NCBI RefSeq assembly: GCF_004795915.1
Contig: NZ_CP039253.1
Coordinates: 4,615,501 to 4,679,500, forward strand
DNA: 64,000 bases
Direction of reading: 5' to 3'
Origin: Rhodococcus sp. PAMC28707
GTDB lineage: Bacteria > Actinomycetota > Actinomycetes > Mycobacteriales > Mycobacteriaceae
Under the pieces are notes generated by a model. It was not told the origin of the DNA, did not search any database, and was given only the letters and a program-made list of their open reading frames with translations. Made by a program: the position numbers and the translations under genes. Below are positions 1-64,000 of the stretch, one piece after another (the stretch's first letter is position 1; each line of letters begins with the position of its first letter).

Positions 1-666
1 GGACGCGCAATCCGCATGGCGCAGGCGATCGGTGCCGACCTCGCGCACATGGATGCCGCTGAAGTCGCATTTTTCAGTGACCCACAAATGTTCATCCGTG
101 GAATATTGGTCAACGGACGAGGCCAGCGTTTCATCAACGAGGACACCTACCCGGGCCGTGTAGGTCAGGCTGTTCTGTTCGAAAACCTCAACGAGGCGTT
201 CCTCGTCATCGACGAGGCCTCGTACGAGGTCGCGATGACTACGCAGACTTCGACCCCGCAGCTTCGGCGCCGACCCACCTGGGTCGCTGAGACGGTGGAC
301 GAGCTGGAGTCCGACATGGGATTGCCCGCAGGCGCTCTGCAGTCGACAGTCGAGCTGTACAACCGTCATGCCGTCAACGGTGAGGATCCCTTGCTGGGTA
401 AGAAGACCGAATGGGTCAAGCCGATAGGCACTCCGATTGCTGCGATCGACCTGCGCGGCATGACGGGCGGGTTCACCCTGGGCGGACTGCGGACGACTAC
501 GGCCTCCGAGGTGCTCCACGTCTCCGGCGAACCGATCCCCGGCCTCTTCGCTGCAGGTCGCTGCACCGCAGGCGTCAGCGCGGGCGGCTACGCCAGCGGG
601 GCGTCACTCGGCGACGGCAGCTTCTTCGGCCGTCGTGCCGGCCAGAGCGCGGCAAACGGGGGCTGA
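1..666 (+). CDS. FAD-dependent dehydrogenase (3-ketosteroid dehydrogenase / fumarate reductase flavoprotein type), C-terminal part
   Basis: The reading frame is open from the first base, so about 221 C-terminal residues are visible and the N-terminal FAD-binding Rossmann part lies outside the window. The early stretch GRAIRMAQAIGADL and the late glycine-rich stretch GLFAAGRCTAGVSAGGYASG are typical of the fumarate reductase/KstD flavoprotein family, where the C-terminal glycines contact FAD. The protein probably oxidises or reduces an activated C-C bond in a steroid or other cyclic substrate; the substrate cannot be read from this part. The stop codon lies inside a hairpin shared with the convergent remnant downstream. 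Confidence 0.85.
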   Translation, partial: GRAIRMAQAIGADLAHMDAAEVAFFSDPQMFIRGILVNGRGQRFINEDTYPGRVGQAVLFENLNEAFLVIDEASYEVAMTTQTSTPQLRRRPTWVAETVDELESDMGLPAGALQSTVELYNRHAVNGEDPLLGKKTEWVKPIGTPIAAIDLRGMTGGFTLGGLRTTTASEVLHVSGEPIPGLFAAGRCTAGVSAGGYASGASLGDGSFFGRRAGQSAANGG

Positions 667-685
667 GGCACTTTGCTGCCTCAGC
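662..685. terminator. Short bidirectional terminator hairpin
   Basis: Perfect 9-bp arms GCTGAGGCA (662-670) and TGCCTCAGC (677-685) flank a 6-nt loop. The hairpin overlaps the stop codon of the + strand flavoprotein gene (664-666) and the terminal codon of the - strand remnant (681-683). There is no T tract, so it would act as an actinobacterial I-shaped terminator. Confidence 0.55.
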
Positions 686-1247
686 AACGAACTTTCGCGG
701 TCACGATCAGGTACTCCCAGTCCATTGCTGCCCCTTCGTAGAATTGGCCGGCCAGCTCGATCGGTGAGGCGTCCATAGCCGCGACTGCGGCATGGTCGTC
801 CGCGACCCGGTGGTACCTCGCGATCGTTGGTTCATAGTTCTTCTCGAAGTAGTGCGCGAAGTCCTCCGGCCGGGCGAACATGACGCCGACACAGGGCATC
901 ACAATGTCGAACTCGTTGCTCGCAGCGCGTTCGATCATCTGTATTCGACAAACGCGCGCCTGCGGGTGCAATCGAATAGTGATGTGAGCGGTCCCGAACG
1001 GCAGGGCATGTGCCCGGAGTTGGAGCTCCCATCAGAGGGAGGAGTCGAGGACGGTTGTGGTGTCGTCCAGCACCGCCGGCCACAGGCCCACCGAGTGATG
1101 GATCGATGAACCTTGCGACGGCCATGCGCTGTCGACTGCGCGGATGTGGGATGCATCCACGACCCGCACCGCGTATTTCCAACCGTCGGCCAGTACCGAC
1201 CAGACAGCGTCGGCGTCGGTTGTGTCCCAGATGTCATACCCGAGATG
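681..1247 (-). pseudogene. Decayed SRPBCC (polyketide cyclase-like) gene joined to a methyltransferase C-terminus
   Basis: One continuous - strand frame reads first as an SRPBCC protein (GYDIWDTTDADAVWSVLADG, then SSIHHSVGLWPAVLDDTTTVLDSSL). It is stopped by TGA at 1032-1034 and continues in the same frame as WELQLRAHALPFGTAHITIRL, the expected next SRPBCC strand. Near 905 it changes to a SAM-methyltransferase-like ending (EFDIVMPCVGVMFA, then FEKNYEPTIARYHRVADD and AMDWEYLIVTAK). The methyltransferase lacks its SAM-binding core and the SRPBCC part lacks its last helix and a convincing start codon. This looks like a deletion that fused two neighbouring genes, followed by a nonsense mutation. 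Family assignments are from recognition of typical sequences. Confidence 0.7.
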
Positions 1248-1363
1248 ATCAGCCGAACAGGGCTGTTTCGCCGATGGGTTCCCGGGAAAGATAGTCGTCT
1301 TGCTGGACGGGGTTTGCCTGCAGACAAGGCGGGGCACTCCCCAGTACCAATAGGGAGGTGCCG

Positions 1364-2050
1364 GTGACCGCTGCACGAGAGCGTTCGTTTCCATCCATCA
1401 GTGTCGACGACGGAGTTTATGCGCCGCAGGACGATTCGTTCTTGCTGTGCGCCGAGATTGCTACGCATACCGCAGTGGCGGGTGCCCGGGTGCTCGACTT
1501 GTGTACCGGGAGCGGAATTGCTGCGATCGAAGCTGCCAGTCGGGGCGCCCGGGAAGTTGTCGCGTATGACATCTCCAGCCGCGCAGTTGCCTGCGCACTG
1601 TCGAATGCCGATGCGAACGGCGTCAGCATCGACGCACGGGTGGGGACGCTTGTCGACGCGCAGCAAGACGCGCCGTTCGGTGTCATAGTCTCCAATCCGC
1701 CGTACGTACCCTCGCCTCGTGCTCCGGTCGGGATGGGTCTGCACCGTGCGTGGGACGCAGGAGACCGCGGCCGAGTGGTGTTGGATCTTCTGTGCAAGCA
1801 TGCGTTCGATCTTCTGGTGCCGGGGGGAGCAGTGATCATGGTGCAGTCCGAACTCTGTGGGGTCGAGGATTCCCTCGATCGGCTGAGGGATACCGGCCTC
1901 GATGCCGAGGTGATACGCCGTCGAACGATCGACTTCGGGCCAGTTCTTCGTGAGCGTGCACCGTGGATGGAAGCGGTCGGCTTGATCGAGGCGGGATGTC
2001 GAAGCGAAGAACTGATTGTCATCGAAGGTCGTCGCCCAGCCGATTCCTGA
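1364..2050 (+). CDS. HemK2/MTQ2-type class I SAM-dependent protein methyltransferase
   Basis: About 228 residues. The SAM-binding motif I is VLDLCTGSGIAAIEAA, an acidic motif II follows (VVAYDIS), and NPPYVPSP is the NPPY signature of enzymes that methylate amide or amino nitrogens such as the glutamine of release factors. The length fits the stand-alone HemK2 type without the N-terminal helical domain of PrmC. The substrate is not shown by the sequence. AGGGAGG at 1352-1358 sits five bases before GTG 1364, so that start is preferred to the GTG at 1358 that overlaps the ribosome site. The 5' end runs against the decayed SRPBCC gene on the other strand. Confidence 0.8.
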   Translation: MTAARERSFPSISVDDGVYAPQDDSFLLCAEIATHTAVAGARVLDLCTGSGIAAIEAASRGAREVVAYDISSRAVACALSNADANGVSIDARVGTLVDAQQDAPFGVIVSNPPYVPSPRAPVGMGLHRAWDAGDRGRVVLDLLCKHAFDLLVPGGAVIMVQSELCGVEDSLDRLRDTGLDAEVIRRRTIDFGPVLRERAPWMEAVGLIEAGCRSEELIVIEGRRPADS

Positions 2051-2060
2051 TCCGACATCA

Positions 2061-2086
2061 GGTTGCTTCACCACTATTTGGGGTAG
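2061..2086 (+). promoter_or_regulatory. SigF/SigB-like promoter before small gene 2097
   Basis: GTTG (2062-2065), 15 bases, then GGGTAG (2081-2086) resembles the actinobacterial general-stress promoter GTTT-N14-16-GGGTAT. Transcription would begin about 2093, only a few bases before ATG 2097, giving a nearly leaderless message. Assigned by motif only. Confidence 0.4.
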
Positions 2087-2096
2087 TGGGTGCTAC

Positions 2097-2240
2097 ATGA
2101 CAAAAAGCGACAACATCGAATCCGAGTCCACCGCGCCTAAAGGCGGTCGCCCCGGGCCGACGGACGAAGGCAAGAATGGCGGAATGGCTACTCGGGAGGT
2201 AGCTCCCGAAGTCGCCGAGGACAAGGGCCAGGACAGCTGA
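2097..2240 (+). CDS. Small hydrophilic protein, unknown function
   Basis: A 47-residue protein rich in Glu, Asp, Lys, Gly and Pro (starts MTKSDNIESESTAPKGG, ends APEVAEDKGQDS) with no hydrophobic segment, so probably cytoplasmic and largely disordered. I do not recognise a family. The start is ATG 2097, placed a few bases after a stress-type promoter motif; there is no clear ribosome site, which would fit a leaderless transcript. Such short charged proteins are common in stress regulons of this group, but that is only context. Confidence 0.45.
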   Translation: MTKSDNIESESTAPKGGRPGPTDEGKNGGMATREVAPEVAEDKGQDS

Positions 2241-2283
2241 CCACAGAGACGCCGGCGATTGCTGCAGAATCAGGTCTGCGTGT

Positions 2284-2308
2284 GTTTCGCACTGACGTCC
2301 TCGGGTAT
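2284..2308 (+). promoter_or_regulatory. SigF/SigB-like promoter upstream of the alcohol dehydrogenase region
   Basis: GTTT (2284-2287), a 15-base spacer and GGGTAT (2303-2308) fit the mycobacterial SigF/SigB consensus very well. It would start RNA near 2315, reading into the small ORF at 2376 and then the dehydrogenase at 2547. Confidence 0.5.
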
Positions 2309-2375
2309 CAGAGACAGTGGCACTGAAGCAGATTGGCGCCTCGGAGTATACGAGCAGCCATGGTCTGGAGTACGA

Positions 2376-2489
2376 ATGCCAAACGACGAAGCTACCGAAT
2401 CCGTGATCTGGGTCGATCCGAGCCCACTGGACAGCTGGTGGGATCGAGTGATGAGTCAGAGCCCCGTCGCTCCGGCCGGCGGAAACTGA
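2376..2489 (+). CDS. Possible small protein (37 aa)
   Basis: Starts MPNDEATESVIWVDPSP and ends QSPVAPAGGN, with three Trp and no membrane segment. GGAG at 2367-2370 is five bases before ATG, a good ribosome site, and a SigF-like promoter lies 70 bases upstream. It occupies most of an otherwise empty 305-bp gap before the dehydrogenase. I know no family for it. The evidence is the ribosome site and the promoter, so it could also be non-coding leader. Confidence 0.35.
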   Translation: MPNDEATESVIWVDPSPLDSWWDRVMSQSPVAPAGGN

Positions 2490-2546
2490 TAGTCGGTTTG
2501 GCCGCTCGAAGGCCGACTTTTGCATGAAAAGCGAAGGAGTAGTCCC

Positions 2547-3728
2547 ATGAAGGCAGTTACCTGGCACGGTAAGCGTGATGTTCGCGTCGACTCGGTTCCC
2601 GACCCCATCATCGAGAAGCCCACGGACGCCGTTATCGAGGTCACCTCGACGAACATCTGCGGCTCTGACCTGCACTTGTACGAAGTGCTGGGCGCTTTCA
2701 TGAACCCAGGGGACATCTTGGGTCACGAGCCGATGGGCATTGTTCGTGAAGTCGGTAAGGAGGTTACCAACTTGGCTGTCGGTGACCGAGTAGTGATTCC
2801 TTTCCAGATCTCGTGCGGTAGCTGTTTCATGTGTGATCGCTCGTTGTACACACAATGCGAGACCACCCAGGTGCGCGAGCAGGGAATGGGTGCGGCACTG
2901 TTCGGTTTTTCCGAGCTGTACGGCAGTGTCCCAGGAGGACAGGCCGAGTATCTGCGCGTTCCTCAGGCACAGTTCACCCACATCAAAGTTCCATCTGTAG
3001 CACCCGATTCGCGGTACGTATACCTGTCGGACGTGCTTCCGACGGCGTGGCAGTCCGTTGTGTACGCCGACATCCCGCCGGGCGGTTCGGTGACGGTCCT
3101 CGGTCTCGGCCCCATCGGAGACATGGCTGCCCGCATCGCAACCCACCTCGGCTTCGACGTCATTGCGGTCGATCGAGTCCCCGAGCGGCTTGCCCGTGCG
3201 CAAGCCCGCGGAATTCGGACCGTCGATCTCGCCCAGCATGCGGGGGAACTCGGCGACGTGATTCGAGATCTCACCGACGGGCGCGGCACCGACTCGGTGA
3301 TCGACGCTGTCGGGATGGAAGCACATGGTTCACCTGTGGCGAAGGCTGCGCAGCAGCTCACCGGTCTGCTGCCGGACTTTCTCGGTAAGCCGATGATGCA
3401 AAAGGCCGGAGTCGACAGACTCGATGCGGTGTACTCCGCCATTGACATCGTCCGTCGTGGGGGCACCATCTCACTGATCGGTGTCTATGGCGGGGTTGCC
3501 GATCCGCTTCCACTGCTCACCATGTTCGACAAGCAAATTCAGCTGCGCATGGGCCAGGCAAACGTGAAGCGGTGGGTGGACGACATCATGCCCCTGCTCG
3601 GTGACGACGATCCATTGGGTGTCGATTCGTTCGCAACCCATACCCTGCCTCTCGAGCAGGCCCCGCACGCGTACGAGATATTCCAGAAGAAGCAGGACGG
3701 CGCGGTCAAGGTAATTTTGAAGCCCTGA
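2547..3728 (+). CDS. Zinc-dependent alcohol dehydrogenase (formaldehyde dehydrogenase-like MDR family)
   Basis: 393 residues of the medium-chain dehydrogenase family. Catalytic-zinc ligands appear in NICGSDLHLYE and GHEPMG. The four-Cys structural zinc loop is CGSCFMCDRSLYTQC. The NAD(P)-binding turn VLGLGPIGDMAARIA is in the middle, followed by the acidic residue of IAVDRVPER. The tail GAVKVILKP is typical of the glutathione-independent formaldehyde dehydrogenase-like subgroup. It would oxidise alcohols or reduce aldehydes; the true substrate is unknown. ATG 2547 follows GAAGGAG. The SigF-like promoter upstream suggests stress induction. It converges on the TetR gene. Confidence 0.88.
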   Translation: MKAVTWHGKRDVRVDSVPDPIIEKPTDAVIEVTSTNICGSDLHLYEVLGAFMNPGDILGHEPMGIVREVGKEVTNLAVGDRVVIPFQISCGSCFMCDRSLYTQCETTQVREQGMGAALFGFSELYGSVPGGQAEYLRVPQAQFTHIKVPSVAPDSRYVYLSDVLPTAWQSVVYADIPPGGSVTVLGLGPIGDMAARIATHLGFDVIAVDRVPERLARAQARGIRTVDLAQHAGELGDVIRDLTDGRGTDSVIDAVGMEAHGSPVAKAAQQLTGLLPDFLGKPMMQKAGVDRLDAVYSAIDIVRRGGTISLIGVYGGVADPLPLLTMFDKQIQLRMGQANVKRWVDDIMPLLGDDDPLGVDSFATHTLPLEQAPHAYEIFQKKQDGAVKVILKP

Positions 3729-3758
3729 GTGGCTATGGTGGCGAGGGGGTTTCGTTGG

Positions 3759-4367
3759 TCAGACTCCAGACCGCGAAGAATCGTCGGGTGACAGCGTGTT
3801 CGCGTCCAAAAGAGACTCCAACAACCGGACTGTCAGTTGCACGACCTCGTTTTCGTCTGCACCCGCTAGCTCGTCGAGGGTTCCGGCTGCGCGTCCCAAC
3901 GCGATTCCTGCCAGCACCGCCACTGCCATCTGGGCTCTCAGTCGTGGGGAGTCGAGACCTGCCTCCTCCATCCGATCTTGTATTCCCGCAGTGAGTTTGG
4001 CGTCGATCCGAGCTGTCGCTGCGATTTGAACCGCCGCATCGTCGTGCGCGCGAACGACCGCCTGCAGCACAGGGCTCGGACCCACCTGGTGAACACGCCG
4101 AATCGTTGCCTCGATCCGAGCGGGATCGAGCATGTCCGACAGGTGCGGATTTTCGTTTTCCGTCGGCAGGGTTTGGATATACAAGGCCGCCTTGCTCCCG
4201 AAGTAGCGGGCGATCAAGGCAGGATCAGCGCCCGCCTTCTCGCCGATTTCTCGGATCGTCGTTCGCTCATATCCACGTGCGCCGAACAGCTCTGTTGCAG
4301 CTTCGAGAAGATCCTGCTTGGTGCGGTCGGAGTCACGAACGCGGGCTACCGGGCGTGTCTCGGTCAT
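3759..4367 (-). CDS. TetR/AcrR-family transcriptional regulator
   Basis: 202 residues. An N-terminal helix-turn-helix of the TetR type is visible at about residues 15-60 (DLLEAATELFGARGYERTTI, REIGEKAGADPALIARYFGSK), followed by a helical ligand domain with a QxxxxVLAGIALGRAAGT region near the C-terminus. Its start codon overlaps the stop of the upstream MFS gene (ATGA), so transporter and regulator are one operon. It probably represses that operon; a candidate operator lies in front of the MFS gene. The ligand is unknown but likely a transporter substrate. Confidence 0.87.
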   Translation of the reverse strand: MTETRPVARVRDSDRTKQDLLEAATELFGARGYERTTIREIGEKAGADPALIARYFGSKAALYIQTLPTENENPHLSDMLDPARIEATIRRVHQVGPSPVLQAVVRAHDDAAVQIAATARIDAKLTAGIQDRMEEAGLDSPRLRAQMAVAVLAGIALGRAAGTLDELAGADENEVVQLTVRLLESLLDANTLSPDDSSRSGV

Positions 4368-5875
4368 CGTGAATCCTCACTCTGTCCTCTGCGGCTGGCG
4401 ATGTCGTAGGCAAAGCTGCCGGTGGCAGCCGACTCGATGCTCTCGTCGACCAACCTGGCGGGCAGTCTTTCGGCGCGGCTGCCTCGATAGGACAGTGCAA
4501 AAGCCAAAATTGCCGTGCCCGTCCACAGGCCGATACCGACGATGGCGGTCGCTGTGTAGCCGGCGCTGTCCGGGAACGTCTGCCCGGGGGCCGTATATAT
4601 CGCGAGCACGGTGGCGCTCAAAGCGCTGCCCACCGCGCCACCGACCGTGCGTGCAACTTGATTGACTCCTAGAGCGCTCCCTGTTTCGTGCGGTGGGACC
4701 GCGCTGACGATGAATGCCGGCATCGCGGCGAAGGTGAACCCGATCCCGAGGCCGGCTACCCCCATGAGTACGAATACGACCCATAGTTCATCTCGACCGA
4801 ACAGGAACAGCGTGAGCGCGCCGGCGAAGGCCATCGCACCGATCGGCATGATCATCGATTTGCTGATCCACCGCTCGGCCAGCGGAAGGAGTCTGTTCGC
4901 GAACACACTCGTCAACGAGAAGGGCACGAGTACGAGACCAGCCACCATCGCCGACCGACCGAGTCCGTATCCGGTGTCGGACGGAGTTTGCACGAAGCGG
5001 ATGACGGCCGATGACAGAACAAACATCCCGATACCGGCGAAAAGTCCGGTTACATCAGCAGTCAGGACTGCGGGTTTGGACAACAGCCGCAATTCCACGA
5101 GTGGGAACCGAGTCCGCAGCTCGTGGAAAGTCCAGCCGACGACGACTGCGAGGCCTACCGCCGCACATCCGATCGTCTGGAAGGAAGTCCAACCCCAGTA
5201 GCTGCCGGAGGTGAGTGCAATCAGCAACAGAGTGAGGCCGATTCCGAGGAGTACTGCCCCGACAATATCGAGCGGCTTGTGCGGTACGTGCCGACTGGAA
5301 GGAACCGATGTGATGCCACCGACCAACACGGCCAGCGATGCCGCAGATGCGACAACGAAGCAGGCGTGGTAGCCCCAGAAATGCGCAATTACCCCAGTCA
5401 AGGGGTAGCCGAGACCGATGCCCGCAACCGCGGTGACCGACAATGCCGCAACGGTGCGTTTGGCCTCGACCGGTGTCAGGTGATCGCGCGCTACCGCCAT
5501 CGCGAGCGGCGCGAGCCCCAGCCCGACTCCTTGGAGGCCACGCCCGATGAGCAGGAGTGCGAGGTTGCTGGGGATCGCGGCCAGGACACAACCGATGAAG
5601 ACTACGGACAGCGCTCCGATGATCACGGGTCGTCGGTGGGGACCGTCTCCGAGGCGGCCGAGGACCGGAACGGTAACGGCTCCTACCAGCATCGTTATCG
5701 TCAGCGTCCACTGGGCACTTGTGAACGAGACCGAGTATGCGTCGGCAACGGTTGGGATCAACGGGGCGCCGACGCTGCTGACGATCGCGACGACGGTACA
5801 AATTGCGGCTAGGACTGGTACGAACCCGCGAGGGGTCGCGAGCCGCTCCTCCGGTTTGTCATCAATCGATGTCAT
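4364..5875 (-). CDS. MFS drug-efflux transporter
   Basis: 503 residues with a membrane protein profile; the length fits the 14-helix DHA2 drug:H+ antiporter group. The loop GRLGDGPHRRPVI is MFS motif A between helices 2 and 3, and LLIGRGLQGVGLGLAPLAMA is a motif B-like stretch in helix 4. It probably exports a hydrophobic compound across the cytoplasmic membrane using the proton gradient. It is the first gene of an operon with the TetR regulator (ATGA overlap), the usual arrangement for a substrate-inducible efflux pump. Upstream it is divergent from the Nramp gene. The exported compound cannot be told. Confidence 0.85.
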   Translation of the reverse strand: MTSIDDKPEERLATPRGFVPVLAAICTVVAIVSSVGAPLIPTVADAYSVSFTSAQWTLTITMLVGAVTVPVLGRLGDGPHRRPVIIGALSVVFIGCVLAAIPSNLALLLIGRGLQGVGLGLAPLAMAVARDHLTPVEAKRTVAALSVTAVAGIGLGYPLTGVIAHFWGYHACFVVASAASLAVLVGGITSVPSSRHVPHKPLDIVGAVLLGIGLTLLLIALTSGSYWGWTSFQTIGCAAVGLAVVVGWTFHELRTRFPLVELRLLSKPAVLTADVTGLFAGIGMFVLSSAVIRFVQTPSDTGYGLGRSAMVAGLVLVPFSLTSVFANRLLPLAERWISKSMIMPIGAMAFAGALTLFLFGRDELWVVFVLMGVAGLGIGFTFAAMPAFIVSAVPPHETGSALGVNQVARTVGGAVGSALSATVLAIYTAPGQTFPDSAGYTATAIVGIGLWTGTAILAFALSYRGSRAERLPARLVDESIESAATGSFAYDIASRRGQSEDSR

Positions 5876-5888
5876 CGCTTGATGTTAT

Positions 5889-5907
5889 ACCGAGTTCGGC
5901 GCTCGGT
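5889..5907. promoter_or_regulatory. Candidate TetR operator before the MFS gene
   Basis: ACCGAG (5889-5894) and CTCGGT (5902-5907) form a perfect 6-bp inverted repeat with a 7-base spacer, 14 bases upstream of the MFS start codon. Position and symmetry fit an autoregulatory TetR site. This is inferred from sequence only. Confidence 0.45.
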
Positions 5908-5965
5908 CCGGACCCGAGTCGTATGTAGGTCGCCCTCGAACAAGGCAAAGGATCGGGTCGATCGA

Positions 5966-5987
5966 ATAGTTCGGGTGACCGAACTAT
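5966..5987. promoter_or_regulatory. Perfect 22-bp palindromic operator upstream of the Nramp gene
   Basis: ATAGTTCGG (5966-5974), four bases GTGA, and CCGAACTAT (5979-5987) are exact inverted repeats. The centre lies about 50 bases before the preferred Nramp start. It is the most symmetric element in the divergent MFS/Nramp gap and does not resemble the IdeR box. A manganese- or iron-responsive regulator, or the TetR protein, could bind here. Confidence 0.55.
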
Positions 5988-6025
5988 ATTGTCAGCAATA
6001 TGAAAAAAGCGGCGATCGGACTGGT

Positions 6026-7276
6026 GTGATAAGTCAGTCGCCCGCACCACGCCAGCCCGTGCGGTTGCCGTCACGGTTCAGAGCGGCCAGCATCTTGCTC
6101 GGTCCCGCTTTCGTTGCGGCGATCGCCTATGTCGATCCGGGGAATGTCGCCTCGAACGTCAGTGCGGGCGCGCAGTTCGGCTATCTACTGGTGTGGGTGA
6201 TCGTGGCGGCGAATGTGATGGCCGGACTCGTGCAATTCCTGTCCGCGAAGCTCGGCATCGTCACCGGCATGACGCTTCCCGAGGTCGTCCGCTCGAAATC
6301 GAGTAGATCTGTGCGACTTGCATATTGGTCTCAAGCGGAGATCGTCGCCATGGCGACCGACCTCGCCGAGGTCGTCGGTGGTGCGATTGCACTGTATCTA
6401 TTGTTCGACCTGCCACTTCTTGCCGGCGGCCTGATCACCGGGCTGGTGTCGATGATGTTGTTGTTGGTGCAGGATCGGCGTGGACAACGGCCGTTCGAGT
6501 TCGTGATCCTCGGGTTGCTTGCGGTCATTGCCATCGGCTTCCTCGCCAGCGTGTTCGTCGAACCCCCGTCGTTTTCGCAGGCCGCTGCGGGACTTGTCCC
6601 ACGATTCGACGGTGTAGAAAGCGTGTTGCTCGCAGCAGCGATGCTGGGCGCAACGATCATGCCGCACGCGGTCTACCTCCACTCCGGACTCGCACGTGAT
6701 CGCCACGGCAATCCCGAACCAGGACCGGTACGTCGGCGGCTGTTGCGGATCACCCGAGTAGACGTCGGATTGGCAATGCTGTTGGCCGGAGCCGTCAACA
6801 TGTCGATGCTGCTCTTGGCGGCAACAACTCTCGGCGGACGCGATGGTGTCGACTCGATCGAGGGTGCCCACGCGGCGGTAGCGGAGACATTGGGTCCAGT
6901 GGTCGCGCTGCTGTTCGCGGTAGGGCTCCTTGCGTCGGGGCTCGCGTCGACTTCGGTGGGGGCGTATGCGGGCGCGATGATCATGGACGGCCTACTGCGC
7001 AAACGGATTCCGATTGTGCTGCGGCGAGTGGTGACGCTGGTGCCTGCACTCCTCATTCTTGCTGCTGGGATCGATCCCAGCCGCGCACTCGTCGTCTCCC
7101 AGGTCGTGTTGTCTTTCGGCATCCCGTTCGCATTGATCCCATTGGTGCGGTTCACTTCCGATCGAGTATTGATGGGACAGGATGTCAATCACCGGATCAC
7201 GGCCTGTGCGGCGTGGCTCATCGCAGCCATCATCGTTGTTTTGAATGTGGCCCTGATCTATCTGACCGTGACATGA
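6026..7276 (+). CDS. mntH: Nramp-family divalent metal (Mn2+/Fe2+) transporter
   Basis: About 416 residues with around eleven hydrophobic segments. The metal-binding signature of helix 1, YVDPGNVASN, and of helix 6, TIMPHAVYLHS, are both intact, as required for proton-coupled Mn2+/Fe2+ uptake. The frame is open back to 5879, but those residues are not family-like; GTG 6026 (MISQSPAPRQPV) is closer to the usual N-terminus and leaves the 22-bp palindrome in the promoter. Start choice is uncertain because the ribosome site is weak. The gene is single and divergent from the MFS gene. Confidence 0.88.
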   Translation: MISQSPAPRQPVRLPSRFRAASILLGPAFVAAIAYVDPGNVASNVSAGAQFGYLLVWVIVAANVMAGLVQFLSAKLGIVTGMTLPEVVRSKSSRSVRLAYWSQAEIVAMATDLAEVVGGAIALYLLFDLPLLAGGLITGLVSMMLLLVQDRRGQRPFEFVILGLLAVIAIGFLASVFVEPPSFSQAAAGLVPRFDGVESVLLAAAMLGATIMPHAVYLHSGLARDRHGNPEPGPVRRRLLRITRVDVGLAMLLAGAVNMSMLLLAATTLGGRDGVDSIEGAHAAVAETLGPVVALLFAVGLLASGLASTSVGAYAGAMIMDGLLRKRIPIVLRRVVTLVPALLILAAGIDPSRALVVSQVVLSFGIPFALIPLVRFTSDRVLMGQDVNHRITACAAWLIAAIIVVLNVALIYLTVT

Positions 7277-7284
7277 GATTGTGT

Positions 7285-7308
7285 GTTCGAGGCACGAATT
7301 GCGGGTAG
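7285..7308 (+). promoter_or_regulatory. SigF/SigB-like promoter before the YrhK gene
   Basis: GTTC (7285-7288), 14 bases and GGGTAG (7303-7308) resemble the general-stress promoter consensus. The predicted start of RNA near 7316 is 30 bases before ATG 7346. Confidence 0.4.
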
Positions 7309-7345
7309 TTACCTATGCATCACACTCGAACAGCGGGAGCCTCGA

Positions 7346-7621
7346 ATGAGCGAACTGACCTTTACCATCGGGCACGAGGAACTGGTGATTCGTCAGCGTT
7401 GGGAGGTCGTCAGTATCGTCAACGACATCCTGGTTGCGGTCTGGTTCATCATCGGCAGTGTCTTGTTTTTCGGCGAGACGACTGCAGTCGCGGGCACATG
7501 GTTGTTCTTGATCGGCAGTGTCGAGCTCTTGATTCGCCCGATGATCAGGCTCGCTCGACGCATCCACATTCAACGGGTCAGGCAGGGGACTGGGGTCTCG
7601 GACTCCAGTGACGACTACTGA
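7346..7621 (+). CDS. YrhK-like small membrane protein
   Basis: 91 residues. The first part, FTIGHEELVIRQRWEVVSIVND, leads into two hydrophobic segments (about residues 25-45 and 52-68), followed by a basic cytoplasmic-type stretch RLARRIHIQRVRQ. This matches the YrhK family, whose biochemical role is not known. ATG 7346 follows a GGGAG-like sequence and gives the family's normal N-terminus; the frame extends upstream without similarity. A SigF-like promoter in front suggests general stress expression. Confidence 0.72.
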   Translation: MSELTFTIGHEELVIRQRWEVVSIVNDILVAVWFIIGSVLFFGETTAVAGTWLFLIGSVELLIRPMIRLARRIHIQRVRQGTGVSDSSDDY

Positions 7622-7696
7622 CATCGCCCGGGGCTCGAGCGAGGGCCAGCCGCCGAAGTCAGCTTTCCGGCAGTTCCGAAATCCAAGGAGAAAACA

Positions 7697-8026
7697 GTGA
7701 TCTTCATCGTCGTACAGTTCGAGACGAAGCCCGAGTGGACCGAGCGTTGGCCCGGGCACGTAGCCGAGTTCACCGCGAATACCCGCGCCGAGGCGGGCAA
7801 TTTATGGTTCGAATGGTCTCGCAGCCTCGAAGATCCATCTGTCTACGTATTGCTCGAGGCCTTCCGCGATGACGAAGCCGGTGGTGCACACGTCAACAGT
7901 GATCACTTCAAGAAGGCGATGGAAGAACTCCCGCAAGCTCTTGCGTCGACGCCCAAGATCGTCAGCCAGACCGTGGATGCATCCGGCTGGGGCGAGATGG
8001 GCGAAATGTCGGTCGAAGCTCAGTAG
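7697..8026 (+). CDS. Antibiotic biosynthesis monooxygenase (ABM/YgiN-like) protein
   Basis: 109 residues of the dimeric ferredoxin-like ABM fold: an N-terminal strand MIFIVVQFETKP, the NLWFEWSRSLEDP strand, the FLLEAF-like YVLLEAFRDDEAGGAH and SDHFKKAMEELP helix. The His in GGAHVNSDHF is the position usually conserved in YgiN-type quinol monooxygenases. It may oxidise quinol-like compounds or detoxify them; substrate unknown. CCAAGGAG lies before GTG/ATG 7697. It stands alone between the YrhK gene and the SulP promoter. Confidence 0.8.
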   Translation: MIFIVVQFETKPEWTERWPGHVAEFTANTRAEAGNLWFEWSRSLEDPSVYVLLEAFRDDEAGGAHVNSDHFKKAMEELPQALASTPKIVSQTVDASGWGEMGEMSVEAQ

Positions 8027-8143
8027 TCGCATGGGCGGTTGAGCTCCAAGGTGGACTCGACCCCGAAAGGGCATTCGGCTATGAAGCCTGGAATTCTCTG
8101 ATTGCCCTTTTGCGTGAGATGAGTCATGGAATAGCGTTCCCAA

Positions 8144-8174
8144 GTGAAACTCTACCCCAAGGGGAGAGTAGGTT
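8144..8174 (+). promoter_or_regulatory. MerR-type promoter/operator driving the SulP gene
   Basis: A near-palindrome, ACTCTACCCC (8149-8158) / GGGGAGAGT (8161-8169), lies between a -35-like GTGAAA (8144-8149) and a -10-like TAGGTT (8169-8174). The spacer is 19 bp, the long spacing characteristic of MerR-activated promoters. The SulP start is 120 bases downstream, and a MerR gene follows SulP, so that regulator is the best candidate to bind here. Confidence 0.65.
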
Positions 8175-8293
8175 TGGGAGCAGTGCTTTCCAGGGGCGCC
8201 CGTCCAGGGAGGTTGCTCTCGACACCGACAAGTGTTCAACACCCCGCATCTTCGGTTCACACCACATTCCTCGACAGAGAATGGAGCATCTAC

Positions 8294-9802
8294 ATGGCTT
8301 CCGCGGCCACCGCAGAGCAGACGATCGAACCACAATGGACGGTGTGGTCTGCGCTGCGATCGCCGCGGCGGTTGCGGACCGAGGTTCTCGCCGGGCTGGT
8401 GGTGGCGTTGGCTCTGATTCCAGAGGCGATCTCGTTCTCGGTCATTGCCGGCGTCGACCCGCGTGTCGGGCTGTTCGCGTCGTTCACCATGGCGGTGACG
8501 ATCTCGATCGTAGGTGGTAGACCTGCAATGATTTCGGCGGCCACCGGTGCAGTGGCCTTGGTCATCGCGCCATTGGTGCGGGACTACGGCGTCGAGTATC
8601 TGATCGCGACTGTCATTCTCGCCGGGGTTCTGCAGATACTGCTCAGCGTGGTGGGGGTCGCCAAATTGATGCGGTTCATCCCACGCAGCGTCATGGTGGG
8701 ATTCGTCAATGCGCTGGCCATACTCATCTTCATCGCCCAGGTTCCGCACCTTATCGGGGTCCCCTGGCTGGTGTATCCCATGGTTGCCATCGGGATCGTA
8801 GTAATGGTGTTCTTGCCCAAGTTGAGCACCATCGTCCCTGCGCCGCTGGTCGCGATCGTGTTGCTGACGGCAGCGACGATCGTTTTCGCGCTGAATGTTC
8901 CCAATGTCGGTGACGAGGGGGAACTTCCGTCGAGTTTGCCGTCGCTACTTCTTCCTGACGTTCCCGTCACGTTCGAGACGCTGAAGATCATCGCCCCGTA
9001 CGCGTTCACGATGGCCATCGTCGGTCTGCTCGAGTCGCTGATGACTGCGAAGTTCGTCGACGACATCACCGATACTCACTCGAACAAGACCAGAGAGTCC
9101 TGGGGCCAGGGTGTCGCCAATATCGTCACCGGATTCTTCGGCGGTATGGGCGGTTGCGCGATGATTGGGCAGACGATGATCAACGTCAAGACCTCCGGTG
9201 CACGAACTCGGATCTCGACGTTCCTCGCGGGCGTGTTCCTGCTGATTCTCGTCGTCGGTCTGGGCGACGTAGTCTCACTGATCCCGATGGCCGCGTTGGT
9301 GGCGGTGATGATCATGGTTTCGGTCGGCACCTTCGATTGGCACAGCATCGCCCCGGCGACATTGCGCCGGATGCCCACGAGCGAAACCCTCGTCATGGTC
9401 GCCACGGTCGCGGTCACCGTTGCGACCGACAATCTCGCCTACGGGGTGGCGGTCGGAGTCGTGACCGCGATGGTCCTGTTCGCGCGACGCGTCGCGCATC
9501 TGACGGAGGTCGTCGATGTGGCACACCCGGACCCGGACACCCGCGTCTACGCAGTGCATGGTGAGTTGTTCTTCGCCTCCAGCAACGATTTGATCTATCA
9601 GTTCGATTACGTCGGCGACCCTGCCAATATCGTCATCGACATGTCGTCGTCACATATCTGGGATGCGTCGACCGTCGCGACTCTCGACGCGATCACCACC
9701 AAATACGCAGCCAAGGGGAAGACCGCGACCATCGTCGGGTTGAACGAGGCCAGCGCGCAGCGACACGGGCTACTGAGCGGGAAACTCGGCGCAGGGCACT
9801 GA
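8294..9802 (+). CDS. SulP-family anion transporter with STAS domain
   Basis: 502 residues. Sulfate-transporter membrane core: [27 protein letters not shown] (helix 1-2 signature) and [16 protein letters not shown] (family motif with inner repeat). A C-terminal cytoplasmic STAS domain starts near residue 420 ([31 protein letters not shown]). It would carry sulfate, bicarbonate or another anion; which one is not shown. ATG 8294 follows GAATGGAG. An upstream GTG at 8144 falls inside the -35 of the MerR promoter and is rejected. The gene is followed by a MerR regulator. Confidence 0.87.
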
Positions 9803-9837
9803 CGGGTTCACGCGTGTAAAGAAGGAGCTATGCGGAT

Positions 9838-10233
9838 ATGCCTCAACGCCAAGACGAAGCGGCACATATGCAGATCGGCAACGTCGCAGCGCGAACCGAA
9901 CTGTCCATCAAGACAATTCGTCACTACGACGATGCGGGCTTGGTGACACCGTCGGCGCGAAGTAGAGGCGGGTTCCGCTTGTACACCGAATCAGATGTGC
10001 AGCGGCTGCTCGTCATACGGCGCATGAAACCACTGGGATTCACGCTCGGGGAGATGCGCGAACTTCTTACCGCTCTCGACGCGCGAGCAGATGGATCCGC
10101 CGACCGCGAGGTACGAGCAACTGCCGCGCGATACGTCGACGAATGTCATCGACGCGCCGAAAGCACGTGCGCCGAATTGCGAACGCAGCTCGCTTACGCC
10201 GAAGAATTCACCGCACTCCTTGCGCAGCCCTGA
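9838..10233 (+). CDS. MerR-family transcriptional regulator
   Basis: 131 residues. The N-terminal winged helix-turn-helix is clear (MQIGNVAARTELSIKTIRHY, DDAGLVTPSARSRGGFRLY, then LLVIRRMKPLGFTLGEMRELL), followed by a coiled-coil dimerisation helix. The short C-terminal part has one Cys only (residues 95-115 include DECHRRAESTC with two), with no classic metal-binding loop. It lies 35 bases after SulP on the same strand with GAAGGAG before ATG 9838. The promoter of SulP has MerR-type spacing, so it likely controls SulP and itself. Confidence 0.85.
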   Translation: MPQRQDEAAHMQIGNVAARTELSIKTIRHYDDAGLVTPSARSRGGFRLYTESDVQRLLVIRRMKPLGFTLGEMRELLTALDARADGSADREVRATAARYVDECHRRAESTCAELRTQLAYAEEFTALLAQP

Positions 10234-10236
10234 TCG

Positions 10237-10977
10237 TCACACTCCGGCAACACCCAACAGTTGTCCGATCAGGTAGGTCACGATCATGGCCAGCGCGCCA
10301 CCGATGACGATGCGCCACATTGCAGGGCCCGGCCGCGAACCGCCCAGGCGCGCGCTGACCTGGCCGGTCAACGCCAGTGCCAACAGAACCGCCACGAAGG
10401 TCACCGGAATTCGAGCTGACGCCGGTGGCGCGAGTATCGCAATGAGGGGCAACGCTGCGCCCAATGTGAAGGACAGAGCAGACGACAGTGCCGCCTGAAT
10501 CGGGCTGGTCAGGTTATCCGGGTCGAGGTGGAGTTCGGCGTCGACGTGCGCTGCGAAAGCGTCGTGCGCGGTGAGTTCGTGAGCGACGGTGAGGGCAGTG
10601 GCCCGGCTGAGCCCCTTGCTTTCGTATATCGAGGTCAGCTCTTCCAGTTCCGCGTCGGGATCGTCACGCAACTCTATTCTTTCCTTGGCCAGTAGGGACT
10701 TCTCGCTGTCCCGCTGGGTGCTCACCGACACGTACTCGCCGAGTGCCATCGACACGGCACCTGCGACAAGACCGGCGACGCCTGCAGTGAGTATCGGTCC
10801 CCGCTCGGCCGAAAGCGCCGCAACGCCGACGACGAGTCCTGCCGTGGAGACTATTCCGTCGTTGGCGCCGAGCACACCCGCGCGCAGCCAATTGAGCCGT
10901 GACGAAAGACCCTCGTCGTGCTGTTCCCCAGGGTGGGCTGCGTACTTCTTGTCGCCCAGGCCGTTCGACTCGCTCAT
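10237..10977 (-). CDS. VIT1/CCC1-family Fe2+/Mn2+ membrane transporter
   Basis: 246 residues. RAGVLGANDGIVSTAGLVVGVA is the family signature in the first membrane helix, followed by AVSMALGEYVSVSTQRDSE, a cytoplasmic acidic helical hairpin containing the metal-binding Glu residues (SEKSLLAKERIELRDDPDAELEEL), and three more membrane segments at the C-terminus. The family exports or sequesters iron and manganese. ATG 10977 (MSESNGLGDKK) gives a normal N-terminus. It converges with the MerR gene (3 bp apart) and is divergent from the CDGSH gene, which is also iron-related. Confidence 0.82.
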   Translation of the reverse strand: MSESNGLGDKKYAAHPGEQHDEGLSSRLNWLRAGVLGANDGIVSTAGLVVGVAALSAERGPILTAGVAGLVAGAVSMALGEYVSVSTQRDSEKSLLAKERIELRDDPDAELEELTSIYESKGLSRATALTVAHELTAHDAFAAHVDAELHLDPDNLTSPIQAALSSALSFTLGAALPLIAILAPPASARIPVTFVAVLLALALTGQVSARLGGSRPGPAMWRIVIGGALAMIVTYLIGQLLGVAGV

Positions 10978-11100
10978 AGTGCAAACGCTAGTTTCGATCT
11001 CGGCTACGCGCCAGCAATGCAAGGCTTCCCGTAGTCCGTCTGGCGGCTGCCGCCCGTGCCCGTCGCCTCATCGGTGTTGTCATTCGGCGCAGGAGGACAC

Positions 11101-11211
11101 ATGATTCGAAGCGGAGGCTGCGGGGTAAACCCCGGACTGCCTCACCGTCAGCTTTGCAGCGGAAGCAAAGCACACAGTCAGGTGTGTTGTTCACACTGTG
11201 GTGTCGAGTAG
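11101..11211 (+). CDS. Short Cys-rich ORF upstream of the CDGSH gene (possible leader peptide)
   Basis: A 36-codon ORF starts MIRSGGCGVNPG and ends SQVCCSHCGVE, with five Cys, three of them clustered near the end. AGGAGG at 11091-11096 is four bases before ATG, the strongest ribosome site in the neighbourhood. The stop is 16 bases before the CDGSH start. In mycobacteria short Cys-rich ORFs act as cysteine-responsive attenuators of downstream genes; whether this does the same is inference. It could also be a small metal-binding peptide. Confidence 0.45.
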   Translation: MIRSGGCGVNPGLPHRQLCSGSKAHSQVCCSHCGVE

Positions 11212-11227
11212 ATCGGGTAAGAACCTC

Positions 11228-11446
11228 ATGTCACGTACACGTATTCGCGTGGTGGATCGCGGGCCGATGCTTGTGGACGGTCCGGTGGAGATCACCATGC
11301 CCGACGGATCCCAGGTCGTATCGGATCGCAGTGTCGTCGCGCTCTGCATGTGTAAGCGGAGCAAGATCTATCCGTTCTGCGACACCAGCCACCGTGCTCG
11401 CCGAGAGCGGACGCCCGCAGCGACGATCGGTCGAGCCGTCGAGTAG
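11228..11446 (+). CDS. CDGSH-type iron-sulfur protein
   Basis: 72 residues. The motif CMCKRSKIYPFCDTSH fits the CDGSH [2Fe-2S] pattern C-x-C-x2-S-x3-P-x-C-D-x-S-H, with Thr in place of the usual Gly; three Cys and one His can ligate the cluster. Upstream is a beta-rich part (RIRVVDRGPMLVDGPVEITMPDG) common in small bacterial CDGSH proteins. It probably carries or senses electrons or Fe-S clusters. ATG 11228 is preferred; a GTG at 11198 is in frame. It follows the Cys-rich ORF and is divergent from the VIT1-like gene. Confidence 0.82.
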   Translation: MSRTRIRVVDRGPMLVDGPVEITMPDGSQVVSDRSVVALCMCKRSKIYPFCDTSHRARRERTPAATIGRAVE

Positions 11447-11511
11447 ACCGGCTCGCCGCTTGACACCGAGGCGGGCCATCGGATTTCGCCCGATCTTGTG
11501 AAGACCACCGG

Positions 11512-12576
11512 TCAAAAGTCGACGATTGCCGAGATGTGCGTCTCCAAATTGATTCGCACCCTTCCCGACGGCGGTGGCGTGCCCAATCCGAAAGTGCGCA
11601 CAACTGCCGCAACCGAGGCGCCGCCGAGTGCGACATCGCTGCCGAGTTGGGGCCAAGTGGACAGCGACACTCCGATTTCCGGTAGCGAAGCGAGCATCCG
11701 GGGAGTCAGTTTTGTGGGGTCGAGAATCCGCGCAGCCAGCGGTGCCTTCTGCTCCGGTGTGATGTCAGCCAGGGAGCGGGCATCGAGATCTCCGAGGAGG
11801 CCGTGTAGCAATGGTCTGGTCGGTTCGAGATCGAACCGTTCGACATCGAGTATTCCGCCGTCGCTGGTCTCCATCAAAACTGGTATGCCTCGACTTCTGG
11901 CGGCCTCACGGAGAGTCAACTTCGCGTCGAGCGAATCGCATTCGTCGATGACGATATCGAGTCCGTCCATGAACGTGTCCATGCTGGAGGCGATCAGACC
12001 TTCGGGGTGTGTAACCACTGTCAAGTATGGATCGAGTTCGGCGATTCGGCGTGCCGCGACCGTGGTTTTGTTGATGTCGAGGTCGAACACCGATGCCGGG
12101 ACTCTGTTGAGATTGGACAGGTCGAGGACGTCGAAATCGGCGAGTCTGAGCTCACCGCACAGTCCTTCGATAGCGATGGTGTGCGCCACGGCGTGCCCCA
12201 CGCTGAGCCCGACGACTCCCACGCGCAGTTCGGTCATCCGCTCCTGCTCGGAGAGGGTGATTTTGTTTCTGTTTCGGTCCAGTCGCAGAGTCCGAAAGCC
12301 TTTCGGCCCGAGTAGTTTCACGAGCGAGTTTCTCCACGGATAGTGAATCCACCGTTGTGGCTCGTCGAGGACCTCTGCCGATGGGGTGGGCAAAAGACCC
12401 ATCAACGATTCAAGCTGGTTTTGTGACGCGTCGAGAATCCGTATTCCGGGTTGAGCCGCTAGTTCCTCGACGGTTGCTATATCGCTCTCGAGGGCCGAAT
12501 TCAGTATCCGATGTTCTGACACGTGGATCTCACTCTTCTCGTTCGGACGCTCGAGCAGGTGCTCCGCTGTCGTCAA
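11512..12576 (-). CDS. ThiF/E1-like adenylyltransferase-fold protein, Rv1355c (MoeY)-like, without nitroreductase domain
   Basis: 354 residues. An N-terminal region (WIHYPWRNSLVKLLGPKGFRT, LRLDRNRNKIT) precedes an E1-like nucleotide-binding domain: LRVGVVGLSVGHAVAHTIA is the nucleotide turn, ADFDVLDLSNLNR holds the conserved Asp and Arg, DINKTTVAARRIAELDPYL the conserved Lys, and IVIDECDSLDAK the later acidic strand. This is the pattern of M. tuberculosis Rv1355c, which as I recall carries an extra C-terminal nitroreductase domain; here the protein ends after ThiF. No CxxC zinc pairs are seen. It is divergent from the acyltransferase-like gene and lies near a GGDEF gene, as Rv1355c lies near Rv1354c. 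Substrate unknown. Confidence 0.72.
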   Translation of the reverse strand: MTTAEHLLERPNEKSEIHVSEHRILNSALESDIATVEELAAQPGIRILDASQNQLESLMGLLPTPSAEVLDEPQRWIHYPWRNSLVKLLGPKGFRTLRLDRNRNKITLSEQERMTELRVGVVGLSVGHAVAHTIAIEGLCGELRLADFDVLDLSNLNRVPASVFDLDINKTTVAARRIAELDPYLTVVTHPEGLIASSMDTFMDGLDIVIDECDSLDAKLTLREAARSRGIPVLMETSDGGILDVERFDLEPTRPLLHGLLGDLDARSLADITPEQKAPLAARILDPTKLTPRMLASLPEIGVSLSTWPQLGSDVALGGASVAAVVRTFGLGTPPPSGRVRINLETHISAIVDF

Positions 12577-12851
12577 GATAACCGATCCAGGTGCGCTCTG
12601 TGTTCACTGACGTCCGATACGACTGCGAAATCGGTGTCGAAAGTCTTGACAGAGTGCGTCGTCGGTGCCGGAAGTACCACTATCCACAGTGTTGGGACGA
12701 AGATTTACGACCTTCGAACAGTCAAATGTTCCACGACCAGGAAGAATTGCCTGGTTGCCACTTGGCAACTGAACTGTCGGCGCCCGATAGCGTCGGCCTT
12801 CGCCCCTTGCCGGGGACCTTTGGAACTCGGCATGTCTTCTTAGGAGAAACC
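12577..12851. promoter_or_regulatory. Divergent promoter region with inverted repeats
   Basis: The 275-bp gap between the ThiF and acyltransferase genes holds GTTGCCA (12754-12760) - CT - TGGCAAC (12763-12769), a perfect 16-bp palindrome. Next to it CCAGG (12737-12741) and CCTGG (12750-12754) form another inverted repeat. A TTGACA hexamer is at 12646-12651 without a clear -10. The palindrome lies 83 bases before GTG 12852, a sensible operator position. No coding is seen here. Confidence 0.4.
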
Positions 12852-13640
12852 GTGTCTGCACCTGCGACAGTCAATTACCGAAATGCAACCCCTAGCGCGA
12901 ACTGGGGTTCGCGTGCCGCTCGGTCGAAGCTTTCAGGGATGCATCGGCCCGTCGACGCAATATTCGGCCCGAGAATCAGCCACTGCGAGGGATCGATGAC
13001 TCTCGTTGCGGCAATGCCTTCTGCAGCACCGAAACTCTGGACGAGGTATGTCGACGGTGCTTGGTCGTCGTACTCGCGCCATGGTGTGACGTGTGCTCTC
13101 GACATCGACGAGGTGGAATCGGGCGCGACGACAGCGTTGTTCTATGTCGTTCTCGGACCTGACGGGGAGATGCTCGGTGGTGTTCGGGCCCAGGGTCCTT
13201 ATACCTATGTCGAGCAGTCGCATGTGTTGACCGAATGGGCGGACTCACCGGGACTCGACGTGGTCAGAGGTCAACTCCGGACTCGACTTCCGCACGGAAT
13301 CATCGAGATGAAGAGCGCGTGGGTACGAGAGGGAGCGCCGGCGCGGGTGATCTCGGGACTGTTGGCGAGAACGGCGCTGCCGACCATCGAACTGACAGGG
13401 AGCAGGTACTTGTTCGCAAGTGCTGCCGACCATGTGCTTCGTCAGTGGGAAACATCCGGAGGGCGAATCGACACAACTGTGCCCGCTGCTGCGTACCCCA
13501 GCGATCAGTACCGCACGCGTTTGATGTGGTGGGATCGGGAGACCATTGCACGAGAAGCACATGCGGAGGTCTGGGGCCTTATGGAAAGCGACGCGCGTGC
13601 GTTGACCGGAAACGGCTATCACTCGTCTGCAGTCGCATAA
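12852..13640 (+). CDS. Putative acyltransferase with autoinducer-synthase-like (LuxI/FeeM, GNAT-like) features
   Basis: 262 residues; GTG 12852 is five bases after AGGAG. I do not recognise a named family with certainty. The segment DIDEVESGATTALFYVVLGP followed by DGEMLGGVRAQGPY has the pattern of acyl-homoserine-lactone and N-acyl-amino-acid synthases (acidic residues, strand, short turn with Gly, strand ending in a conserved Arg). IIEMKSAWV could be the matching later strand. A GNAT-like N-acyl transferase that joins an acyl group to an amine is therefore a reasonable guess. It is divergent from the ThiF gene and converges on the diguanylate cyclase, which suggests shared function. Confidence 0.45.
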   Translation: MSAPATVNYRNATPSANWGSRAARSKLSGMHRPVDAIFGPRISHCEGSMTLVAAMPSAAPKLWTRYVDGAWSSYSRHGVTCALDIDEVESGATTALFYVVLGPDGEMLGGVRAQGPYTYVEQSHVLTEWADSPGLDVVRGQLRTRLPHGIIEMKSAWVREGAPARVISGLLARTALPTIELTGSRYLFASAADHVLRQWETSGGRIDTTVPAAAYPSDQYRTRLMWWDRETIAREAHAEVWGLMESDARALTGNGYHSSAVA

Positions 13641-13667
13641 TGGACATCGAAGCTACGACTGCGGGGA

Positions 13668-14819
13668 TCATATTCGAGGGGATAACGATTCATCGGTCTG
13701 CCGCGTCGAGTTCCACGTGACCATTATTGTCCCGGCGTGTGACGCACGGTCGCGGCCACTGGATTTGGCAGCGTAGAGGGCGTTGTCGGCGGCGTGCATG
13801 AGTGTATCGATGACTTGCTCGACGTGGGGGCTCTCCAACTCACCGTCGATGGTGAGCCGGGGATCGAGGACGGCACGGACGTCTGCAGTGACAGATCCGA
13901 TACTGACGGTGACCACGCATTCGGAGCGGACACGTTCGAGAATGTTCGATTCGAAACAATGGTTTTCGGTAAGGGGAGTCAATACGAGAAATTCTTCGCC
14001 ACCGATGCGAGAGACGATCGTTCCTTTCGATCCGGTCTCCTCGGTTGCATGAACGAGGGCATCAGCAATTGTCACGAGTATGAGATCGCCTGCAGCGTGG
14101 CCATGACTGTCGTTCACGGCCTTGAAATGGTCGATGTCGATGACATGGGCGGACAACTGACTGCGACTGTCGCACGTCCGGTCGAGCAATGCTTCTACCT
14201 GTGTCATCATGCCGCGGCGATTGAGCAGACCGGTGAGTGGATCGGTATTCGCCAGGACATTGAGGCGCTTGTTGACGGTGAGTAGAGACCGGCGAAGGGT
14301 CGCGATCAGGATCACCGGTACCAGCACAGACGTTGCTCCCGCACCGATAGCGACAATAGTGACCGCAACGCCTGAGGACGAGAGACTGACGGCCGACAAC
14401 CACGTCGCCATTGCCACCGAACCTGCCGTGAGAGCGGCAGTCATGCGGGGCGAGGAGCCGGACGCTGCAATTGCAGGTACAACGGCAAGCAGTGACGTTA
14501 CTGCTCGCGTACCGGCAGGATCGGCGATGAGGTAAGCCGAAATTGCGACACCGATCATGCCGCCGGCACCGAGGACAGCGAACTGCCCATCTGTCAGTTT
14601 GCCGACGTGCACGGCGTAGAGCACGGTAATCGCTGTGAAGACGACGATTGCGGTCAGGAGGGGTAGCGCGCCGTCGCGAAGGAACGACGGTGAGATCAGC
14701 GCAATTGCCAGTAGCGGCAGCGCCCCAGAGGCGCTCGTGATCACCATCGTTGTCCGCGTATCGAATCGCGTCCAGAACGACTTCGATTCGGACTTGTTTC
14801 GGCGCAAGGTCGCACTCAT
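13668..14819 (-). CDS. Membrane diguanylate cyclase (GGDEF)
   Basis: 383 residues. Six or so hydrophobic segments at about residues 25-175 form a membrane sensor without a named domain. The cyclase domain follows: DPLTGLLNRRG (about 193), DIDHFKAVNDSHGHAAGD (228-245) with the metal-binding Asp, and an intact active site GGEEF (273-277). Thus it should make cyclic di-GMP from two GTP. The inhibitory RxxD site five residues before GGEEF is absent, so feedback inhibition is not expected. There is no EAL domain, unlike Rv1354c. It converges with the acyltransferase-like gene, 27 bp apart. Confidence 0.88.
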   Translation of the reverse strand: MSATLRRNKSESKSFWTRFDTRTTMVITSASGALPLLAIALISPSFLRDGALPLLTAIVVFTAITVLYAVHVGKLTDGQFAVLGAGGMIGVAISAYLIADPAGTRAVTSLLAVVPAIAASGSSPRMTAALTAGSVAMATWLSAVSLSSSGVAVTIVAIGAGATSVLVPVILIATLRRSLLTVNKRLNVLANTDPLTGLLNRRGMMTQVEALLDRTCDSRSQLSAHVIDIDHFKAVNDSHGHAAGDLILVTIADALVHATEETGSKGTIVSRIGGEEFLVLTPLTENHCFESNILERVRSECVVTVSIGSVTADVRAVLDPRLTIDGELESPHVEQVIDTLMHAADNALYAAKSSGRDRASHAGTIMVTWNSTRQTDESLSPRI

Positions 14820-14937
14820 GTATGAATAGCCTCGGTTCGCCGCCGGATGTAGCCGAAAGCATATCGCGGGGACAGTCAGCCCGACGATCTTGATGCCCCG
14901 GCGCGGTGGACTTTTTTTCTATCGCCGTGGTGGCAGG

Positions 14938-17010
14938 CTAGGTCGCGAGCGGGGTTTGCGGCGAGGACTGAATCAGTAGACGTTTGATCACCTTGCCGGT
15001 TGCTGTCCGCGGAAGCTCGTCGAGGAACGTGACGTCGCGAGGCACTGAGAATCGGCTCAGCCGATTTCTGATGTAGAGACGAACCATGTCATCGTCCAGT
15101 CCTGCGGCGCCGCGCATCACGACGAATGCGGCCAGCCTCTGACCGTATTCCTTGTCCGATACACCTACCACTGCGACCTCGCCGACTTGCGGAAGATGAG
15201 CAATCGCATCCTCGACAGGACCAGGAAAGACGTTCTCTCCACCTGAGATGATCATCTCGTCGTCCCGGCCGCTGACGAACAACCGGCCGTTGCAGTCCAG
15301 GTAGCCCAGATCGCCGGTGTCCATCATGTCCGCCCCCAGGCCTGCTGTGACAGCAGGCCTGGGGGCGTTGGTATATCCGTTGAACAGCATGTCGTTACCT
15401 ACGAAAATTCTGCCGACAGAGCCGCGCGGAACCGGATCACCTCCGCCGTCGAGAATGGCCACAAGAGTTCCAAGGGGCGGCTTTCCGGCCGTAGTAGGAG
15501 CAGCTCTGAGGTCGGCAGGTCCGGCGACCGTCGCCCACGACACCTCTGTAGAGCCGTAGAAGTTGTACAGAACGTCACCGAATGTGTCCATGAAGCGAGT
15601 GACCATGGAGCCTGCCAGCACCGATCCGCTGCATGCCACTACCCGCAGGCTCGAGGTGTCGTACCGCGCGCGGACGTCCGGGGGTAACTCGAGGATACGT
15701 TGCAGCATGATCGGCACCGCGATGAGCGAGGTACAACGATTCTCTGCAATCGCTTGCAAGCAGGATTCAGGTTCGAATCTGTCCTGCAACACGACCGTCG
15801 ATCGCAGCGGTGTACTGAGCTGAAGTGCCGCCAGACCCCAGCTGTGGAACAGTGGGGCGGCGATCATCATTCGCTCGTTCACCTGCAGCGGCATCTTCGA
15901 CAACATCGCTGCGATCGTCCCGAACCCTTTGGCGGTGGGGCGGAATGCGCCTTTGGGAGTTCCGCTCGTTCCGGAGGTGAGAACCACCAATGTTCCCGGA
16001 TGCTCGGGCCGAAAGAATGTCGCGGACGGGGGTGCCACAAGCTGCTCGAGCAGGCGCCTGCCAGGAACGGTCGAGCGCGAGGAGAGGCTGATTCGTGGCA
16101 CTTCCTGGGCCACATGCGAGATGATCGAGTCGAACTCGTCGTCGGCGAACAAGGCTTTCAGCTGATGGTGGTCGGCGATACTTTCGATTTGTCGTGCTGC
16201 CAGGCCGGTGTTCAACAGCACCACGTCTACCCCCAGTAATCCGCAGGCGACGGTGCATTCGGTCATCGCGATGTGATTGCGTGCCAGCACCCCGACGGTG
16301 TCTCCGGAGCGCAGCCCCATCGCGTACAAACCCGCAGCTATGCGGTGTGACCGTTGATGTACTTCTGCGAACGTCCGAGTTCCTCGGTCGTCGATAAGCG
16401 CGATGGCATCCGGTGATGTCGCCGCGGCTGCCCCGAACCCGCCGCCCAGCGTGAAACCCCATTTGGACAAAGAATTCAGTTGTCGAAATGCAAGATCTGG
16501 ACGTGCAGTGCGGATGACACCGGTTTTGTACATTGTCTTGGCGATATCGAGTTGCATCGTCCGGGAGTTACCCGAACCGGAGAGAACAGAGGTCTGCTTC
16601 CCCGCCAGGTAGTCGGCAAGGTGCGCGAACCCTGCTCGCAACCAATCGCATACAACGCTGTTGCGGTCGGGAACACGCGAGTACGCGCCGTTCAGGGATG
16701 CTTTGAACACAGTCACGTCGACCGTGCATCGGCCCGGCGAAACCTCGGTGAGGTGGACATTGACGAATCCGCCGGAATCGAGATGAGTGATCGACATCGT
16801 CGTTCTCACGTAATCGAGGTCGAGACGCAAAGCGTGATCGATGCTGTCGACCCTTGCCGTGAACGCGCCCGGAATCGATTCCGATACAGGCAGGCAGGAC
16901 TCTAGTCCCATGAAGAACCGGCAATACCATTCCGGCGCAGTCACGATTTCCCAGACTTGATCTTTCGAATGTTCGAAGTCGATGGTCACATCGATCACGT
17001 CGGACAACAT
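14938..17010 (-). CDS. START/SRPBCC domain fused to acyl-CoA ligase (AMP-binding)
   Basis: About 690 residues. Residues 1-150 form an SRPBCC lipid-binding fold (DVIDVTIDFEHSKDQVWEIV, then DYVRTTMSITHLDSGGF). From about 185 an acyl-CoA synthetase follows: P-loop LTSGTSGTPKGAF, YGSTE motif, TGDLGYL, GRDDEMIISGGENVFP and the C-terminal catalytic Lys in RTATGKVIKR. All motifs are intact, so it should adenylate and thioesterify a carboxylic acid; the START part may deliver the lipid. ATG 17010 is preferred to a TTG at 17094. A 37-nt perfect hairpin lies in frame at 15331-15367. It is downstream of, and probably cotranscribed with, the diiron-type gene. Confidence 0.78.
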   Translation of the reverse strand: MLSDVIDVTIDFEHSKDQVWEIVTAPEWYCRFFMGLESCLPVSESIPGAFTARVDSIDHALRLDLDYVRTTMSITHLDSGGFVNVHLTEVSPGRCTVDVTVFKASLNGAYSRVPDRNSVVCDWLRAGFAHLADYLAGKQTSVLSGSGNSRTMQLDIAKTMYKTGVIRTARPDLAFRQLNSLSKWGFTLGGGFGAAAATSPDAIALIDDRGTRTFAEVHQRSHRIAAGLYAMGLRSGDTVGVLARNHIAMTECTVACGLLGVDVVLLNTGLAARQIESIADHHQLKALFADDEFDSIISHVAQEVPRISLSSRSTVPGRRLLEQLVAPPSATFFRPEHPGTLVVLTSGTSGTPKGAFRPTAKGFGTIAAMLSKMPLQVNERMMIAAPLFHSWGLAALQLSTPLRSTVVLQDRFEPESCLQAIAENRCTSLIAVPIMLQRILELPPDVRARYDTSSLRVVACSGSVLAGSMVTRFMDTFGDVLYNFYGSTEVSWATVAGPADLRAAPTTAGKPPLGTLVAILDGGGDPVPRGSVGRIFVGNDMLFNGYTNAPRPAVTAGLGADMMDTGDLGYLDCNGRLFVSGRDDEMIISGGENVFPGPVEDAIAHLPQVGEVAVVGVSDKEYGQRLAAFVVMRGAAGLDDDMVRLYIRNRLSRFSVPRDVTFLDELPRTATGKVIKRLLIQSSPQTPLAT
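15331..15367. repeat. Perfect 37-nt hairpin inside the acyl-CoA ligase gene
   Basis: Arms of 17 bp (15331-15347 and 15351-15367, beginning CGCCCCCAGG and CAGCAGGCCT) are exact inverted repeats around TGA. It encodes APRPAVTAGLGA in the ligase, in the variable loop just before the TGDLG motif. Such a long perfect arm is not expected by chance in coding DNA; it may be an inserted palindromic unit. Confidence 0.75.
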
Positions 17011-17127
17011 AGCGGTTCCGCCCCCAGTCAGACGTGCGCCCCACCAGTGCGGGGATTGCTTGATCCAAACCCAATATCGGATGGTAGACGGCAACCGGCA
17101 CGCCTGAGCAGCGTTCGGGAAAGTTTT

Positions 17128-18111
17128 TCAGATCAGGCTGGACGCGCCTGAGTGCCACGCTGTCAGTACTCGGTCACCCAGCGCAGCGTCGACAAAATCG
17201 AGAGCGCGCATCCCGAAGACGATGTCGGACTCGAGATGGGGTTCTGTACGAATGAGGCCGCCGACGACGTCGTGACGCAATAACTGCTCGTGCACGGCGT
17301 CTGCCTCGACGTGCTCGGCGTAGAACTCGATGCAGGCCTGCGGTGCCCCTAGCCGCTCGAGGCCGGTGACCAACCGCTGTGACCCGGGCGAGGACGTGAT
17401 CTCAGTGGCAGCGAAGTGCCCGACCGTAGCGCCGCGCAGTCCCCGGTGCAGACCGAAGAGCGACATCAAATTGACCCAGGCGAGCGTCTCGGCAGGCACT
17501 CGATCGGTATATCCGAGGTAAGTCGAATTCAGGTCGGCGGCATCCATCAGGTCTGCCCACAATTTCTGATGTACTCGCTCACCGCGCCCGCCGCCGTACT
17601 CGTCGAACTCGACCGCGACGTACGACGCTTTTACCTGTCCGTGCAGCCGAGGAATTGCCCATGCGTGCGGGTCGGCTTCCTTGAGATGGTAGATCGACCG
17701 GTGAACGAAGTACTCGCGCATGTGTTCCCACGAACCTTCATTGCGCAGATACCAGGAAGGCCCGGTACCCGAAGAATGCGCAACGGACAAGTACTCCATT
17801 TCGGCAATCGCGTCGTTCCCTGGCTCGACGCTGTCGCGAAGATACGACATGAACGACTCTTCCAAGCCTGCGCGGAATCGCAGCACATCCGGATTCCATT
17901 CCCAGCGGTCGTCGACTCCGGCGAAGCCTCGGTAGTGCAACTCGTAGCACGTAGCCAACGCCACATGGAGGTCCCGAGACATCGGATCCACTCCACCGGA
18001 AGCCGGGGGCGCAGTTGTCGACTTACCGGTGATGAAGTCCACGACAGCGGCCGACAAGGGACCACAGGGTGCAGGTAGGGGAGGCGACGAAACGAGTGCA
18101 GTACTTGTCAT
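17128..18111 (-). CDS. Haem-oxygenase-like diiron oxidase family protein (iron-containing redox enzyme type)
   Basis: 327 residues, predicted all-helical. Candidate metal ligands in the family spacing are Glu in FRAGLEESFMSYL, the HMREYFVHRSIYH region with His, and VAVEFDEYGGGRGERVHQKLW with Glu, Asp and His, plus a C-terminal EHVEADAVHEQLLRHDV where E, D and H are spaced as in the last ligand helix. This family includes decarboxylating, N-oxygenating and C-C cleaving enzymes (UndA, BesC and SznF types). It is followed on the same strand by the START-acyl-CoA ligase, so a fatty-acid-like substrate is plausible. ATG 18111 follows AGGAT. Confidence 0.68.
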   Translation of the reverse strand: MTSTALVSSPPLPAPCGPLSAAVVDFITGKSTTAPPASGGVDPMSRDLHVALATCYELHYRGFAGVDDRWEWNPDVLRFRAGLEESFMSYLRDSVEPGNDAIAEMEYLSVAHSSGTGPSWYLRNEGSWEHMREYFVHRSIYHLKEADPHAWAIPRLHGQVKASYVAVEFDEYGGGRGERVHQKLWADLMDAADLNSTYLGYTDRVPAETLAWVNLMSLFGLHRGLRGATVGHFAATEITSSPGSQRLVTGLERLGAPQACIEFYAEHVEADAVHEQLLRHDVVGGLIRTEPHLESDIVFGMRALDFVDAALGDRVLTAWHSGASSLI

Positions 18112-18138
18112 CGATCCTGTTTACCCCTTCCGCCCGAA

Positions 18139-18174
18139 GCCAATCTCCTCTCGGACGTCCGAGAGGAGATTGGC
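18139..18174. terminator. Perfect 36-bp palindrome, probable I-shaped terminator
   Basis: 18139-18156 (GCCAATCTCCTCTCGGAC) is followed directly by its exact complement 18157-18174, with no unpaired loop. It lies 64-100 bases after the katG stop and 28 bases before the diiron gene start. With no T tract it could be a terminator or an operator for the downstream gene. Confidence 0.55.
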
Positions 18175-18187
18175 GAGAGCACAGTCC

Positions 18188-18222
18188 GTCCGACGCAACG
18201 GGGTGAACCCGCTGCGTCGGAC
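18188..18222 (-). terminator. katG terminator hairpin
   Basis: GTCCGACGCA (18188-18197) pairs with TGCGTCGGAC (18213-18222), and inside the loop GGG pairs with CCC around TGAA. It starts 16 bases after the katG stop codon. No strong T tract. Confidence 0.6.
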
Positions 18223-18237
18223 CGACAATTATTCTGC

Positions 18238-20505
<2,268 letters not shown>

Positions 20506-20949
20506 TCATGATTGTGATCGTGAACTCTGTGGGGGCGCGCAATCTGGGCAGATGCCCCAGAACACGACCTCGGCTTCGTGTACAGCGAATCCTCGAGTGT
20601 CGGATGCGGTGAGGCAGGGAGCCGATCCGACCGTGCAATCGACGTCGGAGATAGCCCCGCACGAGGTGCATACGAGGTGGTGGTGATTGTCGCCGACTCT
20701 GGATTCGTACCGCGCCACGGAACCGGCGGGTTGGATGCGGCGCACGAGCTGTGCGGCAGTCAAGGCGCTGAGCACGTCGTAGACGGCTTGCCTGGAGACG
20801 ACCGGCAGTTCAGCGCGAACTACGGCATAGATGGACTCGGTGTCCGAGTGCGGGTACGTGTGCACCGCGTCGAGAACCTCGATGCGAGGGCGCGTGACAC
20901 GAAGTGCTGCATCGCGCAACATCTCCCGGTAGTTGGGCCTCGAGGTCAC
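20506..20949 (-). CDS. furA: Fur-family regulator FurA
   Basis: 147 residues starting VTSRPNYREMLRDAALRVTRPR, closely like mycobacterial FurA. A winged-helix domain (about 10-85: SIYAVVRAELPVVSRQAVYDVLSALTAAQLVRRI) precedes the metal/dimer domain with HHHLVCTSCGAISDVDC and the C-terminal CPDC, two CxxC zinc pairs. It represses its own operon with katG and responds to peroxide and metal. GTG 20949 lies where the predicted transcription start falls, so the message is probably leaderless, as described for mycobacterial furA. Confidence 0.93.
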   Translation of the reverse strand: MTSRPNYREMLRDAALRVTRPRIEVLDAVHTYPHSDTESIYAVVRAELPVVSRQAVYDVLSALTAAQLVRRIQPAGSVARYESRVGDNHHHLVCTSCGAISDVDCTVGSAPCLTASDTRGFAVHEAEVVFWGICPDCAPPQSSRSQS

Positions 20950-20956
20950 CCCTGTG

Positions 20957-20986
20957 ATACGACTCTCATTTCTTGAACAAGTCAAG
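20957..20986 (-). promoter_or_regulatory. furA-katG promoter and FurA operator
   Basis: On the - strand, TTGACT (20985-20980), 17 bases, and TCGTAT (20962-20957) form -35 and -10. The -35 lies within the dyad CTTGA-N5-TCAAG (20972-20986). The same arrangement stands before mycobacterial furA. The RNA start would be close to the GTG at 20949. Confidence 0.65.
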
Positions 20987-21121
20987 TATTCGTCCGATAT
21001 CCGCCTATACCTCGGAAGGACGCTCTGGTCATCGTCGCGCCCAGTTCGAAGTCCCCGTCGATCTCGAACTCGTGGTAGACAGGTCGCGTTCGGATGGGCG
21101 TTCGAGGTCGGGTGGTCGGAG

Positions 21122-22051
21122 ATGGTGGGCAACAGCAGCGTGTGGTCGCGCCCGAACCAATCGATGTTCCCGGCGTCGATCGTCAGCGTCCTGTTCGTTC
21201 TCGGCATGGTGACCGGTTGGCTTTTGCTGTACTCGGTCAGCATTCTCGGTGCGCTGTGGAGAATGCAGGAGCCCAACGCGCCTGCCCCAGTGCTGAGCGT
21301 GTCGGATCAACTTGCCGACCTCATTGCGCTGGCGGTCCAGATGTCGTTGGGATTCATAGCGATCGGGCTGACTCTCGTCTTGCGTCGACGCACTCTCGCC
21401 ACTGTGTTGCCCGAGCGCCATGGAACTGCACTCGATGCGGCCATCGCATGGTGCGCGGCCATCGCAGGTGCATCAGCGGTCGTGTTGGTGCTCGGCCAGC
21501 TAGGTATCGCGCGGTTCGACTTCTCGGTGCCGGCGGTCGTGGAGTCACCCTGGCTGGCTGTCGCTTCAGCGTTGGCAACCGGGTTGCGTGAGGAGCCACT
21601 CCTAGCGGCGTTGCCCGTTCTCCTTCTTGCGGGTCGACTACCGATCGGATGGATCGTGGTTCTCGCCGCCACCATGCGAGGCTTGCTCTACGTGTACTTC
21701 GGCTTCGGCGGGTTCGTGTGGGCATTCCTCTGGGGCGCAGCTGCGGTGTGGGTTTATTTCCGGTTCCGAAGGCTGTGGGTCCTGATACTTCTCCACGGTC
21801 TGGTGATGAACATGCAAGCCCTCGACCGTGTAATCGCCGACGACAATGCAGCAACCATTTTGCAATGGTGCAACATCCTGGTCCTTTTCGGTGCGTTGCT
21901 GTATTGGCTGGTACCACGTGCGCTCGACGCGGTGCTGCCGGGCGAATCGGAGACCCCTTCGGTCGATGGGCACACCGGCTCGGACGCGATTTCCGTGCAC
22001 GAAGTTCCGCCGACAGTGCGGCTTCCCGCCGAAGATGCAGACAGAGTGTGA
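21122..22051 (+). CDS. CPBP-family intramembrane protease-like protein
   Basis: 309 residues with about eight hydrophobic segments. GLREEPLLAALPVLL contains the EE pair of motif 1 of CPBP (CAAX/Abi) proteases, though the Arg that usually follows is shifted before it. MRGLLYVYFGFGGFVWAFLWG and LLHGLVMN (His and Asn) fit motifs 2-4. It may be an active or degenerate glutamic intramembrane peptidase; the substrate is unknown. ATG 21122 gives a short N-terminus; the open frame before it overlaps the furA promoter and is not coding. The last 45 residues are polar and acidic. Confidence 0.7.
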   Translation: MVGNSSVWSRPNQSMFPASIVSVLFVLGMVTGWLLLYSVSILGALWRMQEPNAPAPVLSVSDQLADLIALAVQMSLGFIAIGLTLVLRRRTLATVLPERHGTALDAAIAWCAAIAGASAVVLVLGQLGIARFDFSVPAVVESPWLAVASALATGLREEPLLAALPVLLLAGRLPIGWIVVLAATMRGLLYVYFGFGGFVWAFLWGAAAVWVYFRFRRLWVLILLHGLVMNMQALDRVIADDNAATILQWCNILVLFGALLYWLVPRALDAVLPGESETPSVDGHTGSDAISVHEVPPTVRLPAEDADRV

Positions 22052-22088
22052 CCGGTCGAGCGATCGAAAAAGATTGTGGGATATGGCA

Positions 22089-22310
22089 ATGAGCACAAGT
22101 CGATCAGCCCGACGACTCGGTGAGTCGTTTCCTGGCGTCGGTATATGTATGGGCGCCGGGGTAGGTATCACTATCGGCGCCGCCGTCGGCGGCGCGCCCG
22201 GTATAGCAGTCGGAATCGTTGTGGGCGCAGGCCTTGGACTGGTTGGCGGGTCGATCGCGTCGTTGTGGACCCGGTATTCGTGCGAGAGCTCGGCGTTGCA
22301 CGATGAGTAG
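22089..22310 (+). CDS. Small glycine-zipper membrane protein
   Basis: 73 residues. The middle (GVGICMGAGVGITIGAAVGG, then APGIAVGIVVGAGLGLVGGSIAS) is a run of Gly every third or fourth residue across two hydrophobic helices, a glycine-zipper pattern. The ends are polar. GTGGG eight bases before ATG 22089 favours that start over ATG 22083. I do not know its function; such proteins insert in membranes and often pack as oligomers. It follows the CPBP gene by 37 bases and may share its transcript. Confidence 0.6.
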   Translation: MSTSRSARRLGESFPGVGICMGAGVGITIGAAVGGAPGIAVGIVVGAGLGLVGGSIASLWTRYSCESSALHDE

Positions 22311-22350
22311 GATGTATCAACTGTCCCGCACACCGACCGAGGAGTTGTCG

Positions 22351-22482
22351 ATGCCCGATTCCGACCAGCAGGTCGTCGCGGCGTTGGGCATCCATTCTGG
22401 TGATTTCGGTGTTCGATCCGACGGCGAAGTCTTGTGGAACGTTCGCGGACAATATTCCGTCCCGATATGGATTCCGTCGTGA
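22351..22482 (+). CDS. Possible small protein overlapping the Nudix gene start
   Basis: 43 residues, starting MPDSDQQVVAALGIHSGDFG and ending GQYSVPIWIPS. GAGGAG at 22339-22344 is six bases before ATG, a very good ribosome site. Its stop overlaps the start of the Nudix gene by 16 bases, suggesting translational coupling. I do not recognise a family; it may be a short cytoplasmic protein or a leader for the Nudix gene. Confidence 0.42.
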   Translation: MPDSDQQVVAALGIHSGDFGVRSDGEVLWNVRGQYSVPIWIPS

Positions 22483-23093
22483 TCGCGGACGAACGGTTGG
22501 AACGTTCGTCGATCGTGTCCGCATTATCGGAATTCGATTCTCGGCGGATGGCGGTTGGCGACATGCGAGCGGCCGCTGTGGCCATAGCCATCGGTGGTGA
22601 ACCGTACCGACGACGGATGCTTCTCACCATGCGTCCCTCGCGTCTGCGCGCTCATCCAGGGCAATTCGCTTTGCCAGGAGGTGGCATCGACCCGGGGGAG
22701 TCGGCTGAGGATGCTTGTCTGCGTGAACTCGGCGAGGAGCTGAACGTGCATGTTTCTCCACACGATGTCCTTGGCCGGCTCGACGATTACGGCACTCGAT
22801 CCGGGTATGTGATCACGCCGTTCGTCGTGTGGGTTGGCGATACGTTGAAGCATGTCGTGCCGAACGTCGTCGAGGTCGAGATCGTGTACGAGGTCGAGGC
22901 CTCGGAGATCGATATAGACCCGAGATTCGTGGCGATCCCGGAATCCGAACGGCCCGTCATCCAATGGCCGTTCCGAGATTCGCTGGTACACGCGCCGACG
23001 GGTGCAGTCGTTCATCAGTTCCGCGAAGTCGTCTTCCATCGGCGCCATACTCGCGTGGCAGACTTCGAGCAACCGGTGTTCGCGTGGCGGTGA
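22467..23093 (+). CDS. NUDIX hydrolase, CoA diphosphatase (NudL-like)
   Basis: 208 residues. The CoA-specific box precedes the Nudix box: LLTMRPSRLRAHPGQFALPGG is the LLTxRxxxxRxHxGxxxFPGG pattern, and GGIDPGESAEDACLRELGEE is the Nudix helix with its three metal-binding Glu. It should cleave CoA or its thioesters to phosphopantetheine compounds and 3',5'-ADP. ATG 22467 overlaps the end of the small upstream ORF; the frame also extends back to 22434. It precedes the phosphatidyltransferase gene by 70 bases. Confidence 0.85.
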   Translation: MDSVVIADERLERSSIVSALSEFDSRRMAVGDMRAAAVAIAIGGEPYRRRMLLTMRPSRLRAHPGQFALPGGGIDPGESAEDACLRELGEELNVHVSPHDVLGRLDDYGTRSGYVITPFVVWVGDTLKHVVPNVVEVEIVYEVEASEIDIDPRFVAIPESERPVIQWPFRDSLVHAPTGAVVHQFREVVFHRRHTRVADFEQPVFAWR

Positions 23094-23163
23094 CTTTTCG
23101 CCCCACGTGTGGGTACCAATCCAGCCTCAATCAAGGCGTCGACGACAAAGGATCGAGGTGTGG

Positions 23164-23778
23164 GTGGTGAGCGATCCGTGTTCCGACGCCGATCTCAATA
23201 GCAGGGTTCTCACTGTGCCGAACGTGCTCAGCACACTTCGGTTGCTGGCGATCCCTCTATTTCTCTATCTGCTCCTCGTTCCTGAAGCAGATGGATGGGC
23301 GCTGACAGTCCTGCTGCTCAGCGGTGCAACCGACTGGCTGGACGGAAAGCTTGCACGGGCGCTCGATCAGTCATCGCAACTCGGTGCAATTCTGGACCCG
23401 TTGGTGGACCGATTGTCGGTCGTGAGTGCTCTCGCTGCATTCGTTGCCCGCGGGATCATTCCGTGGTGGGTGGCGGCGATTCTGATCGGACGCGACGTTG
23501 TCCTTGCGGGTACTTTGCTGATCTACCGCCGACGCGGACTACCGCCACCCGAGGTGATTTATCTGGGTAAAGCAGCAACCTTCGTGATCATGGTCGCCCT
23601 TCCTGTGCTGCTCGGTGCCACCGGAGAGTCGGTCGTCGCGGATGTGCTCACACCGATCGGATATTCGCTGATCATTTGGGGGACGGCTCTCTATACCTGG
23701 ACAGGAGTGCTCTACACCTACAAGGCATCGGTCGTGGCGAAGACGATTCCGAGGAGCCAGAATCAACGTGTTTCGTGA
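23164..23778 (+). CDS. pgsA2: CDP-alcohol phosphatidyltransferase (PgsA2-like)
   Basis: 204 residues and six or so membrane helices. The catalytic motif D-G-x2-A-R-x8-G-x3-D-x3-D is complete: DGKLARALDQSSQLGAILDP, then LVD. It transfers a phosphatidyl or related group from a CDP-lipid to an alcohol in phospholipid or cardiolipin synthesis; in M. tuberculosis the gene in this position is pgsA2 (Rv1822), whose exact acceptor is unsettled. GAGG is five bases before GTG 23164; GTG 23158 is also possible. The TGATG overlap with the next gene makes one operon with DUF881 genes. Confidence 0.82.
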   Translation: MVSDPCSDADLNSRVLTVPNVLSTLRLLAIPLFLYLLLVPEADGWALTVLLLSGATDWLDGKLARALDQSSQLGAILDPLVDRLSVVSALAAFVARGIIPWWVAAILIGRDVVLAGTLLIYRRRGLPPPEVIYLGKAATFVIMVALPVLLGATGESVVADVLTPIGYSLIIWGTALYTWTGVLYTYKASVVAKTIPRSQNQRVS

Positions 23779-24629
23779 TGCGTAAACCACCGATACGCAA
23801 CCCGACGCCTTCACTGCTGAAGTCGTTGATGAGCGAACACCTCGATCCAGGGTATGCAGCCGCCTCGGCGACCAAGTCGTCGAAATCCACTCGGTCCCCG
23901 ATAGACGTGGTCCTCGCCATCGTCGGCGTAGTTCTCATCGGCAGCGTCTTCGGTGTGGCGCTATCTCGAGTCGACGTCCTCAGGTCGGACGCGTCCGGTC
24001 AAGCGCACGACTTGGTGGAGACGGTACGCGAGGCAGAGAGCCGGTCCGACGCGATGGAACGAACTCGGTCCACTCTCGCCGGCGAGGTCGAATCAGCCCG
24101 GTCGAGCGTCTTACAGAGCGACAATGACGGCGCATCGATTCTGAGTTCACTGAGGAACATCGAGTCTGCGGCGGGTGCCGAGATTTCGTCCGGTGCAGGC
24201 ATCGCCGTCGTGGTCACCGAGCCGCCTGCCTCGGCAAACCTGTCCGATGTTTCGCAGAAGAAACGTGGAAACTCTGCGGCCACCGTACTGGACCGAGATC
24301 TCCAAGTGGTCGTGAATTCATTGTGGGCGAGTGGTGCCGAGGCGATTGCAGTCGACGGTATCCGAATCGGCCCGAACGTGACGATCAGGCAGGCGGGCGG
24401 GGCCATGCTCGTAGACAATCATCCAGTCTTCTCCCCGTACACGATCGACGCGATCGGGTCGCCCGACCAACTGCAGGTTCGATTTGCGGTTAGTGATGCC
24501 CACCTGAGAATGTCAGCGCTCACTCAGCTCTACGATGTCGGCTTCGAAGTGCGGTCCGAGGATTCACTCGAACTGCCCGCAGCCGCGGTCAGGACTGCCC
24601 CGCGTACACAGCAGGAAGGCGGAAGGTGA
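23778..24629 (+). CDS. DUF881 membrane-anchored protein (Rv1823-like)
   Basis: 283 residues. A cytoplasmic N-terminus of about 50 residues (PSLLKSLMSEHLDPGYAAA) precedes a single hydrophobic helix (VVLAIVGVVLIGSVFGVAL), a coiled-coil-like region (ESRSDAMERTRSTLAGEVES), and the DUF881 domain outside the membrane (GAGIAVVVTEPP, VVNSLWASGAEAIAVDGIRI). The family is always near small basic protein genes and phosphatidyltransferases; its role is unknown, with a division or envelope job suspected. It overlaps pgsA by TGATG and the next gene by GTGA. Confidence 0.85.
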   Translation: MRKPPIRNPTPSLLKSLMSEHLDPGYAAASATKSSKSTRSPIDVVLAIVGVVLIGSVFGVALSRVDVLRSDASGQAHDLVETVREAESRSDAMERTRSTLAGEVESARSSVLQSDNDGASILSSLRNIESAAGAEISSGAGIAVVVTEPPASANLSDVSQKKRGNSAATVLDRDLQVVVNSLWASGAEAIAVDGIRIGPNVTIRQAGGAMLVDNHPVFSPYTIDAIGSPDQLQVRFAVSDAHLRMSALTQLYDVGFEVRSEDSLELPAAAVRTAPRTQQEGGR

Positions 24630-25051
24630 CACAGGAACGCAACGAAGGGGTAGGGGCAAACTCTATGTCCGACGACCGTGCCACACATGCTCTGAACAGG
24701 CGCGGCGGCGGGTTGGTTCTGCTGGCATTCCTGGCTCTCGGGATCGGGGTACTGATCGGAACCGTGTCCGGCCCGCAGATTCCCGGTGCAGTCGCGCCGT
24801 ATCTACCGATCGCCGTGGTCGCTGCGCTCGATGCGGTCTTCGGCGGCCTCAGAGCGTATCTGGACGAAATCTTCGATTCCAAGGTCTTCGTCGTCTCGTT
24901 CGTCTTCAACGTGCTCGTCGCAGCACTCATTGTGTGGCTGGGAGATCAGCTCGGAGTGGGTACACAGCTGTCGACGGCCATAGTCGTAGTTCTAGGCATC
25001 CGGATCTTCGGAAATGCCGCAGCCTTGCGCCGTCGACTGTTCGGAGCCTGA
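24626..25051 (+). CDS. Small basic protein family (DUF1290, Rv1824-like)
   Basis: 141 residues with about four hydrophobic segments. YLPIAVVAALDAVFGGLRAY and DEIFDSKVFVVSFVFNVLVAA are the conserved core of the family found between the two DUF881 genes in actinobacteria and clostridia. The function is not known. GTG 24626 overlaps the previous stop and follows GGAAGG; an internal ATG at 24665 is possible. The invariant trio DUF881-sbp-DUF881 suggests a membrane complex. Confidence 0.87.
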   Translation: MTQERNEGVGANSMSDDRATHALNRRGGGLVLLAFLALGIGVLIGTVSGPQIPGAVAPYLPIAVVAALDAVFGGLRAYLDEIFDSKVFVVSFVFNVLVAALIVWLGDQLGVGTQLSTAIVVVLGIRIFGNAAALRRRLFGA

Positions 25052-25056
25052 CCGCA

Positions 25057-25764
25057 GTGGCACGAGAGGGAAGGCACGAGTTCCACGGTGATCGGCGCCG
25101 ACGCAGGACGATCGTGTTCGGTTCGCTGACGATCGTTTTGATGATCGCCCTCGGGATCGGCTTGGCCGCGCAGGTTCGCGTGAACGACAGTGAGAATTCA
25201 CTCGACAGCGCGCGCCCTGGCGATCTTCTCGTCCTCCTGGACAATCTGGGTCGTAGAGAAGCCGCGCTGCGTGAAGACATCACCTCGCTACAGGACACGC
25301 TGGCAACACTGCAGCAGGAGGACGGCGGCTCCGGTGCCGCGCTCACCGAAGCGCGCGAGCGTCTCGACGCCTTGTCGGTACTCGTTGGGACCGTTCCCGC
25401 GACGGGCCCAGGCATCGTGATGACTGTGGAAGACCCCCGCAACGGCGTCGGTTCGGAGGTCCTCGTGGATGCGTTGCAGGAGCTGCGAGCGGCAGGCGCG
25501 GAGACGGTGCAGATCGCCGGCAGTGACAACGATGGAGTGCGTATCGGATTGGACTCGTGGATTGCGGGAAGTGCAGGGGCGGTCGTCGTGGACGGGCAGA
25601 GGGTAAGTGCACCGTTCGTCTACACCGCAGTCGGCGATCCGGCGACGTTGGCCGCAGCATTGGATATTCCTGGCGGTGTGGTCGATACGGTAGCCAGGAA
25701 TGGAGGTCAATGCCGGATTTCACAATCGGAGCAGGTCACCGTGTCCGCCTTGCGGGACCCATGA
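25057..25764 (+). CDS. Second DUF881 membrane-anchored protein (Rv1825-like)
   Basis: 235 residues. A short basic N-terminus (RRRRRT), one membrane helix (LTIVLMIALGIGLAAQV), then a coiled-coil-like segment (NLGRREAALREDITSLQDTLA) and a DUF881 domain (ATGPGIVMTVEDPRNG, LQELRAAGAETVQIAGSDND). GTG 25057 lies five bases after the previous stop. The layout mirrors the first DUF881 protein, so the two may pair through their coils outside the membrane. Function unknown. Confidence 0.85.
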   Translation: MAREGRHEFHGDRRRRRTIVFGSLTIVLMIALGIGLAAQVRVNDSENSLDSARPGDLLVLLDNLGRREAALREDITSLQDTLATLQQEDGGSGAALTEARERLDALSVLVGTVPATGPGIVMTVEDPRNGVGSEVLVDALQELRAAGAETVQIAGSDNDGVRIGLDSWIAGSAGAVVVDGQRVSAPFVYTAVGDPATLAAALDIPGGVVDTVARNGGQCRISQSEQVTVSALRDP

Positions 25765-25835
25765 TCACGTCAATACGCTCATCGAGCAAAACCCAGCATC
25801 ACCGTCCGGTGAGCTCAGACGAAAGGACTGCCGAG

Positions 25836-26240
25836 TTGAGCGAGATCGAGCTGCCTGCCGATTTGTTTTACACACCTGAACACGAGTGGGTACAGCGACT
25901 AGGCCCATCCAGCGTCCGAGTTGGTATCACCGACTATGCACAGGCGCAATTGGGTGATGTCGTGTTCGTTCAGCTGCCTTCTGTCGGCGACGACGTCACC
26001 GCCGGCTCCTCCATGGGCGAGGTCGAATCGACCAAAAGTGTTTCTGACGTGTTCGCACCACTGACCGCCAAAGTTATTGCCGTCAACGAAGTTCTGGAGG
26101 CCGATCCGGAAAAGGTGAATTCGGGACCCTACACCGACGGGTGGTTGGTCGAGCTGGAGGTCTCCTCGGTAGAGGTCTTGGACGCCGCAGTGTCAGAGAT
26201 GCTCGATGCGGACGGATATGCTGCTATTACGACCGAGTAA
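25836..26240 (+). CDS. gcvH: Glycine cleavage system H protein
   Basis: 134 residues. It carries the lipoyl domain signature with the lipoylated Lys67 in GEVESTKSVSDVFAP. It shuttles the methylamine intermediate between P, T and L proteins of glycine cleavage in the cytoplasm. Translation starts at TTG 25836, eight bases after GAAAGGA; no ATG or GTG gives a family-like N-terminus. It belongs to the pgsA-DUF881 neighbourhood and is 3 kb from gcvP; gcvT is not in the window. Confidence 0.94.
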   Translation: MSEIELPADLFYTPEHEWVQRLGPSSVRVGITDYAQAQLGDVVFVQLPSVGDDVTAGSSMGEVESTKSVSDVFAPLTAKVIAVNEVLEADPEKVNSGPYTDGWLVELEVSSVEVLDAAVSEMLDADGYAAITTE

Positions 26241-26415
26241 TTAGCGGACGCGAGCTGAAGCAACCGTCTACACCCATGCCCGTCCGCAAGGTACGGTCGT
26301 TGTTGTGCAGTTGTCGTGTCGGGGCTCAGGTCCGTAGGAACACAGAACAAGCAAACTATTTTGCGTCGACCGTGGTGTTAGTCGCCAGGGTGCAGAGGAC
26401 TGAGAAGGAGAAACG

Positions 26416-26913
26416 GTGAGCGAGAACGACAACGACGGCATCTACGGAGAGTCGCCAGCGGAAACCACTTCGGTTTTTCGTGCGGATTTCTTGCAGGAGC
26501 TGGATAACTCGGCGACGAGCCAGACCTCGGAGGCCCCGGTGTCGGGCGTGGAAGGCCTTCCCGTCGGATCTGCTCTTCTCGTCGTGAAGAGGGGACCTAA
26601 TGCAGGGTCTCGATTCCTACTGGACCAGCCGACGACTTCTGCCGGCCGTCATCCGGACAGTGACATTTTCTTGGACGATGTCACTGTGAGCCGGCGTCAT
26701 GCCGAGTTCCGTCAGGACGAGAACGAGTTTCAGGTGGTCGACGTCGGAAGCCTCAACGGAACCTATGTCAACCGCGAGCCTGTCGACTCGGCTGTGCTCA
26801 CCAACGGTGACGAGGTCCAGATCGGCAAGTTCCGCCTGGTATTCCTGACAGGTCCACGCGGCGGCGCCGGATCCCAGGTCGGCGAATCGTCTGCGGGTGC
26901 GGGCAGCCAGTGA
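26416..26913 (+). CDS. garA: FHA-domain metabolic switch protein GarA/OdhI
   Basis: 165 residues. The N-terminal ETTSVFRADFL motif (Thr17, Thr18) is the PknB/PknG phosphorylation site of GarA and OdhI, and the C-terminal FHA domain is at about 60-140 (GRHPDSDIFLDDVTVSRRHAEF, GSLNGTYVN). Unphosphorylated GarA binds and inhibits 2-oxoglutarate dehydrogenase and glutamate dehydrogenase, controlling nitrogen and carbon flow. The Gly/Ser tail is longer than usual. The stop overlaps the ftsR start (GTGA). Confidence 0.95.
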   Translation: MSENDNDGIYGESPAETTSVFRADFLQELDNSATSQTSEAPVSGVEGLPVGSALLVVKRGPNAGSRFLLDQPTTSAGRHPDSDIFLDDVTVSRRHAEFRQDENEFQVVDVGSLNGTYVNREPVDSAVLTNGDEVQIGKFRLVFLTGPRGGAGSQVGESSAGAGSQ

Positions 26914-27647
26914 CCGCCGTCGGGCAGCAGTCTCCCGGGGGGATGTCGATTGGCTCCGTCCTCGATCGACTTCGGCCCGACTTTCCTGACGTCACGATTT
27001 CCAAGATTCGATTCCTCGAAGCGGAAGGGTTGATTTCGCCCGAGCGCACAGCGTCCGGATACCGCCGTTTCTCCATCGCCGATTGCGAGCGGTTGAGATA
27101 CGTATTGACGGCGCAGCGAGATCAATACCTTCCGCTGAAGGTGATCAAAGAGCAGCTCGAAGCCATCGACAGTGGTGTTGCACGCGTCGAGCGTGCAGAG
27201 GATGCGCCTCGCAGACCCCGCGGCCTCAGTATTGCTCCCGGTGAAGTGTCGCCTGAAGAGTTTCTCGCCGATCGTGAGGTCAGAGTCAGCAAGGCCGACC
27301 TCATGGAACGAGCGGGTGTCGACGAGACTTTCGTGACCGAGCTCATTCGCGGCGGCCTACTGACGCCGGGTCAGGCCGGCTTCTACGATGAGGGCTCGAT
27401 AACCCTTGCGCGGACTGCGAAAGCGATGTTGCAGTTCGGTCTCGAGGTTCGGCACCTACGAGCTTTCAAATTGGCTGCTGATCGGGAAGCCGGTTTGGTA
27501 GCGCAAATCGCCGGACCAGTTGCGAAGGGCCGAGATGCGGGAGCGCGGGACCGAGCCGAAGAAATGATCAGAGAGCTGGCTGCGCTGTCCTTGACGCTGC
27601 ACACTTGTCTGGTCAAGGCCGCGGTGCGCGGTGCGCTCGATCGCTGA
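26910..27647 (+). CDS. ftsR: MerR-like regulator FtsR
   Basis: 245 residues. It begins with the MerR helix-turn-helix (MSIGSVLDRLRPDFPDVTIS, KIRFLEAEGLISPERTASGY), followed by a second winged-helix-like part (VSKADLMERAGVDETFVTELI) and a helical C-terminus, the layout of Rv1828 and corynebacterial FtsR, an activator of ftsZ. It probably controls division genes. GTGA overlap with garA indicates coupled translation. Confidence 0.9.
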   Translation: MTAVGQQSPGGMSIGSVLDRLRPDFPDVTISKIRFLEAEGLISPERTASGYRRFSIADCERLRYVLTAQRDQYLPLKVIKEQLEAIDSGVARVERAEDAPRRPRGLSIAPGEVSPEEFLADREVRVSKADLMERAGVDETFVTELIRGGLLTPGQAGFYDEGSITLARTAKAMLQFGLEVRHLRAFKLAADREAGLVAQIAGPVAKGRDAGARDRAEEMIRELAALSLTLHTCLVKAAVRGALDR

Positions 27648-27776
27648 GCGTTCGCCTCGTTTCGTGCTCCTACCTAGGCCACCCTCCGCATGGCCGGTCG
27701 ATTCCAATAGACTCGGCTGCAGTGGGCGGACCCTGACCTGCGGCCCGATTTTCAACGCATATGGGAGGCAGAGGCA

Positions 27777-28250
27777 ATGAGTGAGATGCGTGTTGTCGGT
27801 ATTCGTGTCGAGCAGCCTCAGAATCAGCCCGTTCTGCTTCTGCGTGAAGCCGATGGAGAGCGATACCTGCCCATCTGGATCGGGCAGACCGAAGCGGCGG
27901 CCATTGTGCTCGAGCAGCAGGGTGTGCAACCGGGCAGACCCCTGACGCACGACTTGATCAAGGACTTGATCGGCGCTTTGGGACACACTTTGAAGGAAGT
28001 TCGCATCGTGGACCTTCAGGAGGGCACGTTCTATGCGGATCTGGTCTTCGACAAGGATATCCGAGTTTCTGCCCGTCCATCGGACTCCATCGCAATCGCG
28101 TTGCGGGCGGGCGTCCCTATATTTGCCGAGGAGCCTGTCCTTTCCGAAGCAGGACTCCTGATGCCTAATGAGCGCGAGGACGAAGTCGAGAAGTTCAAGG
28201 AGTTTCTGGAATCGGTTTCACCGGATGATTTCAAGGCCACGGACGGCTGA
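27777..28250 (+). CDS. Bifunctional nuclease-family protein (Rv1829-like)
   Basis: 157 residues of the DUF151/bifunctional nuclease domain family: MRVVGIRVEQPQNQPVLLLR, YLPIWIGQTEAAAIVLEQQG, RPSDSIAIALRAGVPIF are its conserved blocks. The family was first described as a nuclease with DNase and RNase activity in plants; the bacterial role is not settled. ATG 27777 follows GGGAGGCAGAGGCA. It lies in the conserved ftsR cluster. Confidence 0.88.
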   Translation: MSEMRVVGIRVEQPQNQPVLLLREADGERYLPIWIGQTEAAAIVLEQQGVQPGRPLTHDLIKDLIGALGHTLKEVRIVDLQEGTFYADLVFDKDIRVSARPSDSIAIALRAGVPIFAEEPVLSEAGLLMPNEREDEVEKFKEFLESVSPDDFKATDG

Positions 28251-28279
28251 AGCCCTCAATTCGGTAACGGAAGAGTCTC

Positions 28280-28302
28280 AACCTCAACTTTAGGTTCAGG
28301 TT
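28280..28302 (+). promoter_or_regulatory. Inverted repeat in the leader before the second MerR-like gene
   Basis: AACCT (28280-28284) and AGGTT (28292-28296) form an inverted repeat with 7-base spacer, followed by another AGGTT (28298-28302). It is the only clear structure in the 276-bp gap 28251-28526. A MerR-like factor such as FtsR could bind it; not proven. Confidence 0.3.
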
Positions 28303-28526
28303 TACGGCGCGTTGCGTTGATTGTCCCTCCTCGGCCCCCTAGCGTTCCCCTTGTGAAGCACAGAAGTCGACGATCGTGTGTCGTTGGTTCGCGCCGGGGC
28401 GTAGTCTTGCCGGGTAAGCGGAGTGGATTTCACGCAGAAGTACACCGGGATAGTCTCCCGGTCGGACCTCTATCGTCGTCATGGTCCGAGCAGCAGCGTC
28501 GAGACATCCGAAGAGGGAGCAAGTAA

Positions 28527-29204
28527 GTGGAAGATCAGCCGCAGGGACGCCACCACGGTTCATCGAGCATTGTGCCGGACGATGCTGAATCGATGGATAC
28601 CTCGAATGCAGATCTGCCGACGCAGCCTGCGGCAGACGCCACAGTGACGCCCTTCGTGCCCGACTTTCAGCCGGGGCTGTTCCCGGATGATTCCGTTCCG
28701 GACGAACTGGTGGGCTATCGAGTTCCGAGTGCATGTCAGATAGCGGGAATCACCTACCGCCAACTCGACTACTGGGCTCGTACGGGGCTCGTAGTTCCGT
28801 CCATTCGCAGTGCAGCTGGTTCCGGTAGTCAACGCCTTTACTCCTTCAAGGACATGCTGGTTCTGAAGATCGTCAAGCGTTTACTCGACACTGGAATTTC
28901 TCTGCAGAACATACGAGTAGCGGTTGATCACCTTCGCAAGCGCGGCGTCGGAGATTTGGCAAACATCACCCTGTTCTCCGACGGCACCACTGTGTACGAG
29001 TGCACGTCCGCGGAGGAAGTAGTCGATTTACTGCAGGGCGGCCAAGGGGTATTCGGTATCGCCGTCAACGGAGCGATGCGCGAGCTGACCGGTCTTATTG
29101 CCGACTTCCCGGCCGAGCGTGCGGACGGCGGAGAGTCCGAGACGAGTCCCGAGGATGAGCTCGCCTCCCGCCGCAAGACTCGGGCCAGCTGCAAGACAGG
29201 ATAG
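28527..29204 (+). CDS. MerR-like transcriptional regulator (Rv1830-like)
   Basis: 225 residues. A disordered N-terminus of about 60 residues precedes a MerR-type helix-turn-helix ([60 protein letters not shown]), and a C-terminal domain with [21 protein letters not shown]. It pairs with FtsR in conserved gene order; the M. tuberculosis counterpart Rv1830 affects growth, division and drug tolerance. GTG 28527 lies after GAGGGAGCAAGTAA. The glycine riboswitch starts right after it. Confidence 0.87.
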
Positions 29205-29221
29205 ACTTCGAGCGTCGCGCT

Positions 29222-29440
29222 TGCGCGGGAGAGTTCCGGGGCAGCCAGTCTCGGACGCCGAAGGAGCAATACCTCCCCGTCAATCTCTCAGGCACACGGA
29301 CCGTGTGAGCTTCGACGTCTCTGGAAAGTGATGGGAGCACCCATCCGCCCAAGGTGAAAAGACGTTCGGACAGCTCCTCGAGTCCGGATCGGCTGAATCT
29401 CTCAGGCGCTCGTTTCGGTGAGCACGCGACAGAGGGGGAG
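29222..29440 (+). ncRNA. Tandem glycine riboswitch upstream of gcvP
   Basis: Aptamer 1 contains GCGGGAGAGTT, GCCGAAGGAGCAATACC and GTCAATCTCTCAGGCA; the linker CTCTGGAAAG leads to aptamer 2 with ATGGGAGCACCCATC, GCCCAAGGTGAAAAG and GAATCTCTCAGGC. These are the conserved blocks of the gcvT-type glycine riboswitch. A further stem-forming stretch (CGACAG at 29427 with CTGTCG at 29450) lies before the GTG start. Glycine binding would turn on gcvP. Confidence 0.93.
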
Positions 29441-29478
29441 GATCCGGCCCTGTCGTACGCACACCTTGGAGCGCCCCC

Positions 29479-32358
29479 GTGACCGAAAGTTCTTCTAGCA
29501 CAGCAGATCCGCAATCGGTGAAGGCATTGTTCGCCGACCGACACATTGGCCCGGACAGCAACGAACTCGAACGAATACTTCACGTTGTCGGCGTCGCATC
29601 GTTGGACGAACTGGCGACCCGCGCAGTGCCGAAGTCAATTCTCGATCCTGCGTCGTCGTCAGGTATCAGTGACGGTCTCGAAACTCTCCCGGAGCCGGTG
29701 GGCGAACATCAAGCCCTCGCCGAGTTGGCCGCCCTTGCCTCGCACAACACAGTGGCGACGTCGATGATCGGTCTCGGCTACTACGACACACTCACACCTC
29801 CGGTGTTGACTCGCGGAATACTCGAAAACCCAGCGTGGTACACCGCTTACACGCCCTACCAGCCGGAGATAAGCCAAGGTCGCTTGGAGGCGCTGCTCAA
29901 CTTTCAAACGATGGTGTCCGATCTGACCGGAATGGAAGTGGCCAACGCGTCTATGCTCGACGAGTCCACTGCGGCTGCTGAGGCCATGACGCTTCTTCGC
30001 CGGGCGAATCGCAAGTCGACGTCGTCGCGTTTCCTCGTGGACATCGATGTGTTCCCGCAGACTCGTGCGATCCTCCAAACCAGGGCTGAGCCGCTGGGCA
30101 TCGAATTGGTACCGACTGATCTGGCCAAGGGCCTTCCCGAGGGTGACTTCTTCGGTGTGCTTGCGCAGACGCCCGGCGCCTCGGGTGCGTTGGTCGACCA
30201 CGCGGACACGATCACGCGAGCGCACGAAGCAGGTGCGCTCGTTGCGATCGGTGCAGACCTGTTGGCGCTGACTCTCCTCACCCCTCCCGGTGAAGCGGGT
30301 GCGGACGTCTGTTTCGGCACTACTCAGCGTTTCGGTGTTCCCATGGGTTACGGCGGTCCACATGCCGGTTATCTCGCAGTGCATTCGCAACATTCGAGGC
30401 AGCTTCCAGGCCGTCTGGTCGGTGTGTCCGTCGACGCGGACGGAGACCTCGCCTACCGGCTTGCCCTGCAGACCAGGGAACAGCACATCCGTCGCGAGAA
30501 GGCGACCTCGAACATCTGCACCGCTCAGGTTCTGCTGGCGATAGTGGCGGCAATGTACGCCAGCTATCACGGAAGCGACGGACTGCGAGCGATTGCGCGC
30601 CAAGTAAATTCGCACGCACGACGGCTTGCCGACGGTCTTTCGAATTCTGGCGTGCAACTGGTTTCGAACCTTTTTTTCGACACGGTCACGGCGATCGTTC
30701 CGGGACGCGCGCAGGGCATAGTCGATGCGGCCAAGACCGCCGGTATCAATCTCCGATTCGTCGATGCCGACCGAGTCGGAGTGTCCTGCGACGAGGCCAC
30801 CACCACAGCCCATGTCGACGTCGTTCTGAGTGCCTTCGACGCGGGTGATTCCGTTTCCGAGTCGGTCGAGTCCATTCCAACGAACCTCGTGCGAACTTCG
30901 GAGTTCTTGACCCACCCGGCGTTCACGCGCCATCGATCCGAGACCTCGATGCTCCGCTACCTGCGGATGCTCTCGGACAAAGACATTGCGCTCGACAGAA
31001 GCATGATTCCCCTCGGCTCGTGCACGATGAAACTTAATGCAACCGCGGAAATGGAGTCGATCACCTGGCCACAATTCGCACGGTTGCACCCCTTCGCTCC
31101 CGATGATGACACGGTAGGAATCCGTTCTGTCATAGCCGATGTCGAGAAATGGTTGGTCGACATCACCGGTTACGACGCCGTGAGTCTGCAGCCCAACGCG
31201 GGAAGCCAAGGGGAGTATGCAGGATTGCTCGCGATCCGTAACTATCACCTCGGGCGGGGGGACAGCCACCGTGACGTCTGCTTGATTCCGTCGAGCGCAC
31301 ACGGTACGAACGCTGCCTCGGCCGTCATGGTCGGCATGAAGGTCGTCGTGGTGGCCTGCCGCAGCAACGGCGACGTCGACGTCGACGACCTGCGGGCCAA
31401 AATCGATCAGCATTCCGGTTCGTTGGCTGCGATCATGATCACCTATCCGTCCACCCACGGCGTCTACGAACACGAGATCGACGACATCTGTGCACTCGTA
31501 CACGACGCCGGCGGTCAGGTGTACGTGGACGGGGCAAACTTGAATGCTCTTGTCGGCCTTGCCCGCCCGGGCCGTTTCGGTGGTGACGTAAGCCATCTGA
31601 ATCTGCACAAGACGTTCTGCATTCCGCACGGTGGCGGCGGCCCTGGTGTCGGTCCGATCGGAGTACGCAGTCACCTGCAGCCATACCTTCCCGGGCACCC
31701 CCTACGAGCCGATCTCGGGGGCGGCCCCGCGGTATCGGGCGCGCCGTTCGGCAGCGCGTCGATCCTCACCATCACCTGGGCGTACATCCGCATGATGGGG
31801 GCGGTGGGGCTGCGTCGCGCGACGCTCACCGCCATCGCATCGGCAAACTACATTGCCCGGCGTCTGGACGAGCACTTTCCGGTTCTCTACACCGGTGACA
31901 ATGGGATGGTCGCGCACGAGTGCATCCTCGATCTTCGAGGGTTGACCAAAGCTACGGGCGTCACGGTCGACGATGTTGCCAAGCGTCTTGCCGACTATGG
32001 CTTCCATGCGCCGACGATGAGCTTCCCCGTCGCAGGCACTTTGATGGTCGAGCCGACCGAGAGTGAAAATTTGGACGAGATCGACGCCTTCTGTGATGCG
32101 ATGATCGCGATCCGCGCTGAGATCGATCGAGTCGATGCAGGGGAGTGGCCAGTGGAAGACAACCCACTTCGCGGTGCGCCGCACACTGCGAAAAGCCTCG
32201 TAGGTGAATGGAATCACCCGTATTCGAGGGCTGAGGCAGTGTTCCCCGACGCAGTGAACGGAAGGGCGAAGGTCTGGCCGTCAGTGCGAAGAATCGATGG
32301 GGCACACGGAGATCGAAACCTGGTGTGCTCTTGCCCGCCGATCGAGGCCTTCGCCTGA
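29479..32358 (+). CDS. gcvP: Glycine dehydrogenase (decarboxylating), P protein
   Basis: 959 residues, the full single-chain P protein with fused alpha and beta halves. The start [16 protein letters not shown] is typical; the pyridoxal-phosphate Lys is in [19 protein letters not shown] (about residue 710). It decarboxylates glycine and passes the aminomethyl group to lipoyl-GcvH. GTG 29479 is eight bases after GGAG. A glycine riboswitch directly upstream controls it. It converges on the phosphoesterase gene with only two bases between stops. Confidence 0.97.
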
Positions 32359-32360
32359 AA

Positions 32361-33500
32361 CTATGCTCCGGCGAGTTGCAGCATCGAGATTTCGGGCGGA
32401 GCTGCAACTCGTACAGGAGGACCCCACGCTCCGGCCCCACGCGTGGTGAACAGGGTCGTGCCGCCGATCCGGTCCAGTCCCTCGACGCTCGGCTGCTGTA
32501 GCGGCACCAGATAGCGCAGCGGCCAAATCTGACCCGCATGGGTGTGTCCGGACACTTGCATGTCCACTCCCATTTCGGAAGCCTCGTGCGCCTGCTTGGG
32601 TTGATGGGCCAGGAGAAGGACGAATCGATCGGACTCACGCCCTTCGAGGGCAGCGCTCAGATCGGGTTCGTAAGGCGCGGGTGCTGTCGCGTCGTTGATT
32701 CCGGCGATGTCGATGTTTACGCCGTTTCGCGTCACTTCCTCCCGATCGTTTCGCAGAACGGTGATCCCTAGAGTCGACCACAAGTCGAGCCACTTGCCAC
32801 CGTCGTCGGCGTAGAACTCATGGTTGCCACTGACTCCGAAGACGCCCAGTGGTGCCGACAACTCGCGTAGTGGGTTCAGATCGGAGCCGACGAGATCGAC
32901 GGTCCCATCGATGAGATCACCGTCCAGCAAGATGAGGTCCGGGCCCTGCGCATTGATATCGTCGACGACCTTGTGCACGAAGGATTCCCCGCGGGCCGGT
33001 CCGACATGAAGATCGGACACCAACGCGACTCGCAGCCCGTCGAATTCTGTCGGAAGTCGCTCGAGGGCAACCGTCGTATTCGTTATCCGAGGTTCGCTTG
33101 CTTCGAATACTCCATATGCGACTGCGACGACGGACGCGGCGGCAACCAGTGCAGAACCAAGTCTGTTCACCCGAAACCGGATAGCAACGGACTCGCGTCC
33201 GCGCAGCGATGACACGATCCGGATCCCGAGAGTGACAACCCCGACGAGCGGGGTGCCCAGAACGAGATACAGAATCACGGCAAGCCAGGTGAGTCCTAGG
33301 AATCCCGGCAAGCGAGCCCAACTCGGATCGAACAACTCGCCCGAACCGATACCCACGAGGGCCAGAACCCACATGATTGCGAGAACGGCATCTGCGACCA
33401 AAGAATAGGGTCGGGTGAGTCGGGTCCCGCGTACGAAACGGAGATGAATCACCAGGCATACCAACGCGAGGAAGATGCCGAGTGCAATAAGTCGAGTCAT
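32361..33500 (-). CDS. Membrane-bound metallophosphoesterase (YkuE-like)
   Basis: 379 residues. About four or five hydrophobic N-terminal segments (residues 1-150) are followed by a calcineurin-like phosphoesterase domain with all metal-site motifs: VSDLHVG, DGDLIDG, SGNHEFY, LAHQP and SGHTHAGQ. It should hydrolyse a phosphoester at the membrane surface; YkuE-like proteins are suspected to act on lipid substrates. It ends two bases from gcvP on the other strand and follows the vWA gene by three bases, indicating one operon. Confidence 0.85.
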   Translation of the reverse strand: MTRLIALGIFLALVCLVIHLRFVRGTRLTRPYSLVADAVLAIMWVLALVGIGSGELFDPSWARLPGFLGLTWLAVILYLVLGTPLVGVVTLGIRIVSSLRGRESVAIRFRVNRLGSALVAAASVVAVAYGVFEASEPRITNTTVALERLPTEFDGLRVALVSDLHVGPARGESFVHKVVDDINAQGPDLILLDGDLIDGTVDLVGSDLNPLRELSAPLGVFGVSGNHEFYADDGGKWLDLWSTLGITVLRNDREEVTRNGVNIDIAGINDATAPAPYEPDLSAALEGRESDRFVLLLAHQPKQAHEASEMGVDMQVSGHTHAGQIWPLRYLVPLQQPSVEGLDRIGGTTLFTTRGAGAWGPPVRVAAPPEISMLQLAGA

Positions 33501-33503
33501 GTT

Positions 33504-35225
33504 TCAGTACAAGAACTTTCCGAGAAGTGCAGCTAGGTCGGATCCGTCCGACGACGACGAAACAGAGGTGAACGTGCCGCCGGTAACCGTGGACACCGCC
33601 TCCAAGGCCACAGTATCGGCATTGGTTCCGATCGATACGACATCGACCGCTACAGGTCGGACCGGATCGACAAGCTTGGTGATATCGGCCAACGCACTCT
33701 CGGACGACTCCGCCGGGCCGTCGGTGACGAGGACGATGCTGTTCGGTCGTCCCGGGACGAAACCTTCGAGTGCCACACGGTATGCCGCGGTCACCGACGG
33801 GTAGGTCGAGGCTACGTTCTCGGGTTTCAGGCTCTGTACCGCAGCAATGAGCGCTTGCCGTCTGCTACCGGCAGGAAGCTGTTCGGACACCATACCGGTG
33901 GGAACCAATATCCGATACGGACGATCTTCGTCCAGATCCTTGCTGTCGGACCACAAACCCAGTTCGGTCGAATCGATGACTGCGTCGAACTGTGCGGTGA
34001 GTGCAGATGCGACGTTCTGCAGACGCGATCGACCGCCTTCTTCGGTGTCCATCGATGTCGATACATCCACGACAACTGTCGAGCGACGCTCTGTTGCAGG
34101 ATTGTTCACAGCGTCGAGTAATGCTGCGCGGACGTCGGGTCCGGTTGGGGCGCCGAGAGATGACGATCCAGGGGGGTCGTATCCCGCGTCGGTGAAGATC
34201 TTCGAGTTCTCCGCTTGCAAGATGAACTCGACGAACTGGGCGCCGGCACGCCTGAGCGTCTCGTTCACCCACGACCCCGACATGATGACCGACGGATAGT
34301 CGATCGACACCGTCGAACCGGGTGGTGCATAACCCGTCAGTTCACGCTGACCGGACGTTCCGAGTTGTTGTTCGGTCACCGGAACCGAATGGATGCCGGC
34401 ATCAGGTGATAGCCCTCCTGCCAACCTGGACAACGTCATATCCGTCGAATCGGGTACCACCGCCGCAACTCCGCGGTCTGTGGTCGCGAGAGCGGCCAAC
34501 GCAGACCGCGTCGGCGACGTCAGGGGTAGCTCCAGTGTTGTCATCGGCACGTCGGACGAAGTCGTTGCCGACGATGCGACGGCAGCGAGAACGGCTGTCG
34601 TCGCATCGGAGTCCGGTCCGACGGGGAGTTGCATCCGAAGCCCACCCCATCCTGGAAGAGAGAGACCGAGCAACGACTCCGGATTGCTCTGCAGCGCGGG
34701 GAGATCGGCCCAACCGACACCCTTCGCGTCCAGTGCCGCAGTCAACTGAGGAGGACTCGCGAGCACAACAGGGGTGCTCGCAATCGTTTTCGGCGTCCCG
34801 TCGACGGTTCCAGCAGGAAGCGCGGTAATCGAGTTGGAAGAACGTGGTATCCACAGCGCAGGGATCGGTCCGAGAGCCGAGGCATCCCAGCTCGGCTCGC
34901 CTGCTGCCAGTGCGCCGGCGATGGCAGTCGAATCCGCCACCTCCACCGTGACGGAAATGCAGTGGTCGCGAACGACGGGCCCGGTAGCCGCGAATCGTGT
35001 CGCGAGGTCGGTAACTTGCGAGGCAATATCGGGATCCACCGTGACCGACAAAGTCTCGGCACCTTCGACGCAGGTCTCCGCCGCCGCCGCACCCTGATCG
35101 GCTATCCGATCACGCAATTCGAACCACCCGAACACGGCGAGCACCACCACGATGATGGCGCCCACCGTGAACAATGGGCCTTTGCTGATACTCCGTATTC
35201 CACCGGAGTTGCGATGTTCACCCAC
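33504..35225 (-). CDS. vWA-domain protein with periplasmic-binding-like region (Rv1836c-like)
   Basis: 573 residues. One N-terminal membrane helix (LFTVGAIIVVVLAVFGWFEL) anchors it outside the membrane. Residues 50-350 look like an extracellular solute-binding fold (ALWIPRSS, VVLASPPQLTAALDAKGVGW, FVEFILQAENSKIF). A von Willebrand A domain follows, with the metal-site DxSxS in VVVDVSTSMD and later LVTDGPAES. Such proteins bind protein or ligand partners at the cell surface; M. tuberculosis Rv1836c is the positional counterpart. Function unknown. Confidence 0.85.
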   Translation of the reverse strand: MGEHRNSGGIRSISKGPLFTVGAIIVVVLAVFGWFELRDRIADQGAAAAETCVEGAETLSVTVDPDIASQVTDLATRFAATGPVVRDHCISVTVEVADSTAIAGALAAGEPSWDASALGPIPALWIPRSSNSITALPAGTVDGTPKTIASTPVVLASPPQLTAALDAKGVGWADLPALQSNPESLLGLSLPGWGGLRMQLPVGPDSDATTAVLAAVASSATTSSDVPMTTLELPLTSPTRSALAALATTDRGVAAVVPDSTDMTLSRLAGGLSPDAGIHSVPVTEQQLGTSGQRELTGYAPPGSTVSIDYPSVIMSGSWVNETLRRAGAQFVEFILQAENSKIFTDAGYDPPGSSSLGAPTGPDVRAALLDAVNNPATERRSTVVVDVSTSMDTEEGGRSRLQNVASALTAQFDAVIDSTELGLWSDSKDLDEDRPYRILVPTGMVSEQLPAGSRRQALIAAVQSLKPENVASTYPSVTAAYRVALEGFVPGRPNSIVLVTDGPAESSESALADITKLVDPVRPVAVDVVSIGTNADTVALEAVSTVTGGTFTSVSSSSDGSDLAALLGKFLY

Positions 35226-35246
35226 GTGCGAAGGGTTACGAGACCG

Positions 35247-37421
35247 TCAGTTGCCCGCGGCCTTGTACTCGCGTCTACGTCGATGCAGAATCGGCTCGGT
35301 GTATCCGCTCGGCTGCTTGGCCCCTTGGAAGATCAGCTCGCTGGCGGCCTGGAACGCGATATTCGTATCGAAGTCCGGAGCCAGGTTCTTGTACGTCGGG
35401 TCGGACGCATTCTGGCGATCGACGATGGGGGCCATGCGTTCGAGGCTCGCACGGACCTGATCCTCGGTGACGATGCCGTGGCGCAACCAGTTCGCGATGA
35501 ATTGGCTCGAAATCCTCAGCGTCGCGCGATCTTCCATCAATGCAATGTCGTTGATGTCGGGCACCTTGGAGCAACCGACACCGTGATCGATCCACCGTAC
35601 GACGTAGCCGAGAATCGACTGTGCACTGTTGTCGATTTCCTTCTGCTTCTGCTCGTCGCTCCAGTCGGTGGCGGGGGCAAGCGGAATCTCGAGGATCTCG
35701 TCGACGGTCGCGCGCTTGGCCTTTGCCAATTCGAGCTGGCGGGCGAAGACGTCGACCTTGTGGTAATGCAACGCGTGCAAAGTGGCCGCGGTGGGAGAAG
35801 GCACCCATGCTGTGTTGGCGCCGGCCTTCGGGTGGTTGATCTTCTGCTCGAGCATGTCGTGCATGAGATCGGGCATCGCCCACATGCCCTTGCCGATCTG
35901 CGCCTTACCCTTCATTCCCGCCGCAAGGCCGGTATCGACGTTGAAGTCCTCGTACGCCGAGATCCACTTCTGGGCCTTCATCTCGCCCTTGGGGACCATT
36001 GCGCCGGCCTCCATCGAGGTATGGATCTCGTCGCCGGTGCGGTCGAGGAAGCCGGTGTTGATGAAGACCACCCGCTCCTTCGCTGCCAGGATCGAGGCCT
36101 TCAAGTTGACCGTGGTTCGACGCTCTTCGTCCATGATGCCCACCTTGAGCGTGTTCTCCGGCAATCCGAGCACCTGCTCGACGCGACCGAAGAGTTCCGC
36201 TGTGAACGCAACCTCATCGGGTCCGTGCATCTTCGGCTTGACTATGTACAGCGAACCGGTTCGGCTGTTCGAGAGGAGATTGTCCGCAGTCAACGAGTGC
36301 ATTCCGGTGAGCGAGGTGAACAGCGCATCGAGGATGCCCTCGGGAACTTCGTTGCCGTCGGCGTCGAGAATGGCATCCGAGGTCATCAGATGTCCGACGT
36401 TGCGGACGAACAACAGTGAGCGTCCGTGGAGTGTGACAGGTGACCCGTCGACTCCGGTGTACGTGCGATCAGCGTTGAGAACGCGAGTGAACGTCTTCCC
36501 GCCCTTGGAAACGTTCTCAGCGAGATCGCCCCTCATCAATCCGAGCCAGTTGCGGTAGCCGAGAACCTTGTCGTCGGCGTCCACAGCCGCGACCGAGTCC
36601 TCGAAGTCCATGATGGTCGTTACTGCCGATTCGAGCAGCACGTCTTTCACACCCGCCGTGTCGGTGGCGCCGATCGGGCTGTTCGAATCGATCTGAATCT
36701 CGAAATGCAAGCCGTTGTGCACGAACAGAATTGCTGTGGGTGCATCCGGCGTCCCATGGTATCCGAGCAGCTGCGCCGGATCTTTGAGGCCGGTGGTGGT
36801 TCCGTCGGCGAGGGTGACTGTCAGCGAAACCGCGTCGACGACATATGCGGTCGATCCGACATGTGATCCAAACGCCAATGGGGCTGCCTCGTCGAGGAAA
36901 TCGCGAGCGAAGGCGATGACCTTGTCGCCGCGAACCTTGTTGTAGGAGCTGCCCTTCTCGGCGCCGTCCGTTTCGGGGATGGCATCCGTGCCGTACAACG
37001 CGTCGTACAACGAGCCCCAGCGGGCATTCGATGCATTGATCGCGAAACGTGCGTTGAGAACGGGAACGACGAGCTGCGGTCCGGCCGTCGACGTGATTTC
37101 AGTGTCGACGCCTGTGGTGGCGACGTCGAAGTCGGCGGGTTCGTCGACGAGGTAGCCGATTTCCTTCAGGAACGACTTGTACGCCGCACGGTCGTAGTCG
37201 ATTCCGGCATGCTCACCGTGCCAGGCGTCGACCTTGCCCTGAATCTCTTCGCGAACGGCCAAGAGCGCCTTGTTCTTGGGGGAGAGATCGGTGATTACCG
37301 CTTCGGCACCCGACCAGAACGCCTCCGATTGCACACCTGTACCCGGAAGTGCCTCGTTCTGTACGAAGTCGTACAGAACCTTGGCGACTTGAAGACCACC
37401 GACACGAACTCGCTCAGTCAT
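35247..37421 (-). CDS. glcB: Malate synthase G
   Basis: 724 residues, the G isoform length. [15 protein letters not shown] is the metal-binding acidic motif, [17 protein letters not shown] and [23 protein letters not shown] carry catalytic Arg and Glu, and [13 protein letters not shown] is conserved near the C-terminal half. It condenses glyoxylate with acetyl-CoA to malate. Near gcvP and garA, it links glycine and glyoxylate metabolism as in Rv1837c. The start follows GAGGGATTC. Confidence 0.97.
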
Positions 37422-37484
37422 GAATCCCTCACTCTTTCCGGTCTGGGCGCCCAGAAGGGCGGTAAAACGACATCGGCTTCAATG

Positions 37485-38414
37485 TTACTCGGCAGTATGT
37501 CGGACGCCGTACCCGCCGCTCACCAGTAGATTCTCGCATCGCATCGCCAGCTCCGAACGGAGAGGGGCAGCCCTGGCCGACAGGTCGGTTTGCGCGCGCA
37601 CATACTCTGCCCGACCGGACGGTGTTTCGATCGCGATAGGCGAGAGGCTGTAGGCGGAGAGGTCGTACGGACTGGCGCGCATATCGATCGTTCGAGCATC
37701 GAGCGCAAGCTCGAAACAGTCGAGCACAAGTTTCGAGTCGATCAACGGTGAGAGTTTGTAGCTCCACTTGTACAGATCCATGCTCGCGTGCACACAACCA
37801 GGTTGCTCTCGTTCGGTCCTACTTGCCGGGGACAGATCGAGAAAATTCTTGGGGGCGGCGTCCGGGGTGAAGAACCTGAACGCGTCGTAATGCGTGCAGC
37901 GAATCTTCATCGACTCGACCACTGCATCAGTGCCGTCATGGCCGAGCCGAAGCGGCACCGACCCGTGTCGCAAGGCAGGCTGTCCGCCCCGATAGACCAT
38001 CGCCCACTCATGGAGCCCGAAACAACCCAGATTGGGTTGGCGTGTCATGGTCGCCTCGAGGAGGTCCCGGGTGAACACGATGGCCGAACGACGCTGCTCG
38101 ATCAGAGAGCGCCGTACCCGATACCCGAAGTCCGGTTCGGCGACGGATTCGTAGGACGCGAACGCAGCGTAGTCCTGAGCGGCTTCGCCGGTCAGGACTA
38201 CCTCGAAACCTGGGTTCCAACGCTTCAGGTGGCCGGGTTTGTAGCTGTAGTAGGTGAACAAGAAATCGAGTACTGGGTGTGAGATGCCCTGTGCCCGATC
38301 GTGCAGATAGGCGCCGATCAAGCGGTTGACCCGAGCCGAGTGGTCCGCACGTCTGCTCGTCCACTCCGGCTCCGTCAACGTCACCGACTTCTCGGTTGCT
38401 GAGGTCTGCATCAT
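37485..38414 (-). CDS. Conserved actinobacterial protein annotated as 3-methyladenine DNA glycosylase
   Basis: 309 residues. The family is recognisable by RRADHSARVNRLIGAYLHDR, HPVLDFLFTYYSYKPGHLKRWNPGF and MDLYKWSYKLSPLI. Databases commonly call it 3-methyladenine DNA glycosylase, but I see no helix-hairpin-helix or AAG-like active site, so that name is doubtful. Many aromatic and His residues suggest a ligand- or metal-binding pocket. It follows the CBS membrane gene on the same strand by 20 bases and lies just after glcB start. Function treated as unknown. Confidence 0.65.
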   Translation of the reverse strand: MMQTSATEKSVTLTEPEWTSRRADHSARVNRLIGAYLHDRAQGISHPVLDFLFTYYSYKPGHLKRWNPGFEVVLTGEAAQDYAAFASYESVAEPDFGYRVRRSLIEQRRSAIVFTRDLLEATMTRQPNLGCFGLHEWAMVYRGGQPALRHGSVPLRLGHDGTDAVVESMKIRCTHYDAFRFFTPDAAPKNFLDLSPASRTEREQPGCVHASMDLYKWSYKLSPLIDSKLVLDCFELALDARTIDMRASPYDLSAYSLSPIAIETPSGRAEYVRAQTDLSARAAPLRSELAMRCENLLVSGGYGVRHTAE

Positions 38415-38434
38415 CGGTCGAGGCTCGTCATCTT

Positions 38435-39556
38435 TCAGTTCTCGCCACCGGAACGTGCCGGCGAAGACTGTCCCGGTGACGGCCCTGCGATGCGGTGCGT
38501 GCCGTCACGGACTGTTCCGACGAACTCCTCTACCAAGTCTTCCAGTGCCACGATCCCAATCGTCGTGCCTGACGAATCGCTCACCGCGCCCAGGTGACTG
38601 CTGGCACGCCGAAGTCGAGTCAACGCGTCGTCCAGCATTGTCTCGGAGGTGACGACCGGCAGTCTTCGAACCTCGGAACGCGGTATGACCGTCTCCGGAC
38701 CAGCAGCATCGTCGAGCATGTAGCTCAGAACGTCCTTCAGATGGAGATATCCGACCATCGATCCATCCTCGGCTTGCACCGGGTATCGCGAGAAGCCTGT
38801 GGCGATCACTGCCTCCTCGACGGAGCCGAGCGTGGGACCCGAGCCGGGTTCGAGGCCGGAGAGCCGTACGCTGCGGACCTTGGCGGATGGAATGAGCACT
38901 TCCGCCACCGTGCGCCCGGAGATGTCCAGCGCCTGGGTGAGGCGCCGGTGCTCATCCTCGTCGATGAGACCTTCCGATCGTGACTCACCGATCATCTGCG
39001 AGAGCTCGACGGCGGACACCGACGAATCCAACTCGTCTTTGGGCTCGATGCGCAGTGCACGCAAGGTGAGATTGGCACACATGTTGTAAAACGAAATCAG
39101 CGGTTTGGCGAGCTTGATGAACATCAGATGGATCGGAACGAGCAGCATCGCCGTCTTCTCCGGGCCCGCGATCGCGATGTTCTTCGGGACCATTTCGCCG
39201 ATAAGGATGTGCAACACCACGACCAACGCCAGTGCAATGGCGAAGGCGATCGGGTGCAGCAGGCTGTCCGGGATTCCGACGAGATCGAGTGGCTTCTCGA
39301 TCAGGTGTGCCACGGCCGGTTCGCCGACACGGCCAAGGAGGATGGAACAGATCGTGATTCCCAGCTGTGCAGCAGCAAGCATGAGGGACAGATTCTGACT
39401 GGCCTCGATTACCGACCTTGCCTTCTTTTTTCCTTGCGCCAGCAAGGATTCCAGTCGGTCGCGGCGCGCCGAAATCAGTGAGAACTCGGCGCCCACGAAA
39501 AACGCATTGCCGCCGAGGAGGAGGACGGCGAGAAGTACGGAGAGGTAGTCACCCAC
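38435..39556 (-). CDS. CNNM/DUF21-CBS domain membrane protein (CorC/hemolysin-like), second of pair
   Basis: About 373 residues. The DUF21 membrane domain has three to four helices (LLLGGNAFFVGAEFSLISARR, GIPDSLL, LHILIGEMVPKNIAIAGPEK) followed by a pair of CBS domains (VIATGFSRYPVQAEDGSMVG, SSHLGAVSDSSGTTIGIVAL). The C-terminal CorC_HlyC domain is missing, as in short paralogues. The family is linked to Mg2+/divalent-metal export. GTG 39556 is seven bases after GGAGGAG and overlaps the previous gene by eight bases; the ATG at 39586 is less likely. Confidence 0.86.
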   Translation of the reverse strand: MGDYLSVLLAVLLLGGNAFFVGAEFSLISARRDRLESLLAQGKKKARSVIEASQNLSLMLAAAQLGITICSILLGRVGEPAVAHLIEKPLDLVGIPDSLLHPIAFAIALALVVVLHILIGEMVPKNIAIAGPEKTAMLLVPIHLMFIKLAKPLISFYNMCANLTLRALRIEPKDELDSSVSAVELSQMIGESRSEGLIDEDEHRRLTQALDISGRTVAEVLIPSAKVRSVRLSGLEPGSGPTLGSVEEAVIATGFSRYPVQAEDGSMVGYLHLKDVLSYMLDDAAGPETVIPRSEVRRLPVVTSETMLDDALTRLRRASSHLGAVSDSSGTTIGIVALEDLVEEFVGTVRDGTHRIAGPSPGQSSPARSGGEN

Positions 39557-40931
39557 GAGTCCGCTCCTCCGATCGAATCTGCTCAATTACGTCGGGGCCG
39601 ACCGGTTGCAACATCACTCGATCGATTCGTCTGCCATCCATTCTGGTGACTCGGCCCGCCCACCCACCGTGCGTATCGGCAGGGTCTTCCTCGGGTGGAT
39701 CGGGCATGATCACGCGGTCACCTTCGACAGGAATACGTCCCAGTTCGGTCAATACAAGTCCGCCGATGGTGTCGTACTCGCCTTCCGGCGCCCGATACCC
39801 GGTCGCGGCTGCCACTTCGTCGATTCGAAGCAGTCCCGAGCACAGCCAACTGTCACCGAACCGCTGGACGTCGATCTCCGGCTCGTCATGCTCGTCCCGG
39901 ACGTCGCCGATGATCTCCTCGATCAGGTCTTCCATGGTCACCAAACCCGCCGTGCCACCGTATTCATCGACTACAAGGGCAACTTGCATGCCGTCCGACC
40001 GAACGCGCTCCATCACCGAATCCCCGTCGAGACTGGACGGCACGACCGGCACATCCTGCGCCAGAGAGTCCAGACGAGTCCCGGCACGCTTGCCTATCGG
40101 CACGGTGAAAGCATGTTTGATGTGTACGACACCGACAGTGTTGTCGAGGTCTCCGTCGACGACCGGGAAACGCGAAAAGCCAGTTCTAGCTGCCGTTTCA
40201 ATGAGGTCGGATACCGAGTCGGACACCGACAGTGACTCGACTTTGACCCGGGGTGTCATCAATTCCTCCGCGGATCGCTCGCCGAACTTCAATGATCGGC
40301 CGACGAGTCTGGCCGTGCCCTCATCCAAGGATCCTTGCCGCGCAGACGTGCGCACGAGCGATCCCAGCTCACTCGCTGATCTCGCCGAGCGTAATTCTTC
40401 GGCAGGTTCGAGTCCGAGTCTGCGCACCAACCAGTTGGCAGAGCCGTTGAGTCCGTTGATCGCCCAGCGAAATACCATCGAGAACCCGGACATTGCGCCT
40501 GCTGTCGCCCTCGCGGTCCCCATCGGCATCGCGATTGCGATGTTTTTCGGGACCAGTTCACCGAAGATCATCGAAAACGACGTCGCGATGATCAGCGCCG
40601 CGGCCAACGACACAGCGGATGCAACGGAAGTGGATGCGCCGAGCGCAGTCAAAACCGGGACGAAGAAGCCGGCGAGGACGGGTTCAGCGAGATAGCCGGT
40701 GATGAGTGTGGTGATGGTTATGCCCAGCTGGGCCCCGGAGAGCTGGAACGACAGCGTTCGGTGTGCACGTTGGACCTGGCGTGAGCGCGCATCTCCGACG
40801 GTGCTCACCGACGAGTCGACTGTGCTCTTCTCGAGCGCTGTCAGAGAGAATTCGGCTGCCACGAACAATGCGGTACCTGCGGTAAGCGCCACGAACCCGA
40901 TGAGGCCGGCGACGCTGATCAATATGTCCAC
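39549..40931 (-). CDS. CNNM/DUF21-CBS-CorC domain membrane protein, first of pair
   Basis: 460 residues. Four membrane helices of DUF21 (GTALFVAAEFSLTALEKSTV, IFGELVPKNIAIAMPMGTAR), two CBS domains (TGFSRFPVVDGDLDNTVGVV, SDGMQVALVVDEYGGTAGLV) and a full C-terminal CorC_HlyC domain (GDSWLCSGLLRIDEVAAATG, EGEYDTIGGLVLTELGRIPV). It is the counterpart of Rv1842c and likely exports Mg2+ or another cation. It overlaps the downstream paralogue by eight bases and follows the small gene by three. Confidence 0.88.
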   Translation of the reverse strand: MDILISVAGLIGFVALTAGTALFVAAEFSLTALEKSTVDSSVSTVGDARSRQVQRAHRTLSFQLSGAQLGITITTLITGYLAEPVLAGFFVPVLTALGASTSVASAVSLAAALIIATSFSMIFGELVPKNIAIAMPMGTARATAGAMSGFSMVFRWAINGLNGSANWLVRRLGLEPAEELRSARSASELGSLVRTSARQGSLDEGTARLVGRSLKFGERSAEELMTPRVKVESLSVSDSVSDLIETAARTGFSRFPVVDGDLDNTVGVVHIKHAFTVPIGKRAGTRLDSLAQDVPVVPSSLDGDSVMERVRSDGMQVALVVDEYGGTAGLVTMEDLIEEIIGDVRDEHDEPEIDVQRFGDSWLCSGLLRIDEVAAATGYRAPEGEYDTIGGLVLTELGRIPVEGDRVIMPDPPEEDPADTHGGWAGRVTRMDGRRIDRVMLQPVGPDVIEQIRSEERTRG

Positions 40932-40934
40932 CCG

Positions 40935-41153
40935 CTACCGCCGCCGAAGTTCCGAGAGGAGCATCGCACCCTGGCCGGAAGCAATTGCGCCACGGCCGAA
41001 TGTCACCCCGCCGCGGTGTGGAGTCAGCTTGAACGATGGTGGATCGCCGGGTTTGTCTCCCGGCTCGATAGAGGAGCCCTCCGAAGTGGAGCCCTCGTCA
41101 CCGGACTCGGTCGGAGCAGTCTCGGTGCTGGTGATGACGGGTGCCTCAGGCAC
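40935..41153 (-). CDS. Small hydrophilic protein, unknown
   Basis: 72 residues. The first 45 are Pro-, Ser-, Glu- and Asp-rich and disordered (TSTETAPTESGDEGSTSEGS); the end is more ordered and basic (HRGGVTFGRGAIASGQGAML). No signal peptide or membrane helix. GTG 41153 follows AAGGGAACCAG. It is three bases before the CBS gene and so likely in that operon. No family recognised; the charged linker and basic tail may bind a partner of the CBS proteins. Confidence 0.5.
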   Translation of the reverse strand: MPEAPVITSTETAPTESGDEGSTSEGSSIEPGDKPGDPPSFKLTPHRGGVTFGRGAIASGQGAMLLSELRRR

Positions 41154-41277
41154 CTGGTTCCCTTCTGTTGTTCCGCTAGAAATCTATCGGCGGAAGTGAG
41201 TTGTAAGCGTGAGCCACCATTCTACCGGCAGTCGGGCACGAGGTCGGATCACGGGCCGAACCGACCGCCGTTACAGG

Positions 41278-42720
<1,443 letters not shown>

Positions 42721-42732
42721 TCAGCGTACCCG

Positions 42733-43599
42733 TCATCGCGCAACAGGGTGTCCCGTTACCTTTGCTTGCGCTCGCGAGAGGGCCACGGTTGCAACGATCA
42801 TCACTGTCGCGCAGACCGCAATGACCACCAGGGAGAACGCGTCGTCGCGAACGCGTTCGTCCAGGACGGTGATTCCGAGAAACGCGGCTCCGAACGGTTC
42901 CCCGATGGTGATAGCAGGAAGTGAAGCGGACAACGGACCGGACTGAAAAGCACGTTGCTGGAGGTAGAAGCCGAGGATTCCGCACCCGACGAGTGCGTAC
43001 GTCTGCCAGGCAGTAACTGCTTCGGTAAGACCGGTTCCCAAAAGATCGGTGACATACTTCGTCAACGCAACGGCCATCCCGAAGAGCACTCCTCCTGCCG
43101 CACCCAACAGCAGTGCCCGCCAACCCGGGTTTGTCGACAACAACCCAGCAACAGTGGCGGCCAGCACGACGCCCGATGCAATGGCCAACGGAATCATCCA
43201 GTCGGAGAACGGTGCATCGGAGTTTCCCTCCGTCGGATCACCGACGACTATGAACAACGCGAGCGCGGCTGCCAACGCCACCGCCCACACCCATGTCGAA
43301 CGCGTCATCCGGTAGCCGGCGAATTTTGCAGACAGAGGCAGTGCGAACAGCAGCATCGAGACGATCAAGGGTTGCACGATAAGAACCGAGCCGACCCACA
43401 GTGCGGCAACCTGAAATCCGTAACCGCCGATGTCGCCGCAGAGACCGGCCCACCACCGTGGGCTTCGGATGAGTGTGGTGATCAGTGATTGGCCCTCGGG
43501 CACCGCTGAGGCGGCACTTTGTTGAGCGACCGATGCGCAAGCGAACAGGAATGCTGCAATCAGTGCCAGCACTATCGACAACACCGGAAGTCCGTTCAT
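42733..43599 (-). CDS. DMT-superfamily (EamA-like) transporter
   Basis: 288 residues with ten hydrophobic segments, the usual length of DMT proteins. VLALIAAFLFACASVAQQSA opens the first helix; the second half has AVALTKYVTDLLGTG and LVGCGILGFYLQQRAFQSGP. The family exports metabolites, but here no substrate is suggested. It overlaps the DEAD-box gene by ATGA, so they share an operon, although the pairing is not functionally obvious. Confidence 0.8.
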   Translation of the reverse strand: MNGLPVLSIVLALIAAFLFACASVAQQSAASAVPEGQSLITTLIRSPRWWAGLCGDIGGYGFQVAALWVGSVLIVQPLIVSMLLFALPLSAKFAGYRMTRSTWVWAVALAAALALFIVVGDPTEGNSDAPFSDWMIPLAIASGVVLAATVAGLLSTNPGWRALLLGAAGGVLFGMAVALTKYVTDLLGTGLTEAVTAWQTYALVGCGILGFYLQQRAFQSGPLSASLPAITIGEPFGAAFLGITVLDERVRDDAFSLVVIAVCATVMIVATVALSRAQAKVTGHPVAR

Positions 43600-44891
43600 C
43601 GTCGACCCGATCGACCTGGCTTGTCCCGGGTACGCCGAGGCACCGGGCGATTGCGGCGCCCGACCTCGCGTGTGCGCCCGCTCTGGTCGCTTGTCGGTGT
43701 CACTTCGACGATCGGTGACCCCGGAGGTGCCTGCGCACCCGTGGATTCGGACAGTGCAGGACTCGACGGCGTCATATCGGTGAACTCCGCCACGATTCCA
43801 GCCTCGGCGGCGAGTGTCTCGACGTGCGATTGCTGTCTGTCGGTGACCAGCGTGACGACGGTGCCGATCTTGCCTGCGCGCGCTGTACGCCCGGCGCGAT
43901 GCGTGTAGTCCTTCGCATCAGCCGGCGGGTCCACGTGCACGACAAGGGTAATTCCGTCCACGTGCAGGCCACGGGCCGCGACGTCGGTGGCGACCAGGAC
44001 AGGAACCGAACCGTCCGCAAATTCAGCGAGCGTTCTGGTTCGATTGGCCTGAGATTTGTCACCGTGCAACGCGAGTGCAGGCACACCCACTTCGCGCAGG
44101 GCTGCGGTGAATCGATCCACCGCATGCTTGGTGCGCAGAAAGATCATGGTTCGCCCTGTTCGCGCCGCGATCCGCAATGCGATCGAATTCTTGTCGGTGT
44201 CGGCCACTCGGAAGAAGAGGTGTTTCATTGTCGCCTGGGCGAGTGGGGGTGGCTCGGCGGAGTGAATGGCGGGGGAGTCGAAGTACCGCTGCACCAAGTC
44301 GTCGACATCTCCATCGAGGGTCGCTGAGAACAGCATGCGCTGTCCATCTTTCGGGGTGCGGTCCACAAGCTTTCGAACCTGCGGCATAAAGCCGAGATCG
44401 GCCATCCGATCAGCTTCGTCCACCACCGTGATGTCGATGTCGGCGAGCGAGAGCGCGGCGTGCTGGAGGAGATCCTCGAGTCGACCTGGGGTAGCCACAA
44501 CGACGTCGACGCCGCGCATGAGGCGTTCGGACTGGCGCTTCATCGGCACCCCGCCGACGATTCCCATCACTCGGACGCCCAACGCGAGTGCGGGTTCCTC
44601 CAGCGCCCTTTCGATTTGCAAGGCCAGCTCGCGTGTAGGAACAAGTACCAATCCGCGGGGACACTTCGGGCGGCTACTCGCACCCGACAGTCGCTGGAGC
44701 ATCGGCAATCCGAATGCAAGGGTTTTTCCCGATCCGGTCGGCGCGCGACCGAGAATGTCTTGTCCGGCAAGGGCATCGGGGATCGCTGCCGTCTGAATGT
44801 CGAACGGAACATCGATACCGATCCGACGCAGGGCATGGACAAGGACAGGTCGGAGTCCCAAATCGGCGAACGACGTTTCGGAACGGGGCAT
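43596..44891 (-). CDS. DEAD-box RNA helicase (RhlE-like)
   Basis: 431 residues with all motifs: Q motif (FADLGLRPVLVHALRRIGI), Walker A GRAPTGSGKTL, PTRELALQ, VVDEADRM (DEAD), SAT, and in domain two [23 protein letters not shown]. The C-terminal 60 residues are disordered and basic (RNRPVPRRTRDKPGRSGRR), good for RNA binding. It unwinds RNA during cold or stress. A LexA-type box lies 58 bases before its start, in the gap shared with the DUF4262 gene. Confidence 0.9.
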   Translation of the reverse strand: MPRSETSFADLGLRPVLVHALRRIGIDVPFDIQTAAIPDALAGQDILGRAPTGSGKTLAFGLPMLQRLSGASSRPKCPRGLVLVPTRELALQIERALEEPALALGVRVMGIVGGVPMKRQSERLMRGVDVVVATPGRLEDLLQHAALSLADIDITVVDEADRMADLGFMPQVRKLVDRTPKDGQRMLFSATLDGDVDDLVQRYFDSPAIHSAEPPPLAQATMKHLFFRVADTDKNSIALRIAARTGRTMIFLRTKHAVDRFTAALREVGVPALALHGDKSQANRTRTLAEFADGSVPVLVATDVAARGLHVDGITLVVHVDPPADAKDYTHRAGRTARAGKIGTVVTLVTDRQQSHVETLAAEAGIVAEFTDMTPSSPALSESTGAQAPPGSPIVEVTPTSDQSGRTREVGRRNRPVPRRTRDKPGRSGRR

Positions 44892-44948
44892 AGCGGAACA
44901 GTACCGCCCGGGAACTTTCTGTCGGTGTCATAGGCGATCATTCTCGAT

Positions 44949-44964
44949 ACGAACATACGTTCGA
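44949..44964. promoter_or_regulatory. SOS (LexA) box
   Basis: ACGAACATACGTTCGA (44949-44964) contains CGAAC-ATAC-GTTCG, matching the actinobacterial consensus CGAAC-RNRY-GTTCG in all positions. It lies midway between the DEAD-box start (44891, - strand) and the DUF4262 start (45021, + strand), about 57 bases from each. Confidence 0.65.
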
Positions 44965-45020
44965 GATCATTGATCCGGCCGGCATTTTCGCTGTTGGATC
45001 CCGACAAGCTTGGGGGAGCT

Positions 45021-45530
45021 ATGTGTGCAATGTGTGACGGGCAGTCGATGGAGGACTATGTACGGAACGTACACAGTCTCGTAGACCGCCATGGCTGGGC
45101 TTTGCAGTATGTCAACTCGGAGATGAATTCGAACTTCGATCCGGACGATGCCGGAGTGATCGAACCGGCATTTTGCTACACAGTCGGTTTGACGGCTCTC
45201 GGACACCCCGAGTTGATCGTGACGGGGCGATCACCCGGGGAATCTGCTGCCGCACTGAACACGCTGGCCAGGCGGGTGATCCTCGGAGGACGGGCGTTCG
45301 AGCCCGGCATGGAGTGTATGGCAGCTGGTTTCGACTTCCACTTCCTCGACGTGACGTACTGCGAAGAGTGGCTTCTCATGGCTTCGCAGGTGTATCCATC
45401 GGATCGGATCAGCGCGATCCAGGCCGTGTGGCGTGACTCCCAGGGGGACTTGCCATGGGAAGGCGACGTGTCGTCGACGATCGTGCAACCGATCCTCGGA
45501 ACACCGCTGGGCTGGGGTCTGTACGACTGA
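45021..45530 (+). CDS. DUF4262-domain protein, probably SOS-linked
   Basis: 169 residues. The domain is recognised by FCYTVGLTALGHPELIVTGR, ALNTLARRVILGGR and the C-terminal WEGDVSSTIVQPIL. The N-terminus MCAMCDGQSMEDYVR has a CxxC pair. The function of DUF4262 is unknown; members are often found with mobile or defence genes. ATG 45021 is after GGGGGAG. A LexA box stands 57 bases upstream, so DNA damage may induce it. The C-terminus is followed by a strong hairpin. Confidence 0.75.
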   Translation: MCAMCDGQSMEDYVRNVHSLVDRHGWALQYVNSEMNSNFDPDDAGVIEPAFCYTVGLTALGHPELIVTGRSPGESAAALNTLARRVILGGRAFEPGMECMAAGFDFHFLDVTYCEEWLLMASQVYPSDRISAIQAVWRDSQGDLPWEGDVSSTIVQPILGTPLGWGLYD

Positions 45531-45559
45531 ATACAAATTTTGGATCATGTTGGGCGACG

Positions 45560-45600
45560 GTGCGGTGGCAACCATCGACATATGATGGTTGCCACCGCAC
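45560..45600. terminator. Bidirectional hairpin terminator
   Basis: A perfect 17-bp stem (45560-45576 GTGCGGTGGCAACCATC with 45584-45600) surrounds a 7-nt loop. It lies exactly between the convergent DUF4262 and gnd genes. No T tract is present on either side. Confidence 0.7.
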
Positions 45601-45623
45601 CCTATGGCCGTGTTCGGTTGAAC

Positions 45624-47063
45624 TCAGGCTTGAACTTCGCTTCGGTCACCGCTCCAGAGCGTGTGGAACTGGCCCTCGGAATCGATTCGCTCGTAGGTGT
45701 GCGCGCCGAAGAAATCTCGCTGGCCCTGAGTCAATGCGGCAGGGAGCCGTTCGGCGCGAAGTGCGTCGTAGTACGCCAGCGAAGAGGCGAAGGCAGGCAC
45801 CGGAATGCCGAGTGACGCCGCGGTGATGACGACGCGGCGCCAGCTGTCGATTGCGTCTTCGATCGCGTCACGGAAGTACGGCGCGACAATCAAGCTCGGA
45901 AGCGCGGAATTATCTTCGTACGCATCTTTGATTCGGTTGAGGAAGCGTGCACGGATGATGCAGCCTCCGCGCCAGATCGTGGCGAGATCACCCGGGTGAA
46001 GGTTCCAGTCGTACTCGGTGCTGCCTGCCGCGATCTGATCGAACCCCTGCGCGTACGCAACGATCTTGGATGCGTACAACGCCCGACTGATGTCGTGCGT
46101 GAACTGCTCGGCATCGGTCGGCTTGTCTGCGAGTACGCCCGACGCCAACCCGACAGCGGCCTCACGCTGCGCACGCGAGCCGGAGAGTGCGCGTGCAAAC
46201 ACGGCTTCGGCGATACCTGTCACCGGCACACCGAGGTCGAGCGCGGCCTTGACCGTCCAACGGCCGGTGCCCTTCTGCTCGGCAGCGTCGACGATGACGT
46301 CGACCAACGGCTCGCCTGTTTTCGCGTCGACCTGTCGAAGGACCTCCGCTGTGATCTCGACGAGGTAGCTTTCGAGGTCACCCTTGTTCCACTCGGTGAA
46401 TACGTCCGCAACCTGGGCGGGTGAGTAGTCCAGCGCATCACGGAACAGGTTGTACGCCTCGCCGATCAACTGCATATCGGCGTACTCGATGCCGTTGTGC
46501 ACCATCTTGACGAAGTGGCCGGAACCGTCCGGACCGATGTGCGTGCAACACGGTGTTCCGTCCACCTGTGCCGCAATGGATTCGAGGAGCGGGCCGAGTG
46601 CCTTGTAGGACTCGACTGGACCACCGGGCATGATCGACGGACCGTTGAGTGCGCCTTCTTCGCCACCGGAAATTCCTGCGCCGACGAACAGCAGTCCACG
46701 CTCCTTCAGTGAAGCTTCGCGTCTGATCGTGTCTGTGTAGAGTGCGTTTCCACCGTCGATGATGATGTCGCCCTGCTCCATGGCACCGGCGAGTTCTTCG
46801 ATCACAGCGTCGGTAGGCTCGCCGGCTTTGACCATGATCAAGACTCGGCGAGGCTTCTGCAGTGCGGCGACGAATTCTTCGATCGTCTCCGTGCGAATGA
46901 ACTTGCCTTCGCTACCGTGCGCTTCGAGGAGTGCATCCGTTTTGGAAATACTGCGATTGTGAAGCGCAACCGTATGTCCGTGATGCGCAAAGTTCCTGGC
47001 GATGTTCGAGCCCATCACTGCAAGGCCGGTGACACCGATCTGGGCGAGTTCTGCTGAGGTCAT
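45624..47063 (-). CDS. gnd: 6-phosphogluconate dehydrogenase (decarboxylating)
   Basis: About 479 residues. NADP-binding GVTGLAVMGSNIARNFAHHG, substrate loop GISGGEEGALNGPSIMPGG, and catalytic Lys in FVKMVHNGIEYADMQLIGEA. The C-terminal helical domain (IWRGGCIIRARFLNRIK) and the tail GQRDFFGAHTYERID are typical of the long dimeric form. It oxidises 6-phosphogluconate to ribulose 5-phosphate. ATG 47063 gives the family N-terminus (MTSAELAQIG). Counterpart of Rv1844c; it lies between two DEAD-box genes. Confidence 0.95.
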   Translation of the reverse strand: MTSAELAQIGVTGLAVMGSNIARNFAHHGHTVALHNRSISKTDALLEAHGSEGKFIRTETIEEFVAALQKPRRVLIMVKAGEPTDAVIEELAGAMEQGDIIIDGGNALYTDTIRREASLKERGLLFVGAGISGGEEGALNGPSIMPGGPVESYKALGPLLESIAAQVDGTPCCTHIGPDGSGHFVKMVHNGIEYADMQLIGEAYNLFRDALDYSPAQVADVFTEWNKGDLESYLVEITAEVLRQVDAKTGEPLVDVIVDAAEQKGTGRWTVKAALDLGVPVTGIAEAVFARALSGSRAQREAAVGLASGVLADKPTDAEQFTHDISRALYASKIVAYAQGFDQIAAGSTEYDWNLHPGDLATIWRGGCIIRARFLNRIKDAYEDNSALPSLIVAPYFRDAIEDAIDSWRRVVITAASLGIPVPAFASSLAYYDALRAERLPAALTQGQRDFFGAHTYERIDSEGQFHTLWSGDRSEVQA

Positions 47064-47170
47064 GAGTACAGCTTTCCTTGCCAAGCGCACAAACGAAAGC
47101 CGGGCACGCGCATCGCGTCGATCCGGTCAGCGAAATTTGTTGCCGGACAGGGCTCAGGCGGACGCAGCAA

Positions 47171-47215
47171 CCAAAAATGTAGGGCACTGCTTCTTGCGAA
47201 GCAGTGCCCTACATT
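47171..47215 (-). terminator. Intrinsic terminator of the second DEAD-box gene
   Basis: An 18-bp perfect stem (47176-47193 with 47198-47215) with loop TTGC, followed on the - strand by TTTTTGG. It is 27 bases after the helicase stop codon: a classic Rho-independent terminator. Confidence 0.85.
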
Positions 47216-47241
47216 GTCGAATGAACTGTGCCGATCAACTA

Positions 47242-48873
47242 TCAGTGATCGCGTGCAGGCCCATCGAAGCCGTCGTACGAGCGTCGATCTGTGCGGCTAC
47301 GAAATCCGCTTGTCTTCGACTCTTCGCGGACGAATGTCGACTGTGTACGGGGACGGTCACCCTGGTAGCCACCCGAACTCGGGCGGTCACCTTGGTAGCC
47401 GCCGGTACGGGGGCGGTCACCTTGGTAGCCGCCGGTACGGGGGCGGTCACCTTGGTAGCCGCCGGTACGAGGACGGTCGCCCTGGTATCCACCCGAGCTC
47501 GACCGATCGCCCTGGTATCCACCTGAAGTCGACCGGTCACCTTGGTAGCCGCCGGTACGGGGGCGGTCACCCTGGTAGCCACCCGAGCGAGGACGGCTGT
47601 CGCGCCGGTCCCTCGGCGCACTGCTTTCGGCGCGCAATGGGTCGCCCGTCGGCTTCTTCGCTCCGGTGATGCTGTTGAGCTCGGCCGAACCTGGTGCGAC
47701 GTTGACCGAAGTCGCCTTGACTCCAGCCATGCCGGTCAGACGCTGAACCTGTCGACGTTGGTTCGGCAGGACGATCGCGACGACTGTGCCCTTTTCGCCT
47801 GCACGGGCGGTACGGCCCGCGCGGTGAAGGTAGTCCTTGTGATCGGCGGGCGGATCGACGTGAACGACCAGATCGATACCGTCGACGTGAATTCCACGGG
47901 CTGCGACGTCCGTTGCAACCAAGACAGGCGTGCGCCCGGCCTTGAAACGCTCGAGAACGCGGGTGCGCTGGTTCTGTGCCTTGCCGCCGTGTAGCGACTC
48001 TGCAGCGATGCCGAGAGCGCGAAGGCGGTCGGTGATGCCATCGCATCCGAGTTTGGTGCGAGCGAACATGATCGTCCTGCCGTCGCGGGCACCGATCTCG
48101 GAGAGAACGACGTCCTTCTGGCCGCGATCGACCATCAGCATGTAGTGATCCATCGTGTTGACACTGGCCTTGCCGTCCTGCGTCGAGTGCTCGACGTGAT
48201 CGGGAAGGAACTGGCGAACGAGTGATTGGACTTCACGATCGAGGGTGGCAGAGAACAGCATTCTCTGCCCATCGGCCGGTGTGTCTGCCAGAACGGCGCG
48301 CACCTCTGGAAGGAAACCCATGTCGGCCATCTGGTCGGCCTCGTCGAGGGCAGTGATCTCGATGGAGTCGAGAATGCAGGTGCTCTGGCGTAGATGATCG
48401 GCAAGTCGCCCTGGTGTCGCGACGAGAACGTCGACTCCTCGGCGCAGCTGCTCGACCTGCTTGTTGAACGGCGTGCCGCCAACCGCAGCGAGCAACCGAA
48501 GACCCTGAGCGTTGGCGTAGGGGAGCAGAGAGTCCACGACCTGGAAAGCGAGCTCACGGGTCGGAACCAGTACCAACGCGCGAGGACGCTTGGCTGCGGG
48601 CCTGTCCGTGTGCTGTGCGAGGCGAGCGAGAATTGGAAGACCGAATGCCAGGGTCTTACCCGAACCAGTCTGTGCACGTCCGAGGACGTTCTTCCCGGCA
48701 ATCGCGTCGGGAAGCGCCTTGGCCTGGATCGGCGAAGGCACAGTGATGGAGTTGCGGGCCAAAGCGGCCACTACCGCCTCGGGAAGTCCGAGTTCGGCGA
48801 AGGTAACGACCGTGGTCGGCACTTCTTCTGAGGCGGGTGTTGTTGATGTACTAGTCGAAACAGCGTGAGTCAC
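47242..48873 (-). CDS. DEAD-box RNA helicase with GGYQGDR repeat tail
   Basis: About 543 residues. Complete helicase core: [20 protein letters not shown] (Q motif), [52 protein letters not shown]. The C-terminal tail has eight copies of [10 protein letters not shown] or variants and then [14 protein letters not shown]. Such RGG/GYQ tails bind RNA and can drive condensation. GTG 48873 ([10 protein letters not shown]) follows GGAGAGG. The 279-bp leader before it may regulate expression at low temperature, as in other DeaD genes, but no motif was seen. Confidence 0.9.
47348..47587. repeat. Eight tandem 30-bp coding repeats
   Basis: Eight head-to-tail copies of a unit close to GGTAGCCGCCGGTACGGGGG plus ten bases, on the + strand orientation, encode GGYQGDR-xxx repeats of the helicase tail. 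Copies 4-6 are nearly identical and the rest differ in the variable three codons (PRT, STS, SSS, PSS). The array may change copy number by slippage. Confidence 0.85.
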
Positions 48874-49152
48874 GCAGTTGAACCTCTCCGGATTACGGGC
48901 ACGCCACGAAGCCACAGCTGAGAAAGACCCGCAGGAGAAGGGCACATAAAACAGCTAGATCACATAGAGACGAGCCAGGGCACTGTCACCTGGCCATCCT
49001 TGCGCGGTTGAACTTCGCGCAGAGTGGGGCTGTTTGTGCCTTATCGAATTACTAGGCCGCGATGGCGACCTAGGACTACTGTACGCGACCGGTCTTCGAT
49101 TCATCGACTCGAAATGTGTGAGCTGTCCTACTCCCGTGACCGAATCGAAAGG

Positions 49153-50115
49153 CTAACTTGGGCCGAGTAGTCGACCGAGTTCGTCGAGCCACGGCACTGC
49201 GACGAAAATCGTCGGCAGAACCAAAATGACGGCGGCGGCGAGATATGCCGCGATACTGGTGCGGATATCGGTGCGAGGGCCATTCAGACGGCGAACTCTG
49301 ATCAGCGTGGTGGAGCCGCCTGCCGCGAGTGCACCGCGCGGAGCGGTTGATCCCGCACACGTCACTAGTGCCCGAGCCAGCGGTGTCGCCCCGGTGACCT
49401 TGACGGCAGAGTCGTCGGCCAGCAGTTCGACCAGTAACTGCACGCTTCCGAGTGCGGATCGACTTCGGACTATGCGAGGAAAAGCCTCGTTGACCGCGGT
49501 GAACGCTTCGAGGACGAGATCGTGACGAGAACGTAAATGTGACCGTTCGTGACTGAGGATCGCCTTTAGCTCCGATCTGTTGAGATTGGTCAATACGCCC
49601 TCGCTGAGTACCACGCGTTGACGAAGACCTGGGAGGCAATAGGCGATCGGTTCTACGGCATCGAGAACACGGATATCCGCGTCTCGCACGCCGGGGAACG
49701 GTCGATCGGAGTCACTGCTGCGATCGAGCAGGTCGACCAAAATGCGATGGCGAGCCCGCCGACGTCGGGTTCGGACGAATACTTGAACGAAGGAGAACAC
49801 CAGCTTGGCGCCGATGCTCAAGGTGGTTGCCAGCACGACGACGTACAGAATCCACAGCGGCAAGCCAAGTGCTTCGATTTCGTCCGTCGGGGCTGTGGTT
49901 GGACGGCCGTCCGCACCGGGGACCAGCAGCAGGCCACCGATGGCCAGCCCCGAGCTGAACGCGGAGAGCACCGCAGCGATGGCTATTGCTTGCCAGAGAA
50001 CAAGAGCTGCACGCGGCGCGCGGTAGGGCCAGGTAGCACGACTGAACACAGCAGGAACGGGACCTGCAAGAAGCAACGCGAGTACGGCGAAGACCAGCGC
50101 AGTGGTGGAGTTCAT
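49153..50115 (-). CDS. M56-family (BlaR1-like) membrane metallopeptidase
   Basis: 320 residues. Four or five hydrophobic segments surround a zinc peptidase core with HExxH in ILSHERSHLRSRHD and a nearby Glu (VLEAFTAVNE) as third ligand. There is no C-terminal penicillin-binding sensor, so the signal is sensed elsewhere. In this family the peptidase cleaves the BlaI repressor. It directly follows blaI with 24 bases between, as Rv1845c follows Rv1846c. Confidence 0.85.
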   Translation of the reverse strand: MNSTTALVFAVLALLLAGPVPAVFSRATWPYRAPRAALVLWQAIAIAAVLSAFSSGLAIGGLLLVPGADGRPTTAPTDEIEALGLPLWILYVVVLATTLSIGAKLVFSFVQVFVRTRRRRARHRILVDLLDRSSDSDRPFPGVRDADIRVLDAVEPIAYCLPGLRQRVVLSEGVLTNLNRSELKAILSHERSHLRSRHDLVLEAFTAVNEAFPRIVRSRSALGSVQLLVELLADDSAVKVTGATPLARALVTCAGSTAPRGALAAGGSTTLIRVRRLNGPRTDIRTSIAAYLAAAVILVLPTIFVAVPWLDELGRLLGPS

Positions 50116-50139
50116 GTCCTCACTAACCGATGGCAGGGG

Positions 50140-50556
50140 TCAATCGGATTGCGGCACTCCGACGTGTGACGTCGAATGTACATCCGATTGTGCCAGTTCC
50201 AGATCCGCCAGCGCTTCTCGAAGGGCCGCGGCTTCGTCTGCGCCCACTTGGCCGACGAAGTGAACCAATGCTGCTGCGCGTCCACCGGACTTGGGAGCTT
50301 GCGCGAGAGCGTCCACCATGAGGCTCGCAACCAGTTCGTCACGGCTGTGAAGCGGGGCATAGCGGTGTGCCCGATCATCGCGCTGTTGAACTACCAACTG
50401 CTTCTTGGCGAGCCGTTGGAGCACAGTCATCACCGTTGTGTACGCCAGCTCACGATGTGTGGCGAGAGCTTCGTGCACCTGTCGAACAGTCTGTGATTCC
50501 GTGGAATCCCACAGATGATCCATTACTGCACGCTCGAGTTCGCCTAGACCAGCCAT
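50140..50556 (-). CDS. blaI: BlaI/MecI-family repressor
   Basis: 138 residues. N-terminal winged helix (LGELERAVMDHLWDSTESQT, VRQVHEALATHRELAYTTVM, TVLQRLAKKQLVVQQRDDRA) and a C-terminal dimer helix (LVASLMVDALAQAPKSGGRA). It binds the TACTAC-N5-GTAGTA box upstream and represses itself with the M56 peptidase. In M. tuberculosis BlaI also controls blaC and respiratory genes. Counterpart of Rv1846c. Confidence 0.92.
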   Translation of the reverse strand: MAGLGELERAVMDHLWDSTESQTVRQVHEALATHRELAYTTVMTVLQRLAKKQLVVQQRDDRAHRYAPLHSRDELVASLMVDALAQAPKSGGRAAALVHFVGQVGADEAAALREALADLELAQSDVHSTSHVGVPQSD

Positions 50557-50591
50557 TCTGTAAACTCTACGGGTAGTCCGACACGAATGCG

Positions 50592-50608
50592 TACTACTCT
50601 ATGTAGTA
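50592..50608. promoter_or_regulatory. BlaI operator
   Basis: TACTACTCTATGTAGTA (50592-50608) is a perfect 6-bp dyad with 5-base spacer, the known BlaI/MecI box, 36 bases before the blaI start. Confidence 0.8.
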
Positions 50609-50752
50609 AATCTGTGATTTCGATTGCCTCATGGTCGACTTGTTGCGCGGGGAATTCATCGACAGACCCAATTTCGTACGCCGACATGCCTATCCTGCAG
50701 TGATGTCAGAACTTCATCGAAGTCCAGTCTTCGACGTGCAGGAAGGGGCGGA

Positions 50753-52054
50753 GTGCACTCGATCGTGTCTCTTTCACTGATCAGCGGCACCACGCCGATC
50801 TTGGTGTCGATCCTCGGCCTCCTCGGTGCCCTGTGGTTACTGGTGTCGAGGCGACGGCGGTACCTCCTACTCGCGGTACCGATCGCGCTAGTGGTGGCCT
50901 CTGTCTTCGGGTTGTCTCTCTATTACGTAGTCGAGAAAGTGTGGCGACCGTTTCCAGATCCGATCGAGGTCGAGATCTACGTATGGATCGCAGTCGGAGC
51001 ATCCGCATTGCTTCTGATGGTGCCCAGAACGATGGTGGCCTCGGGATTCTTGGGTCGAGCCCTATCGATTCTCGCTGCGTTACTCGTCGTTCTGGTGGCG
51101 TCCGTACAGGTAAACCTGGTGTTCTCGGCGTATCCCACTGTTGGCACAGTGTTCGGTGTCGATTCGGCCGATCGAATACGCCTCGCGGATCTACCCGGAC
51201 CAGAATCCGGCGTGGTCACCGGCGATCCACTCGACAAGTACTGGCATCCTCCGGCCGACATGCCATCCGCCGGCAAAGTGACCTCGGTGTCCATTCCGGC
51301 AACTGCTTCGGGTTTCAGCGCGCGAGAGGCTCAGGTGTACCTGCCGCCGGCCTATTTCGTCGACCCGCGCCCACTGCTGCCGGTTCTGGTGCTCCTGGCC
51401 GGCCAACCGGGGGCGCCCGAAGATTGGTTGAACGGGGGCAAGCTGATCGAAACGATGGATGCATTTGCGCACGACCACGACGGCCTTGCACCGGTGGTCG
51501 TGGTTGCGGACGCCACCGGCTCAGCCCTTGCCAATCCGCTCTGCGTGGATTCACCCCTGGGCAATGTAGCGACATATCTGTCCAAGGACGTGCCGAGCTG
51601 GTTCACATCCGCGCTCCAAATCGATCCGAACCCGCGCAGTCGGACGATCGGAGGACTGTCGTACGGCGGCACCTGCGCACTTCAGATGGCAACAAATTTT
51701 CCTGATGTCTATCCGACATTTCTCGATCTGTCGGGCCAGCTCGAGCCGACGCTCGGCGATAGAAACCGAACAGTGAACGAAGTGTTCGGGGGGAACGAGG
51801 CCGCTTTCGTGGCGGTGAATCCGATGGATCTGCTGAAGACGAGGCAGTTTCCCGATTCTGGTGGCGCGTTCGTCGTCGGAGCCGACGACAACGATTACAA
51901 GCCCGGACAGAAGGCGGTGTACGAAGCTGCTCAGGCAGCAGGGATGGACGTCCGTTACGCCGAAGTTCCAGGCGGTCACAGTTTTGCCGTCTGGTCCGAA
52001 GGTTTGAAAGAACAATTGCCTTGGCTGATGCAGAGAGTGGGACTGATCTCGTGA
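50753..52054 (+). CDS. Membrane-anchored esterase (alpha/beta hydrolase, partner of aminoacyl-lipid synthase)
   Basis: 433 residues. Four N-terminal hydrophobic segments (residues 5-140) precede an extracytoplasmic esterase-D-like fold. Nucleophile motif GGLSYGGTCAL (G-x-S-x-G), acid in VVGADDNDYKP, and His in VPGGHSFAVW form the triad. GTG 50753 follows GGAAGGGG. It overlaps the DUF2156 gene by GTGA. In Corynebacterium an esterase next to the aminoacyl-lipid synthase removes the amino acid from the lipid; the same role is likely here. Confidence 0.75.
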   Translation: MHSIVSLSLISGTTPILVSILGLLGALWLLVSRRRRYLLLAVPIALVVASVFGLSLYYVVEKVWRPFPDPIEVEIYVWIAVGASALLLMVPRTMVASGFLGRALSILAALLVVLVASVQVNLVFSAYPTVGTVFGVDSADRIRLADLPGPESGVVTGDPLDKYWHPPADMPSAGKVTSVSIPATASGFSAREAQVYLPPAYFVDPRPLLPVLVLLAGQPGAPEDWLNGGKLIETMDAFAHDHDGLAPVVVVADATGSALANPLCVDSPLGNVATYLSKDVPSWFTSALQIDPNPRSRTIGGLSYGGTCALQMATNFPDVYPTFLDLSGQLEPTLGDRNRTVNEVFGGNEAAFVAVNPMDLLKTRQFPDSGGAFVVGADDNDYKPGQKAVYEAAQAAGMDVRYAEVPGGHSFAVWSEGLKEQLPWLMQRVGLIS

Positions 52055-54693
52055 ACAAATTTTCCGAAGGCAACCAACAGGTCCCATCGGCAGATGCGTC
52101 AGCGCCGGACACGACTCCCTCGACCCCGTCCTGGCTCGATCTGCGAAGACTTCGGGCAGTGACGGCGTGGCACAAAGCGATAAGACAACTTGTGCGACTA
52201 CGGGCGCTGATCGTATTCGGCGCCAAGGGAGCGCCCGTCAGCTTCGGTTTGCTGACCGCCGTCTTGATATTCGGCATCCTCGGGGCAAGCATCGGGCACA
52301 ACACGATTCATCGTGACTTCGCCGTCGGGATCATGCCGTTCGAGGAATTCCGCGTATGGACAGCGTTGACCTCTGGCCTTGTCGCGCCGGGTGTTCTTGG
52401 GTACGCGGTAGCGATCGTTGCGATTTTGGTGGCCGCAGCTCCGATCGAACGAAGGATAGGTTCGGTCAAGTTTGCGGTAGCTGCGTTTCTCACGCAGATA
52501 CTGGGTGCATTGCTAGGCCTCGGAGTCGCAGCGTTGGCCAAGATGTTCGACGCGGACTGGGGTTTTCGGCTGCATGTCGGAACTGCTATCGGGCCTACGA
52601 CGTGGATCGTGGGTGTCGTCATGGTGGCAAGCGCTCGCATGGACACCTTGTGGCGACGTCGTATCCGCGTGGGATTACTTGCGTTGTTGGTCACGCTGGC
52701 GCTGTTCAGTGGTCATTTGCAGGATGTCGTTCGCCTCGCGTCCGCTGTGGTCGGACTGCTGCTCGGTCCTGTGATCGTGGGCAGATCTGCGCGGGGTCCG
52801 CGGCTCGCTGGTACGCAGCGCGAAGGTCGTGTGCTTGTTGCGCTTATCGTGGCTGCAAGTGCACTCGGTCCGGTGATCGCCGCATTGAGTCCCGACGCCG
52901 TTGGCCCGTTCGCGGTGCTCCGCGACGTCGTGCGTGGGGTTCCCTACACCGCAGCCGAGGTACGCGAAATCTGTGCCGATTCACCTGCCGATCCGGAATG
53001 TCGTACCGGCCTTCTGGAGTTGCGCCTGGGTGGAGTGGGCCCGACGATACTCTCTCTCATGCCATCGATCTTCTTACTGTTTCTGGCCGACGGCCTGCGA
53101 CGAGGTCGTAAATTCGCCTGGACTGCAACAGTTTTCGCCCAGATCGTTCTTCTGGTTCTGTCGGTGGCCAACTTTGCGATCAGATTCGTGGAATCTGGCG
53201 ACGACCAGTCCGTCTTCTACGGCCTCGACTCGCCGACCGCGTACCGCACGATTGTTCCGTTCCTTCTGCCACTTGCGGTTCTCGTTCTCCTGCTGTTGAC
53301 GCGCAAGTTCTTCGATGTGTCGGCGCCTAAGGGGACGTACCGCACATGGGGGTTTGCCGTCGTCGGATCAGCAGTGGGTCTGGCTGTTCTGTACGTTCTG
53401 GGCGGCCTCGTGGCGCGCGGGGGATTCGACAACGAACCCTCGATCCTCGGATTGCTCGCGGACTTCCCGCAGAGGTTGGTGCCACCGGTGTATCTCCAGT
53501 GGCTGGAGCCACGGTTCTTGCCCGAGAGCATTCCGACCACGTTGCTCTTCGAATGGACCGGGGTCGTGTTCTGGGCGGCACTGTGCGTACTTGTCCTCAA
53601 TACCTTTCTGACCCCTGCATACGGTGTCGATACCGACGCCACCGAACGGGCAAAGGAATTGCTGACAACCAGCAGCGGCAGCGCGCTGTCGTGGATGACG
53701 ACCTGGCGTGGCAACAAGTACTGGTTCTCACCCGATGAGCGGAGCTATGTTGCGTATCGCGTCATTTCCGGCGTAGCCCTGACCACCGGCGATCCAGTGG
53801 GGCCACGAGAAAGACTGCGAGACAACGTCGTCGACTTCGCAGAGTTTGCTTCCAAGAACGGTTGGATTCCGTGCTTCTACTCAGTGACACCTCAGGTGCG
53901 GGAGATCACCGACAGCATCGGGTGGGGTGGCATTCAGGTGGGTGAGGAGACGATCCTCGACCTCGAGAGTTTGGCATTCACCGGTAAACGATTCCAAGAC
54001 GTTCGGACCGCGTTGAACCGAGCGAAGAAGGCGGGTGTGGTCGCTGAGTGGATCAGCTTCCCCGAAGCTCCGCTCGCCATCACCGACCAGATCACGGCGA
54101 TCTCGGAGGAATGGGTCGCCGATAAAGGGATGCCCGAAATGGGCTTCACACTGGGAGGACTGGAAGAAGTCGACGATCCACATGTCCGATGCCTGATCGC
54201 TGTGGACGAGCATCGGACCGTTCACGGAATCACCTCGTGGATGCCGGTATACGAGAACGGCGAAATCGTCGGCTGGACTCTCGATTTCATGCGTCGCCGT
54301 GCCGAAGGTTTTCGACCGGCGATGGAATTCCTCATTGCATCGGCCGCTCTGCTCCTCGAACAAGAGGGCGTGAGGTTCTTGAGCCTGTCCGGTGCACCCT
54401 TGGCGAAGATCGACGACGGCCGAGGCACGGAAACTTCGCCGGATGCGTCGACGTTCTCGACTCTGCTCGATCGCTTGCTCGATGTGCTGGGCAGGACCCT
54501 GGAACCTGTGTACGGATTCAGGTCCTTGCTTGCCTTCAAATCGAAATTCCAGCCCAGGTACGAGTCCATGCATATGACGTTCGCCGATCCAGCGGCTTTG
54601 CCGAGTATCGGAAATGCAGTCGGGCGGGCGTATCTACCCGAAGTCTCGCTGGGGCAGGGGTATCGCCTGGTTCGAACGATGATCGAGCGTTAG
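52051..54693 (+). CDS. DUF2156 aminoacyl-phosphatidylglycerol/lipid synthase (MprF-like) with rhomboid-like membrane domain
   Basis: 880 residues. The N-terminal third resembles a rhomboid fold (GIMPFEEFRVWTALTSGLVA, HVGTAIGPTTWIVGV) but lacks the GxSG Ser, so is not a protease; a further set of membrane helices follows. From about 560 the DUF2156 GNAT-like synthase domain starts (NKYWFSPDERSYVAYRVISG, NGWIPCFYSVTPQ, GEETILDLESLAFTGKRFQD, MPEMGFTLGGLEEVDDPHVR). It transfers an amino acid from aminoacyl-tRNA to a membrane lipid and perhaps flips it. GTG 52051 is coupled to the esterase. Confidence 0.8.
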   Translation: MNKFSEGNQQVPSADASAPDTTPSTPSWLDLRRLRAVTAWHKAIRQLVRLRALIVFGAKGAPVSFGLLTAVLIFGILGASIGHNTIHRDFAVGIMPFEEFRVWTALTSGLVAPGVLGYAVAIVAILVAAAPIERRIGSVKFAVAAFLTQILGALLGLGVAALAKMFDADWGFRLHVGTAIGPTTWIVGVVMVASARMDTLWRRRIRVGLLALLVTLALFSGHLQDVVRLASAVVGLLLGPVIVGRSARGPRLAGTQREGRVLVALIVAASALGPVIAALSPDAVGPFAVLRDVVRGVPYTAAEVREICADSPADPECRTGLLELRLGGVGPTILSLMPSIFLLFLADGLRRGRKFAWTATVFAQIVLLVLSVANFAIRFVESGDDQSVFYGLDSPTAYRTIVPFLLPLAVLVLLLLTRKFFDVSAPKGTYRTWGFAVVGSAVGLAVLYVLGGLVARGGFDNEPSILGLLADFPQRLVPPVYLQWLEPRFLPESIPTTLLFEWTGVVFWAALCVLVLNTFLTPAYGVDTDATERAKELLTTSSGSALSWMTTWRGNKYWFSPDERSYVAYRVISGVALTTGDPVGPRERLRDNVVDFAEFASKNGWIPCFYSVTPQVREITDSIGWGGIQVGEETILDLESLAFTGKRFQDVRTALNRAKKAGVVAEWISFPEAPLAITDQITAISEEWVADKGMPEMGFTLGGLEEVDDPHVRCLIAVDEHRTVHGITSWMPVYENGEIVGWTLDFMRRRAEGFRPAMEFLIASAALLLEQEGVRFLSLSGAPLAKIDDGRGTETSPDASTFSTLLDRLLDVLGRTLEPVYGFRSLLAFKSKFQPRYESMHMTFADPAALPSIGNAVGRAYLPEVSLGQGYRLVRTMIER

Positions 54694-55556
54694 CTCTCCG
54701 AGGAGAACGTGGCCGTGGCGACCGCTTGCCTCTGTGGGCCGCCTATGGCGCCGTAGACATGTCGAGTACCGATAGGAACGATGAGAGGGCGATCGGACAC
54801 GGGGTCCTCGATCACTTTTGCTTCGAGGCCGAACACGTCGAGTAGAAGCTTCTCCGAGATCACGTCCTGGGGGCGACCTGCTTCGACGATTTTGCCTTGT
54901 GACATGACGATGATCTGGTCGCTGTACCGAACGGCCAAATTGAGGTCGTGCAGCACCATGATCACGGTGCGGCCCAGGTCTTCGTGGAGTCGGTCGATCA
55001 AGTCGAGAACCTCCAGCGAGTGCGCCAGGTCGAGATAGGTGGTCGGTTCGTCGAGCAACAGAATATCCGTGCCCTGCGCGAGCGCCATGGAAATCCAAGC
55101 CCGCTGGCGCTGACCACCGGATAGTTCGTCGACCGGACGATCGGCAAGATCACCGACTCCGGTCAGCTCGAGGGCGTTCGCGACCTCGGACTCGTCGTCC
55201 GAACTCCACTGTCGAATCCAGGACTGATGGGGGTGGCGGCCTCTCGAGACGAGGTCGGCGACAGTCAAGCCTTCCGGCGCAACGGGTGCCTGCGGCAACA
55301 TCCCGAGGACCTGCGCGACGTCTTTTGTGCGCATCGACGAGATCGCTTTTCCGTCGAGAACAACCCTGCCCGACTTGGGTTTGAGCAACCGGCCGAGAGC
55401 GCGCAACAAAGTCGATTTACCGCACCCGTTGGGCCCGATCACCGTGGTGATCACACCGGTCCGAACCTCGAGTCCGAGATTCTCTACGACGATGCGGTCT
55501 CCGTACCCGAGAGTGAGATCCTCCGCGACGAGACGTGGCAGATCGGTGGCGGTCAT
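54690..55556 (-). CDS. Iron-siderophore ABC transporter ATPase (FecE/FepC-like)
   Basis: 288 residues. Walker A GPNGCGKST, signature LSGGQRQRAWISMALAQG, Walker B ILLLDEPTTYLDLAH and the switch VLHDLNLAVRYSD are intact. LPQAPVAPEGLTVADLVSRG is typical of siderophore importers. It powers the permeases encoded just upstream. It starts at 55556 with an ATGA overlap. Its stop overlaps the stop of the convergent DUF2156 gene by three bases. Confidence 0.93.
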   Translation of the reverse strand: MTATDLPRLVAEDLTLGYGDRIVVENLGLEVRTGVITTVIGPNGCGKSTLLRALGRLLKPKSGRVVLDGKAISSMRTKDVAQVLGMLPQAPVAPEGLTVADLVSRGRHPHQSWIRQWSSDDESEVANALELTGVGDLADRPVDELSGGQRQRAWISMALAQGTDILLLDEPTTYLDLAHSLEVLDLIDRLHEDLGRTVIMVLHDLNLAVRYSDQIIVMSQGKIVEAGRPQDVISEKLLLDVFGLEAKVIEDPVSDRPLIVPIGTRHVYGAIGGPQRQAVATATFSSES

Positions 55557-56656
55557 GCGGAGGCCTTTCGATTGCTGCGGACGAGAAGGTACAGAAGAAA
55601 CGGTCCGCCGAGTGCGGAGGTCACGATGCCGACGGGGAGCTCTACCGGCAGGATCGTTCGCGCGATGAGATCGCTGCCGACGACGAGTAGCCCACCCAAG
55701 ATCGCCGACGCAATGATCGGCGGCCCGGGTGTTCTCACTAGCCGCAGTGCGATCTGGGGGGCTGCCAACGCCACGAACCCGATCGGACCGGCAGCGGCTG
55801 TCGCGATGGCCGCGAGCGCTACCGCAGCGAGAAGCAATGCTGCCTGACGCAATTGCAGTCGCACGCCGAGGGATCGAGCATTGTCGTCGCCGAGGCGGAG
55901 GGCGCCGAGGGTGAAAGTCGATACGACGGTCAGGCCGCCGACTATGAGCACCGCGCTCATGACCGGCCACACCGAACTCCAGTCTGCACCGTTCAGTGAG
56001 CCGTTGAGCCACAGTTGAGCTCGGGACACGTCGTTGATGTCGGCACTGATGAGAAGCCATCCGATCGATGCTGTCAGCATGGCATTGATCGCGATTCCGA
56101 CGAGGATCAACCGAAATCCCTGGACGCCGCGCTTCCATGCGAGTGCGTAGATGACCGCCGCGGTGGTGATTCCACCGATGAGCGCGGCCAGCGGCAACCC
56201 GAGGGTCGCGAGAATACCGGCGAAGGTGCTACCGCCACCGAGGACGATGAGTGCCACGGCTGCAGCACTGGCGCCGGCGGTGATACCGAGGATGTCCGGA
56301 CTCGCGAGTGAGTTTCGCGAAATGGATTGCGTCACAGCACCGGACATACCGAGTGCCATGCCGACGAGCACTCCGGTAAGAGAGCGCGGCAATCGTAGGT
56401 CCATCACGATGAAACGCTCGATTCGCGTGCCGCCACCGAGCAGAACGTCGATGACGTGCCCTATCGACAGGGGGAAGTCACCACGTCCGATGTTGAGGCA
56501 CACCAACAACAACAGGGCCACCAGCAGAACGAGATTGACGAGCACCATGAAGGGGCGTCGTACCAACGAAAGGCGACCGATCCGGAAACCGGGCCTGGAC
56601 GGAACTGTCAGCTTCGTTGCCTCTGCCGACGTGGTCTTCGATTCCACTGTGGTCAC
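55553..56656 (-). CDS. Iron-siderophore ABC permease (FecCD family)
   Basis: 367 residues and about nine or ten membrane helices. DLRLPRSLTGVLVGMALGMS, VTQSISRNSLASPDILGITA and GPIGFVALAAPQIALRLVRT are family signatures; the last is the loop that meets the ATPase. It pairs with the RDD-FecCD permease (heterodimer) and is coupled to both neighbours by ATGA overlaps. The solute-binding protein is not in this window. Confidence 0.93.
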   Translation of the reverse strand: MTTVESKTTSAEATKLTVPSRPGFRIGRLSLVRRPFMVLVNLVLLVALLLLVCLNIGRGDFPLSIGHVIDVLLGGGTRIERFIVMDLRLPRSLTGVLVGMALGMSGAVTQSISRNSLASPDILGITAGASAAAVALIVLGGGSTFAGILATLGLPLAALIGGITTAAVIYALAWKRGVQGFRLILVGIAINAMLTASIGWLLISADINDVSRAQLWLNGSLNGADWSSVWPVMSAVLIVGGLTVVSTFTLGALRLGDDNARSLGVRLQLRQAALLLAAVALAAIATAAAGPIGFVALAAPQIALRLVRTPGPPIIASAILGGLLVVGSDLIARTILPVELPVGIVTSALGGPFLLYLLVRSNRKASA

Positions 56657-58128
56657 AGGCTCGCCAGCTTTCGCCGACGGACAAGCGCAATGAAGAATGG
56701 GGCCCCGAACAGTGCCAGGACGATGCCTACTTGTAGTTCACCGGGTCGCACGACGACGCGTCCGATGACATCGGCCATCAGCAGCATCACGCCGCCCATC
56801 AAACCTGCATAGGGGACGAGCCATCGATAGTCCGGTCCGGTGACGACGCGGGCGACGTGCGGAACCACCAGTCCGATGAACGCGATCGGTCCACACGCTG
56901 CCGTCGCCGCACCCGTCAGCAGCGTAATGGCGATGATGCCGACAGTTCTGCTGAGTGCGACGTTGACACCCAACGAGCGTGCGACGTCCTCGCCGAGGCT
57001 CATGACGTTGAGACCCGGAGTACTGACGAGAGCGATGACCACGCCGAGCGCGAGGAACGGCAGAACCTGCCAGAAGACGTCGAGCCCTCGGCCGGCAACC
57101 GAGCCGACCGACCAGAACCGGTAACCGTCCAAGGTGGTTTGGTCTATCAGCACCACTGCATTGGTCATGGCGGCCAGGAAGAACGCGACAGCGGCACCTG
57201 CGAGCGCAAGGTTGAGCGGACTCGCCGTCCCGGTCCCGATCGAGGACAACCCGAACACCACGATGCTTGCCAATGCCGAACCGGCGAAGGCGAACCAGAG
57301 GTACTGGCTGGGGGAGTTGAATCCGAACAGATATATAGCGAGCACGACGAAAAAGGCTGCGCCTGCATTCAGGCCCAGCAAACCGGCGTCGGCCAAGGGG
57401 TTTCTCGTATGGCCTTGAATCAAGGCTCCTGCGATCCCGAGTGCGATTCCGACGACAAGTGCAAGGAGGGTGCGCGGGACGCGCAGGGTCCGAACGATGA
57501 TGTCGGTATCGGTGCCGGTCGAATGTACCAGTGCGTTGCCGATCTCCTCGAATGTCAGCGGCCTCGCTCCGATGGCGATGCTTGCGAGAATCGCGGCTGC
57601 AAGCGCGACGGTCAGAACGAGAAGTCCGAACAGTCGACGTCTACGGATGGCCTGCACCGAGGTGTCGCGGGGGACAGGTGCGAACTTTTCGGCGTATGCG
57701 GTCTTGTCGCGTACCACCTCGGTGCTCGAGCGGCCGAGAGCGAACTGCCTGCAGAGTCCCCGACGGACACCGATCGGTCCTCCGGTCGCGGAGTCGCGGA
57801 CTACGAGTCCGGTCCATCGCCTGCCAGTGCTTTGACCGTCGCGCCCAGTGCGGAAACCTTGATTCCACAGCAACAGCCCGATTGCAACGATCACTGAGAT
57901 GGCTCCGAAGACGAATCTGTCCGCCTCACCACCACCATTGTCGTCACGGAGAGAGTCGACGATCGACCACCCGATCCCCAGAGGTAACAGCACGATCGCA
58001 AGGTCGACGAACGCTGCCACGACGCGGAGATACCACGGGGCAGGGCCGCGTGGTATCTGCTCTCTCGAAAAGTCCACGTCCGAAGGTGGACGGGGACTTT
58101 TCGATCCGAGTGATGGGGCCGTCGTCAC
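56653..58128 (-). CDS. RDD-domain fused to FecCD iron-siderophore permease
   Basis: 491 residues. Residues 25-150 look like an RDD domain (PRGPAPWYLRVVAAFVDLAIVLLP, GQSTGRRWTGLVVRD with the Arg-Asp-Asp pattern) with two to three helices. Residues 160-490 are a FecCD permease (VRTLRVPRTLLALVVGIALG, GHTRNPLADAGLLGLNAGAA, GPIAFIGLVVPHVARVV). The fusion is unusual; the RDD part may aid assembly or sense Na+/iron. First gene of the operon, 41 bases after an IdeR-like box. Confidence 0.85.
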   Translation of the reverse strand: MTTAPSLGSKSPRPPSDVDFSREQIPRGPAPWYLRVVAAFVDLAIVLLPLGIGWSIVDSLRDDNGGGEADRFVFGAISVIVAIGLLLWNQGFRTGRDGQSTGRRWTGLVVRDSATGGPIGVRRGLCRQFALGRSSTEVVRDKTAYAEKFAPVPRDTSVQAIRRRRLFGLLVLTVALAAAILASIAIGARPLTFEEIGNALVHSTGTDTDIIVRTLRVPRTLLALVVGIALGIAGALIQGHTRNPLADAGLLGLNAGAAFFVVLAIYLFGFNSPSQYLWFAFAGSALASIVVFGLSSIGTGTASPLNLALAGAAVAFFLAAMTNAVVLIDQTTLDGYRFWSVGSVAGRGLDVFWQVLPFLALGVVIALVSTPGLNVMSLGEDVARSLGVNVALSRTVGIIAITLLTGAATAACGPIAFIGLVVPHVARVVTGPDYRWLVPYAGLMGGVMLLMADVIGRVVVRPGELQVGIVLALFGAPFFIALVRRRKLASL

Positions 58129-58168
58129 AGTTGTTGTGACTCCTCACTTTGTTCGAAGGTGCTGCTGC

Positions 58169-58187
58169 TTAGGTTACGGAACCCTTT
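58169..58187 (-). promoter_or_regulatory. IdeR-like iron box before the iron ABC operon
   Basis: TTAGGTTACGGAACCCTTT (58169-58187) keeps the TTAGGTTA half of the IdeR consensus TTAGGTTAGSCTAACCTAA but the second half is weak. It stands 41 bases upstream of the RDD-FecCD start. Confidence 0.45.
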
Positions 58188-58264
58188 GTCCGTCTCTGCG
58201 TCCGGGAAGGCTAGCCAATCCGTACCGGCACATGAAATCCAAAGCCGCGGTGTCGACTCGGCAT

Positions 58265-58283
58265 ATTGGTTAGGCTAACCTAT
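58265..58283 (+). promoter_or_regulatory. IdeR iron box before the FhuF-like gene
   Basis: ATTGGTTAGGCTAACCTAT (58265-58283) has the full GGTTAGGCTAACC core and differs from the 19-bp IdeR consensus only at the outer bases. It is 48 bases before GTG 58332 and shares the divergent gap with the weaker box. Confidence 0.85.
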
Positions 58284-58331
58284 TGATTGTGGCCCTTCAG
58301 GGCTATGTCGTTCGAACAAGGGAGTGTTCTG

Positions 58332-59093
58332 GTGTCAGTTGCAACAACGACGTCCGATGCCTGGGCCGATGTGCATCGTTCGCTTACGTGCAGCGACGAG
58401 GGCGGTCCACTGGGCGAGGCGTGCGTCGGCCTTCGTGCGCTGAACTCGGACTACCCCCGCATGTATGCGGTTGCATCGATGGCGAACGAGGCCAAACGTC
58501 GCTGGTGGCAGTTGGCAGTAGGCCTCGAAAATGGTCGAGCGGAGCAGATGATCACTCGTTCCCTCGAGGACGTGAAGACTCCCGACGTGGCAGCGATTCA
58601 GGTGGCAACCGCGCTGATTCATGCAACCGTGGGCCGCGTCGTCGCCTTGTTGGTTCTCCAGGGGCGTGCGTGGGATCCGGGCATCGACAATCTGTGGATT
58701 CACATGGACAGCGACGGCGGTATCGACTGGGCGGGGCTCACTTCGCCCGTGCTGAGAGTCTTGCCCGGCGACAGCCTCGATGGGGCTTCGGGGACGGTCA
58801 CTCTCCCATGTGAGGAAGCACTGCTGATCTGGTCGGCTCACCGATGCATCACTTCCCTCGATGTCGTTGCTCGGTCGATCGCTGATCGTGCGCCCCTCGA
58901 CTTGCGGGTCTTCTGGTCGTTGGTAGGTGATGCAGTGCTCGGTGCATCTACGCACGTGCCCATGTTGTCGAGATCGCTCGGAGTGTCGAGTGCGCGTCGA
59001 GGACAAGCGCTTCTCGACGCATTTGTTGCTGCCGGAGCTCCGGTCCGTTCGCGTCCCGCGTCGATCGGACGACTTCGCTTGCGAGCGTCGTGA
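58332..59093 (+). CDS. FhuF-like ferric reductase family protein without the Cys cluster motif
   Basis: 253 residues. The block VATALIHATVGRVVALLVLQ followed by NLWIHMDSDGGIDWAGLTSP resembles the N-terminal part of FhuF-type ferric-siderophore reductases, which release iron from siderophores in the cytoplasm. However, FhuF ends with a CCxxxxxxC iron-sulfur motif and this protein has no such Cys (C-terminus ASIGRLRLRAS). GTG 58332 follows AAGGGAG; ATG 58305 is an alternative. The IdeR box supports an iron role. Confidence 0.6.
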   Translation: MSVATTTSDAWADVHRSLTCSDEGGPLGEACVGLRALNSDYPRMYAVASMANEAKRRWWQLAVGLENGRAEQMITRSLEDVKTPDVAAIQVATALIHATVGRVVALLVLQGRAWDPGIDNLWIHMDSDGGIDWAGLTSPVLRVLPGDSLDGASGTVTLPCEEALLIWSAHRCITSLDVVARSIADRAPLDLRVFWSLVGDAVLGASTHVPMLSRSLGVSSARRGQALLDAFVAAGAPVRSRPASIGRLRLRAS

Positions 59094-59112
59094 ACACAGC
59101 TTGCAGATAAAG

Positions 59113-59131
59113 TAAGGGTAGCCTAGGCTGT
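59113..59131. promoter_or_regulatory. Weak IdeR-like box before the terminator/thioesterase region
   Basis: TAAGGGTAGCCTAGGCTGT (59113-59131) resembles the IdeR consensus at 13 of 19 positions. It lies just after the FhuF-like stop. Its significance is doubtful. Confidence 0.3.
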
Positions 59132-59192
59132 TGTGGAAACCAACGGATCGCGCCGGAGTCCTGAGGGCTGCAGTGACTCCCGGTCCTTGCCG

Positions 59193-59236
59193 CGGCGGGC
59201 TCTACATCCATTCGGATGTGGGGCCCGCCGATTTTT
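59193..59236 (+). terminator. Intrinsic terminator after the FhuF-like gene
   Basis: A 17-bp stem (59193-59209 with 59214-59230, loop ATTC, two or three G-T pairs) is followed by ATTTTTC. Strong Rho-independent terminator on the + strand, 100 bases after the FhuF-like stop and 85 before the thioesterase. Confidence 0.8.
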
Positions 59237-59314
59237 CTCGGCTGGGTCTCGTGTAGTCCTGGGGAGATCACACGCCGCACGCCACGCGCGGCCACCACAC
59301 ATTAGGAGGGCCCG

Positions 59315-59785
59315 ATGAGCCAGAACGAACCGAAGGCAACAACTCCCTCTGACACGAATGTCGATCCAGCCGACATCACCGAGATGGTCGCACCGGGCTT
59401 CGACGGCACACTAGGACTCGAGTATCACGAGGTCTCGGGCGATCGAGTCCGTGCGTCCTGGGATGTGACGCCCAAGCTCCACCAGCCAGCAGGAATCATG
59501 CATGGTGGGGTTCTCTGTGCCGTGGTCGAGTCGCTTGCGAGTATCGGTGGAAGCGTGTGGCTCGGCGACCGCGGACACGTCGTGGGCGTCAACAACAACA
59601 CGGACTTCCTCCGCGCAACGCGTTCGGGACGACTCACCGGCGTCGCCACCCCGGTCCATCGGGGCCGCACTCAGCAGATCTGGCAGGTGGACATATCCGA
59701 CGAAGCAGGAAAGTTGGTTGCGCAAGGCAAAGTTCGACTCGCCAATATCGTCGACACGGCAATTCTGGGAAACGCCGCGACATGA
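59315..59785 (+). CDS. PaaI-family hotdog thioesterase
   Basis: 156 residues with the hotdog fold. HQPAGIMHGGVLCAVVESLA contains the HGG motif with catalytic residues, and the NNTDFLRATRSGRLTGVATPVHRGRTQQ strand follows. It hydrolyses acyl- or aryl-CoA thioesters such as 1,4-dihydroxy-2-naphthoyl-CoA or phenylacetyl-CoA. TAGGAGGG lies before ATG 59315. It stands alone between the terminator and the ArsR gene. Confidence 0.88.
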   Translation: MSQNEPKATTPSDTNVDPADITEMVAPGFDGTLGLEYHEVSGDRVRASWDVTPKLHQPAGIMHGGVLCAVVESLASIGGSVWLGDRGHVVGVNNNTDFLRATRSGRLTGVATPVHRGRTQQIWQVDISDEAGKLVAQGKVRLANIVDTAILGNAAT

Positions 59786-59840
59786 GACGACGAGGAGATT
59801 GTCGGCGCGGTGTGACCGCTGCTGTGTGCACCGCGTTGCC

Positions 59841-59869
59841 GCGTCGATGATTCTCCTCCGACTCGACGC
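59841..59869. promoter_or_regulatory. Candidate operator of the ArsR gene
   Basis: GCGTCGA (59841-59847) and TCGACGC (59863-59869) are exact inverted repeats separated by 15 bases, about two helical turns centre to centre, ending 15 bases before ATG 59885. Placement fits autorepression by an ArsR dimer. Confidence 0.35.
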
Positions 59870-59884
59870 ACTACCTTTGCAGTC

Positions 59885-60268
59885 ATGAGTGAATCGGCCG
59901 GCAGCGGTATGTCGTCTCCGGGGGCCGGAGCGTTCGATCTCGAGCATGTCGCCCAGGCACGTGCGGCAATCGCCGCTGTCGAGGACATCGGGGTATGGGT
60001 CCAACGCTTCGACCTGTTGGGCGATCCGACTCGGCTGCGCATTCTGCTGTGTATGCACCGGGCGCCCGGCATTTGCGTCACCGATCTGGCGTCGGCGCTG
60101 GAGATGGCGCCGACCGCCGTCTCGCACGCTCTACGCCTTCTTCGCAACCAGGGATGGGTTGCCGTTCAGCGAGACGGCAAGAAGATGACCTACCGACTCG
60201 ACGACGACGTCGTGCACGGCATGTTGCACGAACTCGGCGCCACCCATGCACGAAATATGCACGAATGA
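59885..60268 (+). CDS. ArsR-family transcriptional regulator
   Basis: 127 residues. Winged helix-turn-helix at about 40-110 (FDLLGDPTRLRILLCMHRAP, CVTDLASALEMAPTAVSHAL, RLLRNQGWVAVQRDGKKMTY). Possible metal ligands: Cys in LLCMHRAPGICV, and the C-terminal HGMLHELGATHARNMHE with four His. This His-rich tail suggests Zn or Ni sensing of the SmtB/NmtR type. It converges on ndh, so the regulated gene is not next to it, unless it is only self-regulated. Confidence 0.85.
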   Translation: MSESAGSGMSSPGAGAFDLEHVAQARAAIAAVEDIGVWVQRFDLLGDPTRLRILLCMHRAPGICVTDLASALEMAPTAVSHALRLLRNQGWVAVQRDGKKMTYRLDDDVVHGMLHELGATHARNMHE

Positions 60269-60296
60269 CGCCGAGTGATCACCATCGGTGAAGCGG

Positions 60297-61685
60297 TCAG
60301 CCTGCGGCTTTCTGCTCCTGCTTTTCCACCCTCTTCGACGAGCGTTTCGATTCCATCGAGTTCAACTGTTCGATGGCCAATCGTGCGAACACCTGCTGCT
60401 CGGTAGACGCCATCTGTGCACGTCCCTTGCCGAGGAAGGTGACGAACCAAGAAATGACCGTGGTGAGGCGGCTGCGGTAACCGACCAGGTAGTACAGGTG
60501 CAATGCGAGCCACATGACCCAAGCGATGAACCCGCCGAACTCGAACTTTCCGACCTTGGCCACCGCATTGAAACGCGACACCGTGGCCATGGAGCCCTTG
60601 TCGAAGTACTTGAACGGCTTACGTTCTGCCGGATCAGCACCGGTCAGTGACGCCTTGATTTGCTTGGCGGCGTAGTTGGCCCCCTGGATTGCGCCCTGTG
60701 CCATACCGGGAACATCTTCGACGGACATCAGGTCGCCGACCACGAAGACATTGGGATGGCCTTTGACCGTCAGATCGGGTTCGACGATGACCCTCCCGGC
60801 GCGATCGGTCTCGGATCCGGACTGATCAGTGAGTTGCTTCCCGAGCGGGCTGCCCTGCACTCCGGCGGACCAGACCTTGCACTGTGCGTCGATGCGACGG
60901 GTCGTACCGTCCTTTTCCTTGACGGTCAGGCCATCGATGTCCACATCGGTGACCATGGCATTCAGCTGAATCTCGACGCCGAGCTTCTCGAGACGTGCTG
61001 CGGCTTTGTGGCCGAGCTTTTCGCCCATGGGTGGCAGCACGGCTGGGGCCGCGTCGAGCAGAATGACACGCGCGTCACGAGGGTCGATGTTTCGGAATGC
61101 GCCGTCGAGGGTGCGATCTGCCAGTTCTGCTATCTGACCGGCGAGTTCGACGCCGGTGGGTCCTGCGCCGACAACCACGAAGGTCATCAGACGGTCCTTC
61201 TCTTCCTGATCGTCCGACAATTCGGCCTGCTCGAATGCGCCGAGAATACGACCACGAAGTTCGAGAGCGTCGTCGATCGTCTTCATGCCAGGTGCGAACT
61301 CGGCGAAGTGGTCGTTGCCGAAGTACGACTGCTGCGCTCCGGCCGCGACGATGAGACTGTCGAAGTGGGTGACGGTGACGCGTTCGAGCAGCTTGGAGGT
61401 GACCGTCTTGGCGGTCAGATCGATGGCTAGAACGTCACCGAGGAGTACCTCTGCATTCTTTTGCTTACGCAGGATGACCCTTGTCGTGGGAGCAATTTCG
61501 CCCACGGACAGGATGCCGGTGGCTACCTGGTAGAGAAGAGGCTGAAATAGGTGGTGGGTGGTCTTAGCGACCAGAGTGACGTCGACGTCGGCCTTCTTGA
61601 GTGCCTTGACGCCGAACAAGCCACCGAATCCGGAACCGATGACAACGACGTGATGACGCTTCGATTCGACCGGTTGGATGCTCAT
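60297..61685 (-). CDS. ndh: NADH dehydrogenase type II (NDH-2)
   Basis: 462 residues. FAD-binding VVVIGSGFGGLFGVKALKKA at the N-terminus, NADH-binding FVVVGAGPTGVELAGQIAEL at about 165, AGVQGSPLGKQL, and VFVVGDLMSVEDVPGMAQGA for FAD. The C-terminus has amphipathic/hydrophobic membrane-anchoring segments (FGGFIAWVMWLALHLYYLVG). It passes electrons from NADH to menaquinone without pumping protons. The Lys/Glu-rich tail is unstructured. Start ATG 61685 follows TAGGAGCAGGT. Confidence 0.94.
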   Translation of the reverse strand: MSIQPVESKRHHVVVIGSGFGGLFGVKALKKADVDVTLVAKTTHHLFQPLLYQVATGILSVGEIAPTTRVILRKQKNAEVLLGDVLAIDLTAKTVTSKLLERVTVTHFDSLIVAAGAQQSYFGNDHFAEFAPGMKTIDDALELRGRILGAFEQAELSDDQEEKDRLMTFVVVGAGPTGVELAGQIAELADRTLDGAFRNIDPRDARVILLDAAPAVLPPMGEKLGHKAAARLEKLGVEIQLNAMVTDVDIDGLTVKEKDGTTRRIDAQCKVWSAGVQGSPLGKQLTDQSGSETDRAGRVIVEPDLTVKGHPNVFVVGDLMSVEDVPGMAQGAIQGANYAAKQIKASLTGADPAERKPFKYFDKGSMATVSRFNAVAKVGKFEFGGFIAWVMWLALHLYYLVGYRSRLTTVISWFVTFLGKGRAQMASTEQQVFARLAIEQLNSMESKRSSKRVEKQEQKAAG

Positions 61686-61883
61686 TAACCTGCTCCTAGA
61701 GATTTGAGATGTACCACAACGGTAACGGTCCGGGTTCGGGGTGTCTCGGCAAGGTTCCCATGTCGGAGGTCGAATCGGATGCTGACGTGACGATTAGTGC
61801 CACTGACCTGGGCGAGTGATCAGTGGTCGATTGCGAAAACCGACACGCTTACTTCTGTATCGCTTCAGAAGTGTCTCGTCGGA

Positions 61884-62681
61884 TCATCGGGCGCGAGCGC
61901 GCTGTGCCAACTCCACTGTCGCCGCGCGTAGGTCGGAGACGGCGGTAATAGGTTCGGCATATGCAACGCGCGTCGTTGCCTTCCCACGTGGAGTGAGCAC
62001 GGCGAGGTCGAGTCCGTACCGGTCGGCCGACATGACCGTACATTCCGTCGCATCCGAGTAGCCACCGATAGCGCGCGCCATTGCGAGTAACGACTCGCTG
62101 TGATCCTCGTTCAAGTGCGTGAGCGCACCGGCGGCCTGCATTGTGACGGGGTCTGCCGTCGCAGATGCGTAGTCCTCACCGATTGCAGAATCCATCCGGC
62201 CGTATCCGCCTACCCAGCGGACTCGATTCACACGCAGAATCCACACCGAGAAATCGCTGTAGTCGATGTAGTACTTGGCGGCGGGGACAGCCGATCGATG
62301 CGCTTGCCTCGCAGCGGCCATCTCGTCGCCGGATGGTCGTTCCACCACGCCGGCCAGAGTGATTCTCGATGTCGCTAGTGGATCGGTCACCGATGCTGGG
62401 GAGACCACCGACAAACTCGCCCTAGGGTCGTGATCGAGGTTCCGTCCATGCTCGGCCATTTTCGAAACACACAGGACCGGTGAGCCGCCCAATAGGCCAT
62501 AGGTGATGTAGGAAGCCCACGGGTCGCCCTCGACAGTCAAACTTGCGAGGGTGCCTATGTTGGTCGATGCTGCGACGGTTCGAGCCTCTTCGGCCGCCGA
62601 CATCCGTCGGGCAGGCTCGAACTCGCCCAATGGGGGAGGAACGGAAGGAGCGTCGCCGGGATCGCCATGATCGAGTGCCAT
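61884..62681 (-). CDS. HugZ/DUF2470-type pyridoxamine-phosphate-oxidase-like protein
   Basis: 265 residues. A split-barrel flavin/haem-binding fold (GTLASLTVEGDPWASYITYG, MAEHGRNLDHDPRASLSVVS, SRITLAGVV) is followed by the DUF2470 domain (ALTHLNEDHSESLLAMARAI, ADRYGLDLAVLTPRGKATTR). HugZ-like members degrade haem, others are unknown. The HLNEDH segment is the conserved His/Asp part of DUF2470. Close to iron genes, which would fit haem use; this is only context. ATG 62681 with no strong ribosome site. Confidence 0.82.
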   Translation of the reverse strand: MALDHGDPGDAPSVPPPLGEFEPARRMSAAEEARTVAASTNIGTLASLTVEGDPWASYITYGLLGGSPVLCVSKMAEHGRNLDHDPRASLSVVSPASVTDPLATSRITLAGVVERPSGDEMAAARQAHRSAVPAAKYYIDYSDFSVWILRVNRVRWVGGYGRMDSAIGEDYASATADPVTMQAAGALTHLNEDHSESLLAMARAIGGYSDATECTVMSADRYGLDLAVLTPRGKATTRVAYAEPITAVSDLRAATVELAQRARAR

Positions 62682-62783
62682 GGTCGCAGTCTACGTAGCG
62701 TGCTCGGCCGTCGTGAACGTTCGTGTGGCCCAGGCGACTCGGAGAATCCGTTTCGTCGCGCGAATCGGGGGCATACTCTCCCG

Positions 62784-63029
62784 GTGATCAAGGTAATGCG
62801 CACGAACCGAACGGTCCGGGCTGTGGTGGCTGCGATGGGGTTGTTTGTTGTGGTGGCTGCGATATGGGCAGGTGTCGGATACGTATATGCCGACGACCAC
62901 AAGACTATGTCGGCAACCACGGTGGGGCTATGTGTCCTGGCTGCCGGGTGGTTGGTGATTCTGGGGGCCTTCGCCATCAAGTTCGGTCGCTTGCGCGCTC
63001 GACGACGTAAGAGCGAACACGACGGCTGA
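62784..63029 (+). CDS. Small two-helix membrane protein
   Basis: 81 residues. Two hydrophobic segments (VVAAMGLFVVVAAIWAGVGY and TVGLCVLAAGWLVILGAFAI) with a basic C-terminus (FGRLRARRRKSEHDG) suggest both ends are inside the cell. Many actinobacterial membrane proteins of unknown role look like this. GTG 62784 and ATG 62796 are both possible. It is divergent from the HugZ-like gene and converges on helR. Confidence 0.6.
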   Translation: MIKVMRTNRTVRAVVAAMGLFVVVAAIWAGVGYVYADDHKTMSATTVGLCVLAAGWLVILGAFAIKFGRLRARRRKSEHDG

Positions 63030-63053
63030 GGCATGGGTGGTCCTTTCGGGTTC

Positions 63054-64000
63054 CTATCGAGAAGTCTTGAGTACGAACAACTTTTGCGTCGCATGCGTCG
63101 TCGCGACATAGCGGTCGACCGCTCCCTCGGTGTCTGTACCGAATGCGTCGGGGTGGATCAGAATTACGAGATCGAACTCGAGGTCCTTGGACATTTGTGG
63201 AGTCAGCACGCGAACGCGCGAATTCGCTCGGAGTTCGATACTTCCGGTGGCATCGGCGCTGGTGATGCAGACGATCCCTTCGGTGTGCTGGGCCAGCCAT
63301 GACTCGATAATCGAAGTCAACTCCGACGTGCATCCGTGGACGACGGGGATGCCGCTCCGACGAATGGAGGTCGGCACGTTGGCGTCCGGCAGAACGTTTC
63401 GAATGATCGGTTCGGCTTCCGTCATGATTTCTTCGGGTGTTCGGTAGTTGATGGTCAGCAACGCCACCTCGACGTGTTCGAACCCGACTCGTCGCAGCCG
63501 CTCCTGCCACGACTCCGTGAACCCTCGGCGAGCTTGGGCGCGATCTCCGACGATGGTGAAGCTCCGGGATGGGCAGCGTGACAACAACATCTGTCACTCC
63601 GCATCGGTCAGTTCTCGAGCTTCGTCGACCACTATGTGCGCGAACGGACCTGCTAGTGCGGCGTGACCGTTGTCGAGGGATTCGTCATCTATCAGAACCA
63701 TGTCGTCGGCGAGGGCATGTCGAATGCCCTCTTGGCGAAGTTGGCCGATCATTCCTTCGTCGTCGTCCAATTGAAGTAGCTCGTCGACAACCCTGTCCAT
63801 CTGCTTACATTCGGCCGCTGCGGCCGCAGTTCGGCGGCGGCGCCGGAGAGACAGGTTCGGGTCGCCGAGGCGCCTACGCGCGGCATCGAGGAGAGGGAGG
63901 TCGGAGACTGTCCAACCCTTGGGGTTCGGACGCTGCAGCGTGGTGATGTAGTCCTCGCTGAGCGAGGGCGCACATGTCCGAAGGTAAGCGGGTACCGACC
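63054..64000 (-). pseudogene. helR: helR, RNA polymerase-recycling helicase-like ATPase, with in-frame stop; runs off the window
   Basis: The frame is open from the window end to 63597 (SEDYITTLQRPNPKGWTVSD, LDAARRRLGDP, HIVVDEARELTDAE), then TGA at 63596-63594, and goes on in the same frame as QMLLSRCPSRSFTIVGDRAQ, RGFTESWQERL and, at the end, RVRVLTPQMSKDLEFDLVIL. In HelR homologues this junction reads ELTDAEWQML, so the Trp codon TGG has become TGA. HelR displaces rifampicin-stalled RNA polymerase. Either the gene is inactive here or the base is an error. Confidence 0.8.

Follow-up and report, generated by a model that had tools for sequence, protein, structure and literature searches.

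Three genes at 11512-14819 of the 64,000-nucleotide window (the whole stretch of DNA analyzed here, positions 4615501-4679500 of a single-contig 4.73 Mb genome) probably form one functional cassette, a reading to which we assign a probability of about 0.65. In this cassette, an N-acyltransferase (AT) and a ThiF-type cyclase would perform N-acylation and ring closure to a saturated oxazolone, with a membrane diguanylate cyclase (GGDEF) as their regulatory partner. Judged from gene arrangement across related genomes, the three genes are a cassette inherited as a unit, and the neighboring acyl-CoA ligase and haem-oxygenase-like diiron protein (HDO) lie outside it. The features of the locus are as follows.

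11512-12576, minus strand: ThiF-type cyclase of the TrzS/Rv1355c family, without the C-terminal flavin oxidase (FDO) half (NF005901 over 9-342 of 722)
12577-12851, no strand: intergenic region common to the divergent ThiF/AT pair, with AGGAGA before the GTG at 12852
12852-13640, plus strand: AT, TrzA-like, FeeM/LasI fold, divergent from ThiF
13668-14819, minus strand: diguanylate cyclase with a membrane sensor (N-terminal half hydrophobic, roughly residues 1-180; GGDEF domain at 190-358, GGEEF)
14938-17094, minus strand: acyl-CoA ligase, N-terminus possibly SRPBCC-like; a neighbor in the window's clade only, outside the conserved cassette
17128-18111, minus strand: HDO (PF14518); a neighbor in the window's clade, outside the conserved cassette

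All five open reading frames named in an earlier sequence-only reading of this DNA are present at these coordinates; AT is divergent from ThiF and converges on GGDEF. Among the best 80 of 167 relatives, the closest with a name are Rhodococcus sp. BP22, 1163, 1168, and H36-A4, whose ATs are 94-97% identical to the window's. Across the five genes, dN/dS ranged from 0.065 to 0.214 (15 comparisons, three close relatives), and by this measure all five are under purifying selection. No credible match to a c-di-GMP riboswitch or other RNA was detected in 7000-22000, and promoter and terminator scans of the locus returned results close to chance level.

The three enzymes of the cassette

The assignment of the first gene as an Rv1355c-type ThiF protein was upheld by matches to PF00899 (3.6e-22) and to the NCBIfam model NF005901 “Rv1355c family” (503.9 bits versus a cut-off of 476). 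As the latter match is confined to profile positions 9-342 of 722, the window ThiF corresponds to half of Rv1355c. Residues N155, R158, K170, and D214 are invariant in an alignment of 14 rows, where D214 was equated with the ATP-site aspartate D217 of TrzS by motif position. On this alignment, the ATP-site residues of the window ThiF are intact.

The acyltransferase label for 12852-13640, for which the sequence-only reading had named structure prediction as the check, proved correct as to fold: an AlphaFold2 model (pLDDT 86.4) best resembles FeeM and LasI, a fold shared by N-acyl amino acid synthases and autoinducer synthases (re-examination of the 1000 chains that Foldseek ranked highest). 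At 9% identity, the match to FeeM is evidence of fold, not of activity. Searches of the AT against Pfam and NCBIfam gave no match, either with the longer frame from 12591 or with the frame from 12852, and an AT profile had no match among PDB sequences. A set of 41 AT sequences searched against Pfam returned only noise (best DUF5313, 0.0059, in 4 rows); none of the matches at E 10 was to the autoinducer-synthase model, in a search where HMMER filters discard weak matches. Upstream of the start codon, GTG at 12852, is an AGGAGA that six relatives have as well.

The GGDEF label was likewise confirmed, with an intact GGEEF motif that is invariant in 27 aligned rows, and diguanylate cyclase activity is predicted from the motif GG(D/E)EF. 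Searched alone, the sensor half of this protein is present (46-100% identity) in the same 29 of 37 genus genomes that hold the window-type ThiF, and absent from the remaining eight, one of which (G011) retains a 60-residue remnant containing a stop. Five genus genomes also have weaker relatives of the sensor (28-54% identity) at sites outside the cassette, so the sensor family is not exclusive to the cassette.

Distribution of the cassette and its variants

Co-occurrence of the AT and ThiF genes had been proposed as a check on their link, and the two were looked for in 61 genomes, comprising the window's and 60 relatives, of which 37 belong to the window's genus. In all 61, both genes or neither were found: 39 genomes have an AT and an Rv1355c-type ThiF, and 22 lack the two. 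Within the genus, a full TrzS occurs in 28 genomes and a window-type ThiF (at least 61% identity) in 29, with both in 20; in G027, the window-type ThiF still has its FDO attached. The AT adjoins the ThiF-GGDEF pair in 23 of the 29 genomes, and sits elsewhere in the other six (G001, G004, G014, G022, G034, G036), making it the looser partner. In a set of 32 loci that leaves out L106, with AT and ThiF positioned by tblastn, 25 have all three genes, six have ThiF and GGDEF, and one, at a contig end (L070), has ThiF alone; no gene of at least 100 amino acids lies inside the cassette at any of these loci, with varied neighbors around the 25 complete ones. One locus (L106, the same as L149) has AT and GGDEF without ThiF. 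Distance correlations over 18 loci, uncorrected for species descent, were 0.957 for ThiF-GGDEF, 0.747 for AT-ThiF, and 0.775 for AT-GGDEF. The expectation that homologues stay together thus held for the AT-ThiF-GGDEF grouping and failed for the group of five.

Beyond the genus, the 80 named loci most like the window AT (best 80 of 167 relatives) were compared, and 73 of them have a GGDEF gene in the cluster. In 35 of these best 80 of 167, mostly from Mycolicibacterium and Mycobacterium, AT, ThiF-FDO, and a soluble GAF-GGDEF-EAL protein lie on one strand (type I; architecture established by Pfam on one protein), with ThiF-FDO about 5 kb upstream of AT in five of the 35. Another 37 have the membrane sensor (type II), and one more, L179, is counted on the strength of its GGDEF domain only. 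No GGDEF gene is present at the remaining seven, which are five lone ATs, the contig-end locus L204, and L211, where an Rv1355c-type gene has no GGDEF neighbor; at L099, the closest GGDEF to the Rv1355c-type gene is several genes off. Type II loci with FDO occur in Williamsia, Gordonia, Dietzia, and R. yunnanensis, and those without it at 18 named Rhodococcus/Rhodococcoides loci and two Gordonia loci, again among the best 80 of 167. A quick ThiF tree, which carries long-branch warnings for the Gordonia fusions, L185, and L171, places the window and 18 oxidase-less loci in one 19-row clade (SH-aLRT 97) among FDO-bearing rows, for which a single loss of FDO is the simplest reading, and the split between types I and II needs one change on the same tree. 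Several type II cassettes have an EAL gene nearby, and type I neighbors carry both GGDEF and EAL; c-di-GMP turnover thus recurs around these enzymes in varied architectures.

The genes also occur on plasmids. On all six Rhodococcus plasmid records that contain AT, an Rv1355c gene is no more than about 1 kb away from it, and the two records examined more closely both encode a full-length Rv1355c protein with FDO beside an annotated GGDEF 37% identical to the window's, with insertion sequences or recombinases near. A Mycobacterium dioxanotrophicus plasmid has an Rv1355c gene but, over 11 kb, no annotated AT or GGDEF, and on a Streptomyces plasmid a more distant ThiF gene adjoins a ketoacyl synthase.

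In Gordonia jacobaea (L200, 775 aa) and G. aichiensis (L201, 771 aa), membrane sensor, GGDEF, and ThiF are encoded in a single open reading frame with AT alongside. The ThiF half of the G. aichiensis protein matches the Rv1355c family at 5e-71 over positions 22-349, under the family cut-off, and is only 34-37% identical to the window ThiF. Among 59 Gordonia genomes searched, the fusion was found in at least five (G061, G062, G073, G093, G119) and unfused adjoining genes in four (G074, G092, G096, G097), with no FDO match within the stretches fetched around these loci. No other observation in this analysis speaks as strongly for cooperation between the cyclase and the ring-forming enzyme as this fusion. 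The link that the sequence-only reading drew from Rv1354c and Rv1355c of M. tuberculosis is therefore real and wider than that species, extending to the sensor in the same 29 genus genomes, the named loci, and Gordonia.

Known oxazolone pathways and the missing flavin oxidase

The locus had been called undescribed, which holds in part: acyltransferase-ThiF chemistry is published as trzAS and tyzACB, while the oxidase-less variant, the membrane cyclase, and the fusions were not found in the accessible portions of those reports. According to the available text of PMC12856293, the N-acyl tryptazolone pathway TrzA-TrzS (Rv1356c-Rv1355c) likewise pairs a FeeM-like acyltransferase with an Rv1355c-family ThiF cyclase, and shares with the window locus a c-di-GMP gene next door and the ATP-site aspartate. 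The window locus differs in having no flavin oxidase half and a divergent AT, whereas TrzA is upstream in one operon, and its partner is a membrane-sensor GGDEF without EAL in place of the soluble GAF-GGDEF-EAL of type I loci. In the tyrazolone pathway TyzA-TyzB-TyzC (Rv2336-Rv2338c), as described in the portion of PMC10404671 at hand, AT and a free-standing ThiF of comparable length (318 aa) are, as here, encoded on opposite strands, but the flavin oxidase TyzC adjoins there and none does at the window locus. In comparison with FeeM and the LasI/BjaI acyl-homoserine lactone synthases, AT has 9-13% identity and no LuxI-type Pfam match reported, and its step would be followed by ATP-dependent ring closure by a separate enzyme. 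Subscription papers and preprints aside, nothing was found in the literature on a GGDEF-ThiF fusion or an oxidase-less cassette.

The FDO that is fused or adjacent in trzAS-, tyz-, and oxz-type oxazolone loci is absent at the window locus. With the C-terminal half of a TrzS as query, strong FDO matches were obtained in 28 of 37 genus genomes, and the other nine have a short ThiF without a strong TrzS-type FDO: in six, the window's included, there was no match at E 1e-3, and in three there were weak matches of 1.4e-4 to 5.7e-4. No FDO remnant was found near ThiF at the window or 13 related loci (best E 0.25 and 0.64, the window's one inside the GGDEF gene). N-acyl tyrosine clusters either contain both ThiF and nitroreductase genes or lack both, according to the available part of PMC12479983, so a ThiF without an oxidase is, on that account, not the rule elsewhere.

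Proposed chemistry and competing readings

In the proposed pathway, AT would use acyl-CoA to acylate an amino acid on its amino group; judging by TrzA and TyzA, this would be tryptophan or a different aromatic amino acid. ThiF would then adenylate the carboxylate with ATP and close the ring to a 2-alkyl-5(4H)-oxazolone. Since the window protein lacks the FDO half with which TrzS desaturates the ring, the product is expected to remain saturated, or else water or an amine might reopen the ring. As regulatory partner, the membrane diguanylate cyclase would either be tuned by the compound or make c-di-GMP that controls the ring-forming enzyme. The N-acylation and ATP-dependent cyclization steps would follow from family and fold, and the lack of desaturation from the missing domain; linkage and fusion suggest that the pathway may be coupled to c-di-GMP, with control running either way, and we infer the substrates, the product, and the direction of control. 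A cyclase fused to a ring-forming enzyme, together with the pairing of sensor and cassette in the genus, makes it testable whether the compound sets c-di-GMP or the reverse. In the accessible text of PMC12856293, c-di-GMP genes next to trzAS receive one sentence, for M. tuberculosis only; the findings here develop that remark into a question for laboratory strains of Rhodococcus or Gordonia.

We tentatively suggest a further possibility, that a saturated N-acyl oxazolone, being lactone-like, could be an analogue of acyl-homoserine lactones, with the adjacent membrane cyclase as its dedicated receptor, converting the signal directly into c-di-GMP in a self-contained circuit, which in Gordonia would place synthase step and receptor in one protein. 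The discussion available from PMC12856293 regards the physiological role of oxazolones as a major unresolved question; such a circuit, if real, would give them a first function, in a kind of quorum or self-sensing for which no description was found.

Two other readings bear on the missing oxidase and on the linkage itself. Oxidation might occur in trans, carried out by a TrzS encoded elsewhere in the genome or by a different nitroreductase, to yield an ordinary unsaturated oxazolone. The 20 of 37 genus genomes with both a window-type cassette ThiF and a full TrzS are compatible with this, as is M. tuberculosis, where TyzB and TyzC are separate proteins in the accessible text of PMC10404671, and one of the six nitroreductase-family genes over the Pfam cut-off in the window genome (one via a split match) could supply the missing oxidation; given the nine genomes with a short ThiF and no strong TrzS-type FDO match, we regard this as unlikely. 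That the trio is linked by history only, as a hitch-hiking neighborhood in which GGDEF has no functional tie to the oxazolone genes, we hold to be very improbable. In its favor, related genomes share neighbors by descent, some Rv1355c-type genes have no GGDEF neighbor, and the flanks of the 32 loci, which form 10 contexts if two shared families are required, merge into one if a single shared flanking family suffices. Against this stand the fusions in five Gordonia genomes, the two unlike c-di-GMP architectures (GAF-GGDEF-EAL and membrane GGDEF) that adjoin the same enzymes, and the plasmid copies. Moreover, the window genome, 4.73 Mb in size, has about 17 GGDEF genes (from 18 matches, one gene being frame-split into two), which makes a chance GGDEF neighbor unlikely in each new context.

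The sequence-only reading had all five genes acting together, and a pathway in which the ligase supplies acyl-CoA for oxazolone assembly by AT and ThiF, with HDO in place of FDO as desaturase or N-oxygenase, is in our judgment improbable. In its favor, HDO and ligase adjoin each other on the GGDEF strand in the window (33 bp apart, longest start) and in four named clade genomes, and in G025 an HDO is likewise close to the cassette, at 2.7 kb; G019 carries another HDO away from the cassette, which would fit an added copy at the cassette, and the window's genome has no FDO match. The haem-oxygenase-like diiron label itself was borne out (PF14518, 1.3e-56), with HrmI (1.1e-08) and SznF (0.0055) as nearest solved relatives, both of which align with E, D, and H residues of HDO. 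All 37 genus genomes, however, contain HDO (split in two in G017), whether or not they have FDO, and 31 have it at a distance from the cassette; apart from G025, HDO is near the cassette only in the five genomes of the window's clade, with the ligase between, and neighbors differ at 10 other HDO loci. Of the 37 genus genomes, 23 have the N-terminal half of the ligase, which adjoins the cassette in just five, those of the window's clade, and among 18 named oxidase-less Rhodococcus cassettes (best 80 of 167) both genes were found in the stretch fetched at four, HDO alone at one, and neither at 13. From these distributions, the ligase and HDO are chance or clade-specific neighbors of the AT-ThiF-GGDEF cassette.

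As for the ligase itself, described earlier as a START-domain acyl-CoA ligase, profile matches confirm the acyl-CoA ligase; the START-like N-terminus is weakly supported, with no such match in the window protein and a homologous piece, 45% identical, that matches Polyketide_cyc2 at 0.0022, under the cut-off. HDO as a general stand-in for a lost FDO was rejected because it tracks neither FDO loss nor the cassette, and no paper connecting haem-oxygenase-like diiron enzymes with N-acyl desaturation was found in the literature. An AurF-like diiron gene near AT in some genomes was taken as an old neighbor, as a close copy is present in 33 of 37 genus genomes and the window genome's lies at 1061070, far from the cassette.

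Fusion of the GGDEF cyclase to ThiF in Gordonia

In five Gordonia genomes, a single open reading frame encodes a membrane sensor, a GGDEF domain and the ThiF cyclase, with the acyltransferase gene (AT) adjoining at each of the following loci (L numbers denote loci fetched from relatives).

Sensor-GGDEF-ThiF fusion reading frames, Gordonia
L200:8709-11033, (-), fusion, AT adjoining
L201:8736-11048, (-), fusion, AT adjoining
L240:4110-6449, fusion, AT adjoining
L241:4255-6642, fusion, AT adjoining
L243:6594-8918, fusion, AT adjoining

Further Gordonia ThiF proteins are held in reading frames of 805-825 amino acids (L250:5674-8088 and L254:3792-6266), whose first ~500 residues had no Pfam family match at 0.01; the initial residues of the L250 frame are apparently out of frame, leaving its true length uncertain.

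Genes adjoining the acyltransferase, ThiF and cyclase

In the window, a Fur-family gene, katG, the haem-oxygenase-like diiron gene, the acyl-CoA ligase gene and the GGDEF gene lie consecutively on a single strand (13668-21276, (-)), and the katG-to-GGDEF stretch of this order was also found in four relatives. With this order, the cyclase could be under an oxidative-stress promoter.

Next to a lone AT, six genomes (L100, L101, L109-L112) have genes for a diiron oxygenase of the AurF type and for a ferredoxin-like oxidoreductase, a pair also found a few genes away from the cassette in L071 and L073; the AurF-type gene is present in 33 of the 37 genus genomes. The cassette has an EAL-type phosphodiesterase gene nearby, on a single side or on each, in L077, L078, L080, L081, L082, L108, L242, L244-L246, L258 and L259, and one such gene, in L147 (the same locus as L082), was confirmed by Pfam.

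A distant ThiF class (37-40% identity) is adjoined by a PaaK-like adenylate-forming enzyme in L093, L094, L096, L097 and the following locus.

L095:6639-8045, PaaK-like enzyme, ThiF downstream

This enzyme gave no match in a Pfam search and matched PDB entries 6hdw (1.4e-4) and 2y27 (2.9e-4). The same family recurs at L106:9688-11112, near an AT-GGDEF pair without ThiF.

Signs of mobility and probable decay

Mobility-type genes, either integrase/TniQ/ATPase-like as judged by eye or annotated as IS elements and recombinases, lie near the cassette in L078, L079, L084, L107 and the plasmid loci L260 and L263, a sign that the cassette is mobile. A TrzS-like reading frame in Mycobacterium sp. DL99 (L211) stops after its ThiF half, and a sensor remnant in one searched genome (G011:C25:43377-43556) contains a stop; both probably reflect decay.
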